From Candidatus Gastranaerophilales bacterium (GTDB lineage Bacteria > Cyanobacteriota > Vampirovibrionia > Gastranaerophilales > Gastranaerophilaceae): a stretch of DNA of 37,340 nucleotides. Of this stretch, positions 1 through 37,340 are shown piece by piece; position 1 is the first letter of the stretch; the number at the start of each line of letters is the position of its first letter. Position numbers and translations under genes: made by a program. The DNA is taken from contig CALVHD010000018.1 in the NCBI GenBank assembly GCA_944327245.1, positions 1 through 37,340 on the forward strand, read 5' to 3'. The notes under the pieces were generated by a model. It saw nothing but the letters and a program-made list of their open reading frames with translations. It ran no database searches and was not told where the DNA came from.

Positions 1-1
1 T

Positions 2-55
2 ATATATAAAAAATTAAATATGCTAATGGTCTATCAAATGGTTAACAGATTATAA
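2..55 (+). CDS. Possible C-terminal tail of a LuxR-type response regulator (5' end outside window)
   Basis: An open frame enters from the left edge and stops with TAA at 53-55, just before the rny ribosome-binding site. Its 17 codons begin I-Y-K-K-L-N and contain a Q-x-V spacing. The second REC-LuxR protein in this window (27710-28330) has S-I-Y-K-K-L-N near its own C-terminus, where the last helix of a GerE/LuxR domain starts. I infer that a regulator of this family ends here and may be co-transcribed with rny. Only 17 codons are visible and the last ten match weakly, so this is tentative. Confidence 0.3.
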   Translation: MYKKLNMLMVYQMVNRL

Positions 56-68
56 GAGGACCGGAACA

Positions 69-1601
69 ATTAATACTATAATATACATTATTCTAGCTTT
101 ATTAGTAGCGTTTTGTGCTTTAATGACAATACTTTTTGTAAGACAAAAAGCTAAAGTAGAAGTGCTGGAAAAAAATGAACAAAAATATATCCAAGATTTT
201 AAAGAAAAAGAACAATTCCTTAAAAAAGAGGCTTTAATTTCCGCTAAAGAAGAACTCCACAAAGAAAGAATGGAGCTTGATGAATTAACAAGAGAAAAAA
301 AGCAAGAATTTGAAAAAATTCAGCAAGATTTGTTAAAAAAAGAAGACGAATTGGAAGAAAAATCTCAAGGAATTGTAGATAGAGAGGTTATTCTTTCTAA
401 AAAAGAAGATGAACTTGAGCAAAAAGAAGATTATTTAGCTGATGCAATTGCTCGTCAGATAACCGAATTGGAACGTGTTGCTCAAATGTCCAGAGAAGAA
501 GCAAAAGCTACTTTATTAAACCAATTAAAAGATGAATTAGCGCAAGAAAAAATTCAATTAATTCGCGAGAACGAAATCGAAATAAAAGAAGCAGCTGAAG
601 AAAAATCTCGTGAAATCTTAAGCCAAACTATGCAAAAATGTGCAATTGAACAAGTTATTGAAACAAGTGTTTCGGTTGTATCATTACCTTCTGATGAAAT
701 GAAAGGAAGAATTATAGGGCGTGAAGGCAGAAATATAAGAACGCTTGAAACTCTAACAGGTGTTGATTTAATTATTGATGATACACCTGAAGCAGTTGTA
801 TTATCTTCTTTTGATCCTGTTAGACGTGAAGTTGCAAAATTAACTATTGAAAAACTTATCCAAGATGGCAGAATACATCCTGTCAGAATTGAAGAAGTTT
901 ATGAAAAATCTGTAAAAGAAATTGAAAATAAAATTAAACAAGAAGGTGAACGCGCAGCCGTTGACCTTGGAATTATGAACCTTAACAAAGAGCTAACAAA
1001 AACACTTGGACGCTTATATTATAGAACAAGCTACGGACAAAATGTTTTGAAACATTCAATTGAAGTTGGTCAAATAGCAGGTATGCTTGCTGCCGAACTT
1101 GGGTCTGATGTAAAAAGCGCTAAGCGTGCAGGGCTTTTACACGATATAGGCAAGGCAGTTGATCAAGAACAAGAAGGAACACATGTTCAACTTGGTGCTG
1201 ATCTTTGTCGTCGTTTTGGCGAGAAAGAACATATAATACATGCTATTGAAGCACACCATGATGATGTTCCTTGTACTACTTTGACTGATGCTTTGGTAAA
1301 AATTGCAGATACTATATCGGCAGGCAGACCCGGTGCGCGTCGTGATACGCTTGAAATCTATATTAAACGCCTTAAAAAACTGGAAGAAATTGCTAACAGT
1401 TACGAAGGCATTAAGCAGTCCTTTGCTGTGTCAGCAGGTCGAGAGGTTAGGGTTATTGTTCAGCCAAATATGTTTGATGATGTTGCAAGTTCAAAATTGG
1501 CAAGAGATATCGCAAAACGCATTGAGGATGAATTGGAATACCCCGGACAAATTCGTGTAACGGTTGTAAGAGAAGTGCGAGTTACCGAAATTGCCAAATA
1601 A
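69..1601 (+). CDS. rny: Ribonuclease Y, with an apparent ATT start codon
   Basis: RNase Y is a membrane-anchored endoribonuclease that starts mRNA decay. The order is typical: an N-terminal hydrophobic helix, a long charged coiled coil, a KH domain (GRIIGREGRNIRTLE and the following DDTPEAV), an HD domain (LLHDIGKA) and a conserved C-terminal region ending in EYPGQIRVTVVRE. The first ATG in frame is at 123, but starting there discards most of the membrane helix, which reads through from codon 69. No ATG, GTG, TTG or CTG lies in frame between the stop at 24-26 and 123. A good ribosome-binding site (AAGAGGA, 54-60) sits eight bases before ATT at 69. Starting there gives 510 residues, close to the family norm of about 520. 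The gene is followed by ymdB, as in Firmicutes ymdA-ymdB. Family call is certain; the start is inference. Confidence 0.95.
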   Translation: MNTIIYIILALLVAFCALMTILFVRQKAKVEVLEKNEQKYIQDFKEKEQFLKKEALISAKEELHKERMELDELTREKKQEFEKIQQDLLKKEDELEEKSQGIVDREVILSKKEDELEQKEDYLADAIARQITELERVAQMSREEAKATLLNQLKDELAQEKIQLIRENEIEIKEAAEEKSREILSQTMQKCAIEQVIETSVSVVSLPSDEMKGRIIGREGRNIRTLETLTGVDLIIDDTPEAVVLSSFDPVRREVAKLTIEKLIQDGRIHPVRIEEVYEKSVKEIENKIKQEGERAAVDLGIMNLNKELTKTLGRLYYRTSYGQNVLKHSIEVGQIAGMLAAELGSDVKSAKRAGLLHDIGKAVDQEQEGTHVQLGADLCRRFGEKEHIIHAIEAHHDDVPCTTLTDALVKIADTISAGRPGARRDTLEIYIKRLKKLEEIANSYEGIKQSFAVSAGREVRVIVQPNMFDDVASSKLARDIAKRIEDELEYPGQIRVTVVREVRVTEIAK

Positions 1602-1617
1602 ACCTTAGGCAACATTA

Positions 1618-2433
1618 ATGCAAAAAGATTTTAAATTATTATTTATAGGTGATATTGTTGGCCGTTGCGGCAGAAATATCGTAAGTAATTTTTTAGTACA
1701 GAACAATAGAAAATCTGAATATGATTTTGTAATTGCAAATGTTGAAAATGCGAGTCATGGTTTTGGTTTAACAAAAAAAAATTACGACGAACTGCTAAGT
1801 TACGGCATTGACTGCATGACAAGCGGAAATCATATATGGGATAAAAAAGACATTTTGTCTTATATAGATGAAACAGATGTTTTAATTCGGCCATATAATT
1901 ACCATAAATCTGCCCTAGGGGTTGGTTATAGAATATTTGATAAAATAGTTGTCATTAATCTTCTTGGTAAAACTTTTATGCCGCCAATTGATTGTCCGTT
2001 TGTGGCATTAGAGAATATTATAGAAGAATTAAAAAATAAAATCGATATAACTGATAAAATTATTTTTGTTGATTTTCATGCAGAAGCAACTGCCGAAAAA
2101 CAGTGTTTTGCCCGTTTTGCTTTTGATATGGGCGTAAGCGCTGTTGTTGGCACTCATACGCATGTTCCGACTGCTGATGAAACAATAATTGACGGTCATG
2201 CTTTTATTTCTGATGTTGGTTTTTGCGGCAGCAAAATGGGTGTTATCGGCATGGAATATCAGTCATCATTAAAAAGATTATTAACCTCAATAAATGAACG
2301 GTTTGATGTAGAGATGGCGTTGCCATATGTACTTAATGCTTGCGAAATAGTGTTTAGCGGAAATTGTGCTAAGAGCATTAAAAGAATAAGTTTTGAATAT
2401 AGTGAACAAGAGGAAAAGGAAAGTGAAGATTGA
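1618..2433 (+). CDS. ymdB: YmdB-family metallophosphoesterase (2',3'-cyclic-nucleotide phosphodiesterase)
   Basis: This 271-residue protein matches the YmdB/TIGR00282 family of dinuclear-metal phosphoesterases acting on 2',3'-cyclic nucleotides. Visible metal-site motifs are FIGDIVG near the N-terminus, ANVENASHG, TSGNHIWD, DFHAEATAEK and GTHTHVPTAD, in the family order and at full length. It starts 16 bases after rny, and its last bases overlap the start of the next gene. In Bacillus subtilis the orthologue is encoded beside RNase Y and affects its activity, so the pairing suggests shared RNA-turnover work. Family assignment is firm; the physiological substrate here is not shown by the sequence. 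Confidence 0.92.
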   Translation: MQKDFKLLFIGDIVGRCGRNIVSNFLVQNNRKSEYDFVIANVENASHGFGLTKKNYDELLSYGIDCMTSGNHIWDKKDILSYIDETDVLIRPYNYHKSALGVGYRIFDKIVVINLLGKTFMPPIDCPFVALENIIEELKNKIDITDKIIFVDFHAEATAEKQCFARFAFDMGVSAVVGTHTHVPTADETIIDGHAFISDVGFCGSKMGVIGMEYQSSLKRLLTSINERFDVEMALPYVLNACEIVFSGNCAKSIKRISFEYSEQEEKESED

Positions 2434-3271
2434 TTTACATATCCATACAACTTATTCAGACGGAATGTTAAGTCCAGAAAAAATTGTAGATACCGCAATT
2501 CAATGCGGACTTGATGTAATTGCTTTAACAGATCATGATAATGTTCTTTCTCATAAAGTAGCGCATGATTATATTAAAAAAAATAATCTTAAACTTGAAG
2601 TTATTCCCGGAGTTGAAATTAATACAATATATAAAGGCTGGGAAGTTCATATTTTGGGCTATTTTGTAAATGAAGATAATCAGCAGTTTATTGATATGTT
2701 GAATTTTCAACAAAAAGCCAGAATTGAACAAACTCATAAAATTATTGATTTATTGGCTAAAAAACAAGGAATTAAAATAAAATTTGAAGATGTACAAAAG
2801 CTTGTAGCTCCAAAAGGTTCAATAGGAAGACCTCATATTGCAAGAGCAATAACTTCTTGCGGCGGCAGTTCAAATATCATGGAAGCATATGCAAAGTTTA
2901 TTAATAATAATTCCGATGTTTATATCGAAAGAAAAACTGTTTCACCTCATGATGCTGTTGAAATTATTTCTGAAGCAGGCGGAATACCAGTATTTGCCCA
3001 TCCAATTGATGTCGATATAGCAGACAGTCTAACGTGTGAACTTGTTAATTACGGCTTAAGGGGAATTGAAGCTTACCATAGGAAGCATTCTCCGGCTGCT
3101 GTCGAACATTTTTCCACTTTGGCTGAACAATATGGTCTGATTGTAACAGGCGGATCTGATTTCCATGCTCCCTCTATAAACCATGGAACAATACTTATGG
3201 GTAAAAATTTTGTTCCGGATTGGATTTACGATAAATTAATTCTCGAGAAAAAGAAAATAGATATGATTTAA
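2423..3271 (+). CDS. PHP-domain phosphoesterase, TrpH/YciV (RNase AM) type
   Basis: This 282-residue PHP protein carries the metal-binding motifs DLHIHTTYSDG, LTDHD, PGVEINT, HILGYF, GRPHIARA, FAHPI and GGSDFHA, in the order seen in TrpH/YciV proteins. Those remove 3'-phosphate from 3',5'-nucleoside bisphosphates or act as 5'-3' exoribonucleases on short RNA. The frame can start from TTG at 2393, but GTG at 2423 is preferred: AGGAAAAGGA (2411-2420) precedes it and the protein then begins directly with the PHP motif. That start overlaps the ymdB stop by 11 bases, implying translational coupling. Its stop is interlocked with that of the convergent peptidase gene. Substrate is inferred from family and context. 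Confidence 0.88.
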   Translation: MKIDLHIHTTYSDGMLSPEKIVDTAIQCGLDVIALTDHDNVLSHKVAHDYIKKNNLKLEVIPGVEINTIYKGWEVHILGYFVNEDNQQFIDMLNFQQKARIEQTHKIIDLLAKKQGIKIKFEDVQKLVAPKGSIGRPHIARAITSCGGSSNIMEAYAKFINNNSDVYIERKTVSPHDAVEIISEAGGIPVFAHPIDVDIADSLTCELVNYGLRGIEAYHRKHSPAAVEHFSTLAEQYGLIVTGGSDFHAPSINHGTILMGKNFVPDWIYDKLILEKKKIDMI

Positions 3272-3867
3272 AAATCATTTTCAAGATATTCAAAGAATTT
3301 ATGGAATTTTTTATTTAAAAGTTCCATATTTTCTTCTTCGTCTATTTCGATTGTTAGTGTTGGAATTTGTCTTTCAATTCCGCAATATGTCCCAAAACTC
3401 CCCGGAGTAGGATAGCCGATATCATTGCTTGTAGGATATCCTATAATAGAGCTTGCAATTTCGGCCAGATTTTGCGCCGGGCCGTCAAAATTGACAACTT
3501 TATATGGTGAGTGGATGGTTATAATTGCACTAAAGTTGTTTTTGTTTATTAAATCCACCAAAAATTGAGTTTCTTTTTCGCTATTTGGTTTGTATCCTCC
3601 GAAATAGTCGCTGTTTAAATCATTTAATTCCCAGTTTTTGGTTGGAAAATTTCTGTTTAAATCAACATTGTTTAAATTTTTTCTTTTTTTGGATGGGTTT
3701 AGCTTTGGAATATAATATACATTATTTTTTGATGGAGTATTTTTTTTAAGATATGAATTTATAAAATATTCACCCTGTGTTTCATCTCCATGAAATACGC
3801 CAATAATGAGTATTTTTTTATTTGATAATTTATTTTCTTTTTTAATTAATTCTATATTGTTTTTCAT
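3268..3867 (-). CDS. Small M14-family zinc peptidase, MpaA-like
   Basis: The 199-residue protein has a compact M14 carboxypeptidase fold: GVFHGDETQGE (His and Glu zinc ligands), VDLNRNFPTKNWE, TIHSPYK (third ligand) and LTIEIDEE (probable catalytic Glu). This resembles MpaA, which trims murein tripeptide in the cytoplasm, and also succinylglutamate desuccinylase-like proteins. No signal peptide is seen, which suits cytosolic recycling of cell-wall peptides. The frame extends to 3900, but those codons lie inside the rpaB terminator hairpin, so the ATG at 3867 is chosen; no clear ribosome-binding site precedes it. Substrate is uncertain. Confidence 0.75.
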   Translation of the reverse strand: MKNNIELIKKENKLSNKKILIIGVFHGDETQGEYFINSYLKKNTPSKNNVYYIPKLNPSKKRKNLNNVDLNRNFPTKNWELNDLNSDYFGGYKPNSEKETQFLVDLINKNNFSAIITIHSPYKVVNFDGPAQNLAEIASSIIGYPTSNDIGYPTPGSFGTYCGIERQIPTLTIEIDEEENMELLNKKFHKFFEYLENDF

Positions 3868-3909
3868 ATTTAATAATAAAATATGGCTTGTGTAAGCCAC
3901 AAGCCATAT
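3868..3909 (-). terminator. Intrinsic terminator of rpaB
   Basis: A perfect 12-bp stem (3881-3892 with 3898-3909) encloses a 5-base loop. On the minus strand it is followed by TTTATTATTA. It lies 15 bases past the rpaB stop and just before the peptidase gene, so the two are probably separate transcripts or linked only by read-through. Confidence 0.75.
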
Positions 3910-3924
3910 AATGCAGTTATTTTA

Positions 3925-4668
3925 TTAACCTATTCTTTGAAACATATATCCGATTCCTCGAGCTGTTAAAATAAGCTCAGGATTAGCAGGATCTGTTTCT
4001 AATTTTGAACGTAATCTTGAAATGTGAACATCAACAACACGTGTGTCGATTCTATGATCTGGCGGATATGCCCATACATGTTGTAAAATTTCATTTCTTG
4101 AATAAGCAGTTCCTGAATTGTTTACAAGTAATTCTAATAAACTAAATTCCATACCTGTAAGGCGAATTCTTTCATTTTTGCGATATACTTGTCTTCTTGC
4201 AGTATCAATTTTGATATTACCTGTTGTAATAACATTTTTTGTTGTTTTGCCTGTTGGAATTGTTATATCTTTGTTTACAGTTCTTCTTAAAACAGCTTTT
4301 ACACGAGCTTCAAGTTCTTTTGGGCTAAATGGTTTAATTACATAATCATCGGCACCCAATTCCAAACCTGTAATTCTTTCTGATACATCTCCTAAAGCTG
4401 TCAGGATAATAATCGGGACATCTGAAACTCTTCTTATTTCTCTTGTTACTCCATATCCATCCATTTTTGGCATCATAACATCAAGAATTACTATATCGGG
4501 GTTTGTTTTGTTAAACAGTTCAACCGCTTCTTCGCCGTCTTCTGCTGTTACAACATTATATCCGGCCATTTTTAAGCGGGTTTCAAGAATTCTTCTGATA
4601 CTTGCTTCGTCATCTACAACTAAAATCTTCTGTTTTGAATCGGTTTGCTCTTGGACGTCTTTGGTCAT
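3925..4668 (-). CDS. rpaB: RpaB/Ycf27-type OmpR-family response regulator
   Basis: A 247-residue two-component regulator with an N-terminal receiver (acidic D19/D20, phospho-acceptor D63 in ILDVMMPKMDG, T90, K112 in VIKPFSPKE) and a C-terminal winged-helix domain ending in TARGIGYMFQ. The stretches EASIRRILETRL, DGYGV and ITGLELGADDYVIKPFSPKE match cyanobacterial and plastid RpaB/Ycf27 very closely. In Cyanobacteria RpaB binds HLR1 boxes and controls stress and photosynthesis genes. No photosynthesis gene is seen here, so the regulon must differ. ATG 4668 follows AAGGAAG. No kinase gene adjoins it. A strong terminator follows. Family call is very secure. Confidence 0.93.
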   Translation of the reverse strand: MTKDVQEQTDSKQKILVVDDEASIRRILETRLKMAGYNVVTAEDGEEAVELFNKTNPDIVILDVMMPKMDGYGVTREIRRVSDVPIIILTALGDVSERITGLELGADDYVIKPFSPKELEARVKAVLRRTVNKDITIPTGKTTKNVITTGNIKIDTARRQVYRKNERIRLTGMEFSLLELLVNNSGTAYSRNEILQHVWAYPPDHRIDTRVVDVHISRLRSKLETDPANPELILTARGIGYMFQRIG

Positions 4669-4763
4669 TTTTCTTCCTTACTTATTCATTACTTTTTAAC
4701 ATTACAAAATATATATTTTTTTTAACTAATATTAACATAAATTAATTTTTTTTGCAAAAAGAT

Positions 4764-4790
4764 AAAAAAAATGCTCGCTTGTTGCGAGCA
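4764..4790 (-). terminator. Intrinsic terminator of the 4830-5390 gene
   Basis: A 7-bp stem TGCTCGC/GCGAGCA (4772-4778 with 4784-4790) with a 5-base loop is followed on the minus strand by a run of T (4764-4770). It separates the orphan coiled-coil gene from rpaB. Confidence 0.85.
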
Positions 4791-4829
4791 GTTTTGGTTA
4801 TATTTAAATTAGGATTTGGAGTTAGCTTA

Positions 4830-5390
4830 TTAGCTTAATCTTATTGTGCTATTTTGGATTTCTTGGCTTTGAGAGCTTTTTAGTTGTTCAAGCTCTGCTT
4901 GTTCTGATTCAACCAAGGTTTCTAATTCTGTTTGTTTATCTTGCATTTCTTTTTCTTTTTCATTTAGAAGCGGCATAAAGTAATTTTCTGCAAATTCTTT
5001 TAGGGCTTCTTCATAAAATTCTTGATACATTGTATCTGTATCTAAATTTCCGCTTTCATCATAGTATAATTGTGCTTGAGCTGTTAATGAAGGGTTATTG
5101 TAGTATTGTTCTTGTGTTACTGTATCATATGCTGATGCATAGTAATCAGTTTGTTCTTGAGCCATTTGAGAAGCTGCTTCATTAGAATAACCCATAAAGT
5201 CAAGCGCATCACCAAATAAATCTTTACCTACAGAAGCTATTTCTGATGGGGTAACTGAACCATCAGCAATCGCTGTTGAAAAGTTTGATAACCTTCTCAT
5301 CTGTCTTGATAGCTGTAATTTTTCCATTGTGTGATCATTGATACTTCTTTGAAGTTCACACCTTCTTAATGACATAATTAACCACGCCAT
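4830..5390 (-). CDS. Hypothetical acidic coiled-coil protein
   Basis: I do not recognise this 186-residue protein. ATG at 5390 follows TAGGAGTG, so the start is well supported. Residues 1-45 are basic and helical (several Arg around SLRRCELQRS and SRQMRRLS). The middle is rich in Tyr, Gln, Ala and Asp. The last third (about 130-180) is a charged heptad-like coiled coil rich in Glu, Lys and Gln, ending in a Ser/Gln tail. There is no signal peptide or membrane segment. It is a single-gene unit with its own terminator and a 145-bp upstream gap shared with the divergent radical SAM gene. Probably lineage-specific; a structural or scaffolding role would be a guess. Confidence 0.75.
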   Translation of the reverse strand: MAWLIMSLRRCELQRSINDHTMEKLQLSRQMRRLSNFSTAIADGSVTPSEIASVGKDLFGDALDFMGYSNEAASQMAQEQTDYYASAYDTVTQEQYYNNPSLTAQAQLYYDESGNLDTDTMYQEFYEEALKEFAENYFMPLLNEKEKEMQDKQTELETLVESEQAELEQLKSSQSQEIQNSTIRLS

Positions 5391-5487
5391 AATAATTACA
5401 CTCCTAACCTAATTAAATTTTTAAACTAACCTTACAATATAATAAAGTAGTTTTTTATCTTAAAATTGCTCTTTATTTTTTATTTGC

Positions 5488-5505
5488 TTAACATTACTTA
5501 ACAAT
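5488..5505 (+). promoter_or_regulatory. HLR1-like direct repeat upstream of the radical SAM gene
   Basis: TTAACATT, AC, TTAACAAT forms two 8-bp direct repeats separated by two bases, starting 48 bases before the 5536 start codon. The cyanobacterial RpaB box is KTTACAWWNNKTTACAWW; each half here differs from it at one position. An rpaB gene lies nearby. Regulation by RpaB is inference, and the local AT content raises the chance level. Confidence 0.35.
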
Positions 5506-5535
5506 AATTTTTCTTGTTTATAGTTTAATAGAGAT

Positions 5536-7317
5536 ATGATAGATGATAATTTTTTAGCTGAATATGAAAATATACTATTTCAAGTTGAGCGCCCATCCAG
5601 ATACATAGGGGATGAATATGGTTCATATGATAAAGATTTCAATTCTGCGGATGGCAAATTTCTTTTTGTTTTTCCGGATAAGTATGAAATAGGAATAAGC
5701 AATTTTGGCCATAAAATAATTTACGATTTAATTAATAAGAAAAAAAATTTACTTTGCGACAGGTTATATGCTCCAGATAAAGATTTTTTAGAGTTATTAA
5801 AGAAAAATAATAAAGAAATTTATGCTCTTGAGTCTAAAAGAAAACCTAAAGAGTTTGATATAGTTGGTTTTGGACTTCAGTATGAAATGTGTTATACAAC
5901 TGTTTTAAAATTGCTAGAAATGTCTGACATACCAATATTTTCTAAAGACAGAAATGATACTCATCCGATAATTATGGCAGGAGGGCCATGTACATCTAAT
6001 CCTAAACCTATGAATAAATTTATTGATATTTTTATCATTGGAGATGGTGAGGATGTAAATATCGAAGTATTAGAAAGATATATTAAATTAAAAAATAAAA
6101 TGCCAAGGAATGAAATAATTAAAGAATTGGCAAAGATTGAGGGCGTTTATGCGCCATTAGTTAATAATAAAGCTGCGAAAAGAATTGCCAATTTGACTTA
6201 TGAAAATCATCCCGTAAATTCTCCAATTCCTCATTTTGCCTCTGTACACGATAGAGCAATAATTGAATTAAGACGAGGTTGCGGCAGATTGTGTCGTTTT
6301 TGTCAGGCTTCACACATTAATCTTCCGATTAGAGAAAGAAAAAAAGATGATATTGTGAAACTTGCTAAAGAATATGTTAAAAACACAGGTTATGATGAAT
6401 ATTCTTTATTGTCTTTATCTTCAAATGACCATGGAAAAATTGAAGAAATTTTAGCTGATTTAAGTTGTCATTTCAGAGGAACAGGGATTAATGTTTCTTT
6501 GCCATCACAACGAGCAGACAGATTTTCTTTGGAACTTGCTAAGTTAGCTCAAAGCGAAAAAAAAGCAACCGTTACTATTGCGCCTGAAGCCGGAAGTCAA
6601 AGAATGCGTGATGTTATCAATAAGAATTTATCTATAGAACAAATAATTAATGCAACAATTTCTTGTATTAAGAATGGCTGGAATAAAATTAAATATTATT
6701 TTGTTATCGGTTTACCTTTTGAAACTTATGATGATTTATCCGGAATTGTGGATTTAATTGAAAAGATTAATCTTTCCTGCCGAGAAAACGGTTTAAAATA
6801 TCCTCAAATTACTTGTTCGATATCTGTTTTTGTTCCAAAACCGCATACTCCTTTTCAATGGGCAAGGCAAAACACTATTTCTGAAATACAAGAAAAGATT
6901 AAATATCTAAAGGAATTAAAAGATAAATTAAAAAATGTTAAATTCAATTTTCATAATCCCAAAATGTCGCAATTGGAAGCTTTTTTCACTCGCGGGGATG
7001 AAAATTTGTGTGATTTTATTTATGAACTATATAAACAAGGCTCATATTTAGATTCTTGGGATGAAAATATGGATTTTGATTTGTATCAAAAAGTTGCAAA
7101 CAAATTGAACATAGATATTGAAAAAGAGGCTTCAAGAGAATTTTTAAGCGATGAAATTTTACCTTGGGACAATATTTTCTATGGTGTTAATAAATCTTGG
7201 CTTTTGACTGAGTACAATAAAGCAAAACAGGCGATTGCAACTGTTCCTTGTGAGGTAAAATGCAATAATTGCGGAGTATGTTCTAATTTTAAAACTAAAA
7301 AGATTTTAGATAAATAA
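5536..7317 (+). CDS. Radical SAM protein with B12-binding-like N-terminus (TIGR03960-like)
   Basis: This 593-residue protein has an N-terminal domain resembling the cobalamin-binding fold (FPDKYEIGISNFGHK, FDIVGFGLQYEM, PIIMAGGPCTSNP, FIIGDGED). A radical SAM barrel follows, with the cluster motif C249-x3-C253-x2-C256 in RRGCGRLCRFCQA, and later TIAPEAGSQRMR and VIGLPFET. The order is that of the widespread but poorly characterised TIGR03960 family, often fused or adjacent to a DUF2344 protein; none is seen here. A CNNCGVC cluster at the C-terminus may hold another iron-sulfur or metal site. The ATG lacks a strong ribosome-binding site. An HLR1-like repeat lies upstream. Reaction unknown; possibly RNA or protein modification. 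Confidence 0.85.
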   Translation: MIDDNFLAEYENILFQVERPSRYIGDEYGSYDKDFNSADGKFLFVFPDKYEIGISNFGHKIIYDLINKKKNLLCDRLYAPDKDFLELLKKNNKEIYALESKRKPKEFDIVGFGLQYEMCYTTVLKLLEMSDIPIFSKDRNDTHPIIMAGGPCTSNPKPMNKFIDIFIIGDGEDVNIEVLERYIKLKNKMPRNEIIKELAKIEGVYAPLVNNKAAKRIANLTYENHPVNSPIPHFASVHDRAIIELRRGCGRLCRFCQASHINLPIRERKKDDIVKLAKEYVKNTGYDEYSLLSLSSNDHGKIEEILADLSCHFRGTGINVSLPSQRADRFSLELAKLAQSEKKATVTIAPEAGSQRMRDVINKNLSIEQIINATISCIKNGWNKIKYYFVIGLPFETYDDLSGIVDLIEKINLSCRENGLKYPQITCSISVFVPKPHTPFQWARQNTISEIQEKIKYLKELKDKLKNVKFNFHNPKMSQLEAFFTRGDENLCDFIYELYKQGSYLDSWDENMDFDLYQKVANKLNIDIEKEASREFLSDEILPWDNIFYGVNKSWLLTEYNKAKQAIATVPCEVKCNNCGVCSNFKTKKILDK

Positions 7318-7318
7318 A

Positions 7319-8104
7319 TTATAATCTATGAAATATTGGTTTCATTTTGTCAAAGGTTGTGAAATATTTATAGCCTATTGATTTTAGAAATTCTTGCATG
7401 TCTTTGATTTTATAACCTAAGTGTTTTGTATTGTGTGAATCTGAGCCTATAGTTATAATTTCGCCGTTTAGCTCTTTGTATAATTTTAAAATATTTTTTG
7501 ATGGCATTAAGTCTTTTAGATTGTATCTGAATGAAGATGTATTGAGTTCAATTCCTTTTTGATTTTCGATTATATGAACTAAAATTTTTTCAATTATTTC
7601 TTTTGAAAATTTAAAAGGATATTCGCCAAAGTCATCATATCTTCTTATTAAATCTAAATGACCTAAAACGCTGTAATTGTTAAAGACTTTAATGGTATTG
7701 TAGATTTCTTCATAATATCTTTGGTTGTATTGAGCTTGTGTTTTGCCGTTTTGAAAGCTTCTATCCCATAAATCTTTATCTTCAACAAGATGAAAAGACA
7801 TGATTATAAAATCAAAAGAGTATTTTTTAAATACATTTTCAAAGTAATCTTTGTGATGGGCTTGCATACCAAATTCCATGCCTTGTTTAATTTTTATTTT
7901 GTTTTCATATTTTTCTTTTAATCTTTTTATTTCTTTAAAATAATTATTATAGTCGCAAATAACACAGGTTTTGCTGCCATAATCCGTATGGTCCGTAAAA
8001 CATATTTCATCAAGTTTTAGAAATAAAGCTTGTTTAATATAGTCTTCCATTATTACATTTGAATCACAGCTGTAATTTGTGTGGATATGATAATCTACAA
8101 ACAT
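7319..8104 (-). CDS. PHP-domain histidinol-phosphatase family protein (HisK type)
   Basis: A 261-residue PHP protein with DYHIHTNYSCD, FTDHTD, GMEFGMQ, FIIMSFHLVED, VLGHLDLIRRY, IELNTSS and IGSDSHN, the HisK histidinol-phosphatase arrangement. In histidine synthesis this enzyme dephosphorylates L-histidinol phosphate. No his gene is nearby. It is instead the last gene of a signalling operon, its ATG overlapping the TAA of the DivK-like receiver gene by one base (TAATG). It may be the orphan histidine-pathway phosphatase or a phosphoesterase of another small molecule or signal. Family firm, substrate uncertain. Confidence 0.8.
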   Translation of the reverse strand: MFVDYHIHTNYSCDSNVIMEDYIKQALFLKLDEICFTDHTDYGSKTCVICDYNNYFKEIKRLKEKYENKIKIKQGMEFGMQAHHKDYFENVFKKYSFDFIIMSFHLVEDKDLWDRSFQNGKTQAQYNQRYYEEIYNTIKVFNNYSVLGHLDLIRRYDDFGEYPFKFSKEIIEKILVHIIENQKGIELNTSSFRYNLKDLMPSKNILKLYKELNGEIITIGSDSHNTKHLGYKIKDMQEFLKSIGYKYFTTFDKMKPIFHRL

Positions 8105-8472
8105 TAGAGTTTTTCCAGTTTTTGTTTAATTATTCTAACAAAATTATTTATGTCTATAGGTTTTGTTAAGTAGTCAGTGATGTTGTGTTCTTTTGCTTTT
8201 TGTTTGTCTGTATCCATAGCGCAAGCGCTTACTATAATTATAGATGGAGTTGGTATGTTTTCTTTTTTTAATTTTTCAATTAAGCTGAATCCGTCCAGTT
8301 TTGGTAGTTGTATATCCAAAATAATCAGGTCATAATTATTTTCTTTTATTTTATTGTATGCATCCAAGCCGTCATATGATTTTTCAACATTATACTTTTG
8401 ATATGTTAATATATCATAAAATAATTTCATATTTAGTTCGTTGTCTTCAACAATTAATATTTTTTTTGTCAT
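8104..8472 (-). CDS. Single-domain response regulator, DivK-like
   Basis: The 122-residue protein is one receiver domain without an output domain: ILIVEDNELNMKLF at the start, phospho-acceptor D53 in LIILDIQLPKLDG, a Ser in the switch position (VSACAMD) and the lysine in YLTKPID. VEDNELNMKLF is characteristic of DivK and related receivers that act through protein contacts. It overlaps the kinase gene upstream by 4 bases (ATGA) and the phosphatase gene downstream by one base, so the three are translationally coupled. The kinase next door is the obvious phosphodonor (inference). Not a CheY in a motility operon, since no che genes adjoin it. Confidence 0.88.
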   Translation of the reverse strand: MTKKILIVEDNELNMKLFYDILTYQKYNVEKSYDGLDAYNKIKENNYDLIILDIQLPKLDGFSLIEKLKKENIPTPSIIIVSACAMDTDKQKAKEHNITDYLTKPIDINNFVRIIKQKLEKL

Positions 8473-9704
8473 AGAATTATATTTTTAAACTCCAAAATAA
8501 AAGTTGTTCCTTTGTTGACTTCGCTTTCAAGTGAAATTTTACCTTTGTGCAGTTTTACAAGTTCTTTTGTAATTGTTAGACCAAGACCTGTTGAATTTTG
8601 ATTTTTAGAGTAGACATTGTTGATATGAACAAATTTTTTAAATATTTTATTGTGAAATTTTTTATCTATTCCAATACCGTTATCTTTTATTTTTAGGGTA
8701 TAATTTTTATCCTTTTTAGATTGTATGATTTCGATTTCTCCTTTTTCTTTTGTAAATTTGATTGCATTGGATAAAAGATTATAGAGAATTTGTTGAAATT
8801 TTTGGTAATCTGCTTTAATTTTGCATTCAAAATTTGGGTTGAATTTAACTGTAATGTTTTTGTTTTCATATAAAGGCTCTAAAATATTTACAACCTCTTG
8901 TATTGTTTGGCTTGGGTTTAATTCAATCGGACTGAATTTCATAGCATGGGCTTCAAGTTTTGAGATATCCAATATTTCATTTATCATTCCTAAAAGATGT
9001 AAGCTGGAAATTTGAATATCTTTGATATATTCAGCTTGTTTTTCATTTAAATCGCCAAAAATTTTACTGTCCAGTGCTTGAGAAAAACCGATAATCGCGT
9101 TTAACGGAGTTCTCAGTTCGTGTGAAATATTTGCTAAAAATAAATTTTTTGTTTTATCAAGCTCCTGCAGTTTTTTATGTTGTTTTTTGATAATTTCATA
9201 TGCTTCTTGTTTTTCTGTCATAGCTTCTTGCAAGGCTTTAAGTTGGATTTTAAAGACTTCATTAAGCTCGTAATCTTTTATTTTATAGCTGATTATTTGA
9301 GATAGCGCCAAAAATGATGTTTTTATTTCAGGAGTCATTATTTTATCGCTGCTTAAAACGATAATTCCAAAGACCGATTCTTTGATTGCTAATTTTGAAA
9401 ATAGAGTATTTGAATATAGCAAGTTATCTTTTTTTGTTTTAATTTCTTGGTATTTATTTTTTGAATTAAAAAAATTAAAAAATAAATCAACATTTGGTGA
9501 ATAATTTTCGATAAAAGAGTTATTGTTAATTGCCTTTTTTGTTATCAGGCTTGAATTTTCACAAAAGAATATGCCTAAAGATGAGTCTTTATATAATGAA
9601 GACATCATTTTTAATACGGATTGATAAAAATTAAGATTTTTAACTTGTGTATCATTAATGATGTCATCTATTAAATTTAAACTTTCAGATAGTAAATTTT
9701 CCAT
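8469..9704 (-). CDS. Cytosolic sensor histidine kinase with GAF-like sensor and coiled coil
   Basis: From ATG 9704 the protein has 411 residues; the frame can also begin at TTG 9725. About 150 N-terminal residues resemble a divergent GAF domain. A coiled-coil linker follows, then HisKA with the phospho-acceptor in NISHELRTPLNAIIGF, and a HATPase domain with N box (LLSNAIKF), G1 (DNGIGID) and G2 (STGLGLTI). No membrane helix or signal peptide is seen, so the signal is internal or comes from a partner. It overlaps the downstream receiver gene by four bases. No ribosome-binding site precedes the ATG, while TATAAT-like boxes lie just upstream, so a leaderless transcript is possible. Kinase call secure; ligand unknown. 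Confidence 0.9.
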   Translation of the reverse strand: MENLLSESLNLIDDIINDTQVKNLNFYQSVLKMMSSLYKDSSLGIFFCENSSLITKKAINNNSFIENYSPNVDLFFNFFNSKNKYQEIKTKKDNLLYSNTLFSKLAIKESVFGIIVLSSDKIMTPEIKTSFLALSQIISYKIKDYELNEVFKIQLKALQEAMTEKQEAYEIIKKQHKKLQELDKTKNLFLANISHELRTPLNAIIGFSQALDSKIFGDLNEKQAEYIKDIQISSLHLLGMINEILDISKLEAHAMKFSPIELNPSQTIQEVVNILEPLYENKNITVKFNPNFECKIKADYQKFQQILYNLLSNAIKFTKEKGEIEIIQSKKDKNYTLKIKDNGIGIDKKFHNKIFKKFVHINNVYSKNQNSTGLGLTITKELVKLHKGKISLESEVNKGTTFILEFKNIIL

Positions 9705-9754
9705 ACTATTAATTATAGAATACAATTATAATTCTACAAAAAAGTTAATATATT

Positions 9755-10246
9755 TTATAATTTAAAAATGTAACCGCCTTTTGTGGCATTTTCAAGAACA
9801 TTTTGCGAAATTTTTGTTCTTAGATTTTTAATATATTTGTATACATAATCAGTTGGAAGTCCTAATATTGCAGCTAAATCTCTTGCATATACAATTTCGC
9901 CTTTATTTTGAATAAAATGATTTAGCACTAAGTCTTCTCTTTGTGTTAGTGTTTTTTTGTAGGTAAGTTTTGATTTAACTTCTTTAACTACAGAAGATTG
10001 AGTTTCTGATAGTATTTTATGTTGAATATTTTGTGATTTTTCTGCCAATTTTAGAATTTGATTAGGAGATTTTTCTCTTGATGAAAGTAATCTTTTTTCG
10101 TTTTTCATGACAATATCTATGATATCGCTGGTTTGTTTGTCTTCTTCTAAAACTTTACCGAGTTTTTTTGCATATTCTTCTAAAGTAATTTTTTCTAAAG
10201 AGCTTCTCCATTGTTTGATTTCTTCTTTGGTTAGATATTGGCTCAT
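9755..10246 (-). CDS. DNA-binding protein with C-terminal OmpR-like winged helix, no receiver
   Basis: The 163-residue protein starts at ATG 10246 after GGGGGA. Its last 65 residues (LTQREDLVLNHFIQ, YARDLAAILGL, DYVYKYIKNLRTKI, ATKGGYIFKL) follow the trans_reg_C winged-helix pattern, including the recognition helix and the G-x-G-Y hairpin. The receiver is replaced by about 95 charged helical residues (LTKEEIKQWRSSLEK onward) that I do not recognise. It lies 50 bases upstream of the kinase gene on the same strand and may share its transcript. It could regulate that operon. DNA binding is well supported; target and inducer are unknown. Confidence 0.72.
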   Translation of the reverse strand: MSQYLTKEEIKQWRSSLEKITLEEYAKKLGKVLEEDKQTSDIIDIVMKNEKRLLSSREKSPNQILKLAEKSQNIQHKILSETQSSVVKEVKSKLTYKKTLTQREDLVLNHFIQNKGEIVYARDLAAILGLPTDYVYKYIKNLRTKISQNVLENATKGGYIFKL

Positions 10247-10476
10247 TTATTCCCCCATAAAATGATAATCAATCTCGTTTGTTATTTATGTTATATCATA
10301 ATGAATGCTTGAAATCAGCAAATATTGCATAACGTAAATTTTTTTTAAAATAATTAATATTAGCTGTTTTTTGCTTGACAATAGTTTTTATGTCTGCTTT
10401 TCTTTTGTACCGTTTGTTTTAATAAAAAAGCAGATGAAATTTTTCATCTGCTTTTAAAATATGTTAATCAAAATGA
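10247..10476. other. Intergenic region between the winged-helix gene and fba
   Basis: About 230 bases without a gene. It holds the fba terminator at 10421-10455, a strong ribosome-binding site (GGGGGA on the minus strand near 10252) for the winged-helix gene, and a lone TTGACA at 10376-10381 on the plus strand with no good -10 box. Nothing else is recognised. Confidence 0.5.
10421..10455 (-). terminator. Intrinsic terminator of fba
   Basis: AAAAGCAGATGAAA (10426-10439) pairs perfectly with TTTCATCTGCTTTT (10442-10455). On the minus strand the stem ends in a run of T (TTTTTT then ATT). It begins 22 bases past the fba stop. The A/T flanks make it potentially bidirectional. Confidence 0.88.
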
Positions 10477-11436
10477 TTAGTCTTTAGCATGTCCTGCTGT
10501 ACCTAATACATCTCTCATTTTATGCATAACCATTTCTTTAACGGCTGTTCTTCCTGGGCCCATGTATTCTCTTGGGTCGAATTTTTCAGGATGTTCAACA
10601 AAGAATTCTCTGATTGTTGAAGTCATTGCCAATCTTAAGTCTGTATCAATGTTGATTTTTGCAACGCCGTGTTGAGAAGCATATTTTAACATTTCTTCAG
10701 GAACACCTTGTGCATCAGGTAAGTTACCGCCGTATTTATTGCATTTTGCAACAAATTCTTTAGGTACTGAGCTTGAACCGTGAAGAACGATAGGATAATC
10801 GCCAAATCCTGCTTCTTTTAGTGCATCTTTAATTTCTTTTAATCTTTCAAAGTCAAGTTTAGCTTCGCCTTTGAACTTATAAGCGCCATGGCTTGTACCG
10901 ATTGCAATAGCTAAAGAATCACAGCCTGTTTGTTTAACAAATTCAACTGCTTCTTTAACATTTGTGTATTTAGCATCTTTTTCGCTAACATTAACGTCAT
11001 CTTCAACGCCTGCTAATTTACCAAGTTCAGCTTCAACTGAAACTCCTCTTTCGTGTGCGTATTCAACAACTTTTTTAGTTAGAGCAACGTTTTCTTCAAA
11101 CGGGAATCTGCTTCCGTCAATCATAACTGATGAGAAACCGCCGTCTATACAAGCTTTACAAATTTCAAAATCAGCACCATGGTCTAAGTGAAGTGCGATA
11201 GGTACTGTAGTTGTAGCTAGGGCTGCTTCAACTAATTTAATTAAATATGTTTGATTTGCATATTTTCTTGCACCAGCTGAAACTTGAAGAATGATTGGAG
11301 ATTGAGTTTCTTCAGCAGCTTCTGCAATACCTTGCAAAATTTCCATGTTGTTAACATTGTAAGCACCGATAGCATAACCGCCTGCTAGTGCTTTTTTGAA
11401 CATTTCATTTGTTCCTACTAGTTTTCTTTCTGCCAT
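10477..11436 (-). CDS. fba: Class II fructose-bisphosphate aldolase
   Basis: The enzyme reversibly cleaves fructose-1,6-bisphosphate to dihydroxyacetone phosphate and glyceraldehyde-3-phosphate with Zn2+ in the cytoplasm. The 319-residue protein shows GAYNVNNME, HLDHG (catalytic D85, zinc H86), the second metal region SVEAELGKLAG, GTSHGAYKF, LHGSSSVP and KINIDTDLR, all in family order at normal length. ATG 11436 follows AAAGGAT. It is a single-gene unit, divergent from rpiB with about 105 bases between starts, and ends at a clear terminator. Together with rpiB this fits a fermentative sugar metabolism. Confidence 0.97.
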   Translation of the reverse strand: MAERKLVGTNEMFKKALAGGYAIGAYNVNNMEILQGIAEAAEETQSPIILQVSAGARKYANQTYLIKLVEAALATTTVPIALHLDHGADFEICKACIDGGFSSVMIDGSRFPFEENVALTKKVVEYAHERGVSVEAELGKLAGVEDDVNVSEKDAKYTNVKEAVEFVKQTGCDSLAIAIGTSHGAYKFKGEAKLDFERLKEIKDALKEAGFGDYPIVLHGSSSVPKEFVAKCNKYGGNLPDAQGVPEEMLKYASQHGVAKINIDTDLRLAMTSTIREFFVEHPEKFDPREYMGPGRTAVKEMVMHKMRDVLGTAGHAKD

Positions 11437-11542
11437 AAGTTTTTATCCTTTAAATAAAATACCTCTACATATTTTAATTTATATCAAAAATATTTTTTCT
11501 ACAAGAAATTTATTTATATGATATTATTTATAAGAGGTGATT

Positions 11543-11980
11543 ATGAATAGAATTAAGCTTGCAATTGCATCCGATCACGGCGGATTTATTTTAAAAAATA
11601 ATTTGTACAAAAATTTACTAATAAAAGGTTATGACATTGTCGATTTTGGTACAAATTCTTCTGAATCATGTGATTATCCTGTATATGCCAAAAAGGTTTG
11701 TGAGGCTATTTTAAACGAAGATGTTCATTATGGAATTTTGGTTTGTGGGACGGGCATTGGAATGCAAATGTGTGCAAACCGATTTAAAGGCATAAGAGCT
11801 GCTTGTGTATCTGATACATATAGCGCAAAAATGTCAAGATTACATAATAATTCAAATATTTTAACTCTCGGAGCTAGAGTGGTTGGAGAGGGCTTGGCAT
11901 ACGATATTGTAAACGTTTGGCTTAATACAAATTATGAAGGCGGAAGGCACGAAAAAAGAATTAAAATGCTTGATGAATAA
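11543..11980 (+). CDS. rpiB: Ribose-5-phosphate isomerase B
   Basis: RpiB interconverts ribose-5-phosphate and ribulose-5-phosphate in the pentose phosphate pathway. The 145-residue protein shows IASDHGG, DFGTNSSESCDYPVYA, the catalytic-loop motif LVCGTGIGMQM, ANRFKGIRAA and NNSNILTLGARVVG, typical of RpiB/LacAB. The frame can extend to GTG 11537, but AAGAGGTG (11532-11539) is correctly spaced for ATG 11543, which is chosen. A galactose-6-phosphate isomerase role (LacA/LacB) is less likely because only one subunit and no lac genes are present. clpC follows after 59 bases, possibly on the same transcript. Confidence 0.94.
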   Translation: MNRIKLAIASDHGGFILKNNLYKNLLIKGYDIVDFGTNSSESCDYPVYAKKVCEAILNEDVHYGILVCGTGIGMQMCANRFKGIRAACVSDTYSAKMSRLHNNSNILTLGARVVGEGLAYDIVNVWLNTNYEGGRHEKRIKMLDE

Positions 11981-12039
11981 TATTTTTCATTGTAGAATTT
12001 GATAGTGGATAATTAACAACTTTTTATAAGGAAGTTTAC

Positions 12040-14496
12040 ATGTTTGAAAGATTTACGGAAAAGGCAATAAGGGTTATAATGCTTGCGCAGGAAGAATCTC
12101 GCAGGCTGGGTCATAATTTTGTCGGTACTGAGCAGCTTCTTTTGGGGCTTATAGCTGAAGGTACCGGAATTGCTTCTAAAACACTTAAATCTATGGGTGT
12201 TAATATTAAGGAAGCAAGAGAAGAAGTTGAAAAAATAATAGGCAGAGGCTGCGGTTTTGTTGCTGTTGAAATTCCTTTTACTCCAAGAGCAAAAAAGGTT
12301 CTTGAATTGTCTTGGGACGAAGCAAGACAATTAGGACATAACTATATTGGTACTGAACATCTTCTTTTGGGTTTAATTAGAGAAGGTGAGGGTGTTGCAG
12401 CAAAGGTTTTGGAAAATTTGGGCGTTGATTTGAACAAGTGTCGTTCTAATGTTATTAAAATGCTTGGCGAAACAAAAACCAGTTCATCTTCATCCGGTTC
12501 AGCTCTTGCTGCTGCAGGTGTTTCTCAAAAAAGCGCTAAAACACCATCTTTGGATGAATTTGGCACTGATTTAACTTTGGCTGCTCAAGAACAAAGACTT
12601 GATCCTGTTGTAGGCAGAGAAAAAGAAATTGAACGTGTAATACAAATTTTAGCCAGAAGAACTAAAAACAACCCTGTTTTAATTGGTGAACCCGGCGTTG
12701 GTAAAACTGCAATTGCTCAAGGTTTGGCGCAAAGAATTGTGGATTGTGAAGTTCCTGATATTTTGGAAAACAAAAAAATTATTCAGCTTGATATGGGCTT
12801 GTTGATTGCAGGCACAAAATACAGGGGCGAATTTGAAGAACGTCTTAAAAAGATAATGGATGAAATCAGACAAGCCGGAAATATTATTCTTGTTATTGAT
12901 GAAATGCATACATTAATTGGAGCCGGTGCTGCTGAGGGCGCAATTGATGCTGCAAATATTTTAAAACCTGCGCTATCACGTGGCGAAATTCAAGTTATTG
13001 GTGCAACTACTTTAGACGAATATAGAAAATATATTGAAAAGGATTCTGCTCTTGAAAGACGTTTTCAAACAGTAATTGTTGATCAGCCTTCGATTGAAGA
13101 AACAATCGAAATTATTAAAGGTTTAAAACCAAAATATGAAGAACATCATAAATTAATAATTTCTGATGAAGCTATAGTTGCAGCTACGGAATTATCATCA
13201 AAATTCATAACAGAAAGATTTTTACCCGATAAAGCTATTGATATTATAGATGAAGCTGCTTCAAAGGTTCGTTTAAATGTTTCAACGCTTCCTCCAGAAG
13301 GTAAAGAGCTTGAGAAAGAATTAAAAGCAATTATCAAGGAAAAAGAAGAAGCTATAAGAAATCAAGAGTTTGAAAGAGCTTCTGATTTAAGAGATGATGA
13401 AGCTAATTTAAAAGAAAAAATCCATGAAATTTCTGAACAATGGAGAGAAACTCAGGATGAAAATAAGCCGACAGTTGGCGTTGAAGAAGTTGCTCAAGTT
13501 GTTTCAACTATTACAGGAATTCCTGTAACAAAAATAACCGAAGCTGAATCAGAAAAACTTTTAAAACTTGAAGAAACATTGCATAATCGTGTTATTGGTC
13601 AGTCTGATGCGGTTGTTTCGCTTGCAAAATCAATAAGACGTGCTCGTGTAGGTTTAAAAGCTCCCAATAGACCTATTGGAAGCTTTATATTCTGCGGACC
13701 TACGGGCGTTGGTAAGACTGAATTAGCTAAAGCGTTGGCTGAAGCTGTATTTGGTTCTGAAGATAACATGGTTAGAATTGACATGTCAGAATTTATGGAA
13801 AAACATGCAACTTCTAAATTAATCGGTTCACCTCCGGGGTATGTCGGCTATGATGACGGCGGAAACATGTGTGAAATTATTAGAAAGAAACCATACAGTG
13901 TTGTTCTTTTTGATGAAATTGAAAAAGCGCATCCGGATGTGTTTAATATTATGCTCCAAATTCTTGATGATGGTCGTTTGACTGATTCAAAGGGTCGTCA
14001 TATTAATTTTAAAAACACAATTATTATTATGACTTCCAATGTTGGTGCAAGTATGATAACCAATACTCAAAAACTTGGTTTTTCGGTATCAGGCGATGAT
14101 AAAAAAGACAAGTATGAAAAACTAAAAGAAACGGTTAATGAAGAATTAAAGAAAACGTTTAGACCTGAATTTTTAAACAGAGTCGATGATATAATTGTCT
14201 TTGCTCATTTAAGCCAAGAAGAAATCAGACAAATTGTTGAATTGATGTTGAAAGATTTATTTAAACGCTTATCTGAAAGAGATTTATCTATTGAAGTAAC
14301 TGATGCTGCCAAAGATTATTTAGCTAAAGAAGGATATTCTGAAACATATGGTGCTCGTCCTTTAAGAAGAGTAATTCAAAAGAAAGTTGAAGATGTTTTA
14401 GCTGAAGAAATCTTAAGCGGTAATTATAAAGCAGGTTCTAAGTTTTTAATGGATTATCGTGATGATAAGATAGTTATTGAAAAAAAGGAAGATTAA
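12040..14496 (+). CDS. clpC: ATP-dependent Clp protease ATPase subunit ClpC
   Basis: ClpC is the AAA+ unfoldase that feeds ClpP. The 818-residue protein has two N-terminal Clp repeats (starting [10 protein letters not shown]), a first AAA domain with Walker A GEPGVGKT near residue 216 and VIDEMHTL, a UVR-type middle segment ([17 protein letters not shown]), and a second AAA domain with GPTGVGKT near residue 553 and [13 protein letters not shown]. The C-terminal domain contains [15 protein letters not shown]. The presence of the UVR segment and overall similarity to cyanobacterial ClpC favour ClpC over ClpB or ClpA. ATG follows ATAAGGAAG. A strong terminator lies right after it. Confidence 0.97.
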
Positions 14497-14510
14497 GTCG
14501 AATTTTAAAT

Positions 14511-14545
14511 AAAAAAAGGCTCTCCAATTGAGAGCCTTTTTTTAT
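14511..14545 (+). terminator. Intrinsic terminator of clpC
   Basis: AAAAAAAGGCTCTC (14511-14524) pairs with GAGAGCCTTTTTTT (14530-14543) around a 5-base loop, ending in a T tract. The symmetric A/T flanks would also allow function on the minus strand. Confidence 0.92.
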
Positions 14546-14562
14546 TTATTAAGAAATGTAAC
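14545..14562 (-). promoter_or_regulatory. Partial HLR1-like site after clpC
   Basis: Read on the minus strand this is GTTACATT, TC, TTAATAAA: one exact HLR1 half-site, then a 2-base spacer and a degenerate second half. It lies at the head of the region with an orphan plus-strand terminator. Weak on its own. Confidence 0.22.
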
Positions 14563-14564
14563 AA

Positions 14565-14731
14565 ATAAAAAAAGATAAGCAATTTTTAATTACATATATA
14601 CTTTATATATATGTAAGACATAAATAACCCCTTAAATAAAGTTTAAACACACTAATCACACACTAACCTTTCATCACGAGAATCAAGAAAACAAAGATTT
14701 TCAACCCTCTTAATTATTAAGAGGGTTTTTG
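14565..14731 (+). ncRNA. Candidate small RNA between clpC and the sigma-repeat gene
   Basis: After the clpC terminator a second intrinsic terminator faces the plus strand at 14703-14731 with no open reading frame before it. The only plus-strand transcript that could end there must start within this roughly 140-bp gap. AT-rich boxes around 14590-14615 (TATATA repeats) could serve as a -10. The segment 14640-14700 is C/A-rich and unlike typical AT spacer. The 5' end is not determined, and no known RNA family is recognised. Confidence 0.3.
14703..14731 (+). terminator. Orphan plus-strand intrinsic terminator
   Basis: AACCCTCTTAA (14703-14713) pairs with TTAAGAGGGTT (14717-14727), followed on the plus strand by TTTTG and more T-rich sequence. 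On the minus strand the stem is followed by GAAAATC, so it does not suit the minus-strand gene that ends at 14738. Confidence 0.7.
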
Positions 14732-14737
14732 TTATAT

Positions 14738-17029
14738 TTATTCAATTTTAATATCAAATATATCATCTTTTTTAATTGCTTCGTAAGCTAGATTTTTAGC
14801 GTATTCAATAAATTCTTGGCTCATGGGGTCATCAATTATTGAAAAACTGAATTTTGAATTTGGATTTTCTCTTAAATAGTCAATTAATTTTTGATTTATT
14901 CTGCCGTTTCCTAAAACTGATTTAGGTGCACCATAACCAAACATTTTATTTCTTAATAATATTGAATAATTTGTTTCATTTTTATACGATAACGAGTTTG
15001 GTTTTTTTATTACTGATTCAACTATTTTTCTTAAATCCCATTTTTTATGTATATTCTTTTTAATAAAAATCAATGCTCTTATGTGATTTTCTATTGTTTC
15101 AGGTGACTGACAGAATAACGAAGGTTGCCTTAGGCAAGCTGGTATATAACTTTCGACGCTCAACCCTTCTTTTTCAAATTTTTCAATTAAACTTTTAATA
15201 TTATTTTCTATTGTTTCAGGGGTTTGATAAAAAAGTGACGGTTGCTTTAAACAAGCAGATAAATAATTTTCAATAGTTAACCCATCATTTTCAAACTTTT
15301 CAACTAAACCTTTAATGTTGTTTTCTATTGTTTCAGGTGATTGATAGAACAATTGAGATTGTTTTAAACAAGCTGGTATATAACTTTCAACGCTCAACCC
15401 TTCTTTTTTAAACTTTTCAACTAAACCTTTAATATTATTTTCTAGGGTTTTAGGGGACTGACAGAATAACGAAGGTTGCCTTAGGCAAGCTGGTATATAA
15501 CTTTCGACGCTCAACCCTTCTTTTTCAAATTTTTCAATTAAACTTTTAATATTATTTTCTATTGTTTCAGGGGTTTGATAAAAAAGTGACGGTTGCTTTA
15601 AACAAGCAGATAAATAATTTTCAATAGTTAACCCATCATTTTCAAACTTTTCAACTAAACCTTTAATATTGTTTTCTATTGTTTCAGGTGATTGATAGAA
15701 CAGCGAGGGTTGTTTTAAACAAGCTGGCAAATACTTTTCAATAGTTAGTCCTTCATTTTCAAACTTTTTAACTAAAGACCTAACATTATTTTCTATTGTT
15801 TCAGGTGATTGAGTAAACAATTGAGGTCGTCTTAAACAAGCTGGCAAATACTTTTCAATAGTTAGTCCTTCATTTTCAAACCTTTTAACTAAAGACCTAA
15901 CATTATTTTCTATTGTTTCAGGTGATAGGTAAAATAATTGAGGTTGTTTTAAACAAGCTGGTATATAACTTTCAACAGTTAACCCTTCATTTTCAAACTT
16001 TTCAACTAAACCTTTAACGTTGTTTTCTACTGTTCCAGGTGACTGGCAGAATAACGAGGGTCGCCTTAAACAAGCCTGTAAATAACTTTCTACAGTTAAT
16101 CCTTCTTTTTCAAATTTTTCAACTAAAGATCTAACATTCTCTTCTGTTTTTTCAGGCGACTGAGTAAACAATTGAGGTTGTCTTAAACAAGCAAGTGTAT
16201 AATCTTCAACAGTTAACCCCTCTTTTTTAAATCTTTCAGTAGTAGCTATAATGTTATTTTTAACTTCATCACTAAGAGTATTATTTTTAATTTGTATTTT
16301 ATATATTGCTCTTTTAAAAATATTTCTAACGGTCGTATTTGAAACATTATGATTTTGCGCAATTGATTCATAGCTATTAACTCTATCATCTTTAAATCTT
16401 AAAGATAAGATTTCTTTTTCTTTATCTTTTAAACAAGCTCCATCAAGCGCTTTATCAACTTCAATTCTATATTTTTTTCTTTTTTCTTCATCAGGGGCTG
16501 AAAGATATCTTACTTTATATTTTTCATCATCAGCAATTATATCTTGAATTGTTTTTTTATCATCAAGTATTGGTGTATCAAGGCTTATTGACCTAAAATC
16601 ACTAACATAATCACCTTTATTTGCTTTAATATTTTCATAAATTGCTTCAATACTTTTTATTAATTCATCTTTAGATATTTTTCCATCATTAAAATCTTGT
16701 AAAACAATTAAAATTTCAACTATTGCGCTTTGTACAACATCATCAATTATTTTATTATTAACCCCTTTTTCTTGAGCTTTCTTGTTTAATTTCTTTAAAA
16801 GAAAATCAAATAATTCGTTTTCATCTCCTCTGTTTAATAATCTTTCTAATCCAACACTAAAATTATCTTCTTTTCCTTTAAAATTAATCATACTTTTATT
16901 TAAAAGCATAAAATAGTTATCAAACAAAAGAAATGATTGATTACTTTGATTGTTGTGATTATTTTTTTGCGGGCTTTTTATTTTAGAATGATAAGTTAAA
17001 TTGAAATTTTGCAACGGATTTATTTTCAT
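14738..17029 (-). CDS. Sigma-70-like protein fused to ten 39-residue mTERF/TALE-like helical repeats
   Basis: Residues 1-60 are Asn-rich and contain INFKGK (48-53). Residues 60-115 resemble sigma-70 region 2 (IIDDVVQSAIVEIL). Residues 147-170 match the region 3-4 linker (SISLDTPI, then IQDIIADDE). Residues 195-245 are a region 4 helix-turn-helix (KEKEILSLRFK, YESIAQNHNVSNTTVRNIFK). From residue 280 to about 669, ten repeats of exactly 39 residues start A-C-L-[KR]-[QR]-P-[QS]-L-F and continue PETIENN, L-x-x-[KR]-F and GLT-x-E-x-Y. A C-terminal domain of about 95 residues follows. The repeat pattern (P-x-L-F, then a helix, then a G-L-[TS] turn) resembles mTERF motifs and, more loosely, TALE repeats, so nucleic-acid binding is the favoured guess. 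No close bacterial homologue is known to me. The 763-residue protein is divergent from the HD-repeat gene. Sigma-like features are good; function is inference. Confidence 0.8.
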   Translation of the reverse strand: MKINPLQNFNLTYHSKIKSPQKNNHNNQSNQSFLLFDNYFMLLNKSMINFKGKEDNFSVGLERLLNRGDENELFDFLLKKLNKKAQEKGVNNKIIDDVVQSAIVEILIVLQDFNDGKISKDELIKSIEAIYENIKANKGDYVSDFRSISLDTPILDDKKTIQDIIADDEKYKVRYLSAPDEEKRKKYRIEVDKALDGACLKDKEKEILSLRFKDDRVNSYESIAQNHNVSNTTVRNIFKRAIYKIQIKNNTLSDEVKNNIIATTERFKKEGLTVEDYTLACLRQPQLFTQSPEKTEENVRSLVEKFEKEGLTVESYLQACLRRPSLFCQSPGTVENNVKGLVEKFENEGLTVESYIPACLKQPQLFYLSPETIENNVRSLVKRFENEGLTIEKYLPACLRRPQLFTQSPETIENNVRSLVKKFENEGLTIEKYLPACLKQPSLFYQSPETIENNIKGLVEKFENDGLTIENYLSACLKQPSLFYQTPETIENNIKSLIEKFEKEGLSVESYIPACLRQPSLFCQSPKTLENNIKGLVEKFKKEGLSVESYIPACLKQSQLFYQSPETIENNIKGLVEKFENDGLTIENYLSACLKQPSLFYQTPETIENNIKSLIEKFEKEGLSVESYIPACLRQPSLFCQSPETIENHIRALIFIKKNIHKKWDLRKIVESVIKKPNSLSYKNETNYSILLRNKMFGYGAPKSVLGNGRINQKLIDYLRENPNSKFSFSIIDDPMSQEFIEYAKNLAYEAIKKDDIFDIKIE
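15023..16192 (-). repeat. Tandem 117-bp coding repeats (10 units), with a recent three-unit duplication
   Basis: Ten in-frame 117-bp units encode the 39-residue repeats. Bases 15105-15316 recur without difference at 15456-15667, an offset of exactly 351 bp (three units), and identity continues with one mismatch to about 15350. Other units are more diverged, so this copy event is recent. Confidence 0.93.
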
Positions 17030-17133
17030 ACTTTTATTAAAACTTGTAAAAAATTTATTTGTTTTATAGGATTAAGTCAACAATATTTATTGAGATTTTT
17101 TAATAAATATGTAGAAAAGTGTGTAGAATATTT

Positions 17134-20100
17134 ATGCATTTAGATAGTGATTTTAGAAATAAAAATATTTTAAGTTATAAAAAGAATATTGATTGCAAAA
17201 AAACAAGCGGATTGTTTTTTGTTTTTGGCAATTCCGGCGGGAGTGATGTTTTTTCAAGCTCAAAACCAAATGTAAAAAAAGGTTTTGTGTTTAAAATTTT
17301 ATCTAAAACCTTTGGTCTAATGGATAAAATAAATGGTTCTTACAGGTTTGAATTATTAACTTATAAAGATGAAAACGGGCAAGATTTATTTAAAAACAGA
17401 CAGGTGATAAAATCACTATTAAAATCAAGTGCTGAAGTTCAAAAAAATGCTCTACAATTGGCACAATTAAAAGATGAAAACGGCGAAAAGTTGTTTAGAC
17501 GTGAACAAACTATTCAACTGTTGGCTGAAGCAGATGAAAAAACAAGAGCTCAGGTTGTTTCTTTTGCGCAAATTGAAGATGATAATAATAGAAGACTTTT
17601 TACAAATGAAACAAGGCTGGTTAATTTGGCGTTATCAGATAAAGATTCTTGTGATAGAATTACTGATTTGCTAAATAGAACAGATAATAAAGGAAAAAAG
17701 ATATTTTCAAGCGAAGTTGCGATAAATTCAATTGTAGGAAGCGGAAATCAAACATATTTAAATGCTTTGAGTTTTTTAGATGCTGTTGATGAAAAAGGTG
17801 AAAAATTATTTCAAAATGAATGGGTTATAAAAGATTTATCAAGGTATGATGAAAAAACCTGCAGAGATTTAATTGAGCTAGCAAAATTAAAAAATAGAAA
17901 AGGTAAAAGAATTTTTTCTGATGAAAAAAAGCTTCGTGAACTTGTAAAAAATGATGGAAATGCTGCAAAGGCCGCTCTTGAAATTGCATCTTTTACGGAT
18001 GAAAACAACGAGAAGCTTTTTGATGATGAATATTCAATTATGAAACTTTCTTTGTTGGATGAGGATATAAAAAAAGAAGCGCTACACTTTGCAAGTCTAA
18101 AAGATGACGATGGAAGAAGGCTTTTTGTAAATCCGAACGTGCTTATATTTCTTACAAAGCTAACAGATAACGGTAAACAAACCGCGGTTAAATTGGCAAA
18201 ATTAAAAGATGATAATGGCAAGAGATTATTTTCAAATGAATTTTTCATATTTAATTTAGCAGAAACCGATAATTCAGTCATAGACAAAGCTTGCCAATTG
18301 GCAAGATTAAAAGATGAAAATAATGACAGATTGTTTTCAAATGAATCTTTGATAATGAAATTAGCACAAACTGATGATAATGTTGTAAAAAATGTTATCA
18401 ACCTTGCAAAATTAAAAAATCATAACAATGAAAGATTGTTTTTGGATGATTTTGATTTATTGCATTTAGCTAAAAGAAACCTTAAAGTCCGACAAATAGC
18501 GATTAAACTAGCTTCTTCGGCGGATGAAAATAATGAAAGATTGTTTAAAAATACGTCTTTAATTGCTGAAATTGCAGTAAAATTGGGAATATTTGTCAAT
18601 AATAGTCCATCTTTAGTTGATGATTTTATTAATATTTGCAAATTAAGTTGCGATGGTACTAAAATCTTTAATCCTAATTTTGCATTAAAAATGGCAAGAA
18701 ATCATAAAAATTTTGATTTTGAAAAATCTCAAAAATTTATAAATCAAAATCGCGGCCTAATAAGTGAAATATTAAATTTAAAAACGGATGATAAAATAAA
18801 AAATGAATTGTTGTTGAGAGCAACAAAATTAAATGAAGATGACTTTTTTAGTTTAACTCTTGATGAAAAATTACAAAAAATTGATGTATTGCAGCAAATA
18901 AAAGAAGATGATGACATTAGCGACGCTATTAAAGATTTATTAAATATTCAGTCTGATTTAGATTTTTTAAAAAACAGTGTAAACCACGTAATTACTCCGA
19001 CAAAAACAAAACAAGAAGACATAAACAGGATGTTTAAAGGTTTTTTTGCAAACAATAATCCCGATTTAGAAAATACTTTAAAGACATCTGATTTTACAAT
19101 ATACGGAAAACAAGGTCTTCCTCTTGCTTATTCAAAAAATGAGTTTTTGTCAGATCTGGATAGTGTTTTATCTGAAATGGATGAAAATTCAAAAATTAGA
19201 TTACTAAACAAACTCCAAATAACGGAATTGAGGAATGAAAACGATGATTTAGCCGGTTATAACGGGGTAATTAATCTTGATTTTGTTTGTGAAAATGAAT
19301 TTGAGAAAAAAGCTCTTGATTTAGCTAAAAAGTTTATTTTAAATAATGAAATAAAAACAGGCAGTTTCAAGCTTGATAATGCGCTTAATTCTTTAATTAA
19401 AGGCATGCCGGAGTTTATTAATGTTATTGGAAAAACTCAGCATGATACTCAGGATTATTCTGTAGATATTCATATTTTAACTGTATTAAACGGTGTTTTA
19501 AACAATCCTAATTATAGTCAATTATCTGAAATTGACAAAACAGTCATAAAATTGGCATCAATTATGCATGACATTGCAAAACCCCAAGGTGTTAACGATA
19601 AAAATCATCCCCAATATTCTGCTTTGTTTGCAAAAGATATTTTGGATAAATATAATCTATCTTATGAATTAAAAGATAGAATTTTCGAATTGGTTAAAAA
19701 TCATCATTGGCTTGAATTATATAATACAGGACAAAAAGATGCAGAATATATTGCTTCATTATTTAGAAGAAAAAATGATATAAATATTGCAAGAATTATG
19801 ACAGAAGCTGATTTGAAAGCTGTAAACAAATCTCAATCTTTTTATAATGCTTTTAAATCTGCGCTTGAATTTAAAATGCAAAATCCGATTGACGAGGCTT
19901 TGTTTTCAATAAATTCGCTTGGTCAAATGTTTTTAACGTCAAAAATTGTAAATAAATCTCTAATTCCTGTAAAAAAAATAAATAATGAAGAATATCAAAT
20001 TATTGATTTTACACAATTACCAAATGATTTTGACTTATCAAAATATGGATTTTCTCCAAACACTACTCCTGAAAATTTGAGATTGTTGGTTCATTGTGTT

Positions 20101-20694
20101 GATGATAAAAAATTACAAATGCTTGAGGCTGCAATTGATTTAAGAAATCCTAATTACGAAGGATATCTTTGTGCTTCTTATATATCAAAGGATAATAAAA
20201 AAACATATTGTTCAAATGATTTTGGAGTAAGTTTAGAAGCTGAGAATGTTAATATTTCAAATGCTTATTTTTGCAATCAGGGTTCAGGGGCTCATAAAAC
20301 TTTTTCTACGTTTAGTTTTGATTTAAACCAAGTTGATAGATACAGAAAATTTATCAGCGGATATATTAAAGAACAATTGGAGCTTACTGATGAAGAATAT
20401 GTTGATTTATATTTAAAAATTCAAAAGCTAAAATATGTTTCACAATTAGATAATATTTCTTTTATAAGAATAAAAAATAAAGAATTAGACGCTAAAAAAG
20501 TTAAAGAAGCTATATTGAACGCTAATCAACAAATGATTGCTTATAAAAATACGCTGGATAATAATGAGTTAAACATATATTTACCAAAAGTTAATGCTCT
20601 TATTGCAAAAGTTGATTTAATTGATGAAATTCCAAGTGAAATGTTGGATATTGCCAAAAAATTTAATTTACCTATTTTTGTTTTAGGAAGTTGA
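17134..20694 (+). CDS. Large protein with twelve 35-residue helical repeats and an HD phosphohydrolase domain
   Basis: The frame opens at GTG 17119; ATG 17134 is preferred (1186 residues), though neither has a clear ribosome-binding site. Numbering here is from 17119. Residues 83-480 hold twelve repeats of 35 residues built as DENG-x-x-LF, a first helix ending in L-A, and a second helix (A-L-x-L-A-x-L-K). A degenerate thirteenth copy is near 510. After a helical region (530-690), residues 775-900 form an HD-type domain: H785, H817-D818 (SIMHDIAKPQG), H862/H863 (KNHHW) and D898 (TEADLK). This order resembles the HD domain of tRNA nucleotidyltransferases and GlnD. The last 290 residues are unrecognised. 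No signal peptide is evident. Substrate unknown; the repeats suggest protein or nucleic-acid binding. Confidence 0.82.
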   Translation: MHLDSDFRNKNILSYKKNIDCKKTSGLFFVFGNSGGSDVFSSSKPNVKKGFVFKILSKTFGLMDKINGSYRFELLTYKDENGQDLFKNRQVIKSLLKSSAEVQKNALQLAQLKDENGEKLFRREQTIQLLAEADEKTRAQVVSFAQIEDDNNRRLFTNETRLVNLALSDKDSCDRITDLLNRTDNKGKKIFSSEVAINSIVGSGNQTYLNALSFLDAVDEKGEKLFQNEWVIKDLSRYDEKTCRDLIELAKLKNRKGKRIFSDEKKLRELVKNDGNAAKAALEIASFTDENNEKLFDDEYSIMKLSLLDEDIKKEALHFASLKDDDGRRLFVNPNVLIFLTKLTDNGKQTAVKLAKLKDDNGKRLFSNEFFIFNLAETDNSVIDKACQLARLKDENNDRLFSNESLIMKLAQTDDNVVKNVINLAKLKNHNNERLFLDDFDLLHLAKRNLKVRQIAIKLASSADENNERLFKNTSLIAEIAVKLGIFVNNSPSLVDDFINICKLSCDGTKIFNPNFALKMARNHKNFDFEKSQKFINQNRGLISEILNLKTDDKIKNELLLRATKLNEDDFFSLTLDEKLQKIDVLQQIKEDDDISDAIKDLLNIQSDLDFLKNSVNHVITPTKTKQEDINRMFKGFFANNNPDLENTLKTSDFTIYGKQGLPLAYSKNEFLSDLDSVLSEMDENSKIRLLNKLQITELRNENDDLAGYNGVINLDFVCENEFEKKALDLAKKFILNNEIKTGSFKLDNALNSLIKGMPEFINVIGKTQHDTQDYSVDIHILTVLNGVLNNPNYSQLSEIDKTVIKLASIMHDIAKPQGVNDKNHPQYSALFAKDILDKYNLSYELKDRIFELVKNHHWLELYNTGQKDAEYIASLFRRKNDINIARIMTEADLKAVNKSQSFYNAFKSALEFKMQNPIDEALFSINSLGQMFLTSKIVNKSLIPVKKINNEEYQIIDFTQLPNDFDLSKYGFSPNTTPENLRLLVHCVDDKKLQMLEAAIDLRNPNYEGYLCASYISKDNKKTYCSNDFGVSLEAENVNISNAYFCNQGSGAHKTFSTFSFDLNQVDRYRKFISGYIKEQLELTDEEYVDLYLKIQKLKYVSQLDNISFIRIKNKELDAKKVKEAILNANQQMIAYKNTLDNNELNIYLPKVNALIAKVDLIDEIPSEMLDIAKKFNLPIFVLGS

Positions 20695-20727
20695 TTTTTC
20701 AATTTATATACAAGGCAAAAATTTTTT

Positions 20728-20757
20728 TTGACGGGTTTTAAAAAAGTACGCTACTAG
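20728..20757 (+). promoter_or_regulatory. Possible promoter of the TPR gene
   Basis: TTGACG at 20728-20733 is followed 18 bases later by TACTAG at 20752-20757, about 17 bases before the TPR start codon. The -10 box is poor, so this is tentative. Confidence 0.3.
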
Positions 20758-20774
20758 ATATAAAAAGGTTAAAT

Positions 20775-21632
20775 ATGTTAAGGATTACATCAGGTGTTGC
20801 TTTTAAATCGGTTGTTTCTCCGATAAAAAAAGATATTTGCTTTAAAGGTAAAATGCAAAAAGATAATATGCAAGATACTTTTCAAATGAGCGGAAATGTT
20901 TCTTCAAGAGAACAAGTTTTTTATACCATGGGTAAAGTGATGGCTAAACAAGGCCGATATAAAGAAGCTTTAAAAAATTATGATAAAGCGCTAGAATCAA
21001 ATCCTGATGCAAATATTTATTTTGACAAAGGCGTAGCAATAATGAAGCTTGCCAAAAAAACAAAAAAAGACGGCGATGAGCCTTTGGCAACAGAATATTT
21101 TAATGAAGCATTAATTAATTTAAAACAAAGTAATAATTTAAGAGAAAATCCAAAAACAGCATATTATATTGCGATTGCACAATATGAACTTAAAAATTAT
21201 TCTGAAGCACAAGAAGCTTTTGTGGTTTGCATGCCATATTTAAAAGCGGAGCTGCAAGAAAATCCTGATGACGAAAAAATAAAGGCAAAATTGTTTGATG
21301 TGTATATGAAAAAAGGTACTTGTCATATGCTTATGTCTAATTCTCGTTTATCTAAAGAAAGCTTAAAAGCATATGTTGAATTTAGCAGGGCTTTAAAAAT
21401 AAATCCAAATTCAGATGCAGCATTATATGCAAGGTCACTTGTAAATTTTAATCAAGATGGTGCAATTGCAGATATTAAAAAAGCAATAAGTATTAATCCA
21501 AGTGTTGCTGAGTATTATGATGCTGCATGTGATGCTTATATGATGACAAGCGATAAGCAAAGTATTCAAAAAGCAGTTGATTATATGAGCCAAGCAATAT
21601 CGTTAAAACATCAATATCATTATATTGTTTAG
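20775..21632 (+). CDS. Tetratricopeptide-repeat protein with N-terminal FKGK motif
   Basis: The 285-residue protein starts at ATG 20775 after AAAAAGG. Residues 1-30 contain ICFKGK. Canonical TPR units follow: FYTMGKVMAKQGRYKEALKNYDKALESNP (in part), then IYFDKGVAIMKLAKK, AYYIAIAQYELKNYSEAQEAF, and further copies near SRALKINPNSDAALYARS and AISINPS. It has no signal peptide, membrane helix or catalytic motif, so it probably scaffolds protein contacts. It lies 80 bases after the HD-repeat gene on the same strand, with a possible promoter of its own, and converges on the 21641 gene with 8 bases between stops. Partner unknown. Confidence 0.85.
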   Translation: MLRITSGVAFKSVVSPIKKDICFKGKMQKDNMQDTFQMSGNVSSREQVFYTMGKVMAKQGRYKEALKNYDKALESNPDANIYFDKGVAIMKLAKKTKKDGDEPLATEYFNEALINLKQSNNLRENPKTAYYIAIAQYELKNYSEAQEAFVVCMPYLKAELQENPDDEKIKAKLFDVYMKKGTCHMLMSNSRLSKESLKAYVEFSRALKINPNSDAALYARSLVNFNQDGAIADIKKAISINPSVAEYYDAACDAYMMTSDKQSIQKAVDYMSQAISLKHQYHYIV

Positions 21633-21640
21633 ACTTAATA

Positions 21641-22918
21641 TTAATTATTAACAATATCTGTTACGTTTTTCCAACCTTGCGGAGTTTTTCGTATTGCTTT
21701 GCCTACCGTCATAATGTTATTAATATTTTCAATGCGTTCTTTATAATATACAATTTCATTCATAACGAACGATAAGCTTTTATCGATTTTTTCATTGCTG
21801 CCATATGAATCATATCTGATACCTTCTCTATATGAGTTTATTTGCCCATCTTCATAAGAAATTGCTTTTCCGATAGTTTCTATTCCGTTTGTTGATTTGC
21901 TAATTTGTTCGTGGTAAAACTCAGGTTGATATTTATCAGCAAAACAGATGTGTTTAAAAATTTGCTGTGAACCTTTAGGGTTATTTCTTTCGCATTCTTT
22001 ATAAAAGCCTGATACTTTGTTATCTGTGGTTGTAGAAACACAAAGTTGTCTTGTGGTCCACGAACTTCCGTCTACGCCTTGTTCTTGTCCTTCTTTGTAT
22101 ATGAAATAAGTCATTGGACGATTTTCTTCATTTTCCGGATTTTGAATATTGGCTTCATTGTTAATTTTATAGTATAGACTTTGAAGCGATGCAACTGTTC
22201 CGTCCTTTAATTCTTCTACTTTTTTTCTGTATGTGAAAGATGAATTGGCACTGTCAAAAAGTTTTGAAGTATCAATTTGCTTATTTATTTTCTTTGAACC
22301 GTCTATATGGTATTCTATTCCTTCTTCATATTGTTCGAGTGTTCCTGTGTATGCGTTGTATAAATATCTTTTTTCGATTTTTTTGCTTCCGTCGGGTGCT
22401 GTTTCTTCACCTTCTGTTATTTCAAGATATTTTCTTGATTTGTCAAGTATAGCAGTCTTTTCTATTTGGCCGTTTGATTTAAAATAATCTATTCTTATTG
22501 AATTGTCGTTTTTATTTCTTGTGTATTTTTTTACCAGTTTGCCATCTATATCTATTTCATTTCCGCTTTCAAAAAATCCCCAAACATTGCTGCTCATTAT
22601 TTCTTTGTAGACTTTGGCAGCATAGCTTTGTGCTTTGTATGCTTCTGTTATAATCTCGTTTGCAAGTGTGAATATATCTGCTGATTTTTTTGTTAGCGCC
22701 TCATTGCATTGTTCTGCATTGTCATTTGTTGTAATGAAATTTTTTATGGTATCTTTAATTTCTTTTGGGAGTTGTTCTTTATTTGCTGTGTAAGTGTCGG
22801 TTTGATTGATTTTCCCAAATTTAATGTTTTGGTTTTTGTAGTTTGTTGTTGTTTGATTAACATTTGATTTTATGTTTGGATAATTGTTTATATTTTTTTG
22901 GATTGAAAAAATGCGCAT
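21641..22918 (-). CDS. Hypothetical protein with imperfect Y-x-E-G / D-G-S repeats (YwqK/MORN-like)
   Basis: ATG 22918 follows CGGAGAT and is preferred over the longer frame from 22957, giving 425 residues. The first 35 are Asn-rich and end in NIKFGKIN, the same type of motif as in neighbouring proteins. Residues 35-100 are helical (LPKEIKDTIKNFI, EIITEAYKAQSYAAK). From about 115 on, short beta-like units recur: EIDIDGKLVKKY, EETAPDGSKKIEKRY, YEEGIEYHIDGSKKINKQ, YKEGQEQGVDGSSW and YREGIRYDSYGSNEKI. The spacing is similar to MORN-variant or YwqK proteins and suggests a repetitive beta meander. No signal peptide or known enzyme motif. Role unknown. Confidence 0.72.
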   Translation of the reverse strand: MRIFSIQKNINNYPNIKSNVNQTTTNYKNQNIKFGKINQTDTYTANKEQLPKEIKDTIKNFITTNDNAEQCNEALTKKSADIFTLANEIITEAYKAQSYAAKVYKEIMSSNVWGFFESGNEIDIDGKLVKKYTRNKNDNSIRIDYFKSNGQIEKTAILDKSRKYLEITEGEETAPDGSKKIEKRYLYNAYTGTLEQYEEGIEYHIDGSKKINKQIDTSKLFDSANSSFTYRKKVEELKDGTVASLQSLYYKINNEANIQNPENEENRPMTYFIYKEGQEQGVDGSSWTTRQLCVSTTTDNKVSGFYKECERNNPKGSQQIFKHICFADKYQPEFYHEQISKSTNGIETIGKAISYEDGQINSYREGIRYDSYGSNEKIDKSLSFVMNEIVYYKERIENINNIMTVGKAIRKTPQGWKNVTDIVNN

Positions 22919-23082
22919 ATTAAATCTCCGAAATGTTACACTACCTATAACACACAAATATTAAAAAAGTTGCTAACTTTCTTTTTTAATATTTTTAAGA
23001 TATGTTAAGTTTTTAAATTTTATATTAAAGTTTTATGCTTTAATGTCGATTTCTTAGTTGTGTGTAATTTTTATAAGGACTG

Positions 23083-23103
23083 ATGGTGTGTTATGGCAGG
23101 TGA
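23083..23103 (+). other. Possible 6-codon upstream ORF overlapping the next start codon
   Basis: ATG 23083 lies 2-4 bases after AAGGAC (23075-23080), a better spacing than the 12-base gap to the main ATG at 23093. It would encode six residues ending at TGA 23101-23103, eight bases inside the main gene. Translational coupling is possible but unproven. Confidence 0.2.
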
Positions 23104-24457
23104 AATAGAACAAATTAGCGGTGCAAGAAATTTGGTAAATTTTCTGCAAGATAAAGGTATCGAAGCAAAAGAAGATGATATTAATTCTGTTTTTACCAGT
23201 TCTTTAGAAGATGGCGAAGATGAAGTAGATAATAGTGTTTTTATTAAAGCATTGTCAGATAATTATAATATTGATGAAGATGATGTTGAACTTTCAGAAT
23301 TAGTTGAGTTAGTTAGTGCAACAGACGGTGTTCTTGAATCTGTTTCTGAAAAAGATTTAACACAATCAACTAGTGATGATAAGAACGCTGAAGATACAAA
23401 CGATAAGGACACCTTACCTGATTGTTTTGTCGGTAAAAGTGCTGATAAAATTCAAAAAGATGATGACGGTAACTACGTTGTAAATGTCGATAGTTTTGAT
23501 ATAAATAAAGATGATAATATAGATTGTATTTCAAGATTAGTTTATAACATATATGGTGTTTCATTGTATTCTGATGAAGGATTGGAAATTTATCAAAAAT
23601 TGGTTGAAGCAAATCCTGATATATTAAATGATGATTATAACCAAGCAGTTATTCATCCAAATCAGAAGATTAAATTGGTGGATACAACAGATAAATCTGA
23701 TAAAAGTACACAATCTGATTTTGTAGATGAGACAAATAATACAAGTGAAACTGATGAAAGCAGTGAAACAAGTGAAACTGATGAAACCAGTGAAACAAGT
23801 GAAGCAGATGAGGCTGAAGCAACTGATAAAACAAGTGAAACTGATGAAACCAGTGAAACAAGTGAAGCAGATGAAACCAGCGAAACCGGTGAGGCTGAAG
23901 AAGAGCAAAATGATTCTCAAATTCCATTAAGTTCTCAAGAAATTGAAGAATATGCGGATAAATTGCACGGAATGATGCGAGGAGCGCTTTTGAGCAATCC
24001 GGAGGAAATAAAACAAACATTAAGTGATGAAAATATTTCAGCGGATGATTTTGTGTCTATTTTATCTTATTATAATTCAACATATGATGACAGTATTGTC
24101 CAAGAAATAGATAAATTGCCGCCATGGTCAAAGGATGAAATTTGTGATACTTTAACTAAGAAAATTCTTGAATCTGTTCACAATGGAAATGAAGAAGCGG
24201 TTCAATTGTTGTGCAATGAACTTTATAATGCAACTGCTGATAAATGGGGAACTGCAGATGAGTTTGTTGAATACTTGTTTAAAAATGCAACAGATCAAGA
24301 TTTAGCCTCAATAATGGATAAATATAAAGAAGTAAATAATTCTGATATTTATACCGATATTAAAAATGATTTTTCGGGAAAGAAAGAAGATGAATATCTT
24401 CAAAGATTGGATGAAGCATATAAAAATGCAAGAGGAAAAGAATTCGAACAAAATTAA
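23093..24457 (+). CDS. Acidic hypothetical protein with LysM-like segment and Ser/Thr/Glu/Asp repeat linker
   Basis: The 454-residue protein is strongly acidic with no signal peptide. Residues 1-75 are helical (ARNLVNFLQDKGIEAKEDDI). Around 143-200 a segment (CISRLVYNIYGVSLYSDEGL, then EANPDIL and HPNQKIKLVD) resembles a divergent LysM domain, which in other proteins binds peptidoglycan or chitin. Residues about 215-275 are low complexity, mostly TSETDETSE units. The last 180 residues are helical and unrecognised. AAGGA lies 14 bases before the ATG, a long spacing, and a tiny upstream ORF sits between. A terminator follows. A cell-envelope role would need an unconventional export route; function unknown. 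Confidence 0.75.
   Translation: MAGEIEQISGARNLVNFLQDKGIEAKEDDINSVFTSSLEDGEDEVDNSVFIKALSDNYNIDEDDVELSELVELVSATDGVLESVSEKDLTQSTSDDKNAEDTNDKDTLPDCFVGKSADKIQKDDDGNYVVNVDSFDINKDDNIDCISRLVYNIYGVSLYSDEGLEIYQKLVEANPDILNDDYNQAVIHPNQKIKLVDTTDKSDKSTQSDFVDETNNTSETDESSETSETDETSETSEADEAEATDKTSETDETSETSEADETSETGEAEEEQNDSQIPLSSQEIEEYADKLHGMMRGALLSNPEEIKQTLSDENISADDFVSILSYYNSTYDDSIVQEIDKLPPWSKDEICDTLTKKILESVHNGNEEAVQLLCNELYNATADKWGTADEFVEYLFKNATDQDLASIMDKYKEVNNSDIYTDIKNDFSGKKEDEYLQRLDEAYKNARGKEFEQN
23768..23874 (+). repeat. Short direct repeat in the acidic linker
   Basis: Bases 23768-23811 recur identically at 23831-23874, offset 63 bp (21 codons), within a stretch built from AGTGAAAC and GATGAA units. It encodes the Thr/Ser/Glu/Asp-rich linker and probably arose by slippage. 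Confidence 0.88.
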
Positions 24458-24473
24458 TCACTGACTTGATTTT

Positions 24474-24508
24474 AAAATACGGTTCATTGATAAATGGCCG
24501 TATTTTTA
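24474..24508 (+). terminator. Intrinsic terminator of the acidic-protein gene
   Basis: AAAATACGG (24474-24482) pairs with CCGTATTTT (24498-24506) and is followed by TATA-rich sequence. It starts 16 bases after the stop codon. Confidence 0.75.
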
Positions 24509-24672
24509 TATATAAAAAATATTAAATTAATACATTACAAAATAATTTATATAAAATATGTAAATTATTTTTATAAAAAATATACAAAATAAATTGTTTT
24601 ATGTTATTATGTTTTTACTCAATTGTTTGGTTGTGAATTAATTAGTTACTTATTATCCAAACAATAATTCAA

Positions 24673-24690
24673 ATTGTTAAGAAATGTAAA
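24673..24690 (-). promoter_or_regulatory. HLR1-like direct repeat upstream of a small gene
   Basis: On the minus strand it reads TTTACATT, TC, TTAACAAT. The first half matches the cyanobacterial RpaB half-site exactly and the second differs at one base, with the correct 2-base spacer. It lies about 170 bases before the 24861 start. RpaB binding is inference. Confidence 0.35.
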
Positions 24691-24860
24691 GATTATATGA
24701 AAAAAAATTTATAGTTTCTTTTTTCTAAGCGAACTTTTTGGCAAAAAATATTAATATTTGTGCTATTATTATTTCATTTTGCATATATAAATATAATATG
24801 TCGTAGAATTTATTTATTATAATCTTATGCTATATTATAAAAATAGCAAAGGAAATACTA

Positions 24861-25055
24861 ATGAAAAAGAAACAAAAAATCACAATTTCTTATGAAGGTT
24901 CTGATTACAGCGTTGAAGTTATGAAATTGTTAAAAGTAATTTCTTATTTAAAAGATGAAACCATCAAAGACGCCTCTGAAGAAAACATTGCAAAGCTGCT
25001 TGAGGAGCTTAAATTGTATGATGAAGTCTTTTTAAGAGATATTAATAAGGCTTAA
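24861..25055 (+). CDS. Small hypothetical protein (64 residues)
   Basis: ATG 24861 follows AAAGGAA with good spacing, and the product has normal composition, so this looks like a real gene. The protein starts [19 protein letters not shown], a likely two-stranded beta hairpin, and continues with a charged helix ([16 protein letters not shown]). No known domain is recognised and there is no membrane segment. Its TAA is interlocked with the convergent pyrG TAA by a shared TTAA at 25052-25055. It has a long non-coding upstream region with a possible RpaB-like site. Function unknown. Confidence 0.65.
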
Positions 25056-26680
25056 TTGTTAATATTTTGTAATTGGTTTTGCGATTTTTTGATTGCTGCT
25101 TGAATTAGGCCTCTAAAAAGCGGGTGAGGTCTTTGCGGGCGAGATTTAAATTCAGGGTGAAACTGACAAGCAATGAAAAAATCACAGCTTGGATTTTCAA
25201 CAATTTCTGCCAATAATCCGTCAGGACTTGTTCCTGAAATTACAAGACCGTTTTTCATTAAAATATCTTTATAGTCATTGTTGAATTCAAATCTGTGTCT
25301 GTGGCGTTCATAGACAAGTTCTGAATTATAAAGTTCATATGCTTTTGTGTTTTTATTTATTTTGCAAGGATAACTTCCCAATCTCATTGTTGCGCCGTAG
25401 CCCGCTATATTCTTTTGTTCTTCCATTAAATCAACAACTTTATAGTTTGCGTTTTTGTCAAATTCGGTTGAGTTTGCATTTTCCAGCCCTGCAACATTTC
25501 TTGCAAATTCTATAACTGCACACTGCATACCTAAACATAAACCTAAATATGGCACGTTGTTTTCTCTTGCATATTGTATTACTTTTAGTTTCCCTTCTAT
25601 GCCTCTAACACCGAAACCTCCGGGGACGATTATTCCGTCAATATTTTTCATAAGAATTGCTGCGTTTTCCATATCGCGTATGTCTTCAGAGGCAATCCAT
25701 TTTATATTCACTTTTGTATTGTTTTCAAAACCTGCATGTTTTAAGCTTTCAACAACCGATATATAAGCATCATTTAATTCTGTATATTTGCCTGCAAGTG
25801 CTATATTAACGGTTTTTTGAGGGTGGTTGATTTTTTGAACAAGTTCTTCCCATAAATCAAGATTTGCTTTTCTTTCGTTTAAGCCTAAAATTTTGCTGAT
25901 TTGTGAAACAATTCCTTGTTGCTCAAGATATAAAGGAACTTCATAAATTGATTTCATATCCTTGCACTCAATTACGCAATCTTTGTTGACCGAGCAAAAC
26001 AGTGCAATTTTATCTTTTTCATTTTTGCCAACGGGAATTTGTGTTCTTAAAACTAACATTTCAGGTTGTATTCCGTAGCTTCTTAAGACGTTTACACTGT
26101 GTTGTGAGGGTTTTGTTTTTAATTCGCCTGATGTTGGTAAGTATGGTAATAAAGTCACATGGATTGACATTGAATTTTGAAGTCCGATTTCGGCGCGAAA
26201 TTGTCTTATTGCTTCAATGAACGGCAAACTTTCAATATCACCGATGGTACCTCCGATTTCGGCTATTAATATATCAGGATTATCTTTTTTTGCTGCTTGA
26301 ATTAATCTTGATTTGATTTCTCCTGTAATATGAGGAATCATTTGAACTGTTGCACCAAGGTATTCACCTTTTCTTTCTTTGTTTATAACTGTTTGATAGA
26401 CTGAACCTGATGTAACATTATTAATTTGAGATAGATTTGTGTCTATAAATCTTTCATAATGACCTAAATCAAGATCGGTTTCGGCTCCGTCCTCGCAAAC
26501 AAAAACTTCGCCGTGTTGAAAAGGACTCATTGTTCCTGGGTCAACGTTTATATAAGGGTCAAATTTTTGAATGGACACCTTGTAACCTCTTGAAACTAAA
26601 AGCCTGCCTAAAGAGGCGGCTATAATTCCTTTGCCTAAGGAACTAACTACGCCGCCTGTTATAAAAATATATTTTGTCAT
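25052..26680 (-). CDS. pyrG: CTP synthase
   Basis: PyrG makes CTP from UTP, ATP and glutamine. The 542-residue protein has an N-terminal synthetase domain with the P-loop-like [11 protein letters not shown] and [20 protein letters not shown], then a class I glutamine amidotransferase domain with oxyanion motif PGGFGVRG, nucleophile C382 in YLGLCLGMQ and the His/Glu pair in FHPEFKSRP. Full length and all key residues are present. ATG 26680 follows AGAGGT. It lies eight bases after the gatC stop, so the two probably form an operon. It converges on the 24861 gene with interlocked stops. Confidence 0.98.
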
Positions 26681-26688
26681 ATAACCTC

Positions 26689-26970
26689 TTAATTTATTTT
26701 CGGAACTTTGAAATACTCACCCTCTATATCTGGTGCATTTGCCATAAGTTCTTCTCTTGTATTTTCATAAATCTTTTTATCTTCACGCATAACATTAACA
26801 AAGTCTATAGGATGATTCATCGGTTCAACCCCTGTTGTATCAACTTCATTCATTTTTTCCACGTGAGTTAAAACATCACCTAATTGGTGTGTAAACATTT
26901 CTTTTTCGTCTTCGGTTAGTTCCAGTCTTGCTAATTTTGCAACGTGTTCAACATCTTTTTTTGTAATCAT
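26689..26970 (-). CDS. gatC: Aspartyl/glutamyl-tRNA amidotransferase subunit C
   Basis: GatC is the small stabilising subunit of GatCAB, which converts Glu-tRNA(Gln) or Asp-tRNA(Asn) to the amidated forms. The 93-residue protein shows [45 protein letters not shown] and FKVPKI, the full GatC pattern. The frame continues to TTG 27000, but GAAGGAAA lies just before ATG 26970. It is the first gene of a gatC-pyrG unit. gatA and gatB are not in this window. Confidence 0.95.
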
Positions 26971-27013
26971 AATTTTTTCCTTCAATTTATAACTTAACAA
27001 AAATCTTTAGATA

Positions 27014-27043
27014 TTGCAATTTATTGTTAAGTTAATTTATAAT
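27014..27043 (+). promoter_or_regulatory. Promoter of the tandem REC-LuxR regulator genes
   Basis: TTGCAA (27014-27019) and TATAAT (27038-27043) are separated by 18 bases. The predicted start point is near 27050, only a few bases before ATG 27054, where no ribosome-binding site is seen; the transcript may be leaderless. Confidence 0.55.
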
Positions 27044-27053
27044 ATCTTTAAGT

Positions 27054-27713
27054 ATGGATAAGAAAAGTAATATTTTAATTGTAGAAGATCATGCCCTGAC
27101 TTCTTTTGCTCTTAAAACATCATTGGAAACACAGAATTATACTGATAATGTTTGGGTGGCGGAAACTGCCCAAGAAGCATTTGATATATGTGAAAAAAAT
27201 AAAATAGATTTAATTTTAATGGATTTAGGTTTGCCTGAAATAAATGGAGTTGAGGCAACAAAAAGACTTAGGGCAAAATATGATGATGTTAAAATTGTAA
27301 TACTAACTTCTCATTGTGAAAAAGATGAAGTTTTATCTTGTCTTGAAGCAGGCATATCTGCATATTGTACTAAAGATATAAAGCCGGATAAACTTAATGC
27401 AATTATAAAAGATGTATTGGAAGGCTCTATGTATTTTGATTCATCCGTATCTCGTTTTGTAATGCAGTCTACGGCAAAAACTAATTCCAAATTTGCAAAT
27501 ATTTCTATAAAAGATTGTTACAATTTGACTCAGCAGGAAAAAAGAGTGTTAATATTATTAGCAACGGGATATAATAATTCTCAAATTGCCAAGGAGTTAT
27601 CTATATCTGTTAATACTACAAAAGTGCATGTGTGTTCAATTTTGCAAAAAATGAATGTCGAAGACAGAACGCAAGCTGCTATTAAAGCAATAAGAGAGAA
27701 TTTAATTGTATGA
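27054..27713 (+). CDS. NarL/FixJ-family response regulator
   Basis: A 219-residue two-domain regulator. The receiver has E11/D12, phospho-acceptor D57 in LILMDLGLPEINGVEA, a Thr switch residue (VILTSH) and lysine in CTKDIKPDK. The LuxR/GerE output domain is at about 155-215 (NLTQQEKRVLILLATGYNN, SQIAKELSISVNTTKVHV). No kinase gene adjoins it. It overlaps the next regulator gene by four bases (ATGA, 27710-27713), so both are made together. It is divergent from gatC. Regulator call is secure; signal and targets are unknown. Confidence 0.93.
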   Translation: MDKKSNILIVEDHALTSFALKTSLETQNYTDNVWVAETAQEAFDICEKNKIDLILMDLGLPEINGVEATKRLRAKYDDVKIVILTSHCEKDEVLSCLEAGISAYCTKDIKPDKLNAIIKDVLEGSMYFDSSVSRFVMQSTAKTNSKFANISIKDCYNLTQQEKRVLILLATGYNNSQIAKELSISVNTTKVHVCSILQKMNVEDRTQAAIKAIRENLIV

Positions 27714-28330
27714 GTTCACTGGGTCGTATTTTAATTATTGATGATAATTCTAAACTTTTAGAAGATGCCCTTCCAATGTATGGGTATGAAGTAAAAGCTG
27801 CGCATGACGGGCTTTTGGGTTTAAAGATATTGGATGAAGAAAATAATTTCGACTTAATATTGCTCGATGTAGTTATGCCAAATTTAGATGGATGGGAAAC
27901 ACTAAAAGCCATAAGAAAAAATGACAAAATTTCTCAAATTCCTATTATAATGTTAACATCCGTATCAGAAACAAATAAACAAATTTCAGGCTTGAAGTTT
28001 GGTGCTGACGACTATATCGTAAAGCCTTTTGTTTTACCTAATTTATTGGCGCGCATAGAAGCGTTATTAAGACGCTCAACGTGGAATAAGGATACTAAGG
28101 AAGTTAAACCCTTACCTTTTGTTACCGGAGATGAAATTTCTCCTTTAACAGCAAGAGAAAAAGAAATTCTTTCTTTGGTGGCGAAAGGAAATTCTAACTC
28201 ACAAATTGCGCAAAAATTGTTCGTACGAGAAGTTACGGTTAAAACGCATCTTAATAGTATATATAAAAAATTAAATGTAGACAACAGAGTACAAGCAGTA
28301 TTATTGGCACAACAGACGCAGATTATTTAA
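27710..28330 (+). CDS. Response regulator: OmpR-like receiver joined to a LuxR-type DNA-binding domain
   Basis: The 206-residue protein has acidic D11/D12, phospho-acceptor D53 in LILLDVVMPNLDGW, Thr in IIMLTSVSE and lysine in DDYIVKPFVLPNLLARIEALLRR (only part needed). That receiver style is OmpR-like, while the output at about 140-200 is LuxR-type (LTAREKEILSLVAKGNSN, VTVKTHLNSIYKKLN). Such combinations occur in Cyanobacteria. Its start overlaps the previous regulator gene, suggesting they act together or as heterodimers (inference). The pentapeptide-repeat gene follows after 12 bases and is probably co-transcribed. Confidence 0.92.
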   Translation: MSSLGRILIIDDNSKLLEDALPMYGYEVKAAHDGLLGLKILDEENNFDLILLDVVMPNLDGWETLKAIRKNDKISQIPIIMLTSVSETNKQISGLKFGADDYIVKPFVLPNLLARIEALLRRSTWNKDTKEVKPLPFVTGDEISPLTAREKEILSLVAKGNSNSQIAQKLFVREVTVKTHLNSIYKKLNVDNRVQAVLLAQQTQII

Positions 28331-28342
28331 AAGGGCAGGTAT

Positions 28343-28867
28343 ATGGCAAAAGAAAATTTAGTTGATTTAATTTTAAATGATTATGATTCATTTGTGGAAT
28401 ATCATAAAGAAAATTCGGATTTAGATATTTCAGAAGCTGATTTTTCTCATCAAAATTTTGAAAATGCTGATTTTAGTAATATTGATTTTTCCGGCACCAG
28501 TTTTCAAGAGAGTAATTTAGCAAATGTTAGTTTTGTTGATTGCGACTTAACGAGCGTTGATTTTTCAAGAGCAGCAATAACCGAATGTGACTTTTCAGGA
28601 GCAATATTGAACGGAACAACATTTAATTATGCAACTGTTTCTTTTTGCAATTTTTCTGATGCGGATTTAGCAGGTGCAAATTTTTCTGAAGCAGATTTAT
28701 CAGATAGCGATTTGTCAACAAGTGAAAATCTTGAATCTTGCCGTTTTGATGAATCGACCGTATGGCCTGATAATGATAAATTGCCGGAAGATTTTGACTG
28801 TACTTATAACTACGATTTATCATCTTTAAGGGAAGAAGATGATAATGCTTCAAATGACATGTATTAA
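28343..28867 (+). CDS. Pentapeptide-repeat protein
   Basis: The 174-residue protein starts at ATG 28343 after AAGGGCAGG. Residues 30-130 consist of A-[DN]-[FL]-x-x repeats (ADFSHQNFENADFSNIDFSG, CDFSGA, ADLAGANFSEADLSDSDLS) that should fold as a right-handed quadrilateral beta helix. Flanks are acidic. There is no signal peptide. Known relatives include gyrase-protecting Qnr/MfpA proteins and many cyanobacterial proteins of unknown role; nothing here singles out a gyrase function. It is the last gene after two response regulators and has a TAA interlocked with that of the convergent cupin gene. Confidence 0.9.
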   Translation: MAKENLVDLILNDYDSFVEYHKENSDLDISEADFSHQNFENADFSNIDFSGTSFQESNLANVSFVDCDLTSVDFSRAAITECDFSGAILNGTTFNYATVSFCNFSDADLAGANFSEADLSDSDLSTSENLESCRFDESTVWPDNDKLPEDFDCTYNYDLSSLREEDDNASNDMY

Positions 28868-29295
28868 TCATTATCAATAGTTAATTCAAGGTTGTTTGCG
28901 CCTATTATTCTGGTCTTATCATTTTCTTTTTGGTAAGCACCTGATTTAATCATAAAAAGTTTGGTGTCTTGGTTATAGACAATATTGTGTCCGCCTTGAT
29001 ACAGTATGACAATGTCGTTTTTAAAAACCTCGACGCTTTTTATGTATGCGCCCTCATTATTGTAAAAGTCTATTCTCAGTGAACCTTCTCTCACAATAAA
29101 AATTTCATCTGTTTTTGTTGTTTCTTTATTGAGATGATTATGATAATGCGCGCCTGTTTTATATCCTTTTTTATGATTAACCATTCCAAATTGAATTTCA
29201 TCGGTTTCATCCGTGAAAAAAGTTGTATCCTCTGGATATAAATCAGCTCTGATTATTTTTGCATAGATAATGTTGTTATCTTTGATTAATTTCAT
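28864..29295 (-). CDS. Cupin-fold protein
   Basis: The 143-residue protein has a single cupin barrel. Motif 1 is visible as KTGAHYHNHLNKETTKTDEI, with metal-binding His and Glu, and FIVREGSLRIDFY; motif 2 is FKNDIVILYQGGHNI. The layout resembles small WxcM/sugar-nucleotide-modifying cupins, but no sugar pathway is nearby. It begins immediately after the panD stop (TAAATG), so it is translationally coupled to panD. It may be an enzyme or binding protein in a related pathway; substrate unknown. It ends in a shared TTAA with the pentapeptide-repeat gene. Confidence 0.78.
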   Translation of the reverse strand: MKLIKDNNIIYAKIIRADLYPEDTTFFTDETDEIQFGMVNHKKGYKTGAHYHNHLNKETTKTDEIFIVREGSLRIDFYNNEGAYIKSVEVFKNDIVILYQGGHNIVYNQDTKLFMIKSGAYQKENDKTRIIGANNLELTIDND

Positions 29296-29649
29296 TTAAA
29301 CCGTAATTAGTTTATTATTCTCATCCACGTGTGCAATTTTGGGTTCGAAGTTTTCTTGTTCTTCAAAAGTCATCATGGCATAAGCAACAATTATTACTTT
29401 ATCTTTAACCTGAGCTTTTCTTGCGGCTGCACCATTAAGACAAATAATTCCGGAGTTTTCTTTCCCTTCTATTACATAAGTTGAAAATCTTTCACCATTA
29501 TTAATGTTTAAAATTTCAACTTTTTGATTTTTCTTAATTCCGACTTCCTTTAATAGTGCTTTATCTATTGTAATTGAGCCGACATAGTCTAAATTAGCCT
29601 CTGTTACTGTTGCTCTATGTATTTTTGCATATAAAAATTCACTTATCAT
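29296..29649 (-). CDS. panD: Aspartate 1-decarboxylase (proenzyme)
   Basis: PanD makes beta-alanine from aspartate for pantothenate and coenzyme A. It is a pyruvoyl enzyme that cleaves itself between G24 and S25; both are present in DYVGSITID. The 117-residue protein shows [49 protein letters not shown] and DKVIIVAYA, at normal length. ATG 29649 is chosen. The cupin gene follows directly, an unusual partner; panB and panC are not in this window. Confidence 0.96.
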
Positions 29650-29699
29650 AAGTTTATTTTAACACAAAAAATATTTATTAAGCCTTTAAAAAAATAAAA

Positions 29700-30326
29700 T
29701 TATAAAGATTTTCCCGCTGTACAAAATTCTTTTTCGCAAAGAAGATCATTGTCACATTTTAGTTGATTAATGCTGTATGTCATCAAAACTACGGAATTGC
29801 CAAATTTATCTATAACGCCGCAATGGTTTTTATCAATACATGCTCTTGTGTAATATCTACTACTTGGACAAATGTATGCATAATTCGGTTTAACAATCCA
29901 ATTGCCTCTTTTGTCTATTGTTCCGTATTTTTCTCCATTGGATTTATTATAAATTGAAACTGTTGCATAATCGCCCATAAAGTCATATGCGTTAACGTAT
30001 TTGGGTTTGATTATAAAATGTTTTCTATTGTCTTTGTATCCGTATTTTTTAATTTTTTTGTCATAGCTTTTTGTTAGTTTTTTATCTGTTAATTTGTATA
30101 TTGCGTATTCATAAGGCAAAGCTAATTGGGCGTATAGTCTTTTTGAATACTTATTCAAAGGTATAATTGTTGCTCTGGATTTTTTTTCTATAAAACCAAA
30201 ACTATTTTCTGATTTTATCGGATAAAAAAAATGGTCTGTAAAATAGGCAAAAGATAACTCACCTATAACAAAAAGCCCCAATATAAGAACTAAAATTCCG
30301 CATATTTTTTCTATAATTTTATTCAC
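29700..30326 (-). CDS. Membrane-anchored WG-repeat protein
   Basis: The 208-residue protein begins at GTG 30326 without a clear ribosome-binding site. One hydrophobic helix (about residues 8-30, GILVLILGLFVIGELSFAYF) should anchor it with the rest outside the cytoplasm. The outer part has two or three WG/KWG-type repeats (KYGYKDNRKHFIIKPKY, KYGTIDKRGNWIVKPNY, HCGVIDKFGNSVV), which form beta-propeller-like binding surfaces. Several cysteines near the C-terminus could form disulfides. No terminator separates it clearly from panD. Ligand unknown. Confidence 0.75.
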   Translation of the reverse strand: MNKIIEKICGILVLILGLFVIGELSFAYFTDHFFYPIKSENSFGFIEKKSRATIIPLNKYSKRLYAQLALPYEYAIYKLTDKKLTKSYDKKIKKYGYKDNRKHFIIKPKYVNAYDFMGDYATVSIYNKSNGEKYGTIDKRGNWIVKPNYAYICPSSRYYTRACIDKNHCGVIDKFGNSVVLMTYSINQLKCDNDLLCEKEFCTAGKSL

Positions 30327-30362
30327 ATGTTAATTTTAGCATGTTTTTTTAAAAAAATGAAT

Positions 30363-30392
30363 AAAAAAAATAATGCGGTTTAAAAACCGCAT
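30363..30392 (-). terminator. Intrinsic terminator downstream of the XRE gene
   Basis: ATGCGGTTT (30373-30381) pairs with AAACCGCAT (30384-30392), followed on the minus strand by ATTATTTTTTTTAT. It lies about 130 bases past the XRE stop, leaving a long 3' untranslated region with no convincing ORF. Confidence 0.75.
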
Positions 30393-30521
30393 AAGTCAAG
30401 AAAGGAATGGTTAGACTATTAACTTACTTGATTATTACACATAAAAAAATACTAATGCAAATATATTACTAAATTGTTACATATACTATACAAATCACAT
30501 AGTAGTGTAGTAATTTTTGTA

Positions 30522-30818
30522 TTAGTTAATTCCTCTTTCGTCAAGAAATTTCTCTACTTCTTCCATTAAGGATTTTCTGATTTCTTTGTATGAATTATTG
30601 TTTGTAACAAACACTTCTCCAATGCCCGAAATCACATAGTTTATGTTGATATTGTATTTTACAAGAAGCTTATCAAGAAGTGAAACGCTTGGCAGACACT
30701 TTCCTGTTTCGATGTTTGAAATGGCTTGTTTGGTTAACATAAGTTCATCAGCAAGCTCTTTTTGCGATTTGTTAATAAGTTTTCTTATTTGTTTTAATCT
30801 TGTTCCAATGTTACTCAT
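30522..30818 (-). CDS. XRE-family (Cro/CI-like) transcriptional regulator
   Basis: The 98-residue protein has a classic N-terminal helix-turn-helix (GTRLKQIRKLINKSQKELAD, TKQAISNIETGK, PSVSLLDKL) and a short C-terminal helix (YKEIRKSLMEEVEKFLDERG) likely for dimerisation. It is divergent from the mini LuxR-type gene, and the 113-bp spacer contains an imperfect inverted repeat over a TTGACA promoter, the natural operator candidate. It looks like a phage- or plasmid-type repressor, but no other phage gene is near. Confidence 0.9.
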   Translation of the reverse strand: MSNIGTRLKQIRKLINKSQKELADELMLTKQAISNIETGKCLPSVSLLDKLLVKYNININYVISGIGEVFVTNNNSYKEIRKSLMEEVEKFLDERGIN

Positions 30819-30844
30819 ATTTATTACTTTTTATAAACTACTAC

Positions 30845-30890
30845 TTGACATATGTAAATTGTTAATGTACTCTATTTACATAAATGTCAA
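30845..30890. promoter_or_regulatory. Divergent promoter/operator between the XRE and LuxR-type genes
   Basis: TTGACATATGTAAAT (30845-30859) faces ATTTACATAAATGTCAA (30874-30890), arms of an imperfect inverted repeat 14 bases apart. Each arm starts with TTGACA, giving a -35 box for both strands; on the plus strand TACTCT follows after 17 bases. Probable site for the XRE protein (inference). Confidence 0.5.
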
Positions 30891-30931
30891 TTATATTATA
30901 ACACAATAAACTATTTATTGACAAAATTTAT

Positions 30932-31234
30932 ATGGAATTAAGAAAAATGAAAAAAAATATGCAGGATAGAATTATGCGCGAGCACAAAATTATTGCTAAG
31001 TGTATTTTTAAAGGTTTAACTATTGCCCAGATTGCACAAAAATTAAATTGTTCGGAGTCAACCGTTTCAAACAGGCTGAACGGATTATTTAAAAAATATA
31101 AAGCCAAAAATCGTTTTGAATTTATTATAAGCGTTTTCGGGCAAATAATAGAAAATCAAAAAAATATGTATAACAAAGTCTGTTTGGAAAATCTTAAATT
31201 AAGAAAATCAATTGAGACTTTACTCCAACAATAA
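30932..31234 (+). CDS. Stand-alone LuxR/GerE-type helix-turn-helix protein
   Basis: The 100-residue protein contains an HTH of LuxR/sigma region 4 type at about 18-62 (IIAKCIFKGLTIAQIAQKLN, CSESTVSNRLNGLFKKYKAK) followed by a helical tail. There is no receiver. ATG 30932 is used; ATG 30947 is an alternative, and neither has a clear ribosome-binding site. It is divergent from the XRE repressor and ends at a strong terminator, so the pair forms a small regulatory module. Targets unknown. Confidence 0.75.
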   Translation: MELRKMKKNMQDRIMREHKIIAKCIFKGLTIAQIAQKLNCSESTVSNRLNGLFKKYKAKNRFEFIISVFGQIIENQKNMYNKVCLENLKLRKSIETLLQQ

Positions 31235-31283
31235 TAATATATGTTTTATTTTTTACTTTTTAACTCTCTACTTATTCGATTTC

Positions 31284-31309
31284 AGACCCGATTTTCGGGT
31301 CTTTTTTTA
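31284..31309 (+). terminator. Intrinsic terminator of the LuxR-type HTH gene
   Basis: AGACCCGA (31284-31291) pairs with TCGGGTCT (31295-31302), followed by TTTTTTT. It abuts the glgA stop at 31307 on the other strand, so it could also impede convergent transcription. Confidence 0.88.
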
Positions 31310-32764
31310 AAAGTTTTTCTTATTTAGAGCATCTAAATATAAGAATTTATATTTTTTAGCTGAATCTTCCCATGAAAATTTAGTGTTTATGCAATTTTTG
31401 ATTATGTTTTTGAAATCTTCTTTTCTATCGTAATAAGTCCAAATTGCATTTTTAATTTCATTTAGCATTGATTGAGCGTCATAGGCTAAGAATTTAAATC
31501 CTGTTGCTTTTTCGTTAGGATATGCAACGATTGTATCATCAAGTCCTCCAACTGCTCTTACTATAGGTACTGAACCGTATTTCATTGCTATCATTTGAGA
31601 GATACCGCATGGTTCAAATAAACTCGGCATTAAAAACATATCAGAAGCTTTGTATATTTTTTCTGATAATTCCGGTTTAAAATCAATCCATGCCCTAATA
31701 TTAGATGAATTATTAGAAGCCCAAATTAACATGTTCTGATAGCCGTCTTCACCTGTTCCTAAGAAAACAAAATCAGCCGGTTGATTCATTAAATCAAATT
31801 TGCAGAAGTCTATTAAATCAAGCCCTTTTTGGTAAACTAATCTTGAAATCATTGCAATTAGCGGGCGATTTGGGTTTATTGGCAAACCAAATGCTTTTTG
31901 TATTTCTGCTTTAAATTTTGGTTTTTCTTTGGTGTTGAATGGTTTCTTGTCGTAGTTTGTTCCGTTTAAAATACCGCAAAGTTTATATGTTTGACCTCTT
32001 AGAGTGTAGTCCATGCCTTCGCCGAAGTCTGAGCTTAAAATTTCTTGAGCATATCTCGGTGAAACGGTTGTAATTTTGTCGGCGCAGTAAAGAGCTCCTT
32101 TTAGCCAGTTTACTTTTCCGTAATGCTCAAGACAATTGTCACGGTATACATTATCCCATCTCATATTTGCAAAATCTATAATAGATTTATCGCAGCTGCC
32201 TTGATATGCAAGATTGTGGATGGTGAAAACCGTTTTTGTATCTTTATAAAATTCATCATATTTGTAGTTTGATTTTAAATACACAGGCAGCATTGCGGTG
32301 TGCCAATCATTGGCATGAATAATATCGGGTTTGAAATTGAGCAATTTTGCATATTCCAGTGTGGCAAGGTTAAATGCTACATATCTTTGCATTTCATACA
32401 TCTCATCGCACCATTTTGGATATACAACATTAAAACAAGAAAAATATTTAGGGTTGTCTACAAAAAATACTTTAACTTTAGTTTTGGGAATTTCTGTCAT
32501 TTTCAATTTAAATATATGCCTTGTGTGACCCATATCAATTGTTAGACTGGAATTTTCAAGTTCTTTTATGTTGTATTTTTCTTGGTCAATTGACCCGTAA
32601 AGTGGTGTAAATATTGCACATTCAACATCTTGCTTATCTAAATAAAGCGGCAGTTCTCCTACAACATCGGCTAAACCGCCAACTTTTGAATATGGTGCAA
32701 CCTCTGCTGAGATAAATAATACTCTTAGTTCTCTTTTTTGTTTTTTAAATTTTTCCAGTTTCAT
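31307..32764 (-). CDS. glgA: Glycogen synthase (ADP-glucose type, GT5)
   Basis: GlgA extends alpha-1,4-glucan chains from ADP-glucose. The 485-residue protein shows the N-terminal VAPYSKVGGLADVVGELP with the KVGGL nucleotide-sugar motif, HANDWHTAMLP, TIHNLAYQG, GILNGTNYDKK, ISRLVYQKGLDLI and SLFEPCGISQMIAMKYG near the C-terminus. All are GT5 hallmarks at normal length. ATG 32764 follows AAAGGATAG. It lies 23 bases after ruvA on the same strand. Glycogen storage fits a fermentative relative of Cyanobacteria. Confidence 0.96.
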   Translation of the reverse strand: MKLEKFKKQKRELRVLFISAEVAPYSKVGGLADVVGELPLYLDKQDVECAIFTPLYGSIDQEKYNIKELENSSLTIDMGHTRHIFKLKMTEIPKTKVKVFFVDNPKYFSCFNVVYPKWCDEMYEMQRYVAFNLATLEYAKLLNFKPDIIHANDWHTAMLPVYLKSNYKYDEFYKDTKTVFTIHNLAYQGSCDKSIIDFANMRWDNVYRDNCLEHYGKVNWLKGALYCADKITTVSPRYAQEILSSDFGEGMDYTLRGQTYKLCGILNGTNYDKKPFNTKEKPKFKAEIQKAFGLPINPNRPLIAMISRLVYQKGLDLIDFCKFDLMNQPADFVFLGTGEDGYQNMLIWASNNSSNIRAWIDFKPELSEKIYKASDMFLMPSLFEPCGISQMIAMKYGSVPIVRAVGGLDDTIVAYPNEKATGFKFLAYDAQSMLNEIKNAIWTYYDRKEDFKNIIKNCINTKFSWEDSAKKYKFLYLDALNKKNF

Positions 32765-32787
32765 ATTATTCTATCCTTTAATTTATT

Positions 32788-33399
32788 TTAAAATATTGAT
32801 AAGATTTTGAGTGCTTCTTTGATTAGTTCTTGAGCATCATCTTTTTTAAGTGCACTGAGTGCAGTTTCAAGTGCTGATTGATACTCGTTTTTGTCATAAC
32901 CAAGAGATTGTAAGACAGTTATTGCTTGAGTTATTGTTTCGTTTGAAATGTTGTTGTCGGGTTTTTTTGAGGTAATGATTTCCGTTGTTATATCCATTTT
33001 TGTTAATTTATCTTTGATTTCAAGGACGATTTTTTGTGCCATTTTGGCACCTATTCCTTTTGTTCTTGAGATTGATTTATAGTCTTCTTCTATAACGGCA
33101 TTTATTAATTCATTTGTTTCAAATTCATCCAAAAGCGAAAAGGCAACTTTTGTTCCGATTCCTGATACTGAAGTTAAAATATCAAAGATAATTCTGTCTT
33201 GTTTGTTGTAAAATCCGCAAAGGGTCATAGAATCTTCTTTATGAATTAATTTTGTATAGATTTTTACTTCGGAATTTATTTCTGGCAGCGCTTGAATTGT
33301 TCTGTAATTTACAAGCAGAAGATGCCCTATTCCGTTAGTTTCAACGGTGCAATAAGGAAAGTTTTTTGCCGTTAATAATCCTTTTATATAATCAAACAT
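32788..33399 (-). CDS. ruvA: Holliday junction branch migration protein RuvA
   Basis: RuvA tetramers bind Holliday junctions and guide RuvB. The 203-residue protein has the OB-fold N-terminus (MFDYIKGLL, then HKEDSMTLCGF), helix-hairpin-helix motifs (LTSVSGIGTKVAFSLL and ISRTKGIGAKMAQKIVLEIKD) and the C-terminal RuvB-binding helices (ITQAITVLQSLGYDKNEYQSA). ATG 33399 follows AGGAG. It is divergent from ilvB and likely shares a transcript with glgA. Confidence 0.96.
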   Translation of the reverse strand: MFDYIKGLLTAKNFPYCTVETNGIGHLLLVNYRTIQALPEINSEVKIYTKLIHKEDSMTLCGFYNKQDRIIFDILTSVSGIGTKVAFSLLDEFETNELINAVIEEDYKSISRTKGIGAKMAQKIVLEIKDKLTKMDITTEIITSKKPDNNISNETITQAITVLQSLGYDKNEYQSALETALSALKKDDAQELIKEALKILSIF

Positions 33400-33456
33400 A
33401 AATTTAACTCCTGAATTATTATAAATTAAAATTTTTTTCTTAGCTTTTTGTTGAGA

Positions 33457-33487
33457 AAAGTTTACATTATTAATAATGTAAACTTTT
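33457..33487. promoter_or_regulatory. Perfect palindrome between ruvA and ilvB
   Basis: AGTTTACATTATT (33459-33471) is followed at once by its reverse complement (33472-33484), and A/T flanks extend the pairing. Each arm contains TTTACATT, an exact RpaB-type half-site, here inverted. On the plus strand a T run follows, so it could be an operator or a terminator-like attenuator ahead of ilvB. A TATAAT at 33510-33515 is the likely ilvB -10. Confidence 0.45.
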
Positions 33488-33549
33488 TTATTAAATTTAT
33501 TTTATTTGTTATAATTTATTAAAAGCTATACTAGATAAGGAAGGTATTA

Positions 33550-35259
33550 ATGAACAAGATTATGTATTCCGGGGCGGAAATTTTATTAAAATCTTTGCAA
33601 AAAGAAGGTGTTGAAGAAATTTTCGGATATCCGGGAGGTGTTGTGTTGCCTTTGTATGATGCTCTGTATTTGCAAGACGATATAAAACATTATCTTGTTC
33701 GTCATGAACAAGCTGCCGTACATGCCGCAGAAGGGTATGCAAGAGTTTCCGGAAAACCCGGAGTTGCAATCGTAACATCAGGCCCTGGGGCATGTAATAC
33801 AATCACCGGCTTAGCAAATGCATATTATGATGGTACACCTTTAATATTGATTACCGGACAGGTTAATTCTAAATTAATCGGCGGGGACGCTTTCCAAGAA
33901 GCTGATATTGTTGGAATTACCCGTTCTTGCTGCAAGCATAATTACCTTGTAAAAGATGTCAAAGATTTAGCCCGTGTTGTAAAAGAGGCTTTTTATATCG
34001 CCACAACAGGCAAACGTGGTCCTGTTGTTATTGATATTCCGGTTGATGTTTTTAATGCTAAATATACTTTTAATTATCCGAAAAATGTTGAATTAGTTGG
34101 ATATAACCCAAACTATAAAGGTCATCCATTGCAAATTCAAAAAGCACTTGAAACATTATTTGAATCAAAACGTCCTGTAATTATTTCAGGAGGCGGTGTT
34201 GTTGCGGCAAACGCAAGTAAGGAGTTAATTGAAATTGCAACCAAGCTTCATATTCCTGTAGTTCATACATTAATGGGTGCCGGCACATATCCTGATAATC
34301 TCGAAACAAGCCTTGGAATGATGGGTATGCATGGAAATTATTGCGCTAATTTAACAGTTGCAAATGCTGATGTAATTTTTGCAATAGGTACAAGATTTTC
34401 TGATAGAATTACAGGCTGTCTTAATAAATTTGCTCGTGATGCACAGGTTATCCACGTAGATATTGATCCTTGTTCAATTTCAAAAAATGTAAAAGCTTCA
34501 ATTCCTATTGTTGGCGATATTAAAAATGTTTTAACAACAATGCTTTCTCAATTATCAAAATCTCATCATAAGGTTAATATTGAATTAAAAGATAAATGGT
34601 TTAATGATATTAATGAGTGGAAAAAGAAAATTGCTGTTGCACAAAAAACATCAGATAAATTGAGTGCAATAACAGTTTTAGAGACAATTTATGAATATAC
34701 CAAAAAAGATGAGCCTATTGTTGCAACTGAAGTTGGTCAACACCAAATGTGGACTGCGCAAAACTTCAAATTCAATCAACCAAGAAAATTGATTACATCA
34801 GGCGGTTTGGGCACAATGGGCTTTGGTTTTCCTGCTGCAATGGGTGCTTGTGTAGCTTCTAAAAAAGAATACGTTTTAAATATTGCAGGAGATGGTTCAA
34901 TTCAAATGAATATTCAAGAATTGATGACTTGTGTGGATTATAAATTTAAAGTTATAAATTGTATAATAAATAACGGTTATCTTGGCATGGTTCGTCAATG
35001 GCAAGAGAAAATTTACAATAAACATTATTCCCAAACAAAAATTTCTTCTCCGGATTTTGTAAAATTAGCGCAAAGCTACGGCGCTTTGGGTATTAGAGTT
35101 GAAAAAGAAGAAGAAATTATACCTGCTTTAAAACAGGCAATTGAATACAACGGACCTGTTTTAATTGATTTTATCTGTGAAAATTTTGAAATGGTTTATC
35201 CATGGGTTCTGGCAGGCCAACCTATAGATAAAGTGCTATTATCAAGAGGAGAATGCTAA
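33550..35259 (+). CDS. ilvB: Acetolactate synthase large subunit
   Basis: This thiamine-diphosphate enzyme makes acetolactate for branched-chain amino acids. The 569-residue protein shows FGYPGGVVLPLYDAL, the catalytic glutamate E53 in RHEQAAVHAAEGYAR, TSGPGACN, QVNSKLIGGDAFQE, SGGLGTMGFGFPAA and the ThDP motif GDGSIQMNIQEL ending in NNGYLGMVRQWQ. Length and order are typical. AAGGAAGG precedes ATG 33550. ilvN follows after one base, so the holoenzyme is made from one operon. Confidence 0.97.
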   Translation: MNKIMYSGAEILLKSLQKEGVEEIFGYPGGVVLPLYDALYLQDDIKHYLVRHEQAAVHAAEGYARVSGKPGVAIVTSGPGACNTITGLANAYYDGTPLILITGQVNSKLIGGDAFQEADIVGITRSCCKHNYLVKDVKDLARVVKEAFYIATTGKRGPVVIDIPVDVFNAKYTFNYPKNVELVGYNPNYKGHPLQIQKALETLFESKRPVIISGGGVVAANASKELIEIATKLHIPVVHTLMGAGTYPDNLETSLGMMGMHGNYCANLTVANADVIFAIGTRFSDRITGCLNKFARDAQVIHVDIDPCSISKNVKASIPIVGDIKNVLTTMLSQLSKSHHKVNIELKDKWFNDINEWKKKIAVAQKTSDKLSAITVLETIYEYTKKDEPIVATEVGQHQMWTAQNFKFNQPRKLITSGGLGTMGFGFPAAMGACVASKKEYVLNIAGDGSIQMNIQELMTCVDYKFKVINCIINNGYLGMVRQWQEKIYNKHYSQTKISSPDFVKLAQSYGALGIRVEKEEEIIPALKQAIEYNGPVLIDFICENFEMVYPWVLAGQPIDKVLLSRGEC

Positions 35260-35260
35260 G

Positions 35261-35776
35261 ATGACAAATAATCATACAATATCGGTTTTAGTATCAAATG
35301 AAGTTGGGGTATTATCAAGAATTGTCGATTTATTTTCAGGACGTGGATATAATATTGAAAGTTTAACGGTAGCCCCTGCTCTTGATAGTGTTTATTCAAG
35401 AGTTACAATTGTAACCCCTGCTGATAATGATGTTATAGAGCAAATTTGCAAACAGTTAAACAGATTAATACCTGTAATTAAGGTTGCCAATCTTTCAATA
35501 GGCGAGGCTATTGAGTATGAAATCGGCCTACTAAAGGTATATGTAAGTGATGAAAACAGGGCGGAATTTATGAATATTGTTGCTCAAGCAGAAGCAATGA
35601 TTATGGATGTAAATGACAGAACTTACACGGTTAAAATTGATGGTGATGAAAAGAAAGTACAAACTTTTGCAGAACTTGTTCGTCCATATGGCATTAAAGA
35701 ATTTGTTCGTTCCGGAAAAGTTGCAATAACTAAAGGAAATCAGTTTTCTAATATAAAAACAATTAAATCTGAATAG
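35261..35776 (+). CDS. ilvN: Acetolactate synthase small (regulatory) subunit
   Basis: The 171-residue protein begins with an ACT domain (ISVLVSNEVGVLSRIVDLFS, GRGYNIESLTVAP) followed by the second regulatory domain (NRAEFMNIVAQAEAMIMDV, LVRPYGIKEFVRSGKVAITKG). It binds valine and controls the large subunit. ATG 35261 is separated from the ilvB TAA by a single G and preceded by GAGGAG, so translation is coupled. Its stop is one base from that of the convergent S24-like gene. Confidence 0.96.
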   Translation: MTNNHTISVLVSNEVGVLSRIVDLFSGRGYNIESLTVAPALDSVYSRVTIVTPADNDVIEQICKQLNRLIPVIKVANLSIGEAIEYEIGLLKVYVSDENRAEFMNIVAQAEAMIMDVNDRTYTVKIDGDEKKVQTFAELVRPYGIKEFVRSGKVAITKGNQFSNIKTIKSE

Positions 35777-35777
35777 A

Positions 35778-36401
35778 TTATTGTGTTTTTAAGTAATTTT
35801 CGCAAATTCTGCCATAGCATACCACTTTTCCTATGAGTTTTAATTTTTCAATTTGATTCATTTCAATATATTGAGTTTTAAAATCAGGATTTTCCGACAG
35901 AACAACAATCTGGTTAATATTTTTACAAAGACGCTTTAGATATATTTGTTTATCATAAAAAAATATATACAGCTCGCCATTTTTGATTTCCATGTTTGAA
36001 TTGCTTTCTAAAATAACGAAATCATCATAGTTGATTAATGGCTTCATATCATACATTTTAACTCGACACATTGAATATGAGTTGTTAAAACTGCTATAGG
36101 GAAAAATGTTTTCCGGTAGTTTATATTCAATATATTCGCCTGAAATATTGAATTTATTATTGTTGTTATAGATTATATTTTTTGGAAAATATCTTAGTGT
36201 TATATAACCGTTTGACGGGTTAATTTTGATGTTATAATTTTTTTCAATTTTTTCTATTTCGTCAGAATTAAAATCACTGTTTCTTTGAACTCTGGCAGAC
36301 ATTGCGGTAGGCTTAATATCTAGAATTTTACACAATTCTATCTGTTTGGGTTCATAATTAATTAAATTTTTTAACGCATAAATTAATTCAGAATACTTCA
36401 T
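35778..36401 (-). CDS. LexA/CI-like regulator with S24 fold lacking the catalytic serine
   Basis: The 207-residue protein has an N-terminal DNA-binding region (PKQIELCKILDIKPTAMSAR) and a C-terminal S24-like domain: MYDMKPLINYDDFVILES, ELYIFFYDKQIYLKRL, VVLSENPDF and KLIGKVVCYGR. In active S24 proteins the first motif is G-D-S-M-x-P with nucleophilic Ser; here it is Y117-D118-M119-K120-P121, so Asp replaces Ser. The lysine (K156 in YLKRL) is kept. Self-cleavage is therefore unlikely, and it may act as a non-inducible repressor. It is divergent from the cysteine-rich prepilin gene and faces an operator-like palindrome. Confidence 0.8.
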   Translation of the reverse strand: MKYSELIYALKNLINYEPKQIELCKILDIKPTAMSARVQRNSDFNSDEIEKIEKNYNIKINPSNGYITLRYFPKNIIYNNNNKFNISGEYIEYKLPENIFPYSSFNNSYSMCRVKMYDMKPLINYDDFVILESNSNMEIKNGELYIFFYDKQIYLKRLCKNINQIVVLSENPDFKTQYIEMNQIEKLKLIGKVVCYGRICENYLKTQ

Positions 36402-36686
36402 TTTCCACTTTCTAAATAATAATCTGTATATTTATACACATATTTTGTTGACAACTTCACAATTATTGTGTATATTATTAGCATAAGTATGGAAAAGTTT
36501 TAAACTGACATATTTAGAGATATCAATTAACACTACCACGCAAATAAATAACCAATATAGCTAAGTTGCTTTGAACATCAGCTTTATTAGTATAATTACT
36601 CAAGATAATGCTTATTTTAATTATACAAAAAGCTAAGTTCTTATGCAATAAAATCCTGCAGCTATTGAACGCTCGAAAGGACTTGT
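36402..36686. other. Intergenic region between the S24-like gene and the prepilin gene
   Basis: About 285 bases holding the promoter and palindromes at 36433-36476 and a roughly 200-base leader. The leader has short repeats of AGCTAAGTT (near 36559 and 36631) but matches no riboswitch I know. Confidence 0.5.
36448..36476 (+). promoter_or_regulatory. Strong promoter with operator-like palindromes upstream of the prepilin gene
   Basis: TTGACA (36448-36453), a 17-base spacer and TATATT (36471-36476) make a near-consensus promoter. The spacer contains the perfect palindrome CACAATTATTGTG (36458-36470), and a wider inverted repeat TATACACA/TGTGTATA (36433-36440 with 36467-36474) encloses the -35. 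Both are plausible sites for the divergent S24-like regulator (inference). The leader to ATG 36687 would be about 200 bases. Confidence 0.72.
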
Positions 36687-37340
36687 ATGAAAAGGGCTTT
36701 TTCTCTAGTTGAACTATTAATCAGTTTAATTGTAATTTCTTGTATAACCGCTGCTTTTACTCCTTTGATAACTAAAAAGTTTTCATCTGGTGTCTTTGGC
36801 GGCGGCGGTTCAGTTTCTGATATTAGTGCAGATTGCGATAAATTTGGTCCTAATTGTAATCTTTGTACTAGTAACTTTTGTCTATCTTGTACAGGGTTAA
36901 CTTGTAATTCTGATGAATATAAAGATAATAAAAGTTGTAGTTGTAAAAAATGTATTGATAAATTTGGTGCTGATTGTACTAAATGTAATGAAGATAAATG
37001 TTTAATTTGTCCAGATGGACAATATTTAGATGAAAATCAAAATTGTAAACCATGTACAGATAAATTTTCTAATTGTTCAAGCTGCGATATTTATCAATGC
37101 ACAGGGTGTAAGGATGGATATATTTTGACAGATCCCACATCAACTACCCCATGCAGTAGTTTTACTTGTTCAAGTCCTGATTTTATGCAGATTGGGAACC
37201 TTTGTATAACAAAGAAAAATATGGGGGATAGCACAGCACTAACTATACCAAGTGGAGTTAATATTGTAAACACTGGTTCAATATGTAACCCTAGCAGTGG
37301 AAATATGTGTTGTTGGAAAGGAAATACTGCTGATCAAACA
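36687..37340 (+). CDS. Cysteine-rich prepilin-like surface protein (3' end outside window)
   Basis: ATG 36687 follows GAAAGGA. The first 218 codons are visible. The N-terminus MKRAFSLVELLISLIVISC is a type III (prepilin) signal: short basic leader, cleavage expected before F5 with Ala instead of the usual Gly at -1, Glu at +5 of the mature chain and a hydrophobic helix. After a Gly/Ser stretch (residues 35-45) come three furin-like units, each starting DKFG or DKFS with paired cysteines (C-x-x-C and C-x-x-C-x-G-x-x). A further domain then has sparser cysteines. It should be a membrane-anchored or pilus-associated extracellular protein stabilised by disulfides or metal. Prepilin call good; function unknown. 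Confidence 0.85.
   Translation, partial: MKRAFSLVELLISLIVISCITAAFTPLITKKFSSGVFGGGGSVSDISADCDKFGPNCNLCTSNFCLSCTGLTCNSDEYKDNKSCSCKKCIDKFGADCTKCNEDKCLICPDGQYLDENQNCKPCTDKFSNCSSCDIYQCTGCKDGYILTDPTSTTPCSSFTCSSPDFMQIGNLCITKKNMGDSTALTIPSGVNIVNTGSICNPSSGNMCCWKGNTADQT

Follow-up and report, generated by a model that had tools for sequence, protein, structure and literature searches.

A sigma-derived domain fused to ten mTERF repeats in Gastranaerophilales, a candidate sequence-reading transcription regulator

Introduction

The DNA-reading coil of the mTERF proteins was formerly known mainly from mitochondria and chloroplasts. Organelle genomes are controlled by such proteins, while the first report of prokaryotic counterparts dates from 2024 and came without known biology. 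These prokaryotic mTERF-like tandem repeat proteins were named pTERF by Hu et al. (2024, NAR; PMC11417379), and two of them, pTERF1 and pTERF2, bind specific DNA at nM affinity, different arrays recognizing different motifs, so that repeats of this kind have been seen experimentally to read DNA in a modular way (PMC11417379). The mTERF motif is defined by Pro at position 8 and hydrophobic residues at positions 11, 18 and 25 (PMC11417379). In human MTERF1, the loop prolines line the DNA major groove, and the residues of direct readout are R162, R202, R251, R350 and R387 (PMC4705650). Here we describe a gene whose product carries a sigma-derived domain followed by ten mTERF repeats. It lies on a contig of 37,340 nt, analysed at its full length and called the window below, from a gut bacterium of Candidatus Gastranaerophilales with a genome of 1.70 Mb over 45 contigs.

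Results

Gene and domain organization

The features of the gene and its surroundings are as follows (positions in the window).

14738..17029, minus strand: 763-aa open reading frame, with leader, sigma-derived domain, ten mTERF repeats and C-terminal cap
17030..17061, minus strand: promoter-like element CAAATAAATTTTTTACAAGTTTTAATAAAAGT, immediately before the ATG, common to relatives
16868..17029, minus strand (aa 1-54): N-terminal leader ending in ...SMINFKG, predicted to be disordered (pLDDT ~30)
16634..16867, minus strand (aa 55-132): sigma region 2-like helices, with 2.1/2.2 kept and 2.3/2.4 missing
16730..16732, minus strand: codon of Q100, which aligns with the D-x-x-Q of sigma region 2.2
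16490..16585, minus strand (aa 149-180): linker SLDTPI..., like sigma region 3.2/the linker preceding region 4
16274..16462, minus strand (aa 190-252): sigma region 4 helix-turn-helix, by Pfam and fold match
15050..16219, minus strand (aa 271-660): ten 39-aa mTERF repeats, three helices per unit
14741..15049, minus strand (aa 661-763): C-terminal cap, made of a further, degenerate mTERF-like unit (KKPNSLSY) plus a beta-alpha-beta tail
14703..14727, no strand assigned: 11-bp inverted repeat with T tract, probable intrinsic terminator, directly 3' of the gene

The initial annotation had described a single open reading frame with ten 39-residue repeats, and this is borne out: the frame is unbroken throughout its 763 aa, the ten units are each exactly 39 aa long from aa 271 on, and TRF finds a period of 117 nt in the DNA (9.8 copies, score 1167). 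The C-terminal cap is conserved in most relatives. The gene is flanked by a convergent clpC-like gene on one side and a divergent HD-domain gene on the other, and the probable terminator right behind it suggests that it forms its own transcription unit. The product of the divergent neighbour (17119-20694, plus strand) is 1191 aa long and combines KDENGxxLF repeats with an HD domain; in another species of the genus, a homologue with 55% identity (L037:8383-10908) is likewise transcribed divergently from a sigma-mTERF gene. Searches for phage, plasmid and viral-contig relatives gave no match, so there is no sign of a phage origin in them. Moreover, the same architecture recurs in about 20 genes of independent assemblies, and thus the fusion is no accident of assembly.

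mTERF repeats by sequence and by predicted fold

The ten repeats are mTERF repeats, as judged from sequence matches and from the modelled fold. Pfam mTERF (PF02536) matches the 763-aa protein with 47.7 bits against a cut-off of 23.1 (E 1.3e-12) and, at E <= 0.01, 14 of the 27 relatives in the alignment, and in the relative L099 the mTERF match reaches 1.1e-21. Further Pfam matches on the repeats (RuvA_C, FliK, PqqD and others) were rejected as repeat noise; no stretch passes alone. When a profile of the 27 relatives was compared with the sequences in the PDB, the best match was mS93 of the Tetrahymena mitoribosome (1.4e-6), and human MTERF1 was also matched from sequence alone (1.4e-4). The defining motif is found in the repeats of the window, with the proline, F at P+3, I/L at P+10 and L or another hydrophobic residue at P+17, and it is mostly present in 265 repeats of the family.

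The AlphaFold (AF2) model of the array (pLDDT ~95) is a superhelix of three-helix units. Foldseek matches 1-8 with this model are all MTERF1-DNA complexes, and in the VIA alignment the best nine rows are MTERF1 or MTERF3 throughout, the human MTERF1-DNA complex with Z 15.9 over 316 residues and MTERF3 with Z 14.8. MTERF4-NSUN4, MTERF4 in ribosome assembly intermediates and mitoribosomal mS93 are among the structural matches too. The initial annotation had likened the array to both mTERF and TALE repeats and suggested a comparison of folds. The likeness to mTERF stands, by sequence and by fold; TALE is probably not the relative, since mTERF proteins fill all the top fold and sequence matches, and neither TALE nor any other DNA-reading repeat fold is among the fold matches listed.

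Alpha-solenoids frequently bind proteins, and the array could in principle be such a solenoid with no role in nucleic acid binding. We consider this very unlikely, because its relatives by fold and sequence are the nucleic-acid-binding mTERFs and its loop positions are basic and polar.

Variable positions and the register of MTERF1

The MTERF1 register was set with F243 as the anchor, and every named residue fell on the right letter: R162 corresponds to P-2, where P is the loop proline, R202, F243 and R350 to P+1, F322 to P+4, and R251 to P+9. The variable positions named in the initial annotation are P-2, P-1, P+1 and P+4. The residues that it gave for them (KQ, RQ or RR, then Q or S, then T, C or Y) are correct, and the variable residues sit where MTERF1 reads DNA. 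Its statement that variation is confined to a few positions was too strong, as repeat positions 6, 9, 23 and 31 of the array vary also.

Across 42 relatives with 265 repeats in all, within-protein variability peaks at P+4 (0.70), followed jointly by P+12 and P+1 (0.62), then P-1 (0.60) and P-9 and P+5 (0.59). The triplet P-2/P+1/P+4 is more variable than random triplets (permutation p 0.006), and P-2 is the most basic position across the family, 69% of repeats having K/R there. Variability is therefore enriched at the reading face but not exclusive to it; P+12 and P-9, which are other surface positions, are no less variable than those at this face.

These positions also bear on what kind of nucleic acid is read. 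RNA binding is known for many mTERFs of plants and for those of mitoribosomes, and mTERFs also bind protein partners. An array that binds RNA, in a protein acting after the start of transcription (on nascent RNA, rRNA or RNA stability), would agree with mS93 as the best PDB sequence match and with the ribosome assembly intermediates of MTERF4 among the fold matches. We regard it as decidedly unlikely, since the repeats are tandem and near-identical, with their variable residues at the DNA-facing positions of MTERF1, the sigma-derived domain points towards the polymerase, and it is DNA that the published pTERFs bind (PMC11417379).

A trimmed sigma-derived domain

TIGR02937 matches the protein over aa 80-246 (3.8e-9); the sigma domain alone falls short of the cut-off of this NCBIfam model (41.4 bits vs 42.9), and the sigma-like domains of 15 of 20 relatives match it. 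Pfam Sigma70_r4 is found at aa 199-245 (30.3 bits vs a cut-off of 24.1, 3e-7), and the fold of region 4 agrees with 3n97_A (Z 9.0, rmsd 1.1 over 51 residues). In addition, hhalign of the domain from the 20 relatives against the eight sigma factors of the genome itself gave a probability of 97.8, and ordinary sigma factors match the domain from the linker (aa 149-180) onward. When the sigma-like domain was folded alone, all 50 of the 50 Foldseek matches listed were sigma factors, and they cover region 2 as well as region 4.

In the D-x-x-Q of region 2.2, the Q (Q100) is kept in 20 of 20 sigma-like domains, where it is the sole invariant column, and the D in 17. Region 2.2 belongs to the surface with which sigma factors bind the RNA polymerase beta-prime clamp; the invariance of Q100 in the 20 related domains may nevertheless be structural and not due to polymerase contact. 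The melting motif of region 2.3, F-x-S/T-W/Y, is absent from all 20 domains, which have no Trp in this stretch, and is present in seven of the eight true sigma factors of the same genome. Pfam Sigma70_r2 is not among the 25 families listed for the protein, and the model has low confidence around the missing region 2.3/2.4. Without the melting and -10 elements of region 2.3/2.4, the domain lacks one of the defining features of a sigma factor, and sigma-derived is the better term for it.

The sigma part is thus real but trimmed, and not a full sigma factor. The initial annotation had proposed a region 2-like element, the linker and region 4, of which 2.1/2.2, the linker and region 4 are kept while 2.3/2.4 are missing. 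Its further proposal, a sigma module with its own reading superhelix, holds for the presence of the module; a sigma factor that opens promoters is unlikely with the melting part lost.

Distribution among Gastranaerophilales

With the repeats and C-terminus as query, relatives were found in 34 of 386 genomes of the phylum, every one in a single family. The full sigma-like domain (E < 1e-50) is present in 18 genes from 17 of those 34 genomes, with open frames of 433-777 aa, and altogether the sigma-mTERF fusion amounts to about 20 genes in nine genera of this one family of Gastranaerophilales. The array is present in every complete sigma-bearing member examined, being degenerate in L102. Other members of the family have a helix-turn-helix (L099, L128) or no sigma domain ahead of the array. 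Repeats with no sigma domain are in fact commoner than the fusion, and hence the array does not need the sigma domain. They also occur in sampled MAGs labelled Aenigmatarchaeota and Alphaproteobacteria (L117, L122, L123, L126, L127), labels that could reflect error or contamination. Within the genus, mTERF is found in 6 of 28 genomes, and in 0 of 14 control bacteria; the sigma-mTERF gene is accessory and patchy. A sub-branch with longer units carrying KDExGKPLLTL inserts (L075:12972-14132, L077:4214-5413 and L039:9663-11225) shares genomes with sigma-bearing members.

The plain helix-turn-helix, or nothing, in the same place in some relatives, together with the trimming of region 2, could mean that the repeats read DNA and that the sigma-derived domain only adds a further DNA-binding element, the helix-turn-helix of region 4, beside what is left of region 2, and makes no contact with the polymerase. 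This seems to us unlikely, as a remnant of region 2 with no role should decay, yet D-x-x-Q is the best-kept piece of the domain, and the order of region 2, linker and region 4 is kept across 20 genes and nine genera.

Turnover of the array

The mTERF array is evolvable and turns over by whole units. L038 and L040 are 86.6% identical in leader and sigma domain and 87.8% in the C-terminus, gapless, whereas one array is longer than the other by 117 aa, which is precisely three units, and the reading residues differ as well. The array of the window has a 351-nt period of its own, which suggests a recent duplication of three units. Upstream of the start codon, L038 and L040 share ~33 identical bases in contexts that are otherwise unrelated, as if gene and promoter moved together. 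In another species (L036), the counterpart of window gene 5536-7317 has a sigma-mTERF gene directly upstream; the window gene itself has no such neighbour (compared within 5536-9725), and this indicates that the sigma-mTERF gene changes place.

Promoter-like element and leader

No Shine-Dalgarno sequence precedes the gene. The common element upstream, (G)CAAA followed by an A/T run and GTTTTA, ends 7-10 nt before the ATG, with its GTTT 13-16 nt upstream of the start codon in many members, and it also stands upstream of L038, L040, L079, L082, L083, L091, L092, L094 and L103. The pattern was found before 17 of 38 family genes, which have few Shine-Dalgarno sites, vs 6 of 316 other ORFs, and the six are mostly leader-type proteins or relatives. 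The element looks like the promoter of a nearly leaderless mRNA. A scan of the own genome returned this gene, and nearly all the other sites were chance matches with no plausible ORF start, so no regulon is drawn from the pattern there.

Nearly every relative starts with a similar leader, M-K/R-I/V ... F-x-G, and so do unrelated neighbours. Leaders of the type M-K/R-I/V ... F-x-G/A/S are carried in the window by the unrelated proteins of 20775-21632 and 21641-22957, and elsewhere by L039:6580, L041:11174, L041:16038 and L102:5810. Such a common N-terminus, present also on other proteins of the lineage, might be read as an export mark, with the array acting in another cell or host like a TALE effector. 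That seems very unlikely, given that the apparently housekeeping protein L039:6580 (DHH-type by sequence) has the leader as well, and that a sigma-derived head would be useless away from a bacterial polymerase.

Discussion

Considering these results together, we propose, with a probability of roughly 0.5, that the protein is a site-specific, sequence-reading transcription regulator whose trimmed sigma domain docks it on RNA polymerase. The ten mTERF repeats would form a superhelix along the DNA major groove, where the residues flanking each loop proline (P-2, P-1, P+1, P+4 and P+5) would make the choice of sequence. The sigma-derived domain would hold RNA polymerase via its region 2.2 face, and/or its region 4 would touch the beta flap or a -35-like element. 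As the melting and -10 elements are gone, the protein on its own could not open a promoter. Its role would be to recruit RNA polymerase, or the DNA of the holoenzyme, to a site, or to hold and block the polymerase there. Judged from the domain content, an adaptor that docks on RNA polymerase or binds a -35 element is more likely than a promoter-opening sigma factor. For this protein, DNA binding, polymerase docking and the direction of regulation are all what we infer.

More generally, and more tentatively, mTERF arrays may serve this lineage as DNA-address modules that can evolve, with a trimmed sigma factor linking them to RNA polymerase; the array would set the place and the sigma remnant would bring the polymerase. 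If so, they would represent a class of regulator distinct from sigma factors and ordinary activators, naturally reprogrammed by gain and loss of repeat units. The recurrent sigma-derived fusion ties the prokaryotic mTERF repeats to bacterial transcription and gives them a testable job. Furthermore, if the array reads DNA with the mapped residues, it would offer a programmable DNA-binding scaffold beside TALE and zinc fingers, with natural variants of length and code to learn from.

Comparison with known systems

Prokaryotic mTERF-like DNA binders are already known (PMC11417379), and there is a good chance that the sigma fusion is functionally new; a literature search, with most subscription journals outside its reach, found no paper on it. 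Like the protein described here, the pTERFs are prokaryotic proteins with tandem mTERF-like three-helix repeats, found in MAGs of gut bacteria with 3-11 units and arrays that differ between homologues. In contrast to them, the present protein has a sigma domain, of which the main text of PMC11417379 makes no mention, the two being compared by description; and while pTERF1 is said to be without the Pro8/Leu11/18/25 pattern (PMC11417379), the repeats here have it. With human MTERF1 (3MVA and related structures) the array shares the superhelix of three-helix units, the loop proline and the positions P-2/P+1/P+4. MTERF1, which binds DNA, flips bases and terminates transcription, differs in being mitochondrial, with degenerate, non-tandem motifs and no sigma domain. 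Region 2.1/2.2, the linker and region 4 stand in the same order as in the sigma-70 family and the ECF sigma factors, from which the protein departs in having neither the region 2.3/2.4 melting and -10 motif nor region 3 and in being fused to a predicted DNA-reading array. With TALE it shares the idea of tandem repeats with few variable reading residues, but it is set apart by its repeat anatomy, namely 39-aa three-helix mTERF units whose putative reading residues lie around the loop proline.
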